Shown: positions 1 through 64,000 of the stretch, in pieces
Layout of the letters: the number at the start of each line of letters is the position of its first letter
How positions within the stretch are numbered: the stretch's first letter is position 1
Source: Glaciihabitans sp.
GTDB lineage: Bacteria; Actinomycetota; Actinomycetes; Actinomycetales; Microbacteriaceae
Direction of reading: 5' to 3'
Assembly (NCBI GenBank): GCA_025464095.1
Contig: JAODMF010000001.1
Coordinates: forward strand, 59,782-123,781
DNA length: 64,000 bases
Translations under genes and position numbers: made by a program
The notes under the pieces: model-generated
Seen by the model: only the letters and a program-made list of their open reading frames with translations
What the model was told of the DNA's origin: nothing
Databases searched by the model: none

Positions 1-1
1 G

Positions 2-1027
2 GCTGTCACGGTCGTCGCCTCGATCGTCGCGGTCGCGATCGCGACCCTCGTCTCGATGATCATCGGCGAGCTCGTTCCGAAGAACATCGCGCTGGCGCTT
101 CCGCGGGCGACGGCCAAGATCGTCATCCCGTTCCAGGTCGGATTCACGATCGTGTTTCGTCCGGCGGTCGCCCTCCTGAACAACACCGCGAACGCGATCC
201 TCACCTGGGTCGGGATCGAGCCGAAGGAAGAGCTCTCCTCGGCGCGCACCGCCGAGGAGCTCACGTCCCTGCTGCGCAGGTCGGCGCGCGAGGGCAGTCT
301 CGACCGGGATACCGCGACACTGCTCGCACGCACGCTGGCGTTCTCTGATCACACCGCGCAGGACGTCATGACGCCGCGGCCGAGGCTCGCCGCCGTTGAC
401 CGCAGCGATACCGCCCTTGCCGTGATCGAGCTTGCGCGCCGCACCGGGTTCTCACGCTTTCCCGTGATCGACGACTCGCTCGACGACGTCGTGGGCCTCG
501 TGCACGTCAAGCAGGCCGTCGCTGTGCCGCGCGAGAAACGGGGCGATGTTCCGGTCGCTGCGCTGCAGACCGAGGCCCTGCGGGTGCCCGAGACGATGAA
601 ACTCGACTCCTTGCTCGCCGAACTGCGCGGGCGCGGCTACCAGATGGCTGTCGTGGTCGACGAGTACGGCGGCACGGCTGGCGTTGCGACGCTGGAAGAC
701 CTGGTCGAGGAGCTCGTGGGCGAAGTTTCCGACGAACACGATCGAACCAAGGCCGACGTGGTGCGCAGCAGGGACTGGTTCACGTTCCCCGGCATCCTGC
801 GCCCGGATGAGCTGTTGGAGCGGACGGATGTCGCGGTGCCCGAGGAGGGGCCGTACGAGACCGTCGCGGGCTGGCTGATGAGCGAGCTCGGCCGACTCCC
901 CGTCGTCGGCGACACGATCGAGATCGAGGGCGGCACATTTCGCATCGAGCGACTGGATGGTCGCCGCATCGACCGCGTGCGCTACACGCCGACCCCGGCG
1001 CCGGAGATCGCGGGTGAGGCCTCGTGA
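2..1027 (+). CDS. CNNM/CorC-type hemolysin family transporter, 5'-truncated by the window edge
   Basis: Frame open from base 2; IIGELVPKNIAL motif, CBS-pair region and CorC-like C-terminus. Confidence 0.88.
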   Translation, partial: AVTVVASIVAVAIATLVSMIIGELVPKNIALALPRATAKIVIPFQVGFTIVFRPAVALLNNTANAILTWVGIEPKEELSSARTAEELTSLLRRSAREGSLDRDTATLLARTLAFSDHTAQDVMTPRPRLAAVDRSDTALAVIELARRTGFSRFPVIDDSLDDVVGLVHVKQAVAVPREKRGDVPVAALQTEALRVPETMKLDSLLAELRGRGYQMAVVVDEYGGTAGVATLEDLVEELVGEVSDEHDRTKADVVRSRDWFTFPGILRPDELLERTDVAVPEEGPYETVAGWLMSELGRLPVVGDTIEIEGGTFRIERLDGRRIDRVRYTPTPAPEIAGEAS

Positions 1028-2058
1028 GTGACTGGTGGGGGATCATCTGGCTGGCCATTCTTTTGCTCGTCAACGCGTTCTTTGTCGCCGCCGAGTTCTC
1101 GATCATCAGCGCCCGGCGCTCGCAGATCGAACCGCGCGCCGAGAAGGGCTCGCGCGCGGCGCGAACGGCACTCTGGGCGATGGAGCATGCCACCCTCATG
1201 CTTGCGACCAGCCAGCTCGGCATCACGGTCGCGTCGCTGCTGATCCTGAATGTCTCGGAACCGGCCATCCACCACCTGCTGGAAGGGCCGCTGCAGCTCA
1301 CCGGCTGGGCGGCCAGCGTGATCAGCACGGTCTCCTTCATCATTGCCCTGGTTGTCGTCTCATTCCTGCACGTGATCCTCGGTGAACTTGTTCCCAAGAA
1401 CGTCTCGTTCTCGCTGCCGGAGCGTGCGGTGCTGGTCCTCGCGCCGCCGCTGGTTGCGTTCGCGACCGTGTTCCGGCCGGTGATCGTCGCGTTGAACGCG
1501 ACGGCCAACGGCATCCTGCGGCTGTTTCGGATCGAGCCGAAGAGTGAAGCGACCAGCGCGTTCACCGTCGACGAGGTGGCGACGATCGTTGCCGCCTCCA
1601 CGCGCGAGGGCGTTCTCACCGATACGACCGGCACGCTGAGCGCCGCGTTCGAATTCAGCGAGAAGAAGGTTCAGGATGTCGCCCTCGGCATGGTGAAACT
1701 GGTCACTCTTCCCGAGGACGCGACTCCCGCCGACGTGGAGAGAGCCGTCGCGCGCAACGGGTTCTCGCGGTACGTGCTGGTGAACGAGGCGGGGGAGCCG
1801 ACCGGGTACCTCCACCTCAAAGACGTGATCGACCTCGAGGAGGACGAGTTCTGCGAGCCCGTTCCGCCGAAGCGCATCCGCCAGCTCATCTCCATCTACC
1901 GCACCACCGACCTCGAGGACGCGCTCGCGACGATGCGGCGCTCGCGAGTGCACGTCGCGCGCGTGTTCGACGAGTCGGGCGCGACGAAGGGCGTGCTGTT
2001 CCTCGAGGACATCATCGAGGAACTTGTCGGCGAGGTACAGGATGCCACCCGGCGGTAA
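1024..2058 (+). CDS. CNNM/CorC-type hemolysin family protein
   Basis: 4-bp overlap with the upstream paralog; ILGELVPKNVSFSLPE motif, CBS domains. Confidence 0.88.
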   Translation: MSDWWGIIWLAILLLVNAFFVAAEFSIISARRSQIEPRAEKGSRAARTALWAMEHATLMLATSQLGITVASLLILNVSEPAIHHLLEGPLQLTGWAASVISTVSFIIALVVVSFLHVILGELVPKNVSFSLPERAVLVLAPPLVAFATVFRPVIVALNATANGILRLFRIEPKSEATSAFTVDEVATIVAASTREGVLTDTTGTLSAAFEFSEKKVQDVALGMVKLVTLPEDATPADVERAVARNGFSRYVLVNEAGEPTGYLHLKDVIDLEEDEFCEPVPPKRIRQLISIYRTTDLEDALATMRRSRVHVARVFDESGATKGVLFLEDIIEELVGEVQDATRR

Positions 2059-2099
2059 TGCTGCGAGTTGAGCCTGCGACCGCTCGGTAGTCTGAACCC

Positions 2100-2399
2100 A
2101 TGACCGACGCACAGCAGCGCCCGCCCCGCACCACCCTGTTCTGGCGCACGGCCATCACGATCACCATCGGTGTCGACCTCGTCCTGATCGGCATCCTCTC
2201 GTTCGTTCCGGGCAACCACGGCATCGGCAGCTACAACCCGTGCGCCAACGGCGCGGTGGCGGGCGCCAAATGCGGCGAGGTGACGACGATCGGAACCGGC
2301 GCATGGATCCTCATCGTGCTGGGCCTGATCGTGGGCGGCTACTTCCTGTACCGGGCGATCCGCTCGTGGCGGGCCGAGACCGCGGCCGACCGGGCATAG
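2100..2399 (+). CDS. Small two-TM membrane protein
   Basis: ORF with two hydrophobic segments and a Cys pair between them. Confidence 0.6.
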   Translation: MTDAQQRPPRTTLFWRTAITITIGVDLVLIGILSFVPGNHGIGSYNPCANGAVAGAKCGEVTTIGTGAWILIVLGLIVGGYFLYRAIRSWRAETAADRA

Positions 2400-2401
2400 G
2401 G

Positions 2402-2704
2402 ATGTCGCCCGACACAACTGGCCAGCTCGGCCCGACCGACCCTGGCTACTGGGGTCGACTGGTGGGCTTCGCGGTCTTCGCGGACATCGCCCTCCTATTC
2501 ATCCTGAGCTTCATCCCAGCCACCGGGCAGGGAATCTACACGGCGGTAAGTTGCCCGACCACGGGCGCGGTCAAACCCGATCCGAGCACGTGCACAACGA
2601 GCATCTACATCGGCATCGGCTCGTGGGTGGTAATCGCGCTCGGCGTGATCGCCGTGGGGTACCTGCTGTTCCGGATGATCCGCGCGATCCGCTCGCGAGG
2701 CTGA
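2402..2704 (+). CDS. Small two-TM membrane protein, tandem paralog of the preceding gene
   Basis: Internal ATG at 2402 of ORF 2240..2704; same layout (ILSFIPATGQGIY...C...C...). Confidence 0.6.
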   Translation: MSPDTTGQLGPTDPGYWGRLVGFAVFADIALLFILSFIPATGQGIYTAVSCPTTGAVKPDPSTCTTSIYIGIGSWVVIALGVIAVGYLLFRMIRAIRSRG

Positions 2705-2728
2705 CCGGGCGAGCGGCGCACGTCCCGG

Positions 2729-3805
2729 TTAGCGCCGAGCGCGCAGGTACTGGCTGGGCCAGTAATCGACGTCAACACCGAGCTCGCGCGCGGCCCGCAG
2801 CGGAAAGTGCGGATCGCGCAGCACCTGCCGCGCGAGCAGTACGACGTCCGCTTGCCCGGATGCCACGATGTCCGCGGCCTGCTGCGCCTCGGTGATGAGT
2901 CCGACGGCGCTGGTCGGGACGCCGGCAACGCGCTTGACGTATTCGGCGATCGGCACCTGGTAGCCCGGTCCGATGGGAACAGTCACTCCGGCGATATTGC
3001 CGCCGGAGGAGATGTCGAAGAAATCCGCACCGGCGGCTCGCGCCCAGCCGGCCACGGTCGCTGTCTGCTTTTCGTCCCATCCGCCGGCGGCGTAGTCGGT
3101 GCCGGAGAATCGCACGATCAGCGGCACGGTCTCGCCGACGGCAGCCCGGATCGCGGCCACCGCCCGCAGCAGCAGTCGGGCCCGGTTCTCGAGGGAGCCG
3201 CCGTACTCGTCCTCGCGCTGGTTGCTCAGCGGTGAGAGGAACTGGTGCAGGAGGTACCCGTGTGCCGCGTGCACCTCGAGCACGTCGAACCCGGCTTCGA
3301 TTGCGCGAACGGCACCGGCCGTAAACGCCGCGACGATCGCGTCGATGCCATCCGAGTCCAGGGCGGTCGGTTCGTCGTATCCGGTGAACGCCACCGCGGA
3401 CGGCGCGACGGTGCGCCAGCCACCCTCCGATTCGGGCACCGTGCCCTGCTCATCGAAGCCCCACGCCGGGTAGGTGGATGCCTTGCGGCCGGCATGGCCG
3501 AGCTGGATGCCGGCCGCGGCACCCTGCGAGTGGATGAAGTCGACGACCGGTCGCCAGCGATCCCGCTGCTCGTCGTTCCAGATGCCGGTGTCGCGTGGGG
3601 TGATTCGGCCCTCCGGCGTGACGCCCGTTGCTTCGGCGATAACCAGGCCCGCGCCGCCGGACGCGAGCGCGCCCAGGTGAACGAGATGCCAGTTCGTCGG
3701 CACGCCATCCTCATCGAAGACCGAGTACTGGCACATCGGCGCGACCCAGAGGCGGTTGCGGAAGGTGGTGTCGCGAAGTGTGATGGGGTCGAAGAGGGCG
3801 GGCAT
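2729..3805 (-). CDS. NADH:flavin oxidoreductase / old yellow enzyme (YqjM-like)
   Basis: MPALFDPITLRDTTFRNRLWVAPMCQYS, EVHAAHGYLLHQFLSPLSNQREDEYGGSLENR. Confidence 0.92.
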   Translation of the reverse strand: MPALFDPITLRDTTFRNRLWVAPMCQYSVFDEDGVPTNWHLVHLGALASGGAGLVIAEATGVTPEGRITPRDTGIWNDEQRDRWRPVVDFIHSQGAAAGIQLGHAGRKASTYPAWGFDEQGTVPESEGGWRTVAPSAVAFTGYDEPTALDSDGIDAIVAAFTAGAVRAIEAGFDVLEVHAAHGYLLHQFLSPLSNQREDEYGGSLENRARLLLRAVAAIRAAVGETVPLIVRFSGTDYAAGGWDEKQTATVAGWARAAGADFFDISSGGNIAGVTVPIGPGYQVPIAEYVKRVAGVPTSAVGLITEAQQAADIVASGQADVVLLARQVLRDPHFPLRAARELGVDVDYWPSQYLRARR

Positions 3806-3908
3806 GGGGATCCAATCGAGAGTGACGTCACCCCGGCTAACACAACGCGGCGTCCGGCGATTCCCGCGGCCCGAGTTCTAGCTACACCGCAGTCGGGCGC
3901 GGACGTGA

Positions 3909-4526
3909 TCAGCCGGCGAGGTCAGTGAGGAATGCCCGCAGCCCGTCGACGCCGGTGAAGTGGTGCGCCGTGACGCCAAGCGCGGCAGCGGCATCCGTGT
4001 TCACGCTCTTGTTGTCGACGAAGACCAGCTCGGCCGGCGCTACGCCCAGCTCGGCCGCAACCTCGAGGTAGATGGCCGGGTCGGGCTTCAGGGCATCCAT
4101 TTCGGCGCTCACGAAGATGCGCTCAAAGAAGGCGCCGATGGGGGAGTACCGGAATGGGCTGCCGAAGTCGAAGCCGGCGTTGGAGAGCAGGGCCAGTCGG
4201 GTGCCGCCAGCGTGCAGCTCGGCGAGCAGGTCCACGGTGCCGGGCTCGATCGTGAACCAGCTTCTGAAGTCCGCTGCCCACAGTCGCTGAACGTCCGATG
4301 CCGACCAGTCGGCCCCCGTCTCTGCGGCGATGCGGGCCCAGTAGCCGATGACATCCACGGTGCCCCGGTCGAGGTCATCGCGATGCGCCCAGTACGGCGG
4401 CCAGAATTTCTCCTCATCGATACCGGCGATCGCGACGAGTTCTGCCCGCTCGCGCTCCGACGGTGAGACCGAGATGACCTCGCCATAATCGAAGACGACG
4501 ACACGATCAAGGATGCGCAGGGCCAT
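3909..4526 (-). CDS. HAD family hydrolase
   Basis: VVVFDYGEVISV, LALLSNAG, KPDPAIYLEVAAELG, VFVDNKSVNTDAAAALG motifs; start chosen at MALRILDRV. Confidence 0.85.
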   Translation of the reverse strand: MALRILDRVVVFDYGEVISVSPSERERAELVAIAGIDEEKFWPPYWAHRDDLDRGTVDVIGYWARIAAETGADWSASDVQRLWAADFRSWFTIEPGTVDLLAELHAGGTRLALLSNAGFDFGSPFRYSPIGAFFERIFVSAEMDALKPDPAIYLEVAAELGVAPAELVFVDNKSVNTDAAAALGVTAHHFTGVDGLRAFLTDLAG

Positions 4527-4550
4527 GCCGACCAAACTATCGTGAGCAGA

Positions 4551-5405
4551 ATGAGCAACTTCACCGCGTTGGGGTACACCGACTGGACCGAGGCCCGCAG
4601 CGCCGACCACATCGCCGTGCCGACCGAAGCGGACGACAAGTACACCCGTGGCGTACTGGGCGTCGTCACCGGCAGCGACCAGTATCCGGGTGCCGCGGTA
4701 ATCGGCGTCGAGGCCGCCCTGCACACCGGGCTCGGGATGGTGCGGTACCTGGGTCCCGAGCGGGCGAGCACTCTCGTGTTGCAGCGGCGGCCCGAGACGG
4801 TGACCGGGGATGGTCGGGTGCAGGCGTGGCTGCTGGGCTCCGGTATGGACCACGCCAACCGCGAGGACGACGCGGCGCGTCTGCTCGGCGAGGCGATCGG
4901 CCAGGGCCTCCCCACCATCCTGGATGGCGGAGTCTTCGACCTGCACGATTCCGTTACCGGCCCGACGATCATCACGCCGCACTTTCGGGAGCTCGCACGC
5001 GTGACCGGGGCTTCAGCGGACGAGATCGCCGCCGACCCCGGCCGTGCCGCGATCGATGCCGCGGAGAAGCTCGGAGTGACGGTGCTGCTCAAGGGCCACA
5101 CCACCTGGGTCGCATCGCCGGGCGGCACCCGGCTGGCGACCGCGATCGCACCGAGCTGGCTGGCGACAGCGGGAGCGGGGGATGCCCTGGGCGGCATCCT
5201 CGGAGCCCTGTTGGCAACTCACTCGGCCGCGATCGCCGCCGACGCCGAGCTGCTCGCGGAACTGGGCGCAACCGCTGCGGTACTGCACGCGCTGGCCGCG
5301 GAGAGGGCGTCAGCGGGTGGGCCGCTGACCGTGCTCGGCCTGGTCGCCGCCCTGCCCGCGACAATCGCGAAAGCGCTCAGCCAGCGCTCGGTCACCGGTC
5401 GCTGA
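4551..5405 (+). CDS. nnrD: ADP-dependent NAD(P)H-hydrate dehydratase
   Basis: YTRGVLGVVTGSDQYPGAAVIGVEAAL and GDALGGILGALLA motifs of the YjeF C-terminal family. Confidence 0.85.
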   Translation: MSNFTALGYTDWTEARSADHIAVPTEADDKYTRGVLGVVTGSDQYPGAAVIGVEAALHTGLGMVRYLGPERASTLVLQRRPETVTGDGRVQAWLLGSGMDHANREDDAARLLGEAIGQGLPTILDGGVFDLHDSVTGPTIITPHFRELARVTGASADEIAADPGRAAIDAAEKLGVTVLLKGHTTWVASPGGTRLATAIAPSWLATAGAGDALGGILGALLATHSAAIAADAELLAELGATAAVLHALAAERASAGGPLTVLGLVAALPATIAKALSQRSVTGR

Positions 5406-6126
5406 ATCGCGCCAGGAACTCGCGTGTGCGCTCCTCGCGGGGCGAGCCGAACATCTCGGACGGCGGGCCCGACTCGGCGATCACACCCCCATCGAGAAAC
5501 ACGACGCGGTGGGCGACATCCCGTGCGAAGGCCATCTCGTGCGTCGCCATGACAATGGTGGTGCCGTCCGCGGCGAGTTCACGAACCAGCGCGAGCACCT
5601 CGCCGACCAGCTCGGGGTCGAGCGCGCTGGTGATCTCGTCGAGCAGCAGCAGCTCGGGATTGGTCGCAATTGCGCGCACGATGGCCGCGCGCTGCTGCTG
5701 GCCGCCGCTCAGCCGATCCGGGAACGACCGCGCGTGCGGCGCGAGTCCCACCCGGTCGAGAAGCTCCAGTGCTGACTTTTCTGCCGTCGCGCGATCGACG
5801 CCGTGCACCCGGCGCGAGGCGAGCGTCACGTTGTCGAGGACGGTCAGGTGGGGAAACAGGTTGTAGTGCTGGAAGACCACTCCGATTCGCGAGCGCACCG
5901 CATCCACTTTGACCCGCGGGTCGCTGATGTCCTGGTCGTTCAGCCAGATCTGTCCGTCGTCGATGGGTTCGAGCAGGTTGATCGCCCGCAGCAGGGTCGA
6001 CTTGCCCGAACCGCTCGCGCCGATCAGCGCGACGACCTCGTGCGCGTGGACCTCCAGGGAGATCCCGCGCAGCACCTCGGAGGTGCCGAACGACTTGTAG
6101 ACGGCATCCAGCCTGAGCAGGCTCAT
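5392..6126 (-). CDS. Amino-acid ABC transporter ATP-binding protein
   Basis: Walker A GASGSGKST, LSGGQQQRAAIVRA, LLLDEITSALDPE. Confidence 0.95.
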   Translation of the reverse strand: MSLLRLDAVYKSFGTSEVLRGISLEVHAHEVVALIGASGSGKSTLLRAINLLEPIDDGQIWLNDQDISDPRVKVDAVRSRIGVVFQHYNLFPHLTVLDNVTLASRRVHGVDRATAEKSALELLDRVGLAPHARSFPDRLSGGQQQRAAIVRAIATNPELLLLDEITSALDPELVGEVLALVRELAADGTTIVMATHEMAFARDVAHRVVFLDGGVIAESGPPSEMFGSPREERTREFLARFSDR

Positions 6127-6992
6127 ACGATGGAGCCGATCTGCTCGCGGCCGCGCAGCCGTGCGGAATACCAGTCGGTGAGCCGGATCATCGGCAGCGC
6201 GAGCAGAACGAACAGCAGGCCGGACAGCACGTACGGCGTGAAGTTGAAGTCGCTCGCCGTTTCAATCTGGGCCGCGCGCACGGCGTCGACCACGCCGAGG
6301 ACCGAGACCAGTCCGACGTCTTTCTGCATCGAAACGAAATCGTTCATGAGCGCGGGCGTCACCTTGCGGACGGCCTGCGGCAGGATGACGATCCGCAGCG
6401 TCTGCGCATGTGTCAGCCCCAGCGAGCGTGCCGCCAGCCGATGGGAGGGATGCACCGCCTCGATGCCGGCGCGCAGCACCTCGGAGACGTACGCCGAGTA
6501 GGTGAGGACGAGAGCGACAGTACCGAGCACCTCCGGGGGAATCCGGTTCTCGGTCAGGCGTAGGCCGGGGATCCCGAAGCCGATCAGGTACAGCACGATG
6601 ATCAGCGGCAATCCGCGGAAAAGGTCGGTGTACGCGGTCGCGATCACCCGCAGCGGAAAGAAGATCGCCCCGCGGAGGGTGCGCACTATCGCGAGCAGGC
6701 TCGCGAAGATCGCAACGCCGATCACCGCGAAGAACAGGATCTGAAGATTGAGCACGAAGCCGGCGAAGACCCGCGGCCATGCCGAGACCAGGTGCGCCGG
6801 GTCGAAAAAGGTTTGCTGCACCGCGGCCCAGCCCGGTGTGTTGACGAGCGTCAGCCACACGACGACGGCAAACACGAGCGTGCTGGCCAGACTGAGAATG
6901 ACCGACCGGATGCCCTGCCTGCGACGAAAGACCCGGCGACCCAGCTCGATCGAGCTCGGCGGCCGGGTCTCGTCGAAGGGTCGGAATCTCAC
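6123..6992 (-). CDS. Amino-acid ABC transporter permease
   Basis: FRGLPLIIVLYLIGFG; YVSEVLRAGIEAV; overlaps the ATPase gene start. Confidence 0.93.
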   Translation of the reverse strand: MRFRPFDETRPPSSIELGRRVFRRRQGIRSVILSLASTLVFAVVVWLTLVNTPGWAAVQQTFFDPAHLVSAWPRVFAGFVLNLQILFFAVIGVAIFASLLAIVRTLRGAIFFPLRVIATAYTDLFRGLPLIIVLYLIGFGIPGLRLTENRIPPEVLGTVALVLTYSAYVSEVLRAGIEAVHPSHRLAARSLGLTHAQTLRIVILPQAVRKVTPALMNDFVSMQKDVGLVSVLGVVDAVRAAQIETASDFNFTPYVLSGLLFVLLALPMIRLTDWYSARLRGREQIGSIV

Positions 6993-7035
6993 TCGCTCAA
7001 ACTATCCGACGGCGCAGCCGCTGCGGCGGTCGGCA

Positions 7036-7887
7036 CTACTGCAGAACCGGAACGCTGGTGTAGTCCGCCAGCCAGGTCTGCTGCAGCTTCTTCAGGGTGC
7101 CGTCCGCGGTCAGGTCATCCACGGCCGTCGTCACCGCTGCGGTGAGCGAGCTGCCCTTTTCGAGCAGGATGCCGAACTGGTCGCTCGTGCCGACCGGCGT
7201 CTGCAGGCGGCCGAGCGTGATCCCCTTCTCGACGAAGTACGCGGCGGTGGGCACATCCAGGACGATCGCATCCACCTGCCCGTTCTTCAGGGCGAGTTTG
7301 GCGTCGTCATTGGAGTTGAAGGCCTGCGCGCCCGCCGTCGGCTTGATGGTCGATTCGATCGCGGCGAAGCTCGTCGTACCCGACGCGGCTCCGATCAGCA
7401 GCCCCTTCAGGTCGGCGATGGATGTTGCGTGCTCGGCCTTTGAGCCTTTGAGCGTGACGACGGCCTGGGCGGTCTCGTAGTAGGGCGAGCTAAAGTCCAC
7501 GGCTTTCTTGCGGTCGGCGGTGATGGAGAACTGCTGCAGGTTCACGTCGAAGTTCTTCGCTCCCGGCGCGATGGCCTCATCGAAACCGGTGCGAACCCAG
7601 ACGACGTCAGACTGTGCGAAACCGAGCTTGCCGGCCACTGCGTATGCGACGGCAGCCTCGAAGCCCTTGCCACTCTCCGGCTTGTCGCCGACGACCCACG
7701 GCTCGTAGGCGGGCTGGCCGGTCGCGACCGTGAACTTGCCCGGCGTCACATACTTCAGTGCCGCCGCGGTCGCGGTGGGTTCGCCGGAGGAAAGGTTTGC
7801 GCTGGGCGCGCAGGCTGCAAGGCTGAGGGCGATCGCGAGGGCACCGAGAACGGCGCCGGCGCGGATACTGCGGCGAAGGCTGGACAC
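7036..7887 (-). CDS. Amino-acid ABC transporter substrate-binding lipoprotein
   Basis: Lipobox LAACAPS; SBP family 3 fold motifs (GKFTVATGQPAYEPW, KAVDFSSPYYETAQ). Confidence 0.92.
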   Translation of the reverse strand: MSSLRRSIRAGAVLGALAIALSLAACAPSANLSSGEPTATAAALKYVTPGKFTVATGQPAYEPWVVGDKPESGKGFEAAVAYAVAGKLGFAQSDVVWVRTGFDEAIAPGAKNFDVNLQQFSITADRKKAVDFSSPYYETAQAVVTLKGSKAEHATSIADLKGLLIGAASGTTSFAAIESTIKPTAGAQAFNSNDDAKLALKNGQVDAIVLDVPTAAYFVEKGITLGRLQTPVGTSDQFGILLEKGSSLTAAVTTAVDDLTADGTLKKLQQTWLADYTSVPVLQ

Positions 7888-8018
7888 GGGTGTCTCCTAT
7901 GTGCTGAAGCGTGCGGATCAGGATGCTGGATGCAATATGGGGCGCGTAGCTGTGCAGCCCATCCTCGTGCACGGGTGTTGCGGCAGGGTAACAGCTACGA
8001 ATTGTTACCCTTGGTTCA

Positions 8019-9400
8019 TGACGACCGCCGCGCAGCCGATCGCCCGGCTGCGCTCCGTCGGAGAACGGCTGGCATCCTCCTACGCCCTGCTCTGGGCAGT
8101 TTTCGTGCTCGTGCACCTGTGGCTCGGCTACCTGAATCTCTCCGGGCCGGGCCAGCCGTTTGGTGACGTTACTGTCGTCTACCGGTACTGGGCAGAGCAG
8201 GCCGTGTACGCGCACTACGTCGTAGGAGTGAACGGCCCGTTTGTATACCCGGTGCTGGCACTGCTGCCCATGCTGGGTGCATCCGTCTTCGGGTTTAACC
8301 ATTACGGCAGCAGCTGGCTCAGTGGCGTCATGCTGCTCGACCTCGTCGCATTCGCCTTCCTGGTCGGCTGGGGTCGAAACCGCCGCTCACTCACCCTCGG
8401 CTGGTGGTGGGTTGGCTTTTTGATCCTGCTCGGCCCCATCGCAATCGGTCGGATCGACTCGGTGACCACTCCGATTGCACTCGTCGGCGTGCTGTTTATC
8501 GCCTCCCGCCCGCGCCTGGCGGCCGTGCTGCTGACGATCGGCGCGTGGGTGAAGATCTGGCCGGCTGCCGTGGTCGCCGCGCTGGTCATCGCGAGCAAGG
8601 CGCGAGCGCGCATCCTCTGGACGGCCGTCGTGACCAGCGTGACCGTCGTTGCGATCGCGCTTGTGTTCGGCGCGGGAAGCAATGTGTTCAGCTTCATCAC
8701 CCAGCAGACCGGCCGCGGGTTGCAGATCGAGGCTCCGATCAGCACGTTCTGGATGTGGCAGGCCTTCGCCCACCAGGGCGGTGCCGCCGTGTACTACGAC
8801 ACCAACATCCTGACCTTCCAGATTGCGGGGCGAGGGGTGGATGTCGCGGGCGCGCTGATGACACCGCTGATGGTTATTGCTGTGGCCGCAATCGCGGCGC
8901 TCGGCATTCTGGCGATGCGCCGCGGGGCGGCCGTGACCGAGCTGCTGCCGGTGCTCGTGCTCGCACTCGTCAGTGCGCTGATCGTGTTCAACAAGGTCGG
9001 GTCGCCCCAGTTCATGACCTGGCTGGCCGTTCCCGTGCTGCTCGGCCTCGCGACGCACGCGACCGGCCACGGTCGCTCGTTCCGATTGCCGGCGGCGATG
9101 GCCCTTGTGCTTGCCGCCCTCACGCAGGTGTTCTATCCCACCCTGTACGACTTCCTGTTGCGGCTGAACCCGGTGATGCTGATCGTGCTCACCCTGAGGA
9201 ATGCGCTCATGGTGGGTCTGCTCGGCTGGGCGGTGTCCGCCCTGGTGCAACTCAGTCGACGCTGGGTAGACCACGAACTCAACGCGGAGAATGAGGGATG
9301 GCTGCCCGTGATCTGGCCGCTCGGGCCGCTCGCGGGAGGCACGCCGACGCCCACGATCCCGCATCCGGTCGCCTCGGCGCCCGCCATTTCGAAGGAGTAA
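8019..9400 (+). CDS. Polytopic membrane protein, glycosyltransferase 87-like
   Basis: Start moved to ATG 8019 (MTTAAQPIARLRS); LGYLNLSGPGQPFGDVTVVYRYWAEQ, multiple TMs. Confidence 0.75.
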
Positions 9401-9402
9401 TC

Positions 9403-9753
9403 ATGCTGGTCGCATTCTCTGTCGCCCCGAGCGGCGGCGATTCTGACGGGTCGGTCCACGAGGCTGTTGCCGCGGCGGTGCGAATCGTCCGGGAGTCGGG
9501 CCTTCCCAACCACACCGATTCGATGTTCACCACGCTGGAGGGTGAGTGGACCGAAGTGTTCGATGTCATCCGCCGAGCAACGGAGGAGGTCGGCAAGTAC
9601 GGCTCGCGGGTCTCACTCGTCCTGAAGGCGGATATCCGGCCCGGGTACACCGGCCAACTGACGGCGAAAGTCGATCGTGTCGAGGCCGCGCTCGCGGGCG
9701 CCAGCCCTGTGCCCGGCGACGCCAGCGACCGTGGAAGCGCACCCACGGACTGA
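9403..9753 (+). CDS. MTH1187/YkoF-type thiamine-binding protein
   Basis: MLVAFSVAPSG...SDGSVHEAVAAAVRIVRESGLPNHTDSMFTTLEGEWTEVF. Confidence 0.85.
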   Translation: MLVAFSVAPSGGDSDGSVHEAVAAAVRIVRESGLPNHTDSMFTTLEGEWTEVFDVIRRATEEVGKYGSRVSLVLKADIRPGYTGQLTAKVDRVEAALAGASPVPGDASDRGSAPTD

Positions 9754-9844
9754 AATCGGGCCGTAGGCTTGTTGCGCGGAATATCTGACTGCGCCCCGCT
9801 GCTCGATGACGAGTGACCTCCTCCTCCGACCTCGTTAGGCACCG

Positions 9845-11113
9845 ATGACCCAGCTTTCACCCGCGCGCGTACGCCTCGCACTGCTCGCCCTCGCTCTTGG
9901 CGGCTTCGGTATTGGAACCACCGAGTTCGTCGCTATCGGTCTCCTGCCGAACATCGCCCACGACCTGCTGCCGGCCCTTTACGCAGTCTCGCCGGAGCGA
10001 GCGAACGCCCAGGTCGGCATGCTCGTCTCCGCGTACGCGCTCGGGGTTGTCGTCGGAGCGCCAACCATTGCGGCGCTCTCGGCTCGGTTCCCGCGCAAGC
10101 AGCTGCTTCTCGCCCTGCTGATCGCGTTCACGCTCGCGACGGTGGCGTCGGCCGTGTTGCCGAGCTTCGGGCTCGTGCTGCTCGCTCGCTTCGTGGCGGG
10201 CCTTCCGCACGGTGCGTACTTCGGCATCGCGAGCCTGGTCGCCGCTTCGCTGATGGGCCCGGGCAAGCGCGGGGCGGGCATCTCCTACGTTCTCGGCGGG
10301 CTGACGATAGCCAATGTGGTTGGGGTGCCAACCATCACCCTGCTGGGCCAGGTCGCCGGATGGCGCGTCGCCTACCTGGTGGTCGCATCCATCTTCGCCC
10401 TCACCTTCGTCGCGGTCTGGCTGGTCGTGCCGCTGCAGCCTGGCGACCCGCGCGCCACCCTGCGCCGCGAGCTTGCCGGATTTACGCGCGGGCAGGTGTG
10501 GTTCGCCCTCGCCATCGGCGCGATCGGATTCGGTGGCTTCTTCGCGGTCTACAGTTACGTCGCTCCGATTGTGACGTCGATCACGCACCTGGAACCCTCG
10601 GTCGTGTCCATCGCCCTCGTCGTCACCGGCCTCGGGATGACCGTCGGAAACTACGTGGGCGGTCGTGCCGCCGACATCCACGTGATGCGCAGCCTCTTCA
10701 TCTGCTTCGGCGCCCTGCTGGTTTCGCTCGTCGCTTTCGCCCTGACCGCGCACACGGTGCCCGGCCTCTTCATCAGCCTGTTCTTCGTGGGCGCGTCGGC
10801 AGCGGCATCCTCGCCGGCCATCCAGACCAGGCTCATGGATGTCGCCGGAGACAGCCAGACGCTGGCCGCGGCCGTGAATCACTCGGCGCTCAATATCGGC
10901 AACAGCCTGGGCGCGTACCTCGGCGGCATCGCGATCGCCGCGGGGCTCGGCTACCTGTCGCCGACCTGGATCGGCGTCGGGCTGACGATTCTCGGAATCT
11001 TCATCGCCCTCGCGAGCCTGCTCACCGGACGTCGCGCGCTGAAGCGCGAGCTAGAGCTGGCCGGGAACCTCGGTCTGCAGCAGGATGCCGTCCTGGATCG
11101 CCCGCTTTCGTAG
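9845..11113 (+). CDS. MFS transporter (AraJ/drug efflux-like)
   Basis: FGIGTTEFVAIGLLPNIA; RFVAGLPHGAYFG motifs. Confidence 0.92.
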   Translation: MTQLSPARVRLALLALALGGFGIGTTEFVAIGLLPNIAHDLLPALYAVSPERANAQVGMLVSAYALGVVVGAPTIAALSARFPRKQLLLALLIAFTLATVASAVLPSFGLVLLARFVAGLPHGAYFGIASLVAASLMGPGKRGAGISYVLGGLTIANVVGVPTITLLGQVAGWRVAYLVVASIFALTFVAVWLVVPLQPGDPRATLRRELAGFTRGQVWFALAIGAIGFGGFFAVYSYVAPIVTSITHLEPSVVSIALVVTGLGMTVGNYVGGRAADIHVMRSLFICFGALLVSLVAFALTAHTVPGLFISLFFVGASAAASSPAIQTRLMDVAGDSQTLAAAVNHSALNIGNSLGAYLGGIAIAAGLGYLSPTWIGVGLTILGIFIALASLLTGRRALKRELELAGNLGLQQDAVLDRPLS

Positions 11114-11722
11114 CGCCACCTTGGTTCCCACGTCGATCCCGGCGACCCGGTACTTCTCGCGGATGCGCTTGAGGTAGCTCTTTGCGGTCTCCTCGGAGAT
11201 GCCGAGGTGGAACGCGACGGCCTTGACCGGCTCGCCACCGCCGTAGAGCGCCATGACGCGGCGCTCCTGGGCGCTGAGCTTGGGGGCACCGCCCACCTCG
11301 CCGGCGTTCAGCGCGAGGTCGAGTTCTGCGGAGACGAACGACTCGCCGATCGAGGCGGCACGGATGGCCTCGACGATCATCCCGGCGTCCTCGCTCTTCA
11401 CGAGGTAGCCGAGGGCGCCGGCGCCGAGCGCCTCGCGAACGACATTGGGCTCCGAGTACGTGCTCATCAGCACCGTGCGAACGCCGGTGGTCTTGAGGGT
11501 GTTGATCTTCAGCGAGATCGGGATGTTGTCTTTGAGGTCGAGGTCGAGCAGAACCACGTCAACGGGAAATTCCGGGTGTGTCAGCAACTCGGGCCACGAT
11601 GCAACCGCGGCGACCATGTTGATGTCGCTGGCCGCGTTGCGGATCCACTCGGTGAGAGCGCCGAGCAGCATCCGGTGGTCGTCAACCAGTGCCAGGCGGA
11701 TTCGTTTAGGTTCTTCGGCCAT
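11051..11722 (-). CDS. NarL/LuxR-family response regulator
   Basis: LALVDDHRMLL receiver; LSAQERRVMALYGGGEPVKAVAFHLGISEETAKSYLKRIREKY HTH. Confidence 0.9.
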   Translation of the reverse strand: MAEEPKRIRLALVDDHRMLLGALTEWIRNAASDINMVAAVASWPELLTHPEFPVDVVLLDLDLKDNIPISLKINTLKTTGVRTVLMSTYSEPNVVREALGAGALGYLVKSEDAGMIVEAIRAASIGESFVSAELDLALNAGEVGGAPKLSAQERRVMALYGGGEPVKAVAFHLGISEETAKSYLKRIREKYRVAGIDVGTKVALRKRAIQDGILLQTEVPGQL

Positions 11723-11793
11723 GGGGAGCCTCAACTTTCGATTGCGGTGATGCGGGCAGTTATGGGGACAAATCCGGTCATTGGGAGAGCCCG

Positions 11794-13041
11794 TTATTGG
11801 TCAGCAGGATTGTCGACAAAGCATTCGATATCGACGCGCAGGCTGGAGTTCTGGGTGGAGTCACTGTATCGCCCGACTCGGCGGATGGACTCCCACGTGG
11901 CCGGATCAACGCGATTTCGCGGCACTTCGGTCGTGGTGATCACGATCGGCACGAGGAGCTTGTTGTCGGGGCGCTGCTCGGTGGACGGCGCCATCGGGCC
12001 GAGAGTCAGCTGCACCGTGCGCCCCGGTGTTTGCTTCACGTCACTGACCAGCAGCCAGGCCGCCGACAGCAGGCCATCGCGCTGCGTGGGGTCGAGCAGG
12101 CCGGCGAGGCTGCCGCCATCGGTGAGTGTCACGGCCTTGCCAAGCATCTCGGACTCGGTGACCGCGTGGTACAGCCAGGTCTCGCGACGGCCCTCGATCA
12201 GGTGCAGGCGAAGTTCGGTGGCAAGGGATGCGGCGACCGACGCCGTCTTCGGATCCAGCGGCAGGCGCGTGCGCCCGGTCGCGACCGACTCGAGAAGTTC
12301 CTCGGCAGCGAGGTCGAGACGCGCGAGTTCCTCGGACGCGAGCATGCCAACGGCAAAGCGTGGCGCCGAGACGGTGCTCTGCACGAGCACCCTGTCCAGT
12401 TCCAGCTGGACCATCCGTCTGAACCCGCGCACGACCGCGACGCCAAGGACGGCGGGAAGCACGGCCAGCGCGAGCGCCGCGAGCTGGGTCGGGATGGTCG
12501 CGCTGGTGAGTGGCGTGTTGAGGATGATCGCGACGATAAACGCGACGGCAAGGGCTCCGGCCGCCGCGACGACCTCGCGTCCTCCCCGCAGTGTCACGAC
12601 CACGAGCAGCCCGAACCCGGCGGACACGGACGCGGAGGCGTACTGCCCAATGTTGTGCAGGGGCCAGATGGCGAGAAAGTCCAGCGCGACGACGCAGGCG
12701 AGCAGCACCAGGAACAGTCCGAACAGCCAGTGCGGCAGGCGGTCGCCGAGCACCGACATCGTCGCGATCGCCGCGGCGAAGGCGAGGATAAACAGCGCCC
12801 AGGCGAGCACGGCGAGCACGAGGCTCGGGTACAGCGAGAAATGCGAACCGAAGATGCTCAGACCGTAGAGCGCCTGGATGCCCGTGATGACGCCGGCGCC
12901 GACGCCGAGGTAGCCGGTGCCGAGTGTCGCACCGCGCGCACTCGCCTGGCGGGTCGCCTTGGCGAGGCCGGGCGCCTGGCCCTTGCCGCGCCGGCCGAGG
13001 ATGGTGCCGAGGGTGTTCTCCTCCGGCCGCAGGAAGCTCAC
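11794..13041 (-). CDS. Membrane protein with degenerate histidine-kinase-like cytoplasmic part
   Basis: Multiple TM segments then helical region without an obvious H-box or N-box; overlaps the HK gene start. Confidence 0.65.
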   Translation of the reverse strand: MSFLRPEENTLGTILGRRGKGQAPGLAKATRQASARGATLGTGYLGVGAGVITGIQALYGLSIFGSHFSLYPSLVLAVLAWALFILAFAAAIATMSVLGDRLPHWLFGLFLVLLACVVALDFLAIWPLHNIGQYASASVSAGFGLLVVVTLRGGREVVAAAGALAVAFIVAIILNTPLTSATIPTQLAALALAVLPAVLGVAVVRGFRRMVQLELDRVLVQSTVSAPRFAVGMLASEELARLDLAAEELLESVATGRTRLPLDPKTASVAASLATELRLHLIEGRRETWLYHAVTESEMLGKAVTLTDGGSLAGLLDPTQRDGLLSAAWLLVSDVKQTPGRTVQLTLGPMAPSTEQRPDNKLLVPIVITTTEVPRNRVDPATWESIRRVGRYSDSTQNSSLRVDIECFVDNPADQ

Positions 13042-14201
13042 TTCGGCACCTCCAGGACAACCGTCGTGCCTGAGCCGGGAGCGGAGAACAGGCGTGCGTT
13101 GCCGCCCACCTCGCGCAACCGACCGATGACGGACTCTTTGAAGCCGAACTTGTCTTCGTCGACGCCGTCGAGTTCGAAGCCCACCCCGGAGTCGGTGACC
13201 ATGGCGCGCACCGTTGTGGCGTCATCCGTGATGGTCACGTGCGCCTGCGTCACGCCGGAGTGGCGGCGCACATTCTCGAGGCATTCGGCGAGCGAGAGGA
13301 GGAACGCGTCCAGCACCTGGCTGGGCAAAAGCACCTGTCCCGTGCCGTGCCAGCTGACCTCGAGACCCATGCGACCGAAGCGCTGTTTGACCGACTCAAG
13401 GGTTGTGCCGAGTACGGATTCTTCGACCGGTTCCAGGTTGTAGACGCCCGAGGACTGTGGGGTGGGGGTCGCTCCGAGCCTCAACTGGCGCAGCAGGCGT
13501 GCGTCATCGGCGGCCTGCTGCTGCAGTGCTTCGGGCTCGACCCCGATGCCAGAGTGGGCGAGGAGGGTGAGAGTGGCCAGCACGGTGTCGTGCAGCAGGC
13601 GGGCGCCCTGGCGACGCTGCGCCTCTGTTTCGGAGGCCTGGCGCTCCGCGCGATGGGCCTTGCCGATGTTGTAGATGCGCCGGGCAGCGCGGGGAACGCT
13701 CGCGCTCAGCCAGTACCCCAGGACGGCGGTCAGCACCCAGCCGAGAATCACCGACAGCGCGGGCGCGGAGAGCGCTGCTGTACCCAGGCTGGCGAATTGC
13801 ACGAGGAGGGTGCTCGCCGCTGCGCCGAACACGAGGATGACGACCCGGCCGATCGAGGACGTCAGCACCAGCGCAAACGCGGCGATCCCCGCTGCCGCGA
13901 GGACCGACAGCGACGGAGCGAGACCCGGCGTGGGCACGCCAACATACGGCGCCTGTGCGGCGATCAGCGCCGCCAGGCCGGACAGGATGCCGAGGGCGAC
14001 CCAGCCGAGGGACTGGCTGCGGCCGACCATGATCTGGGCCGCGACCAGAAGGGCGAAAAAGGGAAGGGTCCACAGGTAGGTGGTGAATGGAACAACGCCG
14101 GGAATACTCAGGCAGACCAGCGCAACGGCGGCCCCCGCGACTCCCAGGAAACGGGCGGTGCGTTGCAGCAGCCGGTCGCGTTCTTTGGCGATGAGTTCCA
14201 T
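13038..14201 (-). CDS. Sensor histidine kinase
   Basis: ARLLHDTVLATLTLLAHSG (H-box), ECLENVRRHSG (N-box), TDSGVGFELDGV. Confidence 0.88.
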   Translation of the reverse strand: MELIAKERDRLLQRTARFLGVAGAAVALVCLSIPGVVPFTTYLWTLPFFALLVAAQIMVGRSQSLGWVALGILSGLAALIAAQAPYVGVPTPGLAPSLSVLAAAGIAAFALVLTSSIGRVVILVFGAAASTLLVQFASLGTAALSAPALSVILGWVLTAVLGYWLSASVPRAARRIYNIGKAHRAERQASETEAQRRQGARLLHDTVLATLTLLAHSGIGVEPEALQQQAADDARLLRQLRLGATPTPQSSGVYNLEPVEESVLGTTLESVKQRFGRMGLEVSWHGTGQVLLPSQVLDAFLLSLAECLENVRRHSGVTQAHVTITDDATTVRAMVTDSGVGFELDGVDEDKFGFKESVIGRLREVGGNARLFSAPGSGTTVVLEVPK

Positions 14202-14293
14202 GACGTGTCACATGTTCGCAGATTGGCACCAGAACTGGGGGTGCCACGCGGATTGGATATTCCTCGACGCTGGAGGGAGAGGGCTGGCCATGA

Positions 14294-14965
14294 TCAATCC
14301 GGCGCGATCCAGCCCTCGCGGATGCCGTGGCGGCGCAGGAGGATACGCGTTCCGACATCCACACCGATCTGGCGATATTTGCGGCGGGCACGCTTGATGT
14401 ACGACTTGACCGTCTCTTCGGTGGTCACCATGTCGGCCGCGACCTCCTTGATGGAGCGGCCCCCGGCGTAGAGGACCAGCGCGCGAAGCTCCTGGCGCCC
14501 GAGTCCGGGGTCCGGCGTGGCAGCGAATTCGGCGAGAGCTGCGGCCAGGGGAGCGGAGAGGTGCTGTTCACGCAGGGACGCCGCGCGGATTGCGGTCACC
14601 AGTTCGCTGATCGACTCGGATTTCGGAACGAATCCCATCGCACCGGCCTGCATGGCCGACGTGACAGATGCCGAGTCCGCGTGCCTGCTCATGACAACCG
14701 CCGCAGCGCCGATGGCGGTGAGTGCCCGAATCTTGGTACCGACGGGGATCCCGTCTTCGAGGTGGAGGTCGAGCACGACGACGTCGACGGGGAAATTCGG
14801 ATGAGCGACCAGTCCGCCCCAGGTCGGCTCGCTCACCGAGACAACGAGCCCGTTCTCGGGGTCATGCAGTCGCGCGGCCAACGCGTCGAGCACCAGCCGA
14901 TGATCGTCGACGATGCCAACGCGAATTGGATCGGGCGATTCGCCCGGTCCCCTCCTTGACGCCAT
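14294..14965 (-). CDS. NarL/LuxR-family response regulator
   Basis: VGIVDDHRLVLDAL; DVVVLDLHLEDG; IKEVAADMVTTEETVKSYIKRARRKY. Confidence 0.9.
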   Translation of the reverse strand: MASRRGPGESPDPIRVGIVDDHRLVLDALAARLHDPENGLVVSVSEPTWGGLVAHPNFPVDVVVLDLHLEDGIPVGTKIRALTAIGAAAVVMSRHADSASVTSAMQAGAMGFVPKSESISELVTAIRAASLREQHLSAPLAAALAEFAATPDPGLGRQELRALVLYAGGRSIKEVAADMVTTEETVKSYIKRARRKYRQIGVDVGTRILLRRHGIREGWIAPD

Positions 14966-15017
14966 GCCGCCCCCTCGGGACCTATCCTAGCGAAGCTGAT
15001 CCAGACTCGGCTTTACC

Positions 15018-16223
15018 TCACTCGGGGGTGGCAAGCAGGCGGCTCACGTGCTGGCCGACTGCGGCATCCTCAATCAGGAAGCCGTCGTGCCCGAACGGGG
15101 ACGAGATGACCACCGGCCGGTCGCCACAGATCGTACTCGGAAGGTATTCGGCGATGAGCGCCTGGTGGTTCACCGGAAACAGGCGATCACTGTCAATTCC
15201 CAGCACCAGGGCCGTGGCGGTGACGCGGGAGAGCGCCGATCGCACCCCGCTGCGATCACGGCCAATGTCGTGCGAGTTCATCGCCTCGACCAGGCGGATG
15301 TAGCTGTTCGCGTCGAAGCGGCGGGTGAACTTGTTTCCGTGGAAGTCGAGGTAGCTCTCGACGGCGTAGCGCCCGCTCTCGCCGAGGGGGCTCACCTCGC
15401 TCTGCCAGCTGCGTTCGAACCGGTCGTTCAGCTCGGTGGGGGACCGGTAATTGAGCAGGGCCATGCGCCGTGCCAGGGCGAGCCCCCGGTAGGGTCCCTC
15501 GGGCTGGTCGTAGTAATCGCCCCCCGCGAAATGTGGATCGAGGTGGATCGCATCAACCTGAACGGAATTGAGCGCAATCTGGTCGGCGCTGCTCACCTCG
15601 GGCGCGGCGAGCACGGCGACCCGAGCGACGCGGTCGGGCACGGTGATCGCCCATTCGAGGGCTTGCATTCCCCCCATGGATCCGCCGATGACAGCCGCCC
15701 AGCGCTCGATGCCGAGCACGTCGGCAAACGCGATCTGTGCGGCCACCTGGTCGCGGATGGTGATGAAGGGAAAATCGGCGCCCCATTCGCGGCCAGCCGG
15801 TGAGTGGGACGCGGGGCCCGTCGTGCCCTGGCATCCGCCCAGCGTGTTGGGGGCGACCACGAACCAGTCCCTGGTGTCGACGGCGAGCCCGTCACCGACC
15901 AGGCCGCCCCACCAGCCGGCAGTCGGATGTCCGACGCCGGGCGGCCCGACGACGTGGCTGTCTCCGGTCAGGGCGTGCAGCACCAGCACGGCGTTGCTCG
16001 CGTCCGCGTTGAGGGTGCCCCAGGTCTCGTACGCGACTCGCACGGACGGCAGCGACCCGCCACGCTCGAGCTCCAGCGCGCTGATCGACAGGAACTGGCG
16101 GTGTCCTGTCGGGTCTCCCTCGCGCCACGCACCCGTCGCGGGAGGTTTGCCGATGATCGACCGGGCGTCTGCCGCCGTGATGAAGGCCGAAGGAACGGTG
16201 TCTTCGGGTGTCTGCCAGTCCAT
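15018..16223 (-). CDS. metX: Homoserine O-acetyltransferase
   Basis: NAVLVLHALTGDSHVVG, GGSMGGMQALEWA, FGHDGFLIE. Confidence 0.95.
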   Translation of the reverse strand: MDWQTPEDTVPSAFITAADARSIIGKPPATGAWREGDPTGHRQFLSISALELERGGSLPSVRVAYETWGTLNADASNAVLVLHALTGDSHVVGPPGVGHPTAGWWGGLVGDGLAVDTRDWFVVAPNTLGGCQGTTGPASHSPAGREWGADFPFITIRDQVAAQIAFADVLGIERWAAVIGGSMGGMQALEWAITVPDRVARVAVLAAPEVSSADQIALNSVQVDAIHLDPHFAGGDYYDQPEGPYRGLALARRMALLNYRSPTELNDRFERSWQSEVSPLGESGRYAVESYLDFHGNKFTRRFDANSYIRLVEAMNSHDIGRDRSGVRSALSRVTATALVLGIDSDRLFPVNHQALIAEYLPSTICGDRPVVISSPFGHDGFLIEDAAVGQHVSRLLATPE

Positions 16224-16382
16224 GTCAGCTCAAGTATTGCCAATTCGGCGCGGGCCCGGCGCATTGTTACAGGAATGCCAACGGCCGAGCTGGCCGGCGA
16301 TGGAGCCTGTCGAGATCAACAGTGCTGATCTCGATGCGCTCGATCACCGGGCCGCTCGGCCGTCGGGAGAGAAAAGCTGGTA

Positions 16383-17699
16383 TTACGCGGAGGCGTTGGC
16401 CGCCGTGACTGCGCGAGCAGCCGCGAAGCCGGCCTCGAGGTCGGCGAGGATGTCATCGATGTTCTCGATGCCGACGGAGAGGCGCACGAGTCCAGGCGTG
16501 ACGCCCGTGGTGAGCTGCTGCTCCGGGGTCAGCTGCGAGTGCGTCGTGGATGCCGGGTGGATGATCAGGCTGCGCACGTCACCGATGTTGGCCAGGTGGC
16601 TGAACAGCGTGACGTTCTCCACGAGCGCCTTGCCCGCATCCACGCCGCCCTTGAGTTCGAAGCTGAGAACCGCTCCGACGCCCTTCGGTGAGTACTTGTT
16701 GGCTGCCGAGTACCACGGGCTCGACGGGAGCCCCGAGTAGTTGACGGATGCGACATCGTCGTGGTTGTCGAGCCACTCGGCGACTGCCTGGGCGTTCGAG
16801 ACGTGGCGCTCGATGCGGAGGCTGAGCGTCTCGAGGCCCTGGATGAGCGCGAACGCGCTGTCGGGGGAGAGGGCGGCACCCGTGTCGCGGAGGATCTGCA
16901 CGCGCGCCTTGATGATGAACGCGATCGCGTCGCCGAGCACGGTCGTGTAGCTCGCGCCGTGGTAGCTCGGGTCGGGTTCGGTGAGCCCGGGGAACTTGTC
17001 GACGTTCTTCGACCACGCGAACTTGCCGCCGTCGACGATCACGCCGGCGATGACCGTGCCGTGTCCGCCGAGGAACTTCGTCGCCGAGTGAACGACGATG
17101 TCGGCACCGAACTCGAAGGGACGGATCAGGTACGGGGTTGCAATCGTGTTGTCGACGATGAGCGGCAGGTTGTTGCTGTGGGCGACTTCCGCGACCGTCT
17201 CGATGTCGAGGATGTTGATCTTCGGGTTACCGATGGTCTCCGCGAAGAACAGCTTCGTGTTGGGGCGAACGGCGGCCGCCCACTCCTCGGGGTCGTCCTG
17301 GTTCTCGACGAAGGTGGTCTCGATGCCGAGCTTCGCGAGGGTGTACTTGAAGAGGTTGTAGGTGCCGCCATAGATCGACGACGACGAGACGATGTGGTCG
17401 CCCGCGCCCGCGATGTTGAGCACCGCGTAGGTGATGGCAGCGGAGCCGGATGCGACGGCCAGCGCAGCCGTGCCGCCTTCGAGAGCCGCGACCCGCTGCT
17501 CGACAACGTCGGTGGTCGGGTTCATGAGGCGCGTGTAGATGTTGCCGAATTCAGCCAGCGCGAACAGCTTCTGTGCGTGCTCGGTGCTGTTGAAGACGTA
17601 GGACGTGGTCTTGTAGATCGGCGTCGCGCGAGCATTCGTGGTGGGGTCGGGTGCGGCACCCGAGTGGACCTGCTTGGTCTCGAACTTCCAGTCGCTCAT
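16383..17699 (-). CDS. metY: O-acetylhomoserine sulfhydrylase (Cys/Met PLP enzyme)
   Basis: ETKQVHSGAAPDPTTNARATPIYKTTSYVF; HSATKFLGGHGTVIAG; start at MSDWKFE. Confidence 0.93.
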   Translation of the reverse strand: MSDWKFETKQVHSGAAPDPTTNARATPIYKTTSYVFNSTEHAQKLFALAEFGNIYTRLMNPTTDVVEQRVAALEGGTAALAVASGSAAITYAVLNIAGAGDHIVSSSSIYGGTYNLFKYTLAKLGIETTFVENQDDPEEWAAAVRPNTKLFFAETIGNPKINILDIETVAEVAHSNNLPLIVDNTIATPYLIRPFEFGADIVVHSATKFLGGHGTVIAGVIVDGGKFAWSKNVDKFPGLTEPDPSYHGASYTTVLGDAIAFIIKARVQILRDTGAALSPDSAFALIQGLETLSLRIERHVSNAQAVAEWLDNHDDVASVNYSGLPSSPWYSAANKYSPKGVGAVLSFELKGGVDAGKALVENVTLFSHLANIGDVRSLIIHPASTTHSQLTPEQQLTTGVTPGLVRLSVGIENIDDILADLEAGFAAARAVTAANASA

Positions 17700-17825
17700 G
17701 GTCTCTCCTTGAGAAGTTGGGGTAGGCGGACGGCTGCCCACAGTGAAGAGAATAGGAACCGCTCCTGTGAGTCGGCAATCAGCCCCGACACAAGTCGTAA
17801 TGAACTCTCGATATTGACGAGCACG

Positions 17826-17845
17826 ACTACTCGTGCGAGAGTAGT
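17826..17845. promoter_or_regulatory. Candidate PadR operator, ACTACTC-N6-GAGTAGT
   Basis: Perfect 7-bp inverted repeat ending 3 nt before the GTG start of the PadR gene. Confidence 0.6.
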
Positions 17846-17848
17846 CCC

Positions 17849-18415
17849 GTGTCATCCATACGCTTGTTCGTCCTCGCGGCGCTCGAGGAACTAGGCCCCG
17901 CGCACGGGCACCAGATCCGGCTGCTCGCCGAGGAAGAGCACATCCATCTCTGGACAGACATCAGCGTCGGCTCGCTCTACGGGGTGCTCAAGCGACTCGC
18001 GGCCGAGGGCCTCATCAACGAAGTCCGCAGCGAGCGCGAAGGCGCCTACCCCGAGCGCGTCGTCTACGAGATAACGGATGCCGGGCGATCCGCACTTGGC
18101 GTCATCCGTCTGAATGCGCTGCGCGAGATCGTCATCAAGCCCGATCCGTTCGACCTCGCCATGGCCCGGCTCGATCGCGACCGGCTCGACTACGTTCCGA
18201 CCACCGTCGAGGCACGCATCGCGACCCTCACCGCGATGCTTGCCGACGAACAGGCCCGCCAGCTCACCATCGAGCAGTACCTCACTGTTGCGGAGAAGTT
18301 CGTCATGTCGCACCGTTCCGCGCGCATCCGGGCCGAAATCGCCTGGCAGCAGGAGCTGCTCGCCCACCTCCCCGAAATCATCGCCGACGAGTCGGCGCGA
18401 AAGGACTCCCGCTAA
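17849..18415 (+). CDS. PadR family transcriptional regulator
   Basis: VLAALEELGPAHGHQIRLLAEEE...SVGSLYGVLKRLAAEGLI. Confidence 0.92.
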   Translation: MSSIRLFVLAALEELGPAHGHQIRLLAEEEHIHLWTDISVGSLYGVLKRLAAEGLINEVRSEREGAYPERVVYEITDAGRSALGVIRLNALREIVIKPDPFDLAMARLDRDRLDYVPTTVEARIATLTAMLADEQARQLTIEQYLTVAEKFVMSHRSARIRAEIAWQQELLAHLPEIIADESARKDSR

Positions 18416-19941
18416 TGTCTTCACCCGCATCTGCGCCCTCCGGCGCACCAACCGGCGCGCCCGCGGTGCCCCGAGTCGCATGGAACACCCTCATCGTGCT
18501 GCTCGTCGGCATGTTCATGGCCCTGCTCGACACCACCATCGTGAATGTGGCGCTTCCGAGCATCCGCGATCACGTCAACTCGGACGGCCGCGCGGCCAAC
18601 GAAGACGTGCTGGCCTGGGTGATCTCCGGTTACGCGCTCGCGTTCGGCCTCGCCCTCATCCCGGCCGGGCGACTGGGCGACCGCTTCGGGCACAAGTGGG
18701 TGTTCTTCACCGGCCTGGCGCTCTTCACCGCTGCCAGCCTCGCCTGTGGGCTGGCCGCGAGCGACACGCAGCTCATCATCTTCCGCGTCGTGCAGGGTCT
18801 TGCCGGCGGCATCTTCGTTCCCGCGGTCACCGCGTTCGTGCAGATTCTCTTTCCGGCGCGATCGCGCGGCAAGGCGTTCGCCATCATGGGAGCGGTCATC
18901 GGTGTCTCGAGCGCGCTCGGGCCGGTGATCGGCGGCCTGATCATCCAGTGGTTCGGTACAACGCACGGGTGGCGCCTCGTGTTCGGCGTCAACCTGCCGA
19001 TCGGTGTGCTCGCTCTCATCGCGGCCGCGATCTTCATCCCCAACCGTGCCCAGACCGGTGTGGCTGCGGCAGCGAAATCGGGCGGGGTCGACGGCGTCGG
19101 CCTGTTCCTGCTCTCGGCCGGGCTCGTCGGCATCCTCGTTCCGTTGATCGAGGGGCAGTCGACCGGATGGCCGGCCTGGACGTACATCGTGCTCGCCGCG
19201 GGCATCATCCTGATCGTCCTCTTTGCCCTCTGGGAGGTGCAGTACACCAAGCGCGGAAACAGCCCGCTCGTGCCGCCGCACCTGTTCAGCCATCCCGCTT
19301 TCACCGGCGGTGTGGTGCTCGCGCTCGTGTACTTCGCGGCATTCACCAGCATCTTCTTCACGATTTCGCTGCTCTGGCAGGTCGGCCTCGCCCACACGGC
19401 GCTCGAGTCCGGGCTGGTCTCTATCCCGTTCGCGATCGGCTCGATCATCGGCGCCTCACAGAGCGACCGCCTGGCGTCGCGCCTGGGCAGGAACGTGCTG
19501 GTCATCGGAACGGCCCTCGTCGCGCTGGGGCTCGGGGCCCTCTGGATCATCATGCTCACGGTGGACGCGAAGGACCTCACCAGCTGGATCCTGCTCGCGC
19601 CCCTGTTCTTCGCGGGGCTCGGCAACGGGATGTTCATTGCGCCGAACGCGCAGTTCATCGTGGCTACCGTCGATCGCACCGAGGCCGGCGCCGCCAGCGG
19701 CGTGATCGGCACGGTGCAGCGGGTCGGAAGCGCGATCGGAATCGCGGTCGTCTCGAGCGTGCTGTTCGCGATTGTGTCCGGATCCGTCATCCGCAGCAAG
19801 GACGACCTGGCGACGGCATTCATCCACGCTTCCGCAGGCTCGCTCGCGGTCAGCGCGGCGTTTGCGCTCGCCGCGTTCCTGCTTGTCTTCGCCCTGCCTC
19901 GGCGCGTGAACCAGTTCGGTGGAGCCCCCGCGCACGAGTAG
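18415..19941 (+). CDS. MFS transporter, DHA2/EmrB family
   Basis: MFMALLDTTIVNVALPSI; overlaps PadR stop. Confidence 0.94.
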   Translation: MSSPASAPSGAPTGAPAVPRVAWNTLIVLLVGMFMALLDTTIVNVALPSIRDHVNSDGRAANEDVLAWVISGYALAFGLALIPAGRLGDRFGHKWVFFTGLALFTAASLACGLAASDTQLIIFRVVQGLAGGIFVPAVTAFVQILFPARSRGKAFAIMGAVIGVSSALGPVIGGLIIQWFGTTHGWRLVFGVNLPIGVLALIAAAIFIPNRAQTGVAAAAKSGGVDGVGLFLLSAGLVGILVPLIEGQSTGWPAWTYIVLAAGIILIVLFALWEVQYTKRGNSPLVPPHLFSHPAFTGGVVLALVYFAAFTSIFFTISLLWQVGLAHTALESGLVSIPFAIGSIIGASQSDRLASRLGRNVLVIGTALVALGLGALWIIMLTVDAKDLTSWILLAPLFFAGLGNGMFIAPNAQFIVATVDRTEAGAASGVIGTVQRVGSAIGIAVVSSVLFAIVSGSVIRSKDDLATAFIHASAGSLAVSAAFALAAFLLVFALPRRVNQFGGAPAHE

Positions 19942-19989
19942 CCGTCACGGCCGCGCTACGTTAGGAGTTCCGCTAGCAGAGGAGAATTC

Positions 19990-20766
19990 GTGAGTTCCAG
20001 GCGTGTCGTTGTGACGGGTGCAAGTTCGGGCATTGGGGCGGCCACAGCCCGCCTGTTCCGGTCGCACGGTTGGGACGTCGTCGGGGTGGCCCGACGCACG
20101 GACCGGCTCGAGGAACTCGCAGCGGAGACCGGCATCGATGTGTTCACGGCCGACCTCACCAACCAGGCGCAGGTGGACGGCCTCCGTGACTACCTGGCCG
20201 GGCTCGGCCCGATCCACGCCCTCGTCAACAATGCGGGCGGCGCATTCGGACTCGCCTCCGTCGAAGACAGTGACGCGGATGACTGGCAGCGCATGTACGA
20301 CGTGAACGTCATCGCAGTCAAGCGCGTGACGACGGCGCTGCTGCCGCTTCTGCGGGCCGGAATTGTGGATGGTGGCTCTGCCGACATCCTGACCGTCACC
20401 TCGATCGCTGGCCACGTCGCCTACGAGGGCGGTGGCGGGTACAACGCCGCCAAGTTCGCGGCGCACGCGCTGGTCGCCGTGTTGCGGCTGGAACTCGCGG
20501 GCGAACCGATCCGTGTGCTCGAGGTTGCGCCAGGAATGGTGCGCACCGACGAGTTCTCGCTGGTGCGCTTCGGTGGCGATAAGGCCCGGGCAGACGCGGT
20601 GTACGAGAACGTGCCGAACCCGCTGTATGCCGAGGACATCGCCGAGGCGATCGTGCACGCCATCGAGCTGCCGCCGTACGTGAACCTCGACCTGGTGACG
20701 ATCAAGCCCGTGGCGCAGGCGGCGCCGTGGAAGGTCATCCGCGGAGAACTCACGCCGAAGGCGTAG
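19990..20766 (+). CDS. SDR family oxidoreductase
   Basis: VVVTGASSGIGAATARLF; NNAGG; YNAAKFA. Confidence 0.93.
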   Translation: MSSRRVVVTGASSGIGAATARLFRSHGWDVVGVARRTDRLEELAAETGIDVFTADLTNQAQVDGLRDYLAGLGPIHALVNNAGGAFGLASVEDSDADDWQRMYDVNVIAVKRVTTALLPLLRAGIVDGGSADILTVTSIAGHVAYEGGGGYNAAKFAAHALVAVLRLELAGEPIRVLEVAPGMVRTDEFSLVRFGGDKARADAVYENVPNPLYAEDIAEAIVHAIELPPYVNLDLVTIKPVAQAAPWKVIRGELTPKA

Positions 20767-20951
20767 GGGTCGCGCGCGGGCTGGTTGCGGCGGGGGTTGT
20801 TGGCTCGGCTGTGGCTGTCGCTCGTGCCCGTGGCCGCGGGGGTTGATGCCCGTGGGTGTGGCCCATGCCCGTGGCGGCGGGGGTTGTTGCCCCTGATGGC
20901 GGGAGTTACGTGCGGGTGGCGGGGGTTCGGGCCCAATTGGCGGGAGTTCTT

Positions 20952-20987
20952 GCGAGGTGGCGGGAGCCCAGGCTCCCGCCACCTCGC
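20952..20987. repeat. Perfect palindrome, 17-bp arms, 2-nt spacer
   Basis: GCGAGGTGGCGGGAGCC-CA-GGCTCCCGCCACCTCGC. Confidence 0.92.
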
Positions 20988-21010
20988 TGTAAGCCCCGCC
21001 GCGTCGATCC

Positions 21011-21336
21011 TGAGTGCGAATTACTCCCGCCGGCTGCCAGTTTCTCCCGCCACCGGCGGCACGCGCCCACCCGCCGCGCGATCGGACGGTACCGGGTCGG
21101 CCTGGTCGTGCGGCATGAGTGCGAATTACTCCCGCCGGCTGCCAGTTTCTCCCGCCACGGGCGGTACGGGGTCACCCGCCGCGCGATCGGCCCGCACGCG
21201 CCCACCCGCGGCCACCCGCAGCGCGCGGCCTGAGTGCGAATTACTCCCGCCGGCTGCGAGTTTCTCCCGCCGCGGGCGGCACGGGGTCGCCCGCCGCGCG
21301 ATCCACGGGCGGCACGCGCCCACCCGCCGCGCGATC
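21011..21336. repeat. Three tandem 105-115 bp direct repeat units
   Basis: TGAGTGCGAATTACTCCCGCCGGCTGCSAGTTTCTCCCGCC begins at 21011, 21116, 21231; CRCCCGCCGCGCGATC at 21068, 21173, 21288, 21321. Confidence 0.9.
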
Positions 21337-22809
21337 CGGCGGCACGAACGAGCCCCCCGCGACCAGCCCGTCCCCGACCTCAATGTCAGCGAACGCGAGC
21401 TTCGGAACCAGGAACAGCAGCACCGCAGCGACGAGGGCACCGACACCGCAAATCGTGAACACCGCCAGGTAGCCGCCGAGGCTGGATGCCGTTGCTCCCG
21501 CCGAGTTCAGCACCGCCGCACCCAGCACGATGGCGAAAACGGCGGAGGCGAACGAGCCGCCGATCGTCTTCGTCGTGTTGGTGAGGGCGGTCGCGATTCC
21601 GGTCTGGCCGCGCGGGGCGGCCGCAGCTGCCGCAGCTGGAAGTGCCCCAACGAGCGCACCGGACCCCAGCCCTGCGATCCCCATGTTGATGAACACCTCG
21701 ATGACGGCGGTGTGGAACGGCAGGAACAGCAGGTAGCCGCCCGCAACGAAGAAGGCCGCCACGATCAGGGCGAACCGGGGCGAGCGCCACCGCGATAGCC
21801 GGGGGAACAGCAGGGCGCCGATGATCATCGACACGAGGTACAGGCCGATGATATTGGAGATGTCGCTTGCCTCCATCCCGAGCCCTGCGCCGGTCTTCGT
21901 GTCGGCTCCAGCGAATGTTGCGAGCGGCGTCTGCGCGCCCAGGAGGCTGATGCCGACCAGCGCGGCGGTGAGCTGCACCGGCCACATGTTCGGCTGCCTC
22001 AGCACCCGCAGGTCGATCGCCGGGTCTTTCCTGCGGAGCTGGATGCGCGACCACGGGATGAACACCGCGATTCCCGCAAGCATCAGCAGGTACACCCACC
22101 ACGCGGTCGGTCCGTTGATGCGCAGGAAGGTCAGGCCGCCGGTGATGAGCAGCAGGCCGAACGCCAGCCCGACGAAACCGCCAACGTCGAGCGAGCGCCC
22201 CGGCACGGGCTTGGACTCGGGAACCCCGAACAGGATCGCGAAGAATACGAGACTAACGGCGATCGCCGGAACGATGAGCGTGAGCGAAACATCGTGTCCG
22301 GTGGCGGCGAAGATGCGGCTGCCGCCGAGCGCGCCGATTATCGCTCCGGCCTCGAGGGCGACCACGAGGTATCCGGCCGCCCGACGGGTCTGTGACGCGC
22401 CGGTGCGGGTCTGGCGTCCCCGGTCGAAGATCAGCGCGACCTCGAGCGGCAACCAGACGACGTAGAACCCCTGCAGCGCGAACGCGGCCAGGTAGGAGGC
22501 GAAGTTGCCGGAGAACGCAACGCCCCAGGTCGCGGCAGCAGTGAGCACGGTCGACACGAGCAGGATCCGCTTGTGGCCGTACAGGTCGCCGAGCTTGGCG
22601 AGAATCGGAACAACGATGGATGACAGCAGCAGTTGCGCGGCCTCGAACCAGTTGTAGTCGGCATCTTTGATCCCGAGGTGGTCGACGAGGTCGGGAATCA
22701 GCGGCACGTAGTAGCCCTGCAGGATGCCGCTGGTCAGCTCCACGAGAAACAGGAACCCCACCAGGCCGAACGTGATGGCGCCAGCGTTGCCGCGCGCGAG
22801 CTTCTCCAT
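21241..22809 (-). CDS. MFS transporter; C-terminal tail encoded by the repeat array
   Basis: 12-14 TM MFS protein; tail ...DRAAGGRVPPVDRAAGDPVPPAAGETRSRRE lies in repeat units. Confidence 0.85.
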   Translation of the reverse strand: MEKLARGNAGAITFGLVGFLFLVELTSGILQGYYVPLIPDLVDHLGIKDADYNWFEAAQLLLSSIVVPILAKLGDLYGHKRILLVSTVLTAAATWGVAFSGNFASYLAAFALQGFYVVWLPLEVALIFDRGRQTRTGASQTRRAAGYLVVALEAGAIIGALGGSRIFAATGHDVSLTLIVPAIAVSLVFFAILFGVPESKPVPGRSLDVGGFVGLAFGLLLITGGLTFLRINGPTAWWVYLLMLAGIAVFIPWSRIQLRRKDPAIDLRVLRQPNMWPVQLTAALVGISLLGAQTPLATFAGADTKTGAGLGMEASDISNIIGLYLVSMIIGALLFPRLSRWRSPRFALIVAAFFVAGGYLLFLPFHTAVIEVFINMGIAGLGSGALVGALPAAAAAAAPRGQTGIATALTNTTKTIGGSFASAVFAIVLGAAVLNSAGATASSLGGYLAVFTICGVGALVAAVLLFLVPKLAFADIEVGDGLVAGGSFVPPDRAAGGRVPPVDRAAGDPVPPAAGETRSRRE

Positions 22810-22873
22810 GAACGGATGCTATCTGCCCGTGCGCAGACACACGGGCGTAACGCGGGCGCGATAGCGTGAGGAG

Positions 22874-23404
22874 ATGACCACAGCAGCCGACACCGACGTG
22901 ATCCAGGATGCCGACGAGCGGGAGGTGCTGGGCTGGCTCGAGTTCGGGGATGCTTCGCGCCACCTCGCCAGCGACGTCGTGCACAGCGACTTTTTTCCCG
23001 ACATCGTGGTGGCCATCGCACGCGGCGGGCTGCTGCTCGCGGGTGCGCTCGCCTACTCCCTTGGCGTCAAAAGCTGCGGAAGTCTGAACGCGGAGTTCTA
23101 CTCCGGAGTCGGTGACCGGCTGCCCGAGCCGACCATCCTTCCCCCGCATCTCGACGAGCCAGCACTCGCAGGCAAGCGGGTGCTGCTGGTCGATGACGTG
23201 TCGGATTCCGGCCGCACGCTCGCGATGGTCGTCGCGCTGATCACCGCCGCCGGTGCGGATGTTCGTACCGTCTGCCTGTACTCGAAGCCCGGTACCGTCC
23301 TTGAGCCCGATTTCGTCTGGCGCCGCACTCCGCGCTGGATCACCTTCCCGTGGTCGGCGCTGCCGCCCGTCACGGTCGAGCCCGGGGCGACCGCAGGCAC
23401 ATGA
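22874..23404 (+). CDS. Phosphoribosyltransferase
   Basis: PRPP motif VLLVDDVSDSGRTL. Confidence 0.88.
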   Translation: MTTAADTDVIQDADEREVLGWLEFGDASRHLASDVVHSDFFPDIVVAIARGGLLLAGALAYSLGVKSCGSLNAEFYSGVGDRLPEPTILPPHLDEPALAGKRVLLVDDVSDSGRTLAMVVALITAAGADVRTVCLYSKPGTVLEPDFVWRRTPRWITFPWSALPPVTVEPGATAGT

Positions 23405-24114
23405 GCATCCATCTCGCCGGTGGGGGATGGTCGGAGGACCTGTTTCGCGGCTTCCTCGCGGAAGCCAGCGCACGCGCGGCCGGCGCCGGACGGGTGATTC
23501 CGCGGATCGGCGTGCTCCTCGTGGCTGAGGATGCCGCGGCCGGCGCCGAAGCGCAGGCCAGGTACGTGACAATGCTCACGTCGATCTCGTCCTGCGAGCC
23601 CGTCGTGAACCTGCTGGCGGAGGGTGATCTCGCGACCTCCGTTCTGCTCAGTGACATCGATGCGCTGTTGATCGGCGGCGGGCTCACCCCTGCCTACCTC
23701 GATGCGGTCACCCCGCTGGTCGACGAGATTCGGCTGCTGGTCGCCGACGGGCTGCCGTACCTCGGCTACTCCGCGGGCGCTGCGATCTCGGCTGACCATG
23801 CGATCATCGGCGGCTGGAAGATCGGCGATGTGCCGGTCTGCGCTGAGGAGACCGGTGAAGACCTCGACGACGTGACCATAGCCGCGGGGCTCGGCCTGGT
23901 CGATCTCTCCATTGATGCTCATGCCGCGCAGTGGGGCACGCTCGCCCGGCTCATTGCCGCGACTGAAGCGGGGCTCGTTGATGGCGGACTGGCGATCGAC
24001 GAGAACACGGTGCTCGTCGTCGGCGACGGCGAGTTGCGAGTCGAGGGCGTCGGCAGCGTCTGGCGGGTCTCGCCCGGTGCCGACGGCGTTGTCGTCGTGA
24101 CAATCGGGTCCTGA
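23401..24114 (+). CDS. Type 1 glutamine amidotransferase-like / peptidase S51-like protein
   Basis: ALLIGGGLTPAYLDAV, YLGYSAGAAISAD; ATGA overlap with upstream gene. Confidence 0.72.
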   Translation: MSIHLAGGGWSEDLFRGFLAEASARAAGAGRVIPRIGVLLVAEDAAAGAEAQARYVTMLTSISSCEPVVNLLAEGDLATSVLLSDIDALLIGGGLTPAYLDAVTPLVDEIRLLVADGLPYLGYSAGAAISADHAIIGGWKIGDVPVCAEETGEDLDDVTIAAGLGLVDLSIDAHAAQWGTLARLIAATEAGLVDGGLAIDENTVLVVGDGELRVEGVGSVWRVSPGADGVVVVTIGS

Positions 24115-24117
24115 CCC

Positions 24118-24798
24118 GTGCAGCCTCGGCCACTCGCAGAACTCGTCGATCCCGGATGGTCTGCCGCTCTGGAACCGGCCGCCGACCAGATCGCCGCAAT
24201 GGGCGAGTTCCTCCGCGCCGAGGTCGCGGCCGAACGCGGGTACCTCCCGGCGGGCCAGCACGTGCTGCGATCATTCACCTATCCGTTCGACAGCGTGCGC
24301 GTGCTCATCGTCGGGCAAGATCCGTATCCCACGCCCGGGCACGCGATCGGGCTCTCGTTCGCGGTCGACCGTGCAGTTCGACCGCTGCCGCGGAGCCTGC
24401 AGAACATCTACGCGGAGCTGCGCGACGACCTCGGCATCCAGACCCCCGAGCACGGCGATCTCACGCCGTGGGCCGAGAACGGCGTGCTGCTGCTGAACAG
24501 GGTGCTCACGGTTCGACCGGGCGCATCCGCGTCGCATCGCGGCAAGGGCTGGGAGGCGGTCACGGAGGTCGCGATTCGCGCGCTGGTGGCCCGCGGGACG
24601 CCGCTCGTGGCGATCCTCTGGGGGAGGGATGCTGCATCCCTTGCCCCCATGCTCGGCGGCACGCCGACCATCACAAGCGCACACCCGAGCCCCCTCTCGG
24701 CCCGCAACGGTTTCTTCGGATCACGTCCATTCAGCCGGGCAAACGAGATGCTCGTCGGCCTCGGTGCGCGGCCGGTCGACTGGTCGCTTTCGTCCTAG
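24118..24798 (+). CDS. ung: Uracil-DNA glycosylase
   Basis: [43 protein letters not shown]. Confidence 0.96.
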
Positions 24799-24836
24799 GC
24801 TGGAATGCAGGCTGAAGCAACAACGAAGAGGTCGAC

Positions 24837-25424
24837 GTGCTCGAAGAGGAATACCAGGCGACGCACCGCCCCGTTGAGGCGGAGCGCAATCTTCCGCCGC
24901 TGACGGTGCCGTTCGAGTACTTGATCCGGGATGCCACCGCTGCCGACCTGCCCTACGTTCGCGAGATCTACAACCACTACGTCATGAACTCCACCGTGAC
25001 CTTCGACGAGAAGGCCATGAGCCTCACCGAACTCCGTCGCAAGTTCGCGCACATCACCAAGCTCGGGATGCCGTTCCTGGTGGCCGAGAGCCCGAGCGGT
25101 CAGCTGCTGGGTTACGCCTACGTGTCTCCGTGGCGGGAGAAAGCTGCGTACCGGTACACCGTGGAGGACTCGATCTACCTGGGGCCGGCATCCACCGGCA
25201 AGGGGCTCGGACGCCCGCTGCTGCAGGCGCTGCTCGACGCGTCAGCGGCCGCGGGCATCAAGGAGGTCATCTCGGTGATCGCCGACAAGGGCGCCGACGC
25301 CTCGATTCACCTGCACGAGACATTTGGCTTCAAGGAGATCGGCCACATGGGCAAGGTCGGGTTCAAGTTCGACCGCTGGCTCGGTACGGTGCTGATGCAG
25401 AAGTCGCTGAAGCCGAAGAAGTAG
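24837..25424 (+). CDS. GNAT N-acetyltransferase (phosphinothricin acetyltransferase-like)
   Basis: IRDATAADLPYVREIYNHYVMNSTVTF; GKGLGRPLLQALLDAS. Confidence 0.88.
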   Translation: MLEEEYQATHRPVEAERNLPPLTVPFEYLIRDATAADLPYVREIYNHYVMNSTVTFDEKAMSLTELRRKFAHITKLGMPFLVAESPSGQLLGYAYVSPWREKAAYRYTVEDSIYLGPASTGKGLGRPLLQALLDASAAAGIKEVISVIADKGADASIHLHETFGFKEIGHMGKVGFKFDRWLGTVLMQKSLKPKK

Positions 25425-25476
25425 CGCGGCGACACTCGCAACAATGTCAATCCGCATTGCGAATTAGGCTCAGAGC

Positions 25477-26892
25477 GTGTTCGAACTCCACCACCTCACC
25501 GCCCGCGAACAGTGGGACTGGCTGCAGCGCGGTGAGGTCAGCCCCGCCGAACTCGTCGACCACTACCTTCGGCGTATCGAGCGGATCAATCCGGAACTCG
25601 GTGCCTTCACCACGGTGACCGCGGATGCTGCCCGCCAGCGAGCATCGACGCTCGCCGACACTCACCCCCACACTGCCGCCCTGTGGGGGCTGCCGTTCGC
25701 CGACAAGGACCTGACCCGTCGGGCGGGTGTTCGAACCACGTTCGGCTCGCGCGTCTTTGCCAATTTCGTGCCCGACGAGTCAGACGAGCTGCCGCGGGTA
25801 CTCGACGCGGCCGGAGGCATAAGCCTCGGTAAGACGAATGCTCCCGAGTTCGGGATGCCGAGCTACACCGAATCGCTCGTCGCGCCTCCCGCCCGCAACC
25901 CGTGGGATTCGCAGCTGGGCGCTGGCGGGAGCAGCGGGGGAGCCGCCGTCGCCGTGTCCGCGGGACTTCTCCCGTTCGCTCCGGCCTCGGATGGCGGCGG
26001 GTCGATCCGCATTCCCGCGGCAGCGACCGGACTCGTCGGACTCAAGCCGAGTCGAGGGCTGGTGCCGAGCGGAAGTGGGCTCGAATCCCTCGCGGGCCTC
26101 GTCACCACCGGTCCGCTGGCTCGTACGGTGGCGGATGCCGCCCTCCTCCTCGACGCGATGGTCGACGGATCCGCCTACCCGTTCACCCTCCGCGCTCCAC
26201 GCTGGGATGGCGGCGCGCTCTCGAATGCTGCCATCCGCGGCGAGGGTCGCTTCCAGCTGGGCGTAATGACGACCTCCCCCTGGGATGACGCGTACGAGAT
26301 CACGCTCGCGCCCGAGGCCAGGTCGGCGCTCGACGTCGCGCTGGGCGAGCTTGCCGCCATCGGTCACGGCATCGAGCAAATCGCACTCGAGCCCGATCCG
26401 ACCTACGCGCCGAATTTCACCACCATCTGGCAGGCGGGCGCCGCCGGCCTCGCGGTCGAGGGCGAGCAGCTTGACCTGCTCGAGCCGCTGACCTTGTGGC
26501 TGGTCCAGCGTGGCCGGCAACTCTCGGCGAGAGATCTCGCCAGCGCTCTGGCCGCACTGACGACGTTTGAGCGGAGCATCATCCGCCAGTTCGCGCCCTA
26601 TGACGCGGTGCTCACGCCCGCGCTCGCCATGACGCCGCGCCCGGTCGGCTGGTACGACTTCGAGGATGCGCCGCGCAACTTCGAGCAGCAGGTGCAGTAC
26701 ACGCCGTTCACCTCGTTCGCGAACGTCACAGGACTGCCCGCGATCACGCTGCCGGTCTACCAGACCGACTCCGGCATCCCGATGGGCGTGCAACTGGTGG
26801 GGCGGCCGGGTGGTGAGGATGTGCTCCTGGCGATTGGCGCGCAGCTCGAGCGACGAATCGGCTGGCAGCGCCGGCATCCGCCGCAGTGGTAG
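25477..26892 (+). CDS. Amidase
   Basis: Amidase signature GAGGSSGGAAVAVSAGLLPFAPASDGGGSIRIPAA. Confidence 0.93.
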   Translation: MFELHHLTAREQWDWLQRGEVSPAELVDHYLRRIERINPELGAFTTVTADAARQRASTLADTHPHTAALWGLPFADKDLTRRAGVRTTFGSRVFANFVPDESDELPRVLDAAGGISLGKTNAPEFGMPSYTESLVAPPARNPWDSQLGAGGSSGGAAVAVSAGLLPFAPASDGGGSIRIPAAATGLVGLKPSRGLVPSGSGLESLAGLVTTGPLARTVADAALLLDAMVDGSAYPFTLRAPRWDGGALSNAAIRGEGRFQLGVMTTSPWDDAYEITLAPEARSALDVALGELAAIGHGIEQIALEPDPTYAPNFTTIWQAGAAGLAVEGEQLDLLEPLTLWLVQRGRQLSARDLASALAALTTFERSIIRQFAPYDAVLTPALAMTPRPVGWYDFEDAPRNFEQQVQYTPFTSFANVTGLPAITLPVYQTDSGIPMGVQLVGRPGGEDVLLAIGAQLERRIGWQRRHPPQW

Positions 26893-26896
26893 CCGC

Positions 26897-27502
26897 TTAG
26901 CCGTTCTCGAACAGGTTCTGCGTAATCACGGTCAGGACATCCGCGTCCGAAGCATAGAACCAGTAGCCGTTGGCAAAAAGGTAGGTGTCGGGAAAGTTCG
27001 CGGTGTCGGGGTTCGTTACGAGGATGCCGCCATCCGGGCCGGTGGATTCCGTGTAGCCCTCGGCGGCGAGGCTTGCCCGCTGGGTTTTTGCGTCCGCGTC
27101 GGGAATCGCCGAGAAGCCGTAGTTGACCGTGTTCGTCGCGCCCGAATAGGCCCACTGGCACAAGATTCCGCCGAGATCCTCGAACGCGACCAGCGGACTC
27201 GCGATCGCTTTCATGCGCGCCGCAAAGTCTTTCTGCAGCGCGAACCCGGCGCTCGCCTTGCTCTTGAACACCGAGAGGGTGGCGGGCGGCAGGATGCTCG
27301 TGCAGGTGTACGTGCCGCTCGGCGTGAACGAATCGGCGAGCGGCGCGGATGCCGTCGGGGTGGGAGTCGCGGTCGCTGCCGCGGCCGGTGGCGCCGTGGT
27401 TGTGGGCTTGGCTGAACCAGACGATGCGCAACCGGCGAGGGTCGCGACGAGGGCAGCACCGAGCGCAGCAGAAAGTGCGGCTGCGAGAAGTCGACGGGAC
27501 AT
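26897..27502 (-). CDS. Hypothetical lipoprotein
   Basis: Signal peptide/lipobox ATLAGCASS; start at MSRRLLAAALSA. Confidence 0.7.
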   Translation of the reverse strand: MSRRLLAAALSAALGAALVATLAGCASSGSAKPTTTAPPAAAATATPTPTASAPLADSFTPSGTYTCTSILPPATLSVFKSKASAGFALQKDFAARMKAIASPLVAFEDLGGILCQWAYSGATNTVNYGFSAIPDADAKTQRASLAAEGYTESTGPDGGILVTNPDTANFPDTYLFANGYWFYASDADVLTVITQNLFENG

Positions 27503-27564
27503 GGGGAGAACGATACCGTGCGCTCTCCCTGTGAAGCCGGGAGTGAGCGAACCGCGCGCTTCGA

Positions 27565-28386
27565 TCAGGATGCCAGCCCGACCAGCTGCTCGCTGGCCGC
27601 CCATAGCCGGCGGGCGAGGTCGTCGTCGGTTGCGAGACGGTGGGCGCGCCCGTCGGGCTTCTGGTGATCGAAGTAGGTGCCACTCGGGGCTTCGATCTTG
27701 GCGCTGTCCGCGAGCCAGACGAGGGGCGCTGCGCCGGTTTCCACAGTGCCGCCAAGATGGCCGCGTCCGACGAATGCCGCAAAGCGCATGAGTTGCGTGG
27801 ACGCTCCGAACCGGCTGGCGATGTAGCCGGGATGAAAGGCGTAGGCAGAAACCGAATTGTGGCGTGCGAGCTCGCGCGTGAAGAGGATCGTCGCCAGCTT
27901 GCTGGTGCCGTAGGCGCGCCACCCGCCGAACCAGGCGCGCTCGTCGAAGTTCAGGTCGTCGAGACGCAGCGCGCCCCAGGTGTTGGAGTTGCTGCCGGTA
28001 GAGATGACTCTGCCGTTGCTCTCGGCCAGGCGGGGCAGCAACAGGTTCGTGAGCAGGAACGGCGCAAGGTGGTTTTGCTGGATGGTGTGCTCGAACCCAT
28101 CCGCGCTTCTCCCGCGTTCGTGGGAGAGGCCGCCCGCATTGTTCGCGAGGACGTCGATGGATGCATACCGGGCCAGCAGGGTGCCGGCCAGCGTGCGCAC
28201 GTCATCCAGCCGATCGAAGTCGGCCAGAAACGGCGAGCCACCGACGGATGCGGCTACGGCGCGGGTGCGATCCGGGTTACGGCCGACGACCGCGACATCC
28301 CATCCGCGGCGCGAGAGTTCAGCCGCTGCAGCAGCGCCGATCCCCGAGCTGGCGCCGGTCAGCACGATCGTCTTCCCGCGCACCAT
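27565..28386 (-). CDS. SDR family oxidoreductase
   Basis: IVLTGASSGIGAAAAAELSRRGWDVAVVGR. Confidence 0.9.
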   Translation of the reverse strand: MVRGKTIVLTGASSGIGAAAAAELSRRGWDVAVVGRNPDRTRAVAASVGGSPFLADFDRLDDVRTLAGTLLARYASIDVLANNAGGLSHERGRSADGFEHTIQQNHLAPFLLTNLLLPRLAESNGRVISTGSNSNTWGALRLDDLNFDERAWFGGWRAYGTSKLATILFTRELARHNSVSAYAFHPGYIASRFGASTQLMRFAAFVGRGHLGGTVETGAAPLVWLADSAKIEAPSGTYFDHQKPDGRAHRLATDDDLARRLWAASEQLVGLAS

Positions 28387-28409
28387 ACTCCGCACAATAC
28401 AGTGGCACC

Positions 28410-29645
28410 ATGGGCGCCGGAGTGAAGCGGATCGCGATGGTGTCGATGCACACCACGCCAGCCGACCAACCCGGCATGGGCGACTCGGGCGGCATGAACG
28501 TGGCGCTGCTGTCCCTTGCGCGTGCGCTCGCGGACCGCGACGTCGAAGTCGACCTGCTCACCCGGGCGGCGGCAGAGCCACAGGTGCTCGAACTCTCCCC
28601 GGGAGTCACGCAGCGATCGCTCGCCACCGGACCGGCGGAGCCGATCACCAAGGGACGCCTCGTGGATGTCGCCGACGATTTTGGCGAGGCCGTCGCGACC
28701 CTCACCGGTCGGGCCTCGCCGCGCTACGACCTCATCCACGCGCATTACTGGTTGAGCGGGCTGGCGACGCTGCCGGTCGCGATCGAGCTGGGGTTGCCGT
28801 TCGTGCAGAGCTTCCACACGCTGGGCGCGATGAAGAACCGCTCTCTCGCCGAGGGCGACGAGCCGGAGCCCGAGGGCCGGCTGCGCGGTGAGGCGTTTCT
28901 CGCGAACCAGGCCGATGCCATTGTGGCCGGGTCGTCGGCAGAGGTGAACGTGCTCATTGACGAGCTACGCGCATCCGCCGACCGCCTGTGGGTGATCCCG
29001 CCGGGCGTCGACACCGAACTGTTCACGCCAGCGCGGGCGCAGGAGTCGACCCGCCTGCGGCTGCAACTCGGGCTGGAACCGGAGCGGCCCATCCTGGTCG
29101 TCGCCGGCCGCATCCAGCCGCTCAAGGGGCAGGAGCTCGCCATACGGGCGCTCGCGGAGGTGCATGCCCTGCGCGGCTGGGCTCCGCTGCTGGTGCTTGC
29201 GGGCGAGCCGACCGACGGCGCGGAGGATTATGCAACGATGCTGGCCCACCTCGCCACCGAACTCGGGGCGGGTGCCGACGTGCGGTTTGTGGGAGCCCTG
29301 CCTCGGGAGCTGCTCGCCGACCTGTTCGCCGCCGCCGCGCTCACGCTCGTGCCGTCCTACTCGGAGACTTTCGGGCTGGTAGCGCTGGAGTCGGCCGCCA
29401 GCGGCACGCCGGTGATCGCGTTCCGAAGCACCGGCCTCATCGAGTCGGTGTCCGAGGGAGTGTCGGGGCTGCTGCTCGACGCGCGGGTGCCCGTGCAGTG
29501 GGCACACGTGATCTCGACGCTGCTGGCAGACGGCGATCGCCTTGCGCGCCTGGGCGTCTCTGCGCGCCGGCACGCCGAGGGCTTCACCTGGGCCACAGCG
29601 GGCGCCTCACTTCTCGCCGTCTACGACGCGCTGGAACGGCGGTGA
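28410..29645 (+). CDS. GT4-family glycosyltransferase, MshA-like
   Basis: GMGDSGGMNVALLSLARAL; VAGRIQPLKGQELAIRALAEV; SETFGLVALESAASGTPVIA. Confidence 0.88.
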   Translation: MGAGVKRIAMVSMHTTPADQPGMGDSGGMNVALLSLARALADRDVEVDLLTRAAAEPQVLELSPGVTQRSLATGPAEPITKGRLVDVADDFGEAVATLTGRASPRYDLIHAHYWLSGLATLPVAIELGLPFVQSFHTLGAMKNRSLAEGDEPEPEGRLRGEAFLANQADAIVAGSSAEVNVLIDELRASADRLWVIPPGVDTELFTPARAQESTRLRLQLGLEPERPILVVAGRIQPLKGQELAIRALAEVHALRGWAPLLVLAGEPTDGAEDYATMLAHLATELGAGADVRFVGALPRELLADLFAAAALTLVPSYSETFGLVALESAASGTPVIAFRSTGLIESVSEGVSGLLLDARVPVQWAHVISTLLADGDRLARLGVSARRHAEGFTWATAGASLLAVYDALERR

Positions 29646-29697
29646 GGAGGCGAGGTTGAGTTCGAATCTCCCTCGCTTCGCTCGATCACCTGTCGCG

Positions 29698-31116
29698 TCA
29701 GGGTCGCCCGTAAGTTTCGAGCAGCCGCAACCAGATCTCATTCATCGTCGGGTGCGCCGGCACCGCGTGCCAAAGGCGGTCGATGGGGACCTGACCGACG
29801 ACCGCGATCGTCGCCGCGTGGATCATCTCGCTGACGTCCTGTCCGACGAACGTCAGGCCGAGTATGACCTTGCGCTTCTCGTCCACGACCATGCGGGCGG
29901 TGCCCTGGTAGTCATCCGCCTGCACGCCGGTTCCCGACACCGATGCCATGTCGTAGTCGACCACCCGGATGTCGTAGCCGGCTTTCGTCGCCGCCGCGCT
30001 GGTCAGCCCGACCGACGCGACCTCGGGGTCGGTAAACGCGACCTGTGGCACAGCCTCGCGGTCGGCCGTGGCCGCGTGGGTGCCCCAGGCGTTGTCGTGC
30101 ACCGGCGCGCCCAGTGCGCGTGCCACGATCACGTCGCCGGCGATGCGGGCCTGGTACTTGCCCTGGTGGGTGAGAAGTGCGCGGTGGTTCACGTCGCCGA
30201 CCGCGTAGAGCCAGTTCGTCCCTGCAACGCGCAGGGAGTCGTCGACGGCCAGCCACTCGCCGACCGGCTGGCCGACTGTTTCGAGTCCGAGATCGGTGGT
30301 TCGAGGCTGCCGACCGGTTGCGACAAGTACCTCTTCGGCCACGACGGTCTCGCCCCCGGGGAGCCCGATCGTCGTGCTGCCGTTGGCACGGGTCACCGAG
30401 GCGGGCGTGATTCCCAGCCGAAGGTCGACGCCGAGCTTCGTGAGGGCGGCGCCGACGATCTCGCCGACGAAGTCCTCCTGGCCCGCCAGCAGGGCGCTGC
30501 GCGCGATGATGGTGACCGCGCATCCGAGGCTCGCGTACGCCGTGGCCATTTCGACGGCAACGACCCCGCCGCCGAGAATTGCCAGGCTCTTCGGGATCTG
30601 CTGGGCGCTGGTGGCGTCGCTCGGGGTCCACGGTGACGCATCCTTGAGGCCCGGAATGTCGGGGAGCAGCGGATCCGAGCCGGTGCCCACGACAACAGCG
30701 TGTCGCGCGGTGAGCTGGGTGACGTGCCCGTCTGATGCGGTCACCGACACCGTCTTCACGCCGGTGAGCCTCCCATGGCCGCGCAGCAGGTCGATTCCCG
30801 CTCCCGCGACCCATTCGACCTGGCTCCGGTCATCCCAGTTGTGGGTGAATGTGTCGCGCCGACGGAGAACGGCCGCGACATCCAACTCGCCGGTGACGGC
30901 CTGCCTGGTCCCGTCGACGTTCTGCGCTGCGCGGAGCGCGATGCCGCTTCGCAGCAGCACTTTGGAGGGTATGCAAGCCCAGTAGGAGCACGCCCCACCG
31001 ACCAGCTCGCTTTCGATCAGCACAGCGGTCAGACCGCCCTGCACGGCCCGATCCGCAGCGTTTTCCGCGACGGCTCCGGCACCGATGATGATGACGTCGT
31101 ACTCCGTAGTAGCCAT
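29698..31116 (-). CDS. NAD(P)/FAD-dependent pyridine nucleotide-disulfide oxidoreductase
   Basis: DVIIIGAGAVAENAADRA; GGACSYWACIPSKVLL redox CXXXXC. Confidence 0.9.
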   Translation of the reverse strand: MATTEYDVIIIGAGAVAENAADRAVQGGLTAVLIESELVGGACSYWACIPSKVLLRSGIALRAAQNVDGTRQAVTGELDVAAVLRRRDTFTHNWDDRSQVEWVAGAGIDLLRGHGRLTGVKTVSVTASDGHVTQLTARHAVVVGTGSDPLLPDIPGLKDASPWTPSDATSAQQIPKSLAILGGGVVAVEMATAYASLGCAVTIIARSALLAGQEDFVGEIVGAALTKLGVDLRLGITPASVTRANGSTTIGLPGGETVVAEEVLVATGRQPRTTDLGLETVGQPVGEWLAVDDSLRVAGTNWLYAVGDVNHRALLTHQGKYQARIAGDVIVARALGAPVHDNAWGTHAATADREAVPQVAFTDPEVASVGLTSAAATKAGYDIRVVDYDMASVSGTGVQADDYQGTARMVVDEKRKVILGLTFVGQDVSEMIHAATIAVVGQVPIDRLWHAVPAHPTMNEIWLRLLETYGRP

Positions 31117-31150
31117 CTTCCGAGGTTAGACCGCAACCCGAACGCACGCG

Positions 31151-31957
31151 CTAGTTGCCGACGAACTTCGCTTCCGTGCGGTTCGCGAACGCCTCGAGAC
31201 CGATGCGTGCGTCCGCTGTCTGCAGCAGTCGCACGAGCTCCGGCTGCAGTTGCGCCTCCGCAGCCGCATCCCCCTCACGCACCGCGAGTTTCGCGTTCGC
31301 GAGTGCCGCCTGCACCGCGAGCGGCGCCTGGGCTGCGATGCGCTGTGCGATCGCCAGGCCGCGGTCCCACTGCTCGCCGTGCGGAACCACCTCCTGTACG
31401 AGGCCGATGCGCAGGGCCTCCGAAGCGTCGAAGGTGTCACCGGTGAGTATCCAGCGCATGGCGTTGCCCCAGCCGACCGCCCGTGGGAAGCGGATGGTCG
31501 CACCGCCGAACGGCAGGATGGCGCGGCTCACCTCCAGCTGGCCGAAGACAGTGGAGTCGGCGGCGATCGCGATGTCACTGGCAAGAATCAACTCGATGCC
31601 GAGCGTGTAACAAATGCCCTGCGCCGCGATCACAACCGGCTTGGTCAGCTGTCGGCCGGCGACCTGCCACGGGTGGATGCCATCCTCCGGAACAATGTCG
31701 ATGCCGTCCGGCCCCAGCCTCGGTGCGATATCGGCCAGGTCCAGCCCGGCGGTGAAGTGGTCGCCGTTGGCGTACAAGAATCCACAACGCAGGTCGGGAT
31801 CGTTTTCGAGAGTCGCGTAGGCACGAGCGAGTTGTTGCAGCAGCGAGAAGTCGGCAGCGTTGCGTTTCTCCGGCCGGTTCAGCCCGATCCGCAGCACGTG
31901 GCCGTCACGGTCAACACTGATTCGCCCGGTATCGCTGCTGCTGCCTGCATCGGTCAT
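31151..31957 (-). CDS. Enoyl-CoA hydratase/isomerase family protein
   Basis: IGLNRPEKRNAADFSLL; FTAGLDLADIAPRLG; start at MTDAGSSS. Confidence 0.9.
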   Translation of the reverse strand: MTDAGSSSDTGRISVDRDGHVLRIGLNRPEKRNAADFSLLQQLARAYATLENDPDLRCGFLYANGDHFTAGLDLADIAPRLGPDGIDIVPEDGIHPWQVAGRQLTKPVVIAAQGICYTLGIELILASDIAIAADSTVFGQLEVSRAILPFGGATIRFPRAVGWGNAMRWILTGDTFDASEALRIGLVQEVVPHGEQWDRGLAIAQRIAAQAPLAVQAALANAKLAVREGDAAAEAQLQPELVRLLQTADARIGLEAFANRTEAKFVGN

Positions 31958-32724
31958 GAGGCCAAGCCTAGGTCGCCGAGAAGCGCGAACAGGCGTCGCA
32001 GGGTGCCAACGTCGAGCAGGTTCCAGCCCTGTCTCGAGGAGAGGATCAGCCACGTGTTGGCGCGCTCGAACTCGAGGTCCGCCGCTCGCCGTTGCGCAAC
32101 CTCCATGCGTTCCGGCGTGGTCGTGTCGAGCCGCACGGCGACGTATCCACGCGCTCGCCCGCGCAACAGTCGCACGGGCCCGGCGGCCGCGGGGGAGAGG
32201 TTGCCGATTTCCCAGTTTCGGCCGACGGCAGGATGCAGCTGATCGACCGCGAGCAATTCGCCGTCGCCCGAGAACAGCTCGCCGGGGTAACCCGGATGTT
32301 CGGTTCGCCGGGTAAACCCGAGCCGGTTTGTCGTGGCGAACGCACTCAATCGCTGCCAGCGCAGCCAGTCGCGCGACGACCCCAGGCGCCGCCGGACGAC
32401 CGCGACGGTGACGCCAATAATGACGGCGATGAGTGCGACGGGCACTCCGGCCACAAGCGGCCACGCGTCGCCTCCGTCGAGCAGGATGCCCGGAATCGCG
32501 ATCCAGCCGACAGCGCCGAGCACGGCGAGCGTCACACCCAGCGTGATGGCAGCCGTGGCAACCGCGCTGCCGGCAGACAGCTGGGCGCCCAGTTGCGGGT
32601 CGGACCGCTCGTGCAGGCGAAACGCCTTCGCCTCGGCTCGACTGATCGGCCGGGTGAGATCGTCGTAGTCAATCGTCTCGAACCCCACGAAGGCATTGTG
32701 GCAGCAGTTGCAGACTCGGGACAT
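31954..32724 (-). CDS. Hypothetical membrane protein
   Basis: CxxC at N-terminus, two TM segments; ATGA overlap with downstream hydratase gene. Confidence 0.65.
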   Translation of the reverse strand: MSRVCNCCHNAFVGFETIDYDDLTRPISRAEAKAFRLHERSDPQLGAQLSAGSAVATAAITLGVTLAVLGAVGWIAIPGILLDGGDAWPLVAGVPVALIAVIIGVTVAVVRRRLGSSRDWLRWQRLSAFATTNRLGFTRRTEHPGYPGELFSGDGELLAVDQLHPAVGRNWEIGNLSPAAAGPVRLLRGRARGYVAVRLDTTTPERMEVAQRRAADLEFERANTWLILSSRQGWNLLDVGTLRRLFALLGDLGLAS

Positions 32725-32760
32725 GGTTCGCGACACAAATTGCGAAACCCGGGGCGGGAC

Positions 32761-33579
32761 TCAGGCTGTCAGCGCCCCGATGATCCGCAGGATCGTGGGC
32801 AGGTCATCCGCCGCCTGTGCGGCATCGGCAGGAGCGAATTCGGTGATGCCGGCGCCCGCCAGCGCGAATCGTTCCCTGACGCCGCGAATGAGGCCGGTGA
32901 GCGCCGTCGTCTCGACGCCGAACGGTTCCGGGTAGCCAATGCCGCCGAACTCCGCCGGATCGAGCACATCGAGGTCGACGTGCACGTATACGGATGTCGC
33001 CCCACTCGCCTCGATCGCCGCAACCAGCGCATCCACGGTGGCTTCGTCGGGTGTGAACGAGCGGATTCCGGCACTGGCGGCGTAGTCGCTCTCCGCGTCG
33101 TCGAACGAGCGAGCGCCGACGAGCAGGATGCGACCGGGCGCGATGGGATGCGCGGGCACCAGGCCCGGCTCCCCGTCGCCGATGAGCGTGCGCAGCACCA
33201 TCCCGGTGAACGCCGCCGATGGCGACGACTCCGGAGTGTTGAGGTCGGGGTGCGCGTCGAACCACAGCACGGCGACTTCCTGGCTGTCGGCCACATGCGA
33301 GATCGATGCGAGTTCGACGCCGCAGTCACCGCCAATCGTGAGCGCCCAGTCATCCAATCGGCTCAGCGCGAGGGCCTGGCGGTCGCGTACCAGTTGCAGC
33401 GAACTGAAACGCGCCACCTTCGTGCCCTGTGATTCGCCCGCTTCCAGCGGAACGTCGACGAGAACGGTGGATGCCGTCGGCAGGTCATCACGGATCGCCA
33501 GCGCGCCATCCACGAGCCTCATTGCGCGGCTCGACCCCGAGCCCTGCCATTGCGGTACGACCAGAAAGGTGACTGACAC
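32761..33579 (-). CDS. Arginase family protein
   Basis: TIGGDCGVELASI, VLWFDAHPDLNTPE, VYVHVDLDVLDP metal-binding motifs. Confidence 0.9.
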   Translation of the reverse strand: MSVTFLVVPQWQGSGSSRAMRLVDGALAIRDDLPTASTVLVDVPLEAGESQGTKVARFSSLQLVRDRQALALSRLDDWALTIGGDCGVELASISHVADSQEVAVLWFDAHPDLNTPESSPSAAFTGMVLRTLIGDGEPGLVPAHPIAPGRILLVGARSFDDAESDYAASAGIRSFTPDEATVDALVAAIEASGATSVYVHVDLDVLDPAEFGGIGYPEPFGVETTALTGLIRGVRERFALAGAGITEFAPADAAQAADDLPTILRIIGALTA

Positions 33580-33584
33580 GCCTG

Positions 33585-34256
33585 TTAGTTTGACACGTGG
33601 TTGCCCGGGGCGGTTCCTTCCGCACGCGTGGCTTTCTCAACGTTCGCCCGCAGCTCGTTGGCATCCTGGCGGCTGAGATACGCCGGCCGGTCACGCTCAA
33701 CGCGCCAGCTCTCCGAAAGCGGGCTCACGTCGACGGTGTCGAATCCGAGTTCGTCGTACAGCCGGGTGACCAGGGCCGCTGCCTCGGGGTAGTCGCTCGA
33801 CGTCGCCAGAGCGCGGCGGTCAGGCGCTCCGGCGGGCGCCGCGTGAGCGAGGATGTCGCGTGCGCCGATGTGGTTGAACCCCTTCGCGACCTTTGAGGTG
33901 GGCAGGTGCTCCTGCAGCAGGCCACTGACCGTCGTCTCGCCATTGTCGAGCGCGGCGACGTGGCCATCGCGCTCGAAGTAGTAGTTGTTGGTGTCGATCA
34001 CGATCTTGCCGGCGAGCGGCTCGACCGGCAGGTCATTGATGTTCTTGAACGGCACGGTGACAACGGCGAAGTCTCCGGCAGCCGCCGCGTCCGCTGCGGT
34101 TGCTGCGCGCGCCTTCGGGCCAAGCTCTGCGACGAGGTCGGTCAGCGTCTCCGGTCCGCGCGAGTTGCTGATCACTACGTCATAGCCGTGGGCGATGGCC
34201 GCTCGCGCGACGTGGCTGCCGATGTTGCCTGCTCCGAGAATTCCAATTGTTGTCAT
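33585..34256 (-). CDS. NADPH-dependent F420 reductase-like NAD(P)-binding protein
   Basis: MTTIGILGAGNIGSHVARAAIAHGYDVVISNSRGPETL. Confidence 0.85.
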   Translation of the reverse strand: MTTIGILGAGNIGSHVARAAIAHGYDVVISNSRGPETLTDLVAELGPKARAATAADAAAAGDFAVVTVPFKNINDLPVEPLAGKIVIDTNNYYFERDGHVAALDNGETTVSGLLQEHLPTSKVAKGFNHIGARDILAHAAPAGAPDRRALATSSDYPEAAALVTRLYDELGFDTVDVSPLSESWRVERDRPAYLSRQDANELRANVEKATRAEGTAPGNHVSN

Positions 34257-34390
34257 GTCACCAGTAACGTCGTGCGGTCCGGATTTTGTTCCCCGATTGT
34301 CGCCGGCACGCATCTGGGTCTAGTGTCATCCGACAGAGAGAGATCGCCGCCACAACGATGTGGCGACGATCTCTTCCTGCTTACTGGGCG

Positions 34391-35188
34391 TTACTTGAGC
34401 AGGATGTTCGCAGTGGGCCCGGTGATCAGGTCAGCGGCGAAGTCGCCGGTGAAGTCAGCGGCCGCCGACAGCTGGTAGCTGCCCGGGGACGCCGCGGGCA
34501 GGTTGTCGCGGAAACCGTTGAGGTCGTCTTCGACGCCACACACCACCGGCGTGAATGACGACTTCAGCCTGAGGCTCTCGCCGGGAGCGAGATCGATGAT
34601 GACAGCCATATCGATCACCGGTCCGTTGCTGTGCCACATGACCACGCCGTTCCTGGACAGTGTCACGGTCGGTGACGGGCTGGTGAACCCGTGCAGCGTC
34701 CTTGTCCCCATGTTGGTGAAGGTGACCGTGCCGGCGATCGACTGCGTTCCGGCGGGCGCCGTTGCCGGGAAGTGCGTGGTGACCACGAGCCCGCTTTCAC
34801 TCGGCGCCGGACGCGACAGTTCGCCGCCGCAGAGATTGATTTTCTCGGCGGGAGCTCGCTTTATGCCGCCCGTGGCGCCGCCGGTCTCCGGCTCCTTTCC
34901 GGACAAGGGGGTAACCGGGGCGGACTCTGTGGTGCTGGTGCCGCCGGAGTCCTGGGCGCTGAACGCGCTGCCGCCGGTAGGAGCGCCGCGCAGCCCGGAG
35001 AAGCCGGCAGCGCCGACGCCCACGACGGCGAGGGTCAGCGCCGAGCCGAATCCGACCTGGCGGGGGAGCCGCCGACGACGGCTGCGGCGGATGATCTCCT
35101 GCGCATCGAGAGTTCGTCCGGGCGGGTCACCTGCCTCGCGAAACAGGCTGCGCAGGTTCGGCTCGTTCGGCACGCGGTCATTTGGCAT
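34391..35188 (-). CDS. Membrane-anchored extracytoplasmic protein paired with sigma factor
   Basis: Single TM after basic N-terminus; start MPNDRVPNEPNL overlaps sigma gene stop. Confidence 0.6.
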   Translation of the reverse strand: MPNDRVPNEPNLRSLFREAGDPPGRTLDAQEIIRRSRRRRLPRQVGFGSALTLAVVGVGAAGFSGLRGAPTGGSAFSAQDSGGTSTTESAPVTPLSGKEPETGGATGGIKRAPAEKINLCGGELSRPAPSESGLVVTTHFPATAPAGTQSIAGTVTFTNMGTRTLHGFTSPSPTVTLSRNGVVMWHSNGPVIDMAVIIDLAPGESLRLKSSFTPVVCGVEDDLNGFRDNLPAASPGSYQLSAAADFTGDFAADLITGPTANILLK

Positions 35189-35735
35189 TCGGAACTCCCA
35201 TCGGTTGTCCAGCGTCGTCAAAATCATCGGCAGTCAGGGCGATCGCCATCTTCGCGAGCCCGTCGCTCAGGTATCGCTTGACGGTGCCGGGACTCAGTTC
35301 CAGGCAGTCTGCGATGTCGTTGACCTTGAGATCTTCGTAGTACCGGAGCACGAGGCAGGCGCGCTCGCGGGGACTCAGTTTCTGGAGCTCCTGGTGAAGG
35401 TCGACCGCCGCATCCGTATGGTCCGCCGCCGACTCTTCGATGTCGGGCGCCAATTCCAGGTGTGCGATCCGGCGCCAGCGCGTCACGCGTCGCCCGTTGT
35501 CGAGATACGAATTCAGGATGGCGCGCCGCACGTATGCCTCGGCGCTGGCGACGGAGAAACCGTTGCGAAGTCGTCCGAACGTCTTGACGAGCGCATCCTG
35601 CACGAGGTCGGCGGCCTCGTCGGCGCTGCCGGAGACAAAATAGGCATAGCGCGTGAGGGCATCGCCTCGCTCGGTGACGAGTCGCTCGACCACCTGCTCC
35701 CAGCGGGGTGTGGCTGCTTCAGCGGGACTCGTCAC
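35178..35735 (-). CDS. SigE-type ECF RNA polymerase sigma factor
   Basis: DLVQDALVKTFGRL region 2; LSPRERACLVLRYYEDLKVNDIADCLELSPGTVKRYLSDGL region 4. Confidence 0.9.
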   Translation of the reverse strand: MTSPAEAATPRWEQVVERLVTERGDALTRYAYFVSGSADEAADLVQDALVKTFGRLRNGFSVASAEAYVRRAILNSYLDNGRRVTRWRRIAHLELAPDIEESAADHTDAAVDLHQELQKLSPRERACLVLRYYEDLKVNDIADCLELSPGTVKRYLSDGLAKMAIALTADDFDDAGQPMGVPNAK

Positions 35736-35804
35736 GGTTGCCTTTCGGGCATTTCGGGCTTCTAACTACCAAGACGAGCACCGGGACCAAAAGGTTGGGG
35801 CGGC

Positions 35805-36899
35805 TCAGTCGCCGGTGGTTCCCAGGGCACGCGCCGCTTCCGCGCCGGCAGCCCGCAGCCATCGCGCGGTCTCGGCCATCGCCTGTTCGGCGCTGCCCGC
35901 GAGGTCGGTCAGCGAACACGCCCACACGGGAGGGTCGGCGGACAGCTGGCCCGCGATAACCCCGCTCGGGATGCCATGGGCAGCGGCAGCGGACAGCAGC
36001 TGGCCCACCACCTTTCCGCCCAAGGATTGCGCGTCGAAGCGGCCCTCGCCGGTCAACAGCACGTCCGCGGAGGCAATCGCGGTCGAGACGCCGCTGAGTT
36101 TCGCGAGGTAGTCGGCCCCGGGTTCGATCACGGCGCCCCACGCGTTGACAAAGCCGAACGCGGTTCCGCCTGCGGCACCGGTTCCGCTCTGGTTCGGGTC
36201 GCCTCCCAGCACCCGGGCGAATGTCGCGAGGGCCGCGTCGAGCTCGGCAACCTGTTCGGTAGAAGCGCCCTTCTGCGGCCCGAACACTGCTGCGGCGCCG
36301 CGCGGTCCGAGCAGCGGGGCGTCGACGTCGGTGAGCAGCGTGGTCGGGGGAGCGGGGCGCAGCCCTGCGCGATCGGCGTCGACGAGTCGCACGAGCGGGC
36401 CTCCGCCCTCGTCGAGTCCGTCGCCGTTGGCATCGGTGAGGCGCAGCCCGAGGGCGCGGAGCGCACCGGCCCCGCCATCGGTGGATGCCGAGCCGCCGAG
36501 TCCGATCGCGAGTGCTGTTGCGCCGGCATCGAGTGCCGCGGCGATGACCTCGCCGAGGCCGCGCGTGGTGGCTCCGGTGGCATCCGGAGCGCTCATGAGC
36601 GGCAGTCCACTTGGCTGGGCGAGTTCGACCACCGCGGTGCCATCCGCAAGTTGCAGCCATTCGCCGGGCGTCGGCCGGCCGTCAGGACCCGTGACCACGC
36701 CGGCCGATCGCCGAACCGCGCCGGGTACCGCCCGCTCGATCGCATCGAGGGTTCCTTCGCCGCCGTCTGCCTGCGGAAAAATGCGAATGTCGTCGGCTGG
36801 CCGAACGTCGCGCCAACCGGTTGCGATCGCTTCGGCCACGTCGCCGGCGGCCAGGGTTCCTTTGAACGAATCGGGGGCGATCACGACGGTGAGAGGCAT
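35805..36899 (-). CDS. Glycerate kinase
   Basis: VVIAPDSFKGTLAAGDVAEAIATGWR; IGLGGSASTDGGAGALRALG; LLTGEGRFDAQSLGGKVVG. Confidence 0.95.
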   Translation of the reverse strand: MPLTVVIAPDSFKGTLAAGDVAEAIATGWRDVRPADDIRIFPQADGGEGTLDAIERAVPGAVRRSAGVVTGPDGRPTPGEWLQLADGTAVVELAQPSGLPLMSAPDATGATTRGLGEVIAAALDAGATALAIGLGGSASTDGGAGALRALGLRLTDANGDGLDEGGGPLVRLVDADRAGLRPAPPTTLLTDVDAPLLGPRGAAAVFGPQKGASTEQVAELDAALATFARVLGGDPNQSGTGAAGGTAFGFVNAWGAVIEPGADYLAKLSGVSTAIASADVLLTGEGRFDAQSLGGKVVGQLLSAAAAHGIPSGVIAGQLSADPPVWACSLTDLAGSAEQAMAETARWLRAAGAEAARALGTTGD

Positions 36900-36990
36900 C
36901 CGCCCAGAGTACCGATTGGTGAATGCCTAGCGCGCTTGCCGCCCATCACAAGGGGTTGTTCGTCTTGCCAGCGCGTGCACAGACTGAGTT

Positions 36991-37332
36991 ATGAAGCGAA
37001 TCTTCTATGCAAGCGGATCTGTCGTCACCGGTGACCGAATGGCGGATGCGGTCGTGCACTACGCGGAGGCACTGGCCATGCGGGAGACCTCGGCCATGAT
37101 CGACATCCCCGTTTCGCTCGAGTCCGGCGAGCGGGGGCGCGCGCAGCTGCTCATCGGTCCCGCCAGCCAGCTGGTCGTTGTTCCCGAGTCGGGCCCGAAC
37201 GAGGAGCCGGAGGAAGAAGAGACGATTCGTGCTCTCATCGAGAGCACCGCCCAGCTGTCCAATCCGCATCCCCGGGCGACCGACGTGGACGTCGATCCAC
37301 TCGACGAATACCAGGGCGACGAGCTGACGTAG
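36991..37332 (+). CDS. Small acidic hypothetical protein
   Basis: Codon-biased ORF, MKRIFYASGSVVTGDRMADAVVHYAEALAMRE... Confidence 0.6.
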   Translation: MKRIFYASGSVVTGDRMADAVVHYAEALAMRETSAMIDIPVSLESGERGRAQLLIGPASQLVVVPESGPNEEPEEEETIRALIESTAQLSNPHPRATDVDVDPLDEYQGDELT

Positions 37333-37492
37333 CGGCGTGAGCGTCGGCGCGTTTCAACTGCTGATCACCGCCCCCAATTGCGAGTTCTCCACAGGACTGT
37401 GTATGAACTAGACGCATAGTCTCTAATTCTGCATATCCTTACTTCGATCGCCACTCCCTCGACTGGCGACATTCGATGGAAGGAAGAGAATC

Positions 37493-38029
37493 GTGAAAGC
37501 AATGGCATTGACCGCCGTCGGCGCGGCGGTCGCACTCGTGGCGGGCGTCGTCACCGCCGCTCCCGCCCAGGCGGTGCGCGAGTCGTCCGCGCATCCGGAA
37601 GCCGCGTGCTCTGCAGGGTGGTACTGGCGCGCGACCGGGCGGGGCGCGGACACCTTCGGGAGAGTCGGCTCGACGCATTCGGACTACAACGGAACCAACT
37701 CGAACGCGTCGGTCGAGTTCACCTCCAGCACCTCCGGAACCGTGGGCAGCACGGTGTCGGGCAGCACCGAGATCGCCCTGTCGGTGGAGCTCGCGTCGAT
37801 CAGGTCCCAGTACGGAATCTCCGTTTCGGTCAGCAAGGCGGTGACGATTGGCAACTCGATCCGCATCACGGTGCCCCCGCACAAGACCGGCAACGGCGAC
37901 TACGGCGCGTGGAAGGCGTACGTGAAGGGCTACGAAGACTTCACGAACTCGCGCTGCACCGTCACCCGGAGCCAGGCGAAGAAGATCTACAGCCCCTACA
38001 AGGTGGGTTGGAAGACGTGGATCGACTGA
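37493..38029 (+). CDS. Secreted hypothetical protein
   Basis: Signal peptide MKAMALTAVGAAVALVAGVVTAAPAQA; SD-like ggaagg upstream. Confidence 0.72.
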   Translation: MKAMALTAVGAAVALVAGVVTAAPAQAVRESSAHPEAACSAGWYWRATGRGADTFGRVGSTHSDYNGTNSNASVEFTSSTSGTVGSTVSGSTEIALSVELASIRSQYGISVSVSKAVTIGNSIRITVPPHKTGNGDYGAWKAYVKGYEDFTNSRCTVTRSQAKKIYSPYKVGWKTWID

Positions 38030-38505
38030 GGCCCCTGGCACTCGTCGCGGCGACGATCGTGATCGCTGCGGCGTTGGCCGGATGCTCGGCGCCGGTCCCC
38101 AGCCCGGCGTCGTCATCCGGCACCCCAGCTTCGACCACCTCGGCGACGGCTGTGCCGACAGCTGTGCCGACAGCTCTGCCAACGGCGGCCCCAAGCACGG
38201 TGAGCGTGTCGAAGCCCAGCAATGAGACGCTGCTCGGCTCGCTGTCGTCCCAGCGCGGAACGAATGCGCTCGGTCCGTTTCGGTCCAGCTCGAAGTCGAT
38301 CGCGGTGTACGTGAAGTGCGTCGGATCGGGTTCGGTGCAGGTGACGGTGACGGGGGTGGCGCAGTTTCCGAATGACTGCGACGCGGCCGGCACCGACGCG
38401 GGAATACGCAATGTTCTCGACGTGCGCTTCGTGGACAAATTCTCGGTGCGCGTCTCTGGTGAGAACACCCTGGTTTGGGCGGTCACCGTCACGACCGGAC
38501 ATTGA
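38017..38505 (+). CDS. Hypothetical lipoprotein
   Basis: GTG start overlapping previous stop; lipobox AALAGCSAP; Ser/Thr/Pro linker. Confidence 0.65.
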   Translation: MDRLRPLALVAATIVIAAALAGCSAPVPSPASSSGTPASTTSATAVPTAVPTALPTAAPSTVSVSKPSNETLLGSLSSQRGTNALGPFRSSSKSIAVYVKCVGSGSVQVTVTGVAQFPNDCDAAGTDAGIRNVLDVRFVDKFSVRVSGENTLVWAVTVTTGH

Positions 38506-38590
38506 GCCGGGCGCTCACGGGCGCGAAGGCGGTGGAAGGCGGTGGTTGGGTCAGAGCGGTCCAGCCATCGCTGTTCCCCTGCTGGGAGAA

Positions 38591-39286
38591 CTAGCGAACA
38601 ACTGCAGCGAGGATTGCCGCGGCCAGCTCCTTCGGCTTCGTCAGCTGCGGCCAGTGCCCGGTTCGGACTTCGACAATCTCGAGGTTGGTGAGTTTGCCGA
38701 GTTCGGCGATCTCACCGCTCTCGATCCACCTGCGCAGGTCGTCCGCGCTGAACTCGGCGGCGATGACCGTCGAGGGGATCTCCAGTCGCCGTGCGTCGTC
38801 GCTGAGTACCTGCTTGTCGCTCGTAACGCGCACGGGCTCCGGGATGGCGATGCTTCGGAATCGCTGCCGAAGCTCGTCTGTCATGTCCACGAGGTCGTCG
38901 TCGTCGAACACCGTCCAGTCCGGCAGCGGCACCTCACCGTTCACGACGGGCAGCTCGTCGTTGATGATGCCGCCGTCACCGAGCGGCCAGCTGTCGACGT
39001 AGATGACACGAGCGACCCGGTCGGGACGTGCATCCGACGCGCCGTAGGCAATCGCGCCGCCTCCGCTGTGGCCGACGAGTACCACCGGTGACGAGACCGA
39101 ATCGATGGTTGCCACGACCGCGTCGATGTGGTCGCGCAGTCCGATGTCGCTGCGGTCCGCATCGGTCGACTCGAGGCCGGGCAGGGTGAGGGCGTGAACG
39201 GTGTGGCCGGCGGCGGTCAGGGGAGCGGCCACTTCGTCCCACGAAGCGCCGTCGAGCCAGAAGCCGGGGATGAGAATGATGTCCAT
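38591..39286 (-). CDS. Alpha/beta hydrolase
   Basis: MDIILIPGFWLDGASWDEVAAPL; VVLVGHSGGGAIAYG. Confidence 0.88.
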   Translation of the reverse strand: MDIILIPGFWLDGASWDEVAAPLTAAGHTVHALTLPGLESTDADRSDIGLRDHIDAVVATIDSVSSPVVLVGHSGGGAIAYGASDARPDRVARVIYVDSWPLGDGGIINDELPVVNGEVPLPDWTVFDDDDLVDMTDELRQRFRSIAIPEPVRVTSDKQVLSDDARRLEIPSTVIAAEFSADDLRRWIESGEIAELGKLTNLEIVEVRTGHWPQLTKPKELAAAILAAVVR

Positions 39287-39357
39287 ACTTCGAGACTACG
39301 AGTGTGCGCGGACACGTGGCAGGTTCGATTGTTACGACTCGCGCTCGCCGGACCGCG

Positions 39358-40023
39358 CTAGGCCGCTTCTGGTGCGCGCAGCCGCTCAGCCAGACCCTTA
39401 CCGTGTTCAGCGGCATCCGCGTGCGCCCGTTCGAGGTTCTGCGCCGCCAGTCCGCGGAGGTCGGCCAGTGCTGGATTGACGTGGGCCGCAGTCAGTTCCG
39501 CCTCGATGACCTTCACATCCAAACCCCAGACCGTTCCGAGGATCAGCTTCAGCCACCCGGTCGCATGGTCCCAGCCCTCGCGAGGTGTACCCGGGCCGTA
39601 TGCACCACCGCGTGCGATCACGAGGTACGCCGGCTTTCCCGCGATGGGATTGCCCGCCCTGGGAGAAAAGCGCGGGTCGGCGATGACCACATCTATCCAT
39701 GCTTTCGCGTGGGGCGGTACTCCAAAGTTGTACATAGGGATGGCGAAAATGAAGGCGTCGGCACGGGCTAGTTCGTCTCCCAGCTCCATCGCCACCACCA
39801 GTGCCTCGCGTTGTCCGTCGGTTCTCGCGCTGTCCGGGATATGAGACCCGGCCAGGGCGTCAGCCCAGATCCTCGACGGAAGCGGGTCGCGCCCGACATC
39901 CCTCCGAATGACTTTCGCATCGGGGGCGGCCGCGAGAAGGGTGGATTCCAGACTCGTTGCCACGGCCCGGGTTACCGAGCCTTCGTGACGGATGCTTGCG
40001 TCTAGTCGAAAAATCGTGGCCAT
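39358..40023 (-). CDS. FMN-dependent NADH-azoreductase / flavodoxin-fold NAD(P)H oxidoreductase
   Basis: IFRLDASIRHEGSVTRAVA; AFIFAIPMYNFGVPPHAKAWID. Confidence 0.88.
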   Translation of the reverse strand: MATIFRLDASIRHEGSVTRAVATSLESTLLAAAPDAKVIRRDVGRDPLPSRIWADALAGSHIPDSARTDGQREALVVAMELGDELARADAFIFAIPMYNFGVPPHAKAWIDVVIADPRFSPRAGNPIAGKPAYLVIARGGAYGPGTPREGWDHATGWLKLILGTVWGLDVKVIEAELTAAHVNPALADLRGLAAQNLERAHADAAEHGKGLAERLRAPEAA

Positions 40024-40055
40024 TGAAGTACGTACCCTTTCGATGGAAAAGTAGA

Positions 40056-40074
40056 TGATCTAAACAATAGATCA
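40056..40074. promoter_or_regulatory. Candidate MarR operator TGATCTA-AACAA-TAGATCA
   Basis: Perfect inverted repeat in azoreductase/MarR divergent intergenic region. Confidence 0.68.
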
Positions 40075-40142
40075 TTCTACTCCAAGATAATATTTTGTCC
40101 TGATTGTTTCCTTCCGCGCGCATCGAGCGATAGGATGCGAGC

Positions 40143-40655
40143 ATGGCCGAGGGTTTCGTGACAGCAGCGGCAAGCGCTCCACGCCCCGGATGTGACTTCG
40201 GGTGGGCCCTCGACACACTTCTGCGTGCGTACTCGACTGGAGTTCGTCAGGCAATCGGGGAACTTGCTGGCGGGCCGCGCGCGTATCGGGTCATGGCTCT
40301 CGCGGCCAGCGGATCCTGCCCCAACCAGGCCGCGATGGCCGAAGAGCTAAAGCTCGATCGGACGATCATGACGTACCTGGTAGATGGGCTGGAAGCCGAC
40401 GGCCTCGTGACGCGCACTCCCGACCCCAGTGATCGCCGCGCCCGACATGTGACCCTGACCGACCGGGGCGCCGCGCTCTTGGCCGATTTCACCCAGCGCG
40501 TCCGCGAGGTCGAACGAAGGGTCCTCGCTGCGCTCCCCGACGCGGAAGCGGAGAGCCTCAGTGGGTTGATCCTGAAGGCGGCTCAGCTCGCCAGCACGGA
40601 TCTCGAAGGCACCGAGCTCCGCGTCGGAACGGAATCCCTCGCCGCCAATCACTGA
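40143..40655 (+). CDS. MarR family transcriptional regulator
   Basis: NQAAMAEELKLDRTIMTYLVDGLEADGLVTRTPDPSDRRARHVTLTDRG. Confidence 0.92.
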   Translation: MAEGFVTAAASAPRPGCDFGWALDTLLRAYSTGVRQAIGELAGGPRAYRVMALAASGSCPNQAAMAEELKLDRTIMTYLVDGLEADGLVTRTPDPSDRRARHVTLTDRGAALLADFTQRVREVERRVLAALPDAEAESLSGLILKAAQLASTDLEGTELRVGTESLAANH

Positions 40656-40665
40656 CCGTTGCGCT

Positions 40666-40689
40666 ACGCAGATCCCGACTGCGGCCCCT
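40666..40689. repeat. Possible degenerate scar of tRNA-Arg 3' half (T-arm region)
   Basis: ACGCAGATcCcgACTGCGGCCCCT vs tRNA complement ACGCAGATtCgaACTGCGGCCCCT (3 mismatches in 24). Confidence 0.4.
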
Positions 40690-40930
40690 TGCCCGAGGCG
40701 CGAAGGCCCGACCCGGACACTGGCTCTAGGTTCCGGTGTCGATCAGGCATTCTTTCCGGCTTCGCAGTCGAGGTCTGGACGAAAATACCAATCGGGCCGT
40801 TGCCCCGCCCGAGGCCGGCGAGCGATTCGATGGACCACAGGCTCCGCGGGCGATACTCGGTTGCGCAGATTGGGTGGCTTGGTCGCTGGCGGTTCGGCTG
40901 GACACCTACTCGAAATAGCGATCCTCCGCG

Positions 40931-41668
40931 TCAGCCCGGCGTCAGGACGCAGAACTCGTTGCCTTCTATGTCGGTGAGGACCGTCCACGGCACATCGCCC
41001 TGGCCGATGTCGGCATCGGTGGCGCCCAGGCTCCGCAGCCGGGCAACCTCTGCCGCTTTGTCGTCACCGGGGTACGGCCTCAGGTCGAGATGGACGCGGG
41101 TCGGCACGCCGTTCACGTCGGGAGTGCGCAGGAACTCGAGATACGGCCCCACACCCTTGGCCGAGCGCAGCCTCGCGTGGTCGTCGGTCACCTCGTACAG
41201 GTTCCAGTCCATCGCCTCGTTCCAGAACCGCGCCATGGCGCGCGGATCCATGCAGTTGACCACGACCGCGGCGATCGGCCCGGTGTCCTGGTACATCGGT
41301 CGAGGCTCGAGCACGCAAAACACGTTGCCCTCCGGATCGGCCAGGACCGTCCATGGCACGTCACCCTGGCCCACATCGGCGGATGTCGCGCCGAGCTTCT
41401 TCAGGCGCACGACCAATTCCGCCTGATGAGCCGCAGACGTGGTGGCCAGATCGAGGTGCGCACGGTACTTCACTGTTTCGGGGTCTGGGACGGAGACGAC
41501 GTCGACGCAGACGGCGGCCGGGTCAGGCAAGACGAATCCCGGTGGTTCGACGTTGGTCACACCGGGTCCCTCGCTGGATACACCCCAGCCGAGCGCCTCT
41601 GCCCAAAAGCGGCCGAGCGCCGAGTCATCCCGAGCCTTGAAATTCACCTGAACAAGACGAAGCGCCAT
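40931..41668 (-). CDS. Two-domain VOC/glyoxalase-like protein
   Basis: Two repeated domains each ending GDVPWTVLxDxEGNxFCVL. Confidence 0.88.
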   Translation of the reverse strand: MALRLVQVNFKARDDSALGRFWAEALGWGVSSEGPGVTNVEPPGFVLPDPAAVCVDVVSVPDPETVKYRAHLDLATTSAAHQAELVVRLKKLGATSADVGQGDVPWTVLADPEGNVFCVLEPRPMYQDTGPIAAVVVNCMDPRAMARFWNEAMDWNLYEVTDDHARLRSAKGVGPYLEFLRTPDVNGVPTRVHLDLRPYPGDDKAAEVARLRSLGATDADIGQGDVPWTVLTDIEGNEFCVLTPG

Positions 41669-41857
41669 GGCTCCCCAGCCTATTCGCGCAGCACTTCGAC
41701 GTGGTGTTGTTAGTCCTGGGAGGTCGAGATCTTCCCGCCAGCGAGCATTGAGGGTGTTCGCGATGACGAAATCTACGCGACGAATCCACGCCTGCACACC
41801 GGGTGGGCGCCGAATGAAAAGACCGCATCGCGCGCTGTTCCCGAGGAGGAACCTCGA

Positions 41858-42616
41858 CTACCAGGGCGCGCGGCTACCATCCCAGGACCAGAGGGCTCCA
41901 GTTGGACCGTCGTCGGGGAGGAGCGCGAGGCGGACCGCTCCCGTGGCGGCTTCGGCAGGGTCGCCGCCGACGGACATACCGGCAATGAGGTTCGTGCGGC
42001 GCAGTCCTGGCGCGAGGGCGTTGACCTTGAAGCCCTCTCCTAGGGACTGGGCCGTTAGCAGGGTGACGGCGTTGACCGCAGTCTTGGAGCTTCGGTAGGC
42101 GAGGCCGCCGCCCTGGACCTGTTCCCAGTCGAACTGCGGGTTGGGGCTGCTGTTCCACGTCAGTGATCCGGTGCCGCTGGAAACGTTGACGATGCGAGGG
42201 TGCGCCGATCGTCTCAGCGCGGGGAGGAAGCCCTGCGTGACAGCGATGAGACCGAAGACGTTGGTCTCGTAGGCCGTCCTCAGTTGCTCGATCGTGGTAC
42301 CAGTGAGATCTTCGCCGCCCGGGTTGACCCCTGCGTTGTTGACAAGGATGTCCAGTTCGCCAATCAGCTCCACTGCGGTGGCGACCGACGATGGATCGGT
42401 GACGTCCAGCCGCACGACGCGCGCAGTTGAGCCGAGTTCCTTAGCGGCCCGCTGTCCTTTTCCGATGTCGCGTGCGCCGATCCACACGGTCACGCCGCGG
42501 TCGAGCAGTTGCTGCGCGACGGCGAATCCTATGCCGCTGTTTCCGCCCGTCACCAGTGCGACCGAGCCCGGCTCGGGCGATCGGATCTCGGCGGGAAGAC
42601 GTTCAATCTGATTCAT
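41858..42616 (-). CDS. SDR family oxidoreductase
   Basis: VALVTGGNSGIGFAVAQQLLDRG; YRSSKTAVNAVTLLTAQSL. Confidence 0.92.
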   Translation of the reverse strand: MNQIERLPAEIRSPEPGSVALVTGGNSGIGFAVAQQLLDRGVTVWIGARDIGKGQRAAKELGSTARVVRLDVTDPSSVATAVELIGELDILVNNAGVNPGGEDLTGTTIEQLRTAYETNVFGLIAVTQGFLPALRRSAHPRIVNVSSGTGSLTWNSSPNPQFDWEQVQGGGLAYRSSKTAVNAVTLLTAQSLGEGFKVNALAPGLRRTNLIAGMSVGGDPAEAATGAVRLALLPDDGPTGALWSWDGSRAPW

Positions 42617-42630
42617 GGTTTCCTTCATTT

Positions 42631-42646
42631 CCAACGGTACGGTTGG
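42631..42646. promoter_or_regulatory. Candidate TetR operator 1: CCAAC-N6-GTTGG
   Basis: CCAACGGTACGGTTGG just downstream of a -10 (TAATAT, minus strand) for the SDR gene. Confidence 0.75.
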
Positions 42647-42672
42647 AATATTAGTGCGCTTGAAACCAATCT

Positions 42673-42688
42673 CCAACTTTGGCGTTGG
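42673..42688. promoter_or_regulatory. Candidate TetR operator 2: CCAAC-N6-GTTGG
   Basis: CCAACTTTGGCGTTGG overlaps the TTGGAG -35 element (minus strand). Confidence 0.75.
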
Positions 42689-42700
42689 TATTCTGGCAAC

Positions 42701-43297
42701 ATGGCATGGGACACCGAGGGGACGCGTCGCCGACTCCGCGATGCTGCGTTAGTGGAGTTTGCCGCTCGAGGGTTCGACGGCACCACCGTCGGCGCCGTCG
42801 CATCCCGTGCAGGAGTGAATAAGGAGCGGCTCTACAGCTACTTTGGTGACAAGAAGGCGCTCTGGGAACTCGTGCTCGCGACGGAGCTGGAGCGTCTCGC
42901 CTCCGCCGTCAGCCTCTCCGGGGTGGGGTTGGATGACATCGGAGAATTCGCGGGCGCGACGTTCGACTACCACGCGGCCCACCCTGAGCTGGGCCGCCTG
43001 CTGCAGTGGGAGGGGCTGCAAGACGGCCCACCCGCTGACGCCATTGGGCGCACGAGGCACTACCGGGAGAAAGTGGCACATTTCGCTGCTGGCCAACGAG
43101 ACGGCGTGCTCGATCGAGGCCTTGATCCCGCTCACCTTGTGTTCGCGTTGATAGCTCTAGCCGCATGGTGGCAGACCGTGCCGCAGCTAGCCGAGATGAT
43201 CACCGGCGCCGGACCGAACGACCAGCAGGAGTGCGCACGACGTCGCCGGTTCGTCGTCGAAGCAGCAAGGCGACTCGCGTCGCCATCGCGCATCTGA
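42701..43297 (+). CDS. TetR/AcrR family regulator
   Basis: TRRRLRDAALVEFAARGFDGTTVGAVASRAGVNKERLYSYFGDKKALW. Confidence 0.93.
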   Translation: MAWDTEGTRRRLRDAALVEFAARGFDGTTVGAVASRAGVNKERLYSYFGDKKALWELVLATELERLASAVSLSGVGLDDIGEFAGATFDYHAAHPELGRLLQWEGLQDGPPADAIGRTRHYREKVAHFAAGQRDGVLDRGLDPAHLVFALIALAAWWQTVPQLAEMITGAGPNDQQECARRRRFVVEAARRLASPSRI

Positions 43298-43449
43298 TGG
43301 AGGAGTGTCGCCCGGTGCCGCATCCGGTAGCAGTCGACTGACTAGGTGATTTCGAGCGGCGGCGGGCGGTTTCGTCATTTTCGCGGCGGTTGACGTCGGG
43401 TCAGCTGGCCGGGCGAGGATGAGGCGGAGTTGCCGCGCTACTCGGCGGG

Positions 43450-44340
43450 CTACACCTCGGTCCGCGGGTAGTCGCCCGCCTCGAGGTCGGCGAGAAGGCT
43501 CGGGTGGGTCGGCTGCCAGCCGTAGGCGTCACGTGTCCACGCGCTGGAGGCTGGCTGATCAATAGCGAAGATCTGGCCGAGCGGGCCGAACGTCTCGGCA
43601 GGCACCTGCTGCACCGGCAGCCCGAGCTGCTCACCGATCACAGTGGCTATCGCGAGCATCGAGTCGCCCTCGTCACCCACGGCGTTCACGACGGTGCCCG
43701 CCTCGCCCTTCTCGAGCATGAGCCGGAACAGCGATGCCGCATCGCGACGGTGCACCGCTGGCCAACGCTGGCTGCCGTCGCCGATGTAGGCCGAAACGCC
43801 CGAACGCTGAGCGGCCTGGATGAGGATGCCGGCGAAGCCGTAGGCGACGTACCGCTCGTGCACCGAGCGCGGAAGACGGACCGTCGAGACGCGCACGCCC
43901 TGTGGGGCCAGGTCCAGGATCCTGCGGGCGTTGATGCCGCGTCCACCGACAGGCCCAGCGATCGATATCGGGTCATTCTCGGTCGCTGCCCGACCCTTCG
44001 CGAACGTCGTGCCCGAGACGATCGAGAACGGCTTCCCCGTGCCCACGAGGGCAGCGCCGATGGTGTCCATCGCAAGCCCCTCCTCGGCAATGCTCCTCTC
44101 GAGGTCGGAGAAGTCGTTGCTGAACGCCAGGTGAATCACGCCGTCGGCCTCGCGGGCTGCCACCTTCAGCACTTCGAGTTCGCCAAGGCCACCCCGCAGC
44201 GGCGTTCCCCCGGCAGCGACTACTTTCTGAGCGGAGGCTTCGGATCGCGCGAGGCCGACCACCTCGTGGCCATGGGCGACGAGCTCTTCGGTGACGACCT
44301 GGCCGATTCCGCCTGATGCTCCAGTGACGAATACGCGCAT
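43450..44340 (-). CDS. NAD-dependent epimerase/dehydratase-type SDR
   Basis: MRVFVTGASGGIGQVVTEELVAHGHEVVGLARS. Confidence 0.92.
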   Translation of the reverse strand: MRVFVTGASGGIGQVVTEELVAHGHEVVGLARSEASAQKVVAAGGTPLRGGLGELEVLKVAAREADGVIHLAFSNDFSDLERSIAEEGLAMDTIGAALVGTGKPFSIVSGTTFAKGRAATENDPISIAGPVGGRGINARRILDLAPQGVRVSTVRLPRSVHERYVAYGFAGILIQAAQRSGVSAYIGDGSQRWPAVHRRDAASLFRLMLEKGEAGTVVNAVGDEGDSMLAIATVIGEQLGLPVQQVPAETFGPLGQIFAIDQPASSAWTRDAYGWQPTHPSLLADLEAGDYPRTEV

Positions 44341-44393
44341 GGTATGACTCCTGGTGTGATGGGCCGACGGCGGTCACGTGGACCGACACCAGT

Positions 44394-44413
44394 GATGCGA
44401 CTGATGTCCCATC
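44394..44413. promoter_or_regulatory. Candidate TetR operator A: GATGCGA-N6-TCCCATC
   Basis: One mismatch from the GATGCGA-N6-TCGCATC palindrome. Confidence 0.65.
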
Positions 44414-44426
44414 ACCATAGCAGCAC

Positions 44427-44446
44427 GATGCGACAGGTATCGCATC
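44427..44446. promoter_or_regulatory. Candidate TetR operator B: GATGCGA-N6-TCGCATC
   Basis: Perfect 7-bp inverted repeat in divergent intergenic region. Confidence 0.75.
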
Positions 44447-44461
44447 ACTTAGGATTGCCTC

Positions 44462-45031
44462 ATGCCACGCTGGGAGCCCGATGCGCGCGAGCGGTTCGTC
44501 TCTGCGGCTCTGCAATTGTTTTCTGAGCAGGGTTACGACGAGACCACTGTCGCGCAGATCGCCGACCGCGCCGGGCTTACCCGGAGTACCTTCTTTCGGC
44601 ACTTCAGCGACAAGCGGGAGGTGCTCGCCGCCGGCCAGGAAACCTTGTCGGTCCTCTTCGCCGAGGGCATCGCCGCGGCACCGCCGAGCGCGACGCCTCT
44701 CGAGGCGGTCTCCGCCGGCCTCGCCAACGCCTCGGCCGCGATGACCCCATTCAACCGCGAGCTCGGGGCGCGGCTCGAGGCGGTCATCGCGACCAGCTCG
44801 GAGTTGCAGGAGCGCGCCATGCTGAAGAAGGTTGGCATGGCCGCAGCGATGGCGGATGCGTTGCGGGCCCGCGGCGTCGCCGATCCTGTGGCCGACACCG
44901 CGGCCGAGCTGGGCGTGCTCGCATTCAAGGAGGCATTCGTCGCTTGGTCGACAGGCGAGGGCGACGACCTCGCGCCGATGACTGCGGCGGCACTTAATCG
45001 CCTCCGCGCCGCCCTGGCGGAGCTCGGCTAG
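44462..45031 (+). CDS. TetR/AcrR family regulator
   Basis: RERFVSAALQLFSEQGYDETTVAQIADRAGLTRSTFFRHFSDKREVL. Confidence 0.93.
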   Translation: MPRWEPDARERFVSAALQLFSEQGYDETTVAQIADRAGLTRSTFFRHFSDKREVLAAGQETLSVLFAEGIAAAPPSATPLEAVSAGLANASAAMTPFNRELGARLEAVIATSSELQERAMLKKVGMAAAMADALRARGVADPVADTAAELGVLAFKEAFVAWSTGEGDDLAPMTAAALNRLRAALAELG

Positions 45032-45038
45032 CTATCCA

Positions 45039-45746
45039 ATGCACATCGTCCTCATTCCGCCGCTCCTGTGCTCGCCCCGGGTGTATGCACCAGCGCTCGA
45101 CGACCTCTGGGAGTATGGCCAGGTCAGCATCGCCGACACCCGACGCGACGACACGATCGCGGAGATGGCCAAGCGGATCCTGCGCGAAGCGCCAGACGAA
45201 ATCGCCATCATAGGAACGAGCATGGGCGGCTACGTCGCCCTGGAAGTCGTCCGACAAGCTCCGGAACGGGTCACGGCGCTCGCGCTGGTCAGTACGCAGG
45301 CGCGATCCGACACTCAGGAAGAGACTCAGGCACGGGAGAAGCAATTCGAGCTCATCGCGCAGGGTCAGTTCGACGCTCTCGTCGATGTCGCGTTCCCCGG
45401 AATTGTGGCTCCGTATAACGCGACGAACCTGGACATGCTCGCCACCTGGCGAGCCATGGCAGCAACGGTCGGGGCGGAAGCGTACCTCCGGCAACTACGC
45501 GCCGTCATGGATCGATCCGACTTCACAGCGCTGCTACCGACCATCACCTGCCCCACGGCAATAATCCATGGCGCTGACGACCGCTACATCCCCGTCGCAG
45601 AGGCCCGAGAATCAGCCGCTGCGATGCCGACGGCCCGTTTCACCATCATTCCTGGCGCCGGCCACTTCGTCTTCCACGAACAGCCAACTGCCGCATCAAC
45701 GGCCCTCAGCGAACTTCTCGGAGAGGTCGCGCGCAAGCGCCGCTAG
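45039..45746 (+). CDS. Alpha/beta hydrolase
   Basis: IVLIPPLLCSPRVYAPALD; IGTSMGGYVALEVVR; GAGHFVFHEQP. Confidence 0.9.
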   Translation: MHIVLIPPLLCSPRVYAPALDDLWEYGQVSIADTRRDDTIAEMAKRILREAPDEIAIIGTSMGGYVALEVVRQAPERVTALALVSTQARSDTQEETQAREKQFELIAQGQFDALVDVAFPGIVAPYNATNLDMLATWRAMAATVGAEAYLRQLRAVMDRSDFTALLPTITCPTAIIHGADDRYIPVAEARESAAAMPTARFTIIPGAGHFVFHEQPTAASTALSELLGEVARKRR

Positions 45747-45825
45747 TCGAAGCCGCTCGAACTGCATCGCATCCACCTCGGCACCGTCGCGGGTGCTCCG
45801 TGGCGGCAGCAGGTCGTCGTCGCCC

Positions 45826-46500
45826 CTACTCCCTGCCGTCCTCGAGCGGGATGAGCATCGTGCGGAACGGACCCGCTTCGGAGTGGAGGTCCCAAATGCG
45901 ATCGGCGACGTCGTCGATGCCGTTGGCAAGCTGAAGCTTGGGAATGCCTCCCGGGATCACGAGTTGCGCAACACGGACGCCCTCACCCTCGAGTGCGTCG
46001 TGGAGCATCTCACCGTAGGCACTCTCGGCCGGAAACGCGACCGATGTGCCCGCAAAGTCGGCGCGTGCCTTCACCGAAGTTCCGCCGTTAACCAGGATGA
46101 CGCTGCCACCTCCGGCCTGACGCATCCCCGGTAGCACCGCACGCACGGCGTGAACGAGCCCGAGAGCCGAGAACCGCACTGCTTCCAACGCCAGCTCCGG
46201 AGTCATGTCGAGCACTGGCTTCAGGTACTCCCGCGACGGAAGCGGACTGTACTGCAACGTGGTGATGGGTCCCAGCTCTGCCGCTGCACGTGCAAGGGCG
46301 TCCTCAAGCGCGGACGGTACCAGCACGTCTGCGGCGTAACCACGCGCGGTCAAGCCACCGGCCTTAAGTTCCGCAGCCATGGCGTCAAGCTTCGACTGGT
46401 TCCTCGAGATCAGGGCTATCGAGAAGCCCTCGCGCCCGAACCTTCGCGCGACTGCCGCTCCGAGTCCCGGTCCGGCTCCGATGATGGCGATGACAGGCAC
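45826..46500 (-). CDS. SDR family oxidoreductase
   Basis: VIAIIGAGPGLGAAVARRFGREGFSIALISRNQSKLD. Confidence 0.88.
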   Translation of the reverse strand: MPVIAIIGAGPGLGAAVARRFGREGFSIALISRNQSKLDAMAAELKAGGLTARGYAADVLVPSALEDALARAAAELGPITTLQYSPLPSREYLKPVLDMTPELALEAVRFSALGLVHAVRAVLPGMRQAGGGSVILVNGGTSVKARADFAGTSVAFPAESAYGEMLHDALEGEGVRVAQLVIPGGIPKLQLANGIDDVADRIWDLHSEAGPFRTMLIPLEDGRE

Positions 46501-46789
46501 GATGTGATCCTTCGATTGATGAGCGTTCTCTTGACCCTAGCGCGGCCAGGTCGGCGACCGTTTCTCAGGATCACCGTCGACGCATCCGAACCTTAATTCG
46601 GCGGCGGGCTCCCCTTTGACGAGCAACAATTGCAGAGGCCTAGCGGCGGACGGCTCGGTCATCGCGGTCCTGCACTGCGCGTTGGTCACTGGCTGTGCCC
46701 AGAACTCCGGACCTACAGTCGAAAGATGTTTCATCGTTGGCACAGTCGTCTTACGTACGCGGGTCCCTAAAGCCGGACCTTCAGCGGAC

Positions 46790-47185
46790 TTATTTGGGAT
46801 GCCGAGGCTTAGACCTCGGCTTCGGTGGTGTGTGCTCTCTCTTCCAAATGCCGCCTTCGATTTGAGCGAGTGTCTTCGCACTTATCCCGCGCCTACGCAT
46901 CCTCGTGAGGATTTCGGTGTCGCCGGAATTCCAATGCTCTTCGATAGGGCCAGCCGCGAGATAGCCGAGCCCACCGTCCTCGGCCTCCGGATATTGATCG
47001 TGAAGCACGGAGATCATCTCGACGATTAACTCGTCAAAGTGGTCGTCGGCCTCAAGCGCCTGCTCGAGTAGTCGGTACGCGTTCTGTAGATCTCCCCCCT
47101 CCGTGCGGAGCCGCTCCGCACGGAGAGGGCTAACGGAAGCGAAGTGATACTGCCAATAAAGTTCCGCGATCTCTCGAACGCTCAT
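46790..47185 (-). CDS. Hypothetical protein (DUF6869-like impression, unverified)
   Basis: MSVREIAELYWQYHFASVSPLRAERL...YLAAGPIEEHWNS; ORF open upstream to 47473. Confidence 0.5.
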   Translation of the reverse strand: MSVREIAELYWQYHFASVSPLRAERLRTEGGDLQNAYRLLEQALEADDHFDELIVEMISVLHDQYPEAEDGGLGYLAAGPIEEHWNSGDTEILTRMRRRGISAKTLAQIEGGIWKREHTPPKPRSKPRHPK

Positions 47186-47393
47186 CTCGACCGCATCGCC
47201 GCCAGTCGGTTCCAATTTCACGACTGGAGTAAACCACGAAGAGTGACTGGAATTAGCGATCGACTGCTCGCTCGTTCCATTTCGATAGCCGAACCGCATA
47301 AGGTCACTCGCCTGCCGAGCGCGGGTTGCGACGAACGTGTTGGCTGTTCGCGCGCGCAAGACCTGCCCGGGAGGAAATCGCAGTTGCGCATCT

Positions 47394-47581
47394 CTTATGC
47401 AACGCCGGTTTGGCGCGAGGGTGTGTAGTTGACTCCCACGTGGACCAGCACGAGTGTTGCCAAAGCATTGCAACGGACGTCGAATGCGGCTGTGGCCCCG
47501 AAGTCGATACTGCCTTCTGGCTAGCTATTTGGTGTGGTCCCCCCACGCAGATTCCAACTGCGGCCCCTGCCTCCGGAGGGC
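47394..47581. repeat. Left copy of ~180-bp imperfect direct repeat, including 42 nt of tRNA-Arg 3' half
   Basis: CCCCCACGCAGATTCCAACTGCGGCCCCTGCCTCCGGAGGGC at 47540-47581 (1 mismatch vs 50685-50726) plus flanking similarity. Confidence 0.85.
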
Positions 47582-47763
47582 GAAAGAGACCCGCGCAGTG
47601 GGCGAAAATTGCCCCAGGTTCCGCCTATTTACTGGGTTCCATAGTCACCTCGGATGCGCTCGATGACCGCGCGTATGCCTCAGTTATTGCCATTCCGTTG
47701 CCACGGGCGCCAATCTGACCATTTTTGAACCCCAATTCGCTGCTGCGGTGGCGAGCCTTGCCG

Positions 47764-48531
47764 TCAGGGTTTCGGCAGATTGAGCGGAGCAGCGGTGACG
47801 ATCGCGGCGAGGTTTCTTCGTGCTTTCGCGCGCTGCGTCTCGTTCAAATTGAGCCACGCGGGGTGAGCTACGCCGCCGATGGTGCTGGCGATCACTACCA
47901 GTCGCTTCCGGTCGTTGGCGCTGAGATGTGAGAAGTCAAGTTCTCCGACCGAGTCGATGCTTGCGAGGAGCACCGCGGCATCATCCAGGTGGCGTCCCGG
48001 ATCTCGCGAGTCGACGACGCTCGCGGCACCCTTGCCGATCAAGGCGCCGAGCACATCTGGTGCGCCTAGCGTGACTGTTCGACTCGTGGACTTCACAACA
48101 AACGTGTCTCTTCGCCGCAGGGATTGCTCGCCTGCCGTGACTGCAAAAGCTGGCCGCATCATGAAGCGTGGCTTCAGCTGGGACGGCAAGTGATCGGCGA
48201 CCATCATGTCGACTTGTTCCCGACCTCGCTCGAAGCGATAGATCGGTTCCTTCCTGCTGTCAGGCACGATGGGTTCGAACCCGATCCGCCTCAGCGCAGC
48301 GGCGATGCTTGCCACACTTGCGCTATTGGCCGCGACATCCACGACCAGGTCGACGTCTTTCGTCGCGCGCGGCGGTGGGATGCTGGCGCGGCGCGCGTGG
48401 AGCTGGACCATGAGCCCGCCGACCAGAACCCAATCATTGATGTCGGTTGCCTCGATGACATCGAAGACGGTGCTCCATGGAGGCAGCAGATCATCGTCGC
48501 CGATATTTACCGCGTGTGTTTCGCCAGCCAT
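47764..48531 (-). CDS. Nucleotidyltransferase-fold protein, AbiEii/DUF1814-like (putative toxin)
   Basis: WVLVGGLMVQLHARRASIPPPRATKDVDLVVDV; ALIGKGAASVVDSRDPGRHLDDAAVLL. Confidence 0.72.
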   Translation of the reverse strand: MAGETHAVNIGDDDLLPPWSTVFDVIEATDINDWVLVGGLMVQLHARRASIPPPRATKDVDLVVDVAANSASVASIAAALRRIGFEPIVPDSRKEPIYRFERGREQVDMMVADHLPSQLKPRFMMRPAFAVTAGEQSLRRRDTFVVKSTSRTVTLGAPDVLGALIGKGAASVVDSRDPGRHLDDAAVLLASIDSVGELDFSHLSANDRKRLVVIASTIGGVAHPAWLNLNETQRAKARRNLAAIVTAAPLNLPKP

Positions 48532-49190
48532 CGCTGCCTCATCTCCTCGAGTGCGGTAATGCCAGCCGAACGTTCTCGTGTCGATATGCTCCTCGCGAGG
48601 TCGGCCGCGATAACGGCATCCGGCGCAAAGCGTCCGTCGAACCTCAGTGAGTCGTGGCGCTCATAGATCGTCACGTCACCGTTGTCGTCGGCCGACAGAA
48701 GGTGCCGTCGCACGAACGACTCGAGAGTCTCGTCGCGAACGTAACCCTCGACGACGTGGGTCTGGCTGGTGAGTTCGGTGTCGATCACGTCTGCAGCGCT
48801 CCGGCCGGTGAGCACGAGCTCGCTGGCGGTCTTCGTGATTGAGTCCGCGGCAAATCGATGCGCAATTGCGCGAGAGGCGACTCTGCGTGCAATCTCTTCC
48901 GAAGTGCTCGTGCGGATACGGCGACGGATGCGCGCGACTGTGCTCTGCGAGATCCCGGTCGACGATTCTCCAGAGAGCTCACCGAGGAGCGCCCAAGAAG
49001 ATGCGGCCGACCAGGTGCGCCCCGCCCCTGCGTTGAGCGACCGGCGCTCGCTGATTGAGCGGGGCGTGACGAGCCAGGTGCCGTCGGAGAGTTGCTCACC
49101 GGAGAGCTTGCCAGCCCGCAGGAGGTCTGTGACTTGGCGTTGAGACACGCCGAGTGCCCGGGCGGCATCCTTCGTCATCAAGCTATCCAT
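48507..49190 (-). CDS. HTH (excisionase/MerR-like N-terminal domain) protein, putative antitoxin partner
   Basis: LMTKDAARALGVSQRQVTDLLRAGKLSGEQLSDGTWLVTPRSI; SD GGAGGTG; 25-bp overlap with the downstream nucleotidyltransferase gene. Confidence 0.7.
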   Translation of the reverse strand: MDSLMTKDAARALGVSQRQVTDLLRAGKLSGEQLSDGTWLVTPRSISERRSLNAGAGRTWSAASSWALLGELSGESSTGISQSTVARIRRRIRTSTSEEIARRVASRAIAHRFAADSITKTASELVLTGRSAADVIDTELTSQTHVVEGYVRDETLESFVRRHLLSADDNGDVTIYERHDSLRFDGRFAPDAVIAADLARSISTRERSAGITALEEMRQRWLAKHTR

Positions 49191-49213
49191 GTCATTTCAC
49201 CTCCGTTATCAGA

Positions 49214-49237
49214 GCAATTATGACATATCCGAATTGC
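49214..49237. promoter_or_regulatory. Candidate operator palindrome GCAATT-N12-AATTGC upstream of the HTH/nucleotidyltransferase operon
   Basis: Inverted repeat within 50 bp of the HTH gene start. Confidence 0.5.
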
Positions 49238-49417
49238 GGCCGAAAGGCCGGTCCCGGAACCTCCTTTGCCTATTCCAAGGGCTGGAATACCCAAAGGAAC
49301 AGCTGGCGCTGTGTTCTTGCTCATCAGCCGCCACCCCCGCGCTGCGCCCGCTTCCCAACCTCCGACAGTCATCGCAAGCTCGTGGAGTGGGAGGTTGGGA
49401 AGTAAAGGGGTGGCGGC
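49237..49417. other. Structured intergenic region with three successive hairpins
   Basis: CGGCC-GAAA-GGCCG (49237-49250); CCTTTG.cc.TATTCCA-agggc-TGGAATA.cc.CAAAGG (49263-49297); 11+13 bp arms 49327-49363/49390-49417. Confidence 0.65.
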
Positions 49418-49530
49418 AGATAATCAAAAAGAAGCCTGGGTGCTGGGAGAGAAGCTGTGGACTCTGAATGGAGGCCGTAAGCACCGCTGAGGGGCGGGGT
49501 CGCTAAGCAGTCACCGTTAGGCGCCCGGGC

Positions 49531-49808
49531 TTAACCCAGGGCCTCGGCTAGGTGCTCAAACTCAAGCTCATGATTGAACGGTTCTCGTTCGGAGGTAGGA
49601 CTGAACCGCCGGATTGCATCGAGGTTGATGAGTGCGTGCGGCGTCGTCTCCATGTCGCTGATCGCGTTTGCAACTGTCGTCTTGCCCGATCCGACTGTCC
49701 ATTCAGGAAGAGTAGCTGGCCCGCATCGCCGCCCTTCAGGTCCGAGCGGCCAAAGCGATGCAGCGATGTTGCAGCGACAGAACACCGCCATTTCTTGATA
49801 AAAAGCAC
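49531..49808 (-). pseudogene. Frameshifted, truncated P-loop kinase-like relic
   Basis: LLFLNG in one frame (49548..49808), VGSGKTTVANAISDMETTPHALINLDAIRRFSPTSEREPFNHELEF in another (49531..49791). Confidence 0.75.
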
Positions 49809-49837
49809 ACGACTTTCTGGCGAATCGAGTCAGTTTG

Positions 49838-50485
49838 TTATGGCGAGAGGAGGTCTCGACGCGCTTGATCCAGTCCCTCGACTCGGAGTTTCCATGACGG
49901 CCTACGAAAATCGTCCCGCGGAAGTCTCAACCGTTGTTCCTCTATGGCCTGACCCGGCCTTGGGGCTGCTCGTGAGATCCCGTTGTCCGTATATCCGAGG
50001 CGACGTGAGACTCCGAGCGACGCCGCGTTCCAAGTTGCAGCACCAGATTCCGCCACGTCTGCGCCGAGGTGGTCAAACGCGAAGATGAGCATGGCTGCTC
50101 GCATCTCCGTGCCGAGACCTGCGCCTTGGTGGCTCCGCGTCAGCCACGACCCGCTCGACACGGTTTGCCGAACGGAAAAATCGACCGCGCTCATGTCCTG
50201 GACACCAATTGGTACCCCGTTGAGTATCACGGCGAAGTTGAGTGTCCAATTGTTCGGCTTCACGTTCAACCGTTGACGCCACTGGTGTTGGGCGAAGTTC
50301 CGACGCAGTTCATCCGGCGCTGCGTCAGTCCACGGCACGGCGAAGGGCATCACGGCCGCATCATGCACGCCGGCGTACACGGCCTCGAGCAATGCGGGGA
50401 TGTCTTCATCACGAACAATCCGCATCTGTAGTCGTGGGCTCGAAAGACTGAGACCGAACAGCGGCCAAACATCAAGAACATTCAT
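49838..50485 (-). CDS. GNAT family N-acetyltransferase
   Basis: LRIVRDEDIPAL-like N-terminus; SSGSWLTRSHQGAGLGTEMRAAMLIFAFDHLGADVAESGAATWNAASLGVSRRLGYT. Confidence 0.88.
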   Translation of the reverse strand: MNVLDVWPLFGLSLSSPRLQMRIVRDEDIPALLEAVYAGVHDAAVMPFAVPWTDAAPDELRRNFAQHQWRQRLNVKPNNWTLNFAVILNGVPIGVQDMSAVDFSVRQTVSSGSWLTRSHQGAGLGTEMRAAMLIFAFDHLGADVAESGAATWNAASLGVSRRLGYTDNGISRAAPRPGQAIEEQRLRLPRDDFRRPSWKLRVEGLDQARRDLLSP

Positions 50486-50546
50486 TTTCCGAGCGTAAGC
50501 GCAACCCAACCAGCCGCAAAGGTTGTTGCAGCGACTAGCTGAACGT

Positions 50547-50726
50547 CTTACGCGACAACCGTTTGGGTATGTCGTTCACCCCCACGCGGACCAGTATGAC
50601 CGTTGCCAAATTATTGCCGCGGACGGCGAATGCGGCTTTCGTCCCGAAGCGGACATAGCCTCTGATCAGCTATTTCCTGTGGTGCCCCCACGCAGATTCG
50701 AACTGCGGCCCCTGCCTCCGGAGGGC
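50547..50726. repeat. Right copy of ~180-bp imperfect direct repeat, overlapping intact tRNA-Arg
   Basis: Alignable by eye to 47394-47581. Confidence 0.85.
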
Positions 50727-50754
50727 AGTGCTCTATCCCCTGAGCTATGGGGGC
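50680..50754 (-). tRNA. tRNA-Arg (anticodon CCG), CCA encoded
   Basis: GCCCCCA TA GCTC AGGGGATAG AGC A CTGCC CTCCGGA GGCAG GGGCC GCAG TTCGAAT CTGC G TGGGGGC A CCA cloverleaf. Confidence 0.96.
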
Positions 50755-50844
50755 CCAGTGCGTAGCTAGATTAGCAGCCCGGGTTGACCGCCTCGACGGC
50801 CGAGTGCCCGCAGTCGCGCGCCTTCGCCGTGACATCATCGAAGG

Positions 50845-51639
50845 ATGCTGCGCACCGTATCCGCCCACGTCGAGCTCGACATCCGGGGCGAGACGAATAT
50901 GGTGTTCAGCCTGGCGGCCGCCCGGAGCGCGAACCTCGTCGAGGAGAGCGTCGGATTCGTCGTCGACGGCGTCGAGATCGGGTCGCGCGAAATCGGGGAC
51001 GTCCACGGCACCCGCCTGCACCATTTCGTCGCGAACGAGGGCCGGATGGTCGTCGACTACTTCGCGCAGGTCGAGGGCCGCGCCGCTCCCGCGCCGGTCG
51101 ACGAGCGCGACCTCATCACCTACCTGCGCCCGAGCCGCTACTGCCAGTCGGACAGCCTGACGCCGACGGCGCGCTCCGAGTTCGGTGGTCTCTCGGGTCA
51201 CGTACTGCTGCAGGCAGTCAGCGACTGGGTGTTCAACCGCCTGCGTTACACGTCCGGGTCGAGCCTTCCAACGGATGGCGCCACGCGCACCCTGCTGAAC
51301 CGTGAGGGCGTCTGCCGTGACTTCGCACACGTGACGATCGCCCTCCTTCGCGCCATGGAGGTGCCAGCACGCATGGTCGCGGTCTACGCCCCGGGCCTCT
51401 CGCCGATGGACTTCCACGCCGTCACGGAGGCCTACGTGGATGGCGCCTGGTGGGTTGTCGACTCCACCCGCCTCGCTCCGCGCCAGGGCATGCTGCGCAT
51501 CTCGACCGGTCGCGACGCGGCTGACACCGCCTGGCTCACGAGCAACTGGACCGACCTCGCCGTGATCAACCTGCTGGTCACCGTCACCGCCGACGAGCTG
51601 CCCTACGACGACGGCTACGTGCACATCCAGTTGGGCTGA
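50845..51639 (+). CDS. Transglutaminase-like family protein
   Basis: [30 protein letters not shown] (Cys), [21 protein letters not shown] (His/Asp). Confidence 0.92.
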
Positions 51640-51682
51640 CCGTCGGGGGCCGCCCAGCCGCACCCCGGTAGAATCGTTCCTC

Positions 51683-53344
51683 GTGAATCCTGCCGACCTT
51701 TCCGCTTCCGTCCTCGCCATCGTGACGAGCGTGCTGGAGCGCCGAGGCTCGACCGGCACACTCACCGTCGACGACATCCCCCTCGAGCGTCCGCGAAATC
51801 GCGATCACGGCGACTGGGCCTCGAACATCGCGATGCGCCTCGCCAAGGGCCTCGGCGTGAACCCGCGCGAACTCGCCGAAGAGTTCGCCGCCGGGCTGCG
51901 CGAGGCCGACGGCGTCTCCGACGTGGAGGTCGCCGGGCCCGGCTTCATCAACATCCGCCTGGATGCCGCCGCCGCCGGTGCGCTCGCGAAGATCATCGTG
52001 GACAAGGGCGCCGAGTACGGCCGCGGGTCCCTCTACGAGGGCGTGACCATCAATCTCGAGTTCGTCTCGGCGAACCCGACGGGTCCGATCCACATCGGCG
52101 GCGTGCGGTGGGCCGCGGTCGGCGACAGCCTCGCCCGCATCTTCCAGGCCGAGGGCGGCATCGTCACTCGCGAGTACTACTTCAACGACCACGGTGCGCA
52201 GATCGATCGCTTCGCCCGCAGCCTGCTGGCGAGCTACCTCGGGGAGCCCACGCCGGAGGACGGATACGGCGGCGAGTACATCAGCGACATCGCCGCGCGC
52301 GTCGTCGCCGACTACCCGGGCGACCTGGCCGACATCCCCACCCGTGAGGAAGCGCAGGAGGTGTTCCGTTCGGTCGGCGTCGAGCTGATGTTCGGCGACA
52401 TCAAGAAGAGCCTGCACGACTTCGGCGTCGACTTCGATGTCTACTTTCACGAGAACGAGCTGCACGAGACGAAGGCCGTCGACCGCGCTCTCGCCCGCCT
52501 CAGCGAGCTCGGCGCCATCTATGAGAAGGATGGCGCTACCTGGTTCGAGTCGACGAAGTACGGGGATGACCGCGACCGCGTCGTCATCCGCAGCGACGGT
52601 GAAGCGGCCTACATCTCAGGCGACCTCGCCTACTACCTCAACAAGCGGGAGCGCGGATTCGAGCGCAACCTGATCATGCTCGGCGCCGACCACCACGGTT
52701 ACGTGCGTCGCCTGATGGCGATGACGAGCGCTTTCGGCGATACGCCGGAGTACAACCTCGAGATCCTCATCGGCCAGTTGGTGAACCTCGTGCGCGACGG
52801 CGAGCCGATGCGGATGAGCAAGCGCGCCGGAACGGTTGTCGTTCTCGAAGACCTGGTCGAGGCCGTGGGAGTGGATGCGGCCCGCTACGCGCTGGTGCGC
52901 AGCTCGAGCGACTCGCAGGTCGATATCGATCTCGACCTGCTCCAGAAGAAGACCAACGACAATCCCGTCTTCTACGTGCAGTACGCCCACGCCCGCACTC
53001 GCTCGGTGGCACGCAACGCCGCGGCGGCGGGGGTGGATCGCTCCGCCTTCGACGCGTCACTGCTCACCCATGAGACGGAGAGCATCCTGCTGGGTATCCT
53101 CGCGGAGTTCCCTCGGGTCGTGCTGCAGGCGGCAGAATTGCGGGAACCGCACCGGGTCGCGCGTTACGCGGAAGAGCTCGCCGGCGCGTACCACCGCTGG
53201 TACGACAACTGCCGCGTGACGCCACTGGGTGAGGAGCCGGTCACTGATGTGCACCGCACGCGGCTCTGGCTCAACGACGCAGCCGGCCAGGTGCTGCGCA
53301 ATGCCCTCGGCCTGCTCGGCGTGAGCGCCCCCGAACGGATGTAG
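51683..53344 (+). CDS. argS: Arginyl-tRNA synthetase
   Basis: [38 protein letters not shown]. Confidence 0.97.
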
Positions 53345-53352
53345 GAGACCGG

Positions 53353-54249
53353 ATGCCCGACCAGACTGAGCCCATCGACCCGGCCACGCGGCCAATCGCG
53401 CCGATCACGACGCCTGTCAATTCCGGGTCCGGCAACGCGCAAACGCGTCCCCTGCCGGTGGTGCATCCCGTCGAGGTCGCGCCGAGACGCAAGCGCAGAG
53501 GCTGGGTGGGCGTGGTCGTAGCGCTGGTCATCCTGGTCGCGCTCGTCGTCGCGGCATTCTTCATCGCGGAACCGTTTGTGCGCACCTACGCGGAAAAGCA
53601 GGTGCGCACGCAGGTCATCCAGGCCTTGAAACTGCCACCCACGACCGTGGTAAACGTCGACCTGGGCAGCGGATCGCTGATCCTGCAGGCGCTGACCGGG
53701 CGTATCAACGACGTTCGTGTTTCACTGCCCAAGCTCACGATGGGCGGCCTGACCGGATCGGCCGTGCTGACGGCGAAAGGCGTTCCTCTCGACTCGTCAC
53801 AGGAAGTGAACGCGCTCACGATCAGGGTCGCCGTGCCACAGAAAGCACTCCAGTCGATCGCATCGAACGTCCAGGGATCGACGAAGCCGACGGTTACCCT
53901 TGGCGCCGGAGTCGCGAAGATTGCCACGACCTATTCACTGTTTGGCGTGTCCGTGCCGCTCGCCATCGACATCAAGCCGAGTGCGGATGCCGGGCGCCTG
54001 AAGTTCACTCCCGAGAACTTCTACGTCAACGGCGGCAAGGTGAGCCTCAGTGACGTGGAGAAGTCACCCATCGGCGGGCTCGTGGGCTCCGCGCTCGGCG
54101 GAACCTCGCTGTGCGTTGCACAGGACCTGCCGAAGTCGTTCGTGCTCAGCAAGGCGACCGTCATCTCGAAAGAGGTGGTGCTGATGGTCACGGGCAACCA
54201 TGCCAAACTCAACGGCAAGGATCTCGCGGTTCGCGGCACCTGCAAATAG
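53353..54249 (+). CDS. LmeA-type (DUF2993) membrane-anchored protein
   Basis: Single N-terminal TM; AEKQVRTQVIQAL...LTGRINDVRVSLPKLTMGGLTG. Confidence 0.8.
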   Translation: MPDQTEPIDPATRPIAPITTPVNSGSGNAQTRPLPVVHPVEVAPRRKRRGWVGVVVALVILVALVVAAFFIAEPFVRTYAEKQVRTQVIQALKLPPTTVVNVDLGSGSLILQALTGRINDVRVSLPKLTMGGLTGSAVLTAKGVPLDSSQEVNALTIRVAVPQKALQSIASNVQGSTKPTVTLGAGVAKIATTYSLFGVSVPLAIDIKPSADAGRLKFTPENFYVNGGKVSLSDVEKSPIGGLVGSALGGTSLCVAQDLPKSFVLSKATVISKEVVLMVTGNHAKLNGKDLAVRGTCK

Positions 54250-54341
54250 CCGCCTGCAGCGAAACGCTACGATGGTGACGGCTTCAGGGACCAAGCCGGG
54301 TTCGCTCGCCTCACTCAACCAATATTCCGTGAGGTAGTTCC

Positions 54342-55751
54342 GTGTCCGCCAATCCGCTCGCTCCGTCGTGGCTTCAGCCGCCCGATGACGCGAATTCGCT
54401 TCCCCCGGCCGTCTGGTCGCAGAACGTCTCGCGCGCCGCATCCGGCGAACTGACCGTCGCCGGGCTCGGCGCATCCGCTATCGCTGCTCGCTTCGGCACG
54501 CCGGTCTACGTCGTCGACGAGGCGGATGCCCGCAGCCGCGCCCGAGGCATCCGTGAGTCGTTCGACCGCGAGTTCGCCCGCGTCGGATCGAGCGCGAAGG
54601 TGTACTACGCAGGCAAGGCGTTCCTGTCGATCGAGGTTGCGCGCTGGATGGCCGATGCCGGCCTCAACATCGACGTGTGCAGCGGGGGAGAACTGGCCGT
54701 CGCACTCGCCGCCGGGGTCGACCCGTCGCGGCTCGGCCTGCATGGCAATAACAAGAGCGTGGCCGAAATCGACCGTGCGGTACGGGTCGGTCTCGGAGCG
54801 ATCGTGCTCGACAGTCTCGTCGAGATCGAACGGGTGGCGGATGCCGCGGCCCGCCACGGCCGAATCCAGCCGGTTCGCCTGCGGATCAACAGCGGCGTGC
54901 ACGCGTCGACCCACGAGTACCTGGCCACGGCCCGCGAAGACCAGAAGTTCGGCATTCCACTGGCCGACGCCGAGGATGTCGTCGCGCGCATCCGCGGCCA
55001 CGAATCGCTTGCCTTCCTCGGCCTGCACTCGCACATCGGCTCACAGATCTTCGACACCGACGGTTTCGCCGAGGCCGCCTCCCGACTGTTCGCCCTGCAC
55101 GCCCGGCTGCTCGCGCGGGGTCCTGTTCCCGAGCTCAACCTCGGCGGAGGATTCGGTATCGCCTACACGAGCGTGGATACGCCGACCCCGCTCGATGAGA
55201 TCGCCCGCCGCTTCGCCGACATCGTTTCGACCGCGGCCGCCGAGTTCGGCGTGCCTGTGCCGGTCGTCGCGATCGAGCCCGGACGCGCGATCATCGGGCC
55301 CTCGACGTTCACGCTGTACGAGGTCGGAACAATCAAGGACGTGGAAGTGACTTTGCCCGCCTCGACCGGCGGCGTCGCGATTCGCAAGTACGTGAGCATC
55401 GATGGCGGCATGAGCGACAACATCCGCCCCGCCCTGTATGGAGCCGACTACTCGGCGCGCATTGCGGGCCGACGCAGCGGCGCGGGCACGGCCCTCGTGC
55501 GTGTCGCGGGCAAGCACTGCGAATCCGGCGACATCGTGGTGCACGCGGAGTACCTGCCGGGGGATGTCGCACCGGGAGACCTGCTTGCCGTGCCCGCGAC
55601 CGGCGCCTATTGCTGGGCGCTCGCGAACAACTACAACTACCTTGGCCGCCCGCCGGTCATCGCGGTGAAGGACGGCGTCGCTCGAGTGCTGATTCGCCGC
55701 GAAACCGAAGACGACCTGCTGCGCCGCGACACGGGCCTGGCCGCCGAATGA
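54342..55751 (+). CDS. lysA: Diaminopimelate decarboxylase
   Basis: VYYAGKAFLSIEVARWMADAGLNIDVCSGGELAVAL; HSHIGSQI; SIDGGMSDNIRPALYGADY. Confidence 0.97.
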   Translation: MSANPLAPSWLQPPDDANSLPPAVWSQNVSRAASGELTVAGLGASAIAARFGTPVYVVDEADARSRARGIRESFDREFARVGSSAKVYYAGKAFLSIEVARWMADAGLNIDVCSGGELAVALAAGVDPSRLGLHGNNKSVAEIDRAVRVGLGAIVLDSLVEIERVADAAARHGRIQPVRLRINSGVHASTHEYLATAREDQKFGIPLADAEDVVARIRGHESLAFLGLHSHIGSQIFDTDGFAEAASRLFALHARLLARGPVPELNLGGGFGIAYTSVDTPTPLDEIARRFADIVSTAAAEFGVPVPVVAIEPGRAIIGPSTFTLYEVGTIKDVEVTLPASTGGVAIRKYVSIDGGMSDNIRPALYGADYSARIAGRRSGAGTALVRVAGKHCESGDIVVHAEYLPGDVAPGDLLAVPATGAYCWALANNYNYLGRPPVIAVKDGVARVLIRRETEDDLLRRDTGLAAE

Positions 55752-55764
55752 ACCGGGAGACACC

Positions 55765-57093
55765 GTGATCGAGTACCGCAACCTGCGCATCGCCCTGCTG
55801 GGAGGTGGCAGCGTCGGCGCCCAGGTGGCCTCGCTGCTGCTGGCCCACGGCGAGGAGCTCGCTAACCGGGTCGGTGCCGGGCTCGAACTGGTCGGGGTCG
55901 CGGTGCGCGACATCGACGCCGAACGCACGCCGGCCATCCCCAGGCACCTGCTGACCACGGATGCCGAGTCGCTCATCCTCGGCGCCGACATCGTCATCGA
56001 ACTCATGGGTGGCCTCGAGCCGGCGCGCACGTACATCCTCCAGGCCATCAACTCCGGCGCGGATGTCATCACGGCCAACAAGGCGCTGCTGGCGACCCAC
56101 GGCCCCGAGCTGTTCGAAGCGGCGGAGCAGGTGGGCGCCCAGCTGTACTACGAGGCCGCTGTCGGTGGGGCGATCCCGATCATCCGCCCGCTGCGCGACA
56201 GCCTCGCCGGTGACCGGGTCAAGCGCATCCTGGGGATCGTCAACGGCACGACCAACTTCATTCTCGACCGCATGGACCTGCACGGCGATTCCCTCGAAGA
56301 GGCGCTCGCCACCGCCACCCAGCTCGGGTACGCAGAGGCGGACCCGACCGCGGATATCGAGGGCTACGACGCTGCGCAGAAGGTGGCGATCCTGGCGAGC
56401 CTCGCCTTCCACACCACCGTGCCACTGGACGCGGTGCACCGCGAGGGAATCACCACGATCACGCAGGAGCAGGTTCTCTCCGCTCGCAAGGCCGGATACG
56501 TCGTGAAGCTTCTCGCCATCTGCGAACGACTGACGGATGCCGAAACCGGCACCGAGGGCGTCTCCGCCCGGGTCTATCCCGCCCTGATCCCGGACACCCA
56601 CCCGCTCGCCGCCGTCCACGGCGCCAACAACGCGGTGTTCCTCGAGGCGGAAGCGGCCGGCAGCCTGATGTTCTACGGCGCGGGCGCCGGCGGCATCGAG
56701 ACGGCATCGGCAGTGCTCGGCGACCTGGTGTCCGCCGCCCGCAGGCACGTCATCGGTGGGCCGGGAGTCGCGGAGTCCACCCATGCCGAAATTCCCGTCC
56801 TGCCCATCTCGAGTGTCACGACGCGCTACCAGATCACCCTCGAGGTAGCCGACGAGCCCGGCGTTCTTGCGCGCATCGCGAGCCTGTTCAGTGAGCACTC
56901 GGTGTCGGTCGAGGCCGTGGCCCAGTCGGTTGCCGCCATCGCCTCCGGTACGGACGCAACCCGAGCCACCGCTACCCTTGTGATTGGCACCCACGAGGCG
57001 ACGGAAGCAGCGCTCGCGGCTACGGTCGCGGCCCTTGACCGGAGTGACGTGGTGACCGCCGTCGTGTCTGTCTTGAGAGTTGAGGGACTGTAA
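55765..57093 (+). CDS. hom: Homoserine dehydrogenase
   Basis: ALLGGGSVGAQVASLL; YYEAAVGGAIPIIRPLRDSLAGD; C-terminal ACT domain. Confidence 0.97.
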   Translation: MIEYRNLRIALLGGGSVGAQVASLLLAHGEELANRVGAGLELVGVAVRDIDAERTPAIPRHLLTTDAESLILGADIVIELMGGLEPARTYILQAINSGADVITANKALLATHGPELFEAAEQVGAQLYYEAAVGGAIPIIRPLRDSLAGDRVKRILGIVNGTTNFILDRMDLHGDSLEEALATATQLGYAEADPTADIEGYDAAQKVAILASLAFHTTVPLDAVHREGITTITQEQVLSARKAGYVVKLLAICERLTDAETGTEGVSARVYPALIPDTHPLAAVHGANNAVFLEAEAAGSLMFYGAGAGGIETASAVLGDLVSAARRHVIGGPGVAESTHAEIPVLPISSVTTRYQITLEVADEPGVLARIASLFSEHSVSVEAVAQSVAAIASGTDATRATATLVIGTHEATEAALAATVAALDRSDVVTAVVSVLRVEGL

Positions 57094-58170
57094 GTGGCCA
57101 ACCAGTGGCGCGGAGTACTCCGTGAATACGCCGATCGTCTGAACATCTCCGATGCGACGCCCATCATTACGCTCGGCGAGGGCGGGACGCCTCTCATCCC
57201 TGCGGACGCACTCTCTGCCCGCACCGGTGCGAAGGTCTGGGTCAAGTTCGAGGGAATGAACCCAACGGGATCCTTCAAGGACCGCGGCATGACAATGGCG
57301 GTCTCGAAGGCGGTCGAGCACGGGGCGAAGGCGATCATCTGCGCCTCCACCGGCAACACCTCCGCGTCAGCCGCGGCATACGCCACGCACGCCGGTATCA
57401 CCGCCGCGGTTCTCGTGCCCGAGGGCAAGATCGCGATGGGCAAGCTCGCCCAGGCCATCGCCCACGGGGCCGAGCTGCTCCAGGTGCAGGGCAACTTCGA
57501 CGACTGCCTCGACATCGCGCGCGACCTCGCCGCGAACTACCCGGTTCACCTCGTCAACTCGGTCAACCCGGACCGCATCGAGGGCCAGAAGACCGCCGCG
57601 TTCGAGGTCGTCGAGGTACTCGGGGATGCGCCCGACTTCCACATTGTGCCGGTCGGCAACGCGGGCAACTACACCGCATACTTCCGCGGCTACAGCGAGG
57701 AACTCGCGCGCGGCGAATCCACCCGGCTGCCCCGCATGTTCGGCTTCCAGGCCGAGGGCAGTGCGCCGATCGTCCTCGGACACGTGGTGAAGCATCCGGA
57801 GACCATCGCCAGCGCGATCCGTATCGGCAACCCCGCGTCGTGGGAGCTCGCGACCGCGGCCAGGGAGACGAGCAACGGTTACTTCGGCGCCATCAGTGAC
57901 ACCCACATCCTGGAGGCGCACCGCATCCTGTCATCCGAGGTCGGCATTTTCGTCGAGCCGGCGTCAGCGATCAGCGTCGCGGGACTCCTTGAGCGCAGCG
58001 AAGCGGGCGAGATCCCCAAGGGCGCGACGGTTGTGCTCACGGTTACCGGTCACGGCCTGAAGGACCCGCAGTGGGCGCTTCGCGCGGCCGATGGTTCGGA
58101 CGTTCAGCCGACCGTTGTCGCGAACGACACCGGTGAGGTCGCCAGCGTGCTCGGACTGAGCAAGGCATGA
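57094..58170 (+). CDS. thrC: Threonine synthase
   Basis: [34 protein letters not shown]. Confidence 0.97.
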
Positions 58171-59117
58171 GCTTCGCCGGCCCGTGGGAGCAGGCCAAGT
58201 CCGTCCAGGTCAAAGTTCCGGCCACAACCGCGAACCTCGGACCCGGCTTCGACACGCTCGGGCTCGCCCTTGCGCTCTACGACGACCTGACCGTCACGAC
58301 TCGGGATGAGCCGGGCGCCTTTGTCGAGGTCGTCGGCGTCGGCGCGGGCGAGGTTCCCACCGACGAGACGAACCTGGTCGTCACCGCGATAGCGCACACG
58401 TTCGCGGAGTACGGCCAGAAGCTGCCAGGACTGAACCTGGTGGCACGCAACTCGATCCCGCACGGTCGCGGGATGGGGTCATCCGGTGCCGCGATTGTGT
58501 CCGGCATCATGGCGGCCAAGGGCCTGCTCGAGGGAATCGTCGAGATCGACTCCCAGGCGCTGCTTGCTCTCGCGACCGACATGGAGGGGCACCCCGATAA
58601 CGTCGCGCCCGCGCTCTTCGGCGGCCTGACGATCGCGTGGATGACGCCTGCTGGCCCCCAGCACAAGAAGCTGATCGTGCACCGCGGCGTTTCCCCGCTC
58701 GTGTTCGTGCCCGAGTCGACCATGTCGACGGCACTGGCGCGCAGCCTGCAGCCGACCTCGGTTCCGCACGAGGATGCCATCTTCAACGTCTCGCGCTCCG
58801 CGCTGCTGATCGCCGCGCTCATCCAGAGTCCCGAACTGCTGCTGGCCGCAACGGAAGACAAACTGCACCAGAGCTACCGGGCGAGCGCCATGCCCGAGAC
58901 GGATGCCCTCATCCAGCTCCTGCGCGCCAACGGCCACGCGGCCGTCGTCTCGGGAGCGGGCCCGTCGATCCTTGTCCTGGGAAGCGACCCGTCGCAGCGG
59001 CAGGTGGCCGCTGATCTCGTCGCGGCCAACTCGACAACGCCGTGGCTGCCGCTCATGCTCGCCGTCGACTTCAAAGGTGCTACAGTCGTACCGCACCCGG
59101 TAGAAGCGCTGGCCTAG
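58167..59117 (+). CDS. thrB: Homoserine kinase
   Basis: [39 protein letters not shown]. Confidence 0.97.
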
Positions 59118-59243
59118 CCAGCATTCCCGGTTCGCAATCAAACTAGCAATCGCTAACCCGCAGATCTGTCTGCTGTAGCCACACGGTCCAAGACCGTCGT
59201 GCGACACACACCCGCCAGGCATGCGAACCGGCGGTCCGCTTAC

Positions 59244-59267
59244 CTCTGGGACGTTTTCTCCCCAGAG
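59244..59267 (+). promoter_or_regulatory. Leader hairpin immediately upstream of rho
   Basis: CTCTGGG-ACGTTTTCTC-CCCAGAG inverted repeat, 20 nt before the GTG start. Confidence 0.6.
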
Positions 59268-59287
59268 TCGAAAGGAACCCTTTTCTA

Positions 59288-61402
59288 GTGACTGATGTCA
59301 ATGTCCGTGCGTCCGGCACGGGCGAACGCGCCAACCTGAGCGCCCTCCGCCTCTCCGAGCTTCAGGCTCTGGCGAGCGACCTTGGCCTTGCCGGCGCATC
59401 CAAACTTCGCAAAGGAGCACTCGTGGACGCAATCAACGAGATCCAGGACAACACCCCCACCGACACCGTGGATTCGCGGGTAGAACCCGAATCGCAGGTC
59501 GAGACCTCGTCGAACGATGCCGCGCCCGAGGCAGCCGCCGCGCCCGCTGCGGCTCCGGCTCGCAAGCGTGCACCGCGCCGTGCGACCACGGCGGACGCAC
59601 TCGCCGCCGCCGCCGCTGCAGCCAGGGAGACCGCCGACGTTCCCGTCGACGCCGCTCCGGTTGCCGCAAGCGAGCACGTCGCCGAGCAGGCTGACCAGGC
59701 GGATGCCGCAGCCAGCTTCGACCTGCCCAGTGACAGCCGAACGGATGTTGCCGAGAACGCTGATGTCGCCGGAAACGCTGATGTCGCCCAGAGCGCGGAT
59801 GTCGCTGACAACGGCGATGGCGCCGAGCAGGCGGACAGCGCTGACGGCGAGCAGTCCGGTGGCTCGCGCAACTCCCGCAGCCGCAATCGCAACCGCGGTG
59901 AGCGTGCGCAGGGCGATGGCGCAGCACGCCAGAACAACCAGCAGAATGGCAACCGCGACGGCAACCGCGACGGCAACCGCGACGGTGCCAGCCAGGGCGG
60001 CCGTGCCGCGAACGGCAACCAGAACCGTGACGGTGCACGAGAACAGAACCGCGAGGGCCGCGAACAGAATCGTGACTCCGCACGCGACCAGAACCGCGAC
60101 GGCAACCGCGACTCGAACCGCGAGCAGCAGCAGCTGCAGGGCGACGATGCCGACCGTAACGGGCGCAACCGCTACCGTGACCGCAAGCGCGGCCGCGGAC
60201 CGGTCGGCGACGACTTCGAGCCGGAGATCAGCGAGGATGACGTGCTCATCCCTGTCGCCGGCATCCTCGATGTCCTCGACAACTACGCCTTCGTTCGCAC
60301 GAGCGGCTACCTCCCCGGAGCGAACGACGTCTACGTGTCGCTCGGCCAGGTCAAGAAGTACAACCTCCGCAAGGGTGACGCCGTCGTCGGCGCCATCCGC
60401 CAGCCGCGCGAGGGCGACAACAGCCAGGGCCGCCAGAAGTACAACGCGATCGTGCGCATCGACTCGATCAACGGTCTGCCGGTCGAGGAGGCCGCGAACC
60501 GCGTCGAGTTCGGCAAGCTGACCCCGCTGTACCCGACCGAGCGCCTGCGCCTCGAGAGCGAGTCGCAGAAGCTGTCGACCCGCATCATCGACCTCGTGTC
60601 CCCGATCGGCAAGGGCCAGCGTGGCCTCATCGTCTCGCCGCCCAAGGCGGGCAAGACGCTCGTGCTGCAGGCCATTGCGAACGCCATCGCCAAGAACAAC
60701 CCAGAGGTTCACCTCATGGTCGTTCTCGTCGACGAGCGTCCGGAAGAAGTTACCGACATGCAGCGCACGGTGAAGGGCGAGGTCATCGCCTCCACCTTCG
60801 ACCGTCCCGCCGAAGACCACACCACGGTCGCCGAACTCGCCATCGAGCGCGCGAAGCGCCTCGTCGAGCTCGGTCACGACGTGGTCGTTCTGCTCGATTC
60901 GATCACCCGCCTCGGCCGTGCCTACAACCTGGCTGCCCCGGCATCCGGTCGCATCCTCTCCGGTGGTGTCGACTCGTCGGCCCTGTACCCGCCGAAGCGC
61001 TTCTTCGGCGCCGCGCGCAACATCGAGGAGGGTGGCTCGCTCACCATTCTCGCGACGGCGCTCGTTGAGACCGGTTCCAAGATGGACGAGGTCATCTTCG
61101 AGGAGTTCAAGGGCACCGGCAACATGGAGCTCCGTCTGTCGCGCGCCCTCGCCGACAAGCGCATCTTCCCGGCCGTGGATGTCAACGCATCCGGAACCCG
61201 TCGTGAAGAAATGCTGCTCGGCCCGGATGAGGTCAAAGTCACCTGGAAGCTGCGTCGGGCCCTCGCGGGTCTTGATCAGCAGCAGGCGCTCGAGATCGTT
61301 CTCGGCAAGCTGAAGGAGACCTCCTCGAACGTCGAGTTCCTCATGCAGATCCAGAAGTCACTGCCTGCGCCGACCAACGGCAACGGCCACAAAGAGGACT
61401 GA
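59288..61402 (+). CDS. rho: Transcription termination factor Rho with low-complexity N-terminal insertion
   Basis: [49 protein letters not shown]-rich insertion. Confidence 0.97.
59947..59982 (+). repeat. Three perfect 12-bp tandem repeats inside rho
   Basis: GGCAACCGCGAC x3, encoding GNRD. Confidence 0.9.
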
Positions 61403-62481
61403 TGTTTGAGTCAGTGCAGTCGCTGCTCACCGAGCACGACGAGCTGCAGAACCAGCTTGCCGACCCGGAACTGCACTCGGACCCCGCCCGATCGAAGAAG
61501 GTCAACCGGCGCTACGCCGAACTGAGCCGAATCGTCGCCGCGTACCACGAGTGGCGCCAGCTGACGGATGATCTCGCCGCCGCGACCGAGATGGCCGCGG
61601 AGGACGAGTCGTTCGCCGAGGAGGTGCCGGCGCTGACCGAGAGCCTCGCCACCGCCGAGGAGACGCTGCGGCGCCTGCTCATTCCGCGCGACCCGCTGGA
61701 TGCCCGTGACGTGATCATGGAAATCAAGATGGGCGAGGGAGGGGCCGAGTCGGCCCTGTTCGCGGGTGACCTGTTGCGCATGTACCTGCACTACGCGGAA
61801 TCCAAGAAGTGGAAAACCGAGATCATCGAGCAGACCTCGAGCGACCTCGGCGGAATCAAGGATGTCCAACTGGCGATCAAGGGGAACTCCAGCGACCCCG
61901 CCGAGGGTGTCTGGGCTCACCTGAAGTACGAGGGCGGCGTCCATCGCGTTCAGCGCGTGCCGGCCACCGAGTCGCAGGGCCGCATCCACACGTCCGCTGC
62001 CGGCGTGCTCGTCTTTCCCGAGGTGGACGAGCCCGAAGAGGTCGAGATCAGCCAGAACGATCTCAAGATCGACGTCTACCGCTCGAGCGGTCCCGGGGGC
62101 CAGTCGGTCAACACGACCGACTCCGCGGTTCGCATCACCCACATTCCCACCGGAATCGTCGTGGCGATGCAGAACGAGAAGAGCCAGCTGCAGAACCGCG
62201 AGGCCGGTATGCGCGTTCTGCGCGCACGCATCCTCGCGCGTTACCAGGAGGAGGCGGACGCTGAGGCGTCGGCCTATCGCAAGAGCCAGATTCGCACCAT
62301 GGACCGGTCGGAGCGCATCCGCACCTACAACTTCCCGGAGAACCGCATCGCGGATCACCGCACCGGGTACAAGGCCTACAACCTCGATGCCGTCATGAAT
62401 GGCGCGCTCGAGCCGGTCATCCGGTCCGACATCGAGGCCGACGAGGAGTCGCGCCTTGCCGAGATCGGTTCCGACGACTAG
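61402..62481 (+). CDS. prfA: Peptide chain release factor 1
   Basis: [24 protein letters not shown] (GGQ motif); ATGA-like overlap with rho. Confidence 0.97.
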
Positions 62482-62505
62482 GACTCGCTGCTCCACCCCG
62501 ACGAT

Positions 62506-63384
62506 ATGCACACGATGACCCATCCCGACCAGGCGCTCCCGACCGTCTACGCGCGCGCCCGCGAACGGCTCGCCGGCGCGGGCATCCCTACGCCCGGTGT
62601 CGACGCCGAGCTGTTGATCGGCTACGTGCTGGGACTCAGCCGCGGGGGAGTGCAGGCGAGGATCATCACCGAAGCCGTGCTGCCGCTCGAGGACGTCCTC
62701 ATGATCGCGGAGGTTGTCGAGCGTCGAGCCGCCCGCGAGCCGCTGCAGCACATCACCGGTCGTGCTCCGTTCCGCTCCCTCGAGCTCGCCGTTGGCCCCG
62801 GCGTTTTCGTCCCGCGGCCGGAGACCGAACAGGTCGCGCAGTACGCCATCGACTCCCTCCGCGCGGTCGCATCGCCCGAACCGATCGGCGTCGACCTCGG
62901 AACCGGCAGTGGCGCGATTGCGCTGGCGATGGCGACCGAGGTTCCGCACGCGCGGGTGATTGGTGTCGAAAACTCGCCGGTCGCCTTCGTCTGGGCGAAG
63001 CAGAACCTGCGAGAAACGGGGGCCGACAACCTGCGCCTCGTCTTCATCGACCTCGCCGAGGCGCTGCCCGAGCTCGACGGCATCGTCGACGTCGTGATCT
63101 CGAACCCGCCGTACATTCCACAGGATGCAGTGCCCCGCGACCCGGAGGTGCGTCTCTACGATCCTGCGCACGCGCTCTATGGGGGCGAAGACGGACTGGA
63201 TGTGGTGCGTCACGTCTCCACAACGGCCAGGCGCCTGCTCCGTCCCGGTGGCACGCTCATCCTCGAGCACGGCGAGCTGCAGGCCGCGGCCATCGGTGCG
63301 CTGCTGGCTGCCGATGGCTGGACGGCCGTTGGCCACCACCGCGACCTGTTGGGCCGCGACCGAGCGACGACGGCGATTCGCTAG
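62506..63384 (+). CDS. prmC: Release factor glutamine methyltransferase
   Basis: FVPRPETEQVAQYAID; VDLGTGSGAIALAMATE; VISNPPYIP. Confidence 0.96.
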   Translation: MHTMTHPDQALPTVYARARERLAGAGIPTPGVDAELLIGYVLGLSRGGVQARIITEAVLPLEDVLMIAEVVERRAAREPLQHITGRAPFRSLELAVGPGVFVPRPETEQVAQYAIDSLRAVASPEPIGVDLGTGSGAIALAMATEVPHARVIGVENSPVAFVWAKQNLRETGADNLRLVFIDLAEALPELDGIVDVVISNPPYIPQDAVPRDPEVRLYDPAHALYGGEDGLDVVRHVSTTARRLLRPGGTLILEHGELQAAAIGALLAADGWTAVGHHRDLLGRDRATTAIR

Positions 63385-63385
63385 C

Positions 63386-63600
63386 GGGTCGGTAGGGCGG
63401 GTCGCGTCGGGCTCGGTAGCGTAGTCGGTCGGGTCGGGTCGGGTCGGTAGTGGGTCGGGTCGGGTCGGTAGCGGGTCGGGCCGGGCGGCTGGTCGGGCGC
63501 AGGTCGTGTCGGACCCGGTAGTTAGTCGGCTCGGGTCGGGCGCAGGTCGTGTCGGACCCGGTAGTGGCTCGGGCTCGGGCTCGGGCTCGCGCTCGGATGG
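63386..63600. repeat. Low-complexity GGGTC/GGTCG-rich tandem repeat downstream of prmC
   Basis: GGGTCGGGTCGGGTCGG runs; 32-bp direct repeat at 63491-63522 and 63534-63565. Confidence 0.88.
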
Positions 63601-63657
63601 GTTTGGCACGCATGGCGCGGCACGCGAGTCCGCTGAGCCATCGCCCGCGCCCGCGGT

Positions 63658-63910
63658 GGCGGGAGATGAGTGCTGCTGGCGGGAGTTGCGTGCTCGCGGC
63701 GGGAGTTACTTCCTCGTGGCGGGAGTTGCGTGCTCGTGGTGGGTCCTGGTGGCGGGAGTTTTGCCTTAACGGCGGGGGCTAGTGACAGCACTCTGAGCTG
63801 CCGGCGGGGGATAACTGCTCGTGGCGGGAGCCTAGGCCCCCGCCACCTCGCAATAACTCCCGCCGATCGGCCGATAACTCCCGCCACCAGCACGTTTCTC
63901 CCGCCACCGC
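63658..63910. repeat. Repeat element, copy B: mirrored GGCGGGAG arrays around a palindromic core
   Basis: GGCGGGAG at 63658, 63678, 63698, 63718 (20-bp period); core GTGGCGGGAGCCTAGGCCCCCGCCAC 63821-63846; CTCCCGCC at 63857, 63878, 63898. Confidence 0.87.
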
Positions 63911-64000
63911 GGTCGGAGTGCGTCGGAACTGAGGACAAGCGGCGCAACCACCGCGCCCGCACGCGACGCCCGCGCGCCGCGCCGCGCCCGTGCGCGACCC

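Follow-up and report, generated by a model that had tools for sequence, protein, structure and literature searches.

Copy B and its counterpart in the window

The window, i.e., the whole stretch of 64,000 nucleotides that was analysed, ends where its contig ends, and a mirrored array of short repeat units, here named copy B, stops 95 bp from this border. Upstream of it lie prfA (61402-62481) and a prmC-like gene, and the interval between the latter and copy B (63385-63596) is filled by GC-rich tandem repeats, namely CGGGT-type units of 5 and 21 bp, a 43-bp unit present about twice, and five copies of GGCTCG. A related array, copy A, has a short-chain dehydrogenase gene on one side and an MFS transporter gene on the other. 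The features are as follows.

20876-21051, no strand assigned: copy A, whole element, with the tail on the left and the dyad at 20969/20970
20939-21000, no strand assigned: copy A core hairpin, 62 bp, nearly perfect (-53.6 kcal/mol, z -8.7)
21117-21156, no strand assigned: two units, a partial duplication of copy A's right end
21230-21271, no strand assigned: another such partial duplication, again of two units; it overlaps the 3' end predicted for the MFS gene (21241-22809, minus strand)
62506-63384, plus strand: prmC-like gene (Pfam)
63658-63905, no strand assigned: copy B, whole element, with the central dyad at 63833/63834 and units on either side
63658-63778, plus strand: extra left units of copy B, at 63658, 63678, 63698, 63718, 63751, and 63771
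63803-63864, no strand assigned: copy B core hairpin, 62 bp, unit-N12-unit-CCTAGG-unit'-N12-unit' (from the alignment of 35 core hairpins and pair counts)
63823-63844, no strand assigned: copy B central inverted pair GGCGGGAG-CCTAGG-CCCCCGCC, one base off the family core
63845-63905, minus strand: standard tail of copy B, units at 63857, 63878, and 63898 (steps of 20, 21, and 20)

The original prediction placed four left-hand units with a 20-bp period at 63658, 63678, 63698, and 63718, and all of them are found there as GGCGGGAG, which also occurs at 63751 and 63823. The right-side copies are likewise present, with CTCCCGCC at 63857, 63878, and 63898 and a variant at 63837, and the core reads as quoted. 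Specifically, GGCGGGGG variants stand at 63771, 63803, and, on the minus strand, 63837, and past the core the extra left units depart from the standard register, with steps of 32, 20, 33, 20, 20, and 20. Copy B folds into one long hairpin (z -7.5 as RNA, -8.5 as DNA), and its 62-bp core hairpin has a fold z of -4.3.

The two-unit right end of copy A is present as three repeats within 21010-21271, the third of which overlaps the 3' end of the MFS gene. Across the window, the octamer occurs 27 times against 7.9 expected, a count that 0 of 100 shuffles reached, and 19 of the 27 fall within the two clusters, including the extra unit pairs to the right of copy A. The two copies lie in opposite orientation, and copy B aligns to copy A only once reverse-complemented. 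In this alignment, 31 of 49 spacer positions agree; among 5000 random stretches, the average was 12.4 and the highest value 24. The similarity beyond the octamer thus clearly exceeds chance, and the refutation envisaged for the family, a merely random identity there, fails. Both copies contain ACTCCCGCC-N8-GTTTCTCCCGCCACCG, as had been claimed; the spacer is shared in length and not in sequence, which is GGCTGCCA in copy A and ACCAGCAC in copy B.

Architecture, pairing, and gene context of the family

The genome assembly (2.50 Mb, 29 contigs, 83% complete) was searched with the core pattern GGCGGGAG-N6-CTCCCGCC, allowing up to 3 mismatches and using the reversed pattern as the control. This genome-wide search, suggested by the original prediction, returned 45 near-perfect cores at 35 loci and 0 matches to the control, and core matches of 45 and 92 compare overall with 0 for the reversed pattern. 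The proposal of a repeat family with a common core, a period of about 20 bp, and a flip of polarity is therefore upheld, and its restriction to two loci is replaced by at least 35. Contig ends (C3 start, C25 end, C28 end) lie less than 200 bp from element cores. As the contig ends at copy B and in C3 and C25 adjoin elements, it is probable that these repeats interrupt the draft assembly, and the locus count is a minimum. No two dispersed copies are recent duplicates, the best pair having about 77-85% identity. Whole elements are also duplicated in tandem or nearby at L034, L040, L042, L044, L054, L059, and L060, with a spacing of about 130-270 bp, and the dispersed copies are much more diverged than these same-locus duplicates.

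The common architecture is a 62-bp hairpin, unit-N12-unit-N6-unit'-N12-unit', usually followed by a one-sided tail of units. The central unit starts are 14 bp apart, and the outward steps are 20, 21, 20, and then mostly 22 bp; in arms chained with permitted steps of 16-26, the first step is 20 in 62/62, the second is 21 in 28/29, and the third is 20 in 27/27. At the fixed position of the third or fourth unit, 31 of 35 elements have units on a single arm and 4 have them on both arms, and most elements are thus polar. On the short side, homology ends about 35 bp from the dyad; on the long side, it fades out. As to terminal repeats and target duplications, a sharp edge is seen on the short side only, and the borders are blurred in cross-genome alignments.

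Between copies, the octamers are 91-98% identical and the spacers 43-48% (31% for random sequence), where the outer octamers were not part of the element search and the means for the third and fourth units refer to arms selected for having them; the second unit, which was unselected, is 91% identical. A spacer of constant length with little constant sequence indicates that the spacing itself is constrained. Moreover, the inner (first) spacer covaries between the arms, with 75 both-side changes against 53.8 +/- 5.3 in shuffled data (0/500) and 25-28 when the partner is slid, and no such covariation between arms was found for the outer spacers. The covariation points to a role for a folded strand, be it RNA, single-stranded DNA, or a cruciform; the agreement of the inner arms can also come from quasi-palindrome correction during replication.

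All 35 loci are intergenic and no core lies within a gene as predicted here from codon usage, without a standard annotator; in the related genome G241, 1 of 43 cores falls within a predicted gene. Convergent gene pairs are enriched at the elements (14/33 against 32/229 other neighbouring pairs, p = 0.0003), as they are in the sampled relatives (12 of 27, p = 0.001); in G241, the convergent excess is not significant. The direction of the tail does not correspond to that of the genes, and its orientation is mixed in co-directional pairs. The distance from stop codon to element is scattered (about 8-270 bp), and a T tract typical of intrinsic terminators is absent at the core hairpin. Lastly, the 25 commonest Pfam families in a set of 65 flanking proteins include neither a distinctive gene family shared by the loci nor an adjacent transposase.

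Distribution among relatives and search for a mobiliser

In a survey of 400 genomes from the same bacterial family, a few genera are rich in two-unit arrays (G022, G074, g79, and g97). Genomes G074, G203, G149, and G292 share the core geometry of the Glaciihabitans genome and have their own central six bases, which are TCGTAG or CTATAG in G074, TCGTTT in G203 and G149, and CAATTG in G292, compared with the CCTAGG-like centre of the family described above. In genus g36, GAGGGCGGGT units follow each other with a 20-bp step in 84/84 arms, the distance between the central GGCGGG/CCCGCC words equals that of the Glaciihabitans elements, which identifies GGCGGG as the common word, and the inner spacer covaries (z = 5.0); the g36 arrays are probably the same family. 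An earlier reading of the g36 GAGGGCGG arrays as a mirror-image curiosity was dropped because alignment on GGCGGG shows the same core geometry. A related 74-bp hairpin with GAGGGCGGGT units was seen in genus g36 (L136-L175, G241, with at least 43 cores in G241) and in G190 and G132. In G190, identical spacers recur in many arms at different loci, which suggests recent spread. In genus g79 (L078-L086), GGCTCCAGCCGCGCC forms one end of the elements, or both ends where it is present as inverted copies. The repeats occur in several genera that belong to a single family of actinobacteria, most likely the Microbacteriaceae.

Presence differs sharply between related species, in line with the presence/absence polymorphism that the original prediction proposed to look for among closely related strains. 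Within g73, G074 has 36 cores and G144 has 0, and within g79, G203 has 35 and G328 has 0. At L082:4044, about 195 bp separate two convergent genes in G203, and the same genes lie almost end to end in G384 and G358. At L082:3210 and L082:7252-7599, G384 is without elements and has little or no gap, and at the former site the element core of G358 is inverted relative to that of G203. At another site, G203 and G358 carry an element beside an ordinary terminator-like hairpin, and G328 is without the element. Conversely, for three loci of the Glaciihabitans genome (after ffh, between isomerase-like and aldolase/dehydrogenase genes, and after guaB), the corresponding position in G203 or G074 is also occupied by an element, in each case of the type of that species. 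These matching-site elements suggest hot spots or the overwriting of old insertions; shared ancestry could explain them as well.

The Y1 (RAYT-type) transposase PF01797 is absent from 21 genomes, ten clear carriers among them, and was detected in the control genomes. The carriers gave no match in a search for an IS91-type Y2 transposase in which the control was likewise silent, and no mobilising enzyme was identified in the carrier genomes tested. GTAG or CGTC tags have no fixed position and occur in at most 3 of about 35 elements. Searches of Rfam returned nothing above the gathering score, only chance matches to miRNA precursors far below threshold, and no match to the element or the full core was found in phage, plasmid, and viral collections. 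Six loose two-unit GGCGGGAG matches with 20-bp spacing were seen in viral contigs L122-L127, one of which carries three of them consecutively at 40-bp intervals. A scan of genome contigs for the exact core of the Glaciihabitans type gave one isolated hairpin with no array, in a MAG named Candidatus Sulfopaludibacter (L019), which was judged a chance match.

Known repeat classes and competing explanations

No earlier description of this repeat was found in the literature. The lack of a match to REP, BIME, ERIC, or CRISPR, stated in the original prediction, holds, and no Rfam family matches either. The suggestion that the repeat is outside the known kinds is not supported, as the fixed spacer length with compensatory changes, the extragenic position with its convergent bias, the tandem duplication of whole elements, and the polymorphic insertions are published hallmarks of REPIN/REP-type elements (PMC3116915, PMC3733652). 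A CRISPR array was rejected on account of the 8-bp units, the 12-14-bp spacers, and the flip of polarity at the dyad, and a DNA-uptake sequence because octamers outside the arrays are at background level. REPINs are REP doublets that form hairpins in Pseudomonas fluorescens SBW25 and E. coli; they have conserved inverted ends and a spacer conserved in length and in pairing through compensatory changes, and they are extragenic and cluster in tandem (PMC3116915). The family described here shares the inverted conserved ends, the fixed-length pairing spacer with compensatory changes, the extragenic position, and the tandem whole elements, but it has at least four units instead of two, a one-sided tail in which the units lie two turns apart, no GTAG tag, and no RAYT/Y1 transposase found in the carriers. 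A convergent/unidirectional bias has been reported for REPs in general (PMC3733652). Among them, the CGTC-tagged REPs are also intergenic palindromes with this bias and with no dedicated transposase known, whereas the present elements are longer, have a different unit, and lack a CGTC tag at a fixed place; no actinobacterial case appears in the main text of that study (PMC3733652). The elements resemble MITEs in being short, non-coding, palindromic, and polymorphic in insertion, but no terminal repeats or target duplication could be delimited for them, and no parent insertion sequence was identified. BIMEs are mosaic REP arrays of enterobacteria in which the unit orientation alternates; they are likewise intergenic arrays of palindromic units, whereas the units here face one central dyad and contain no REP sequence. 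Given that neither tag nor a Y1 transposase was found, the family is REPIN-like in its working and is not a member of the REP/RAYT system.

Copy B is probably a member of an interspersed, non-coding palindromic family of the REPIN/MITE class that is copied or moved in trans. The element would travel as a folded single strand or a cruciform, moved by an enzyme that would read the GGCGGG-containing units; neighbouring units may be bound on one helix face, as they are two turns apart, and the host would tolerate elements between genes only, above all behind convergent gene ends. As far as tested, the enzyme is not of the Y1 (RAYT/IS200) type. The narrower proposal that these REPIN-like palindromes are spread by a non-HUH-Y1 enzyme recognising two-turn-phased GGCGGG units around a hairpin is tentative; the central sequence proper to each species suggests co-evolution with such an enzyme. 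The octamers and their spacing remain intact despite the divergence of the copies, which may reflect a host function, and binding of the phased units by the host is a serious rival. In its full form, a nucleoid protein or a topoisomerase would sit on the octamers along one helical face around the central dyad and would organise or insulate the chromosome between convergent genes, similarly to the proposed BIME-gyrase sites. The retention of octamers and two-turn spacing while spacers diverge, the lack of a direction bias relative to genes, and the occupation of the same intergenic sites in different genera are in line with it, but presence differs strongly within a genus, sites are empty in close relatives, the inner-spacer covariation is unexpected for duplex binding, and no binding protein is known, which leaves this explanation rather unlikely.

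A bidirectional terminator or a stabiliser of mRNA 3' ends, acting as an RNA hairpin, would account for the very stable hairpins, the covariation, and the convergent excess. It is nonetheless improbable: the core has no U-tract, the stop-codon distances are scattered, at one site in G203 the element is accompanied by an ordinary terminator-like hairpin, the phased tail has no role in such a model, and the convergent excess is not significant in G241. That a GC-rich genome produced the arrays by chance or as a low-complexity artefact is a negligible prospect and was rejected; the octamer is GC-rich, and about 8 per window are expected as background, but the shuffles and the reversed control described above, together with the same geometry at dozens of loci, stand against it.

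REP-type repeats are usually explained by RAYT transposases, and here a multi-genus family has the hallmarks of REPs with no such enzyme found, even in carriers that are 99% complete. The family therefore offers a clean system for seeking another mobilising mechanism, or a host protein that maintains the arrays, and the related species with and without copies (G203/G384, G203/G328, and G074/G144) make the question testable.
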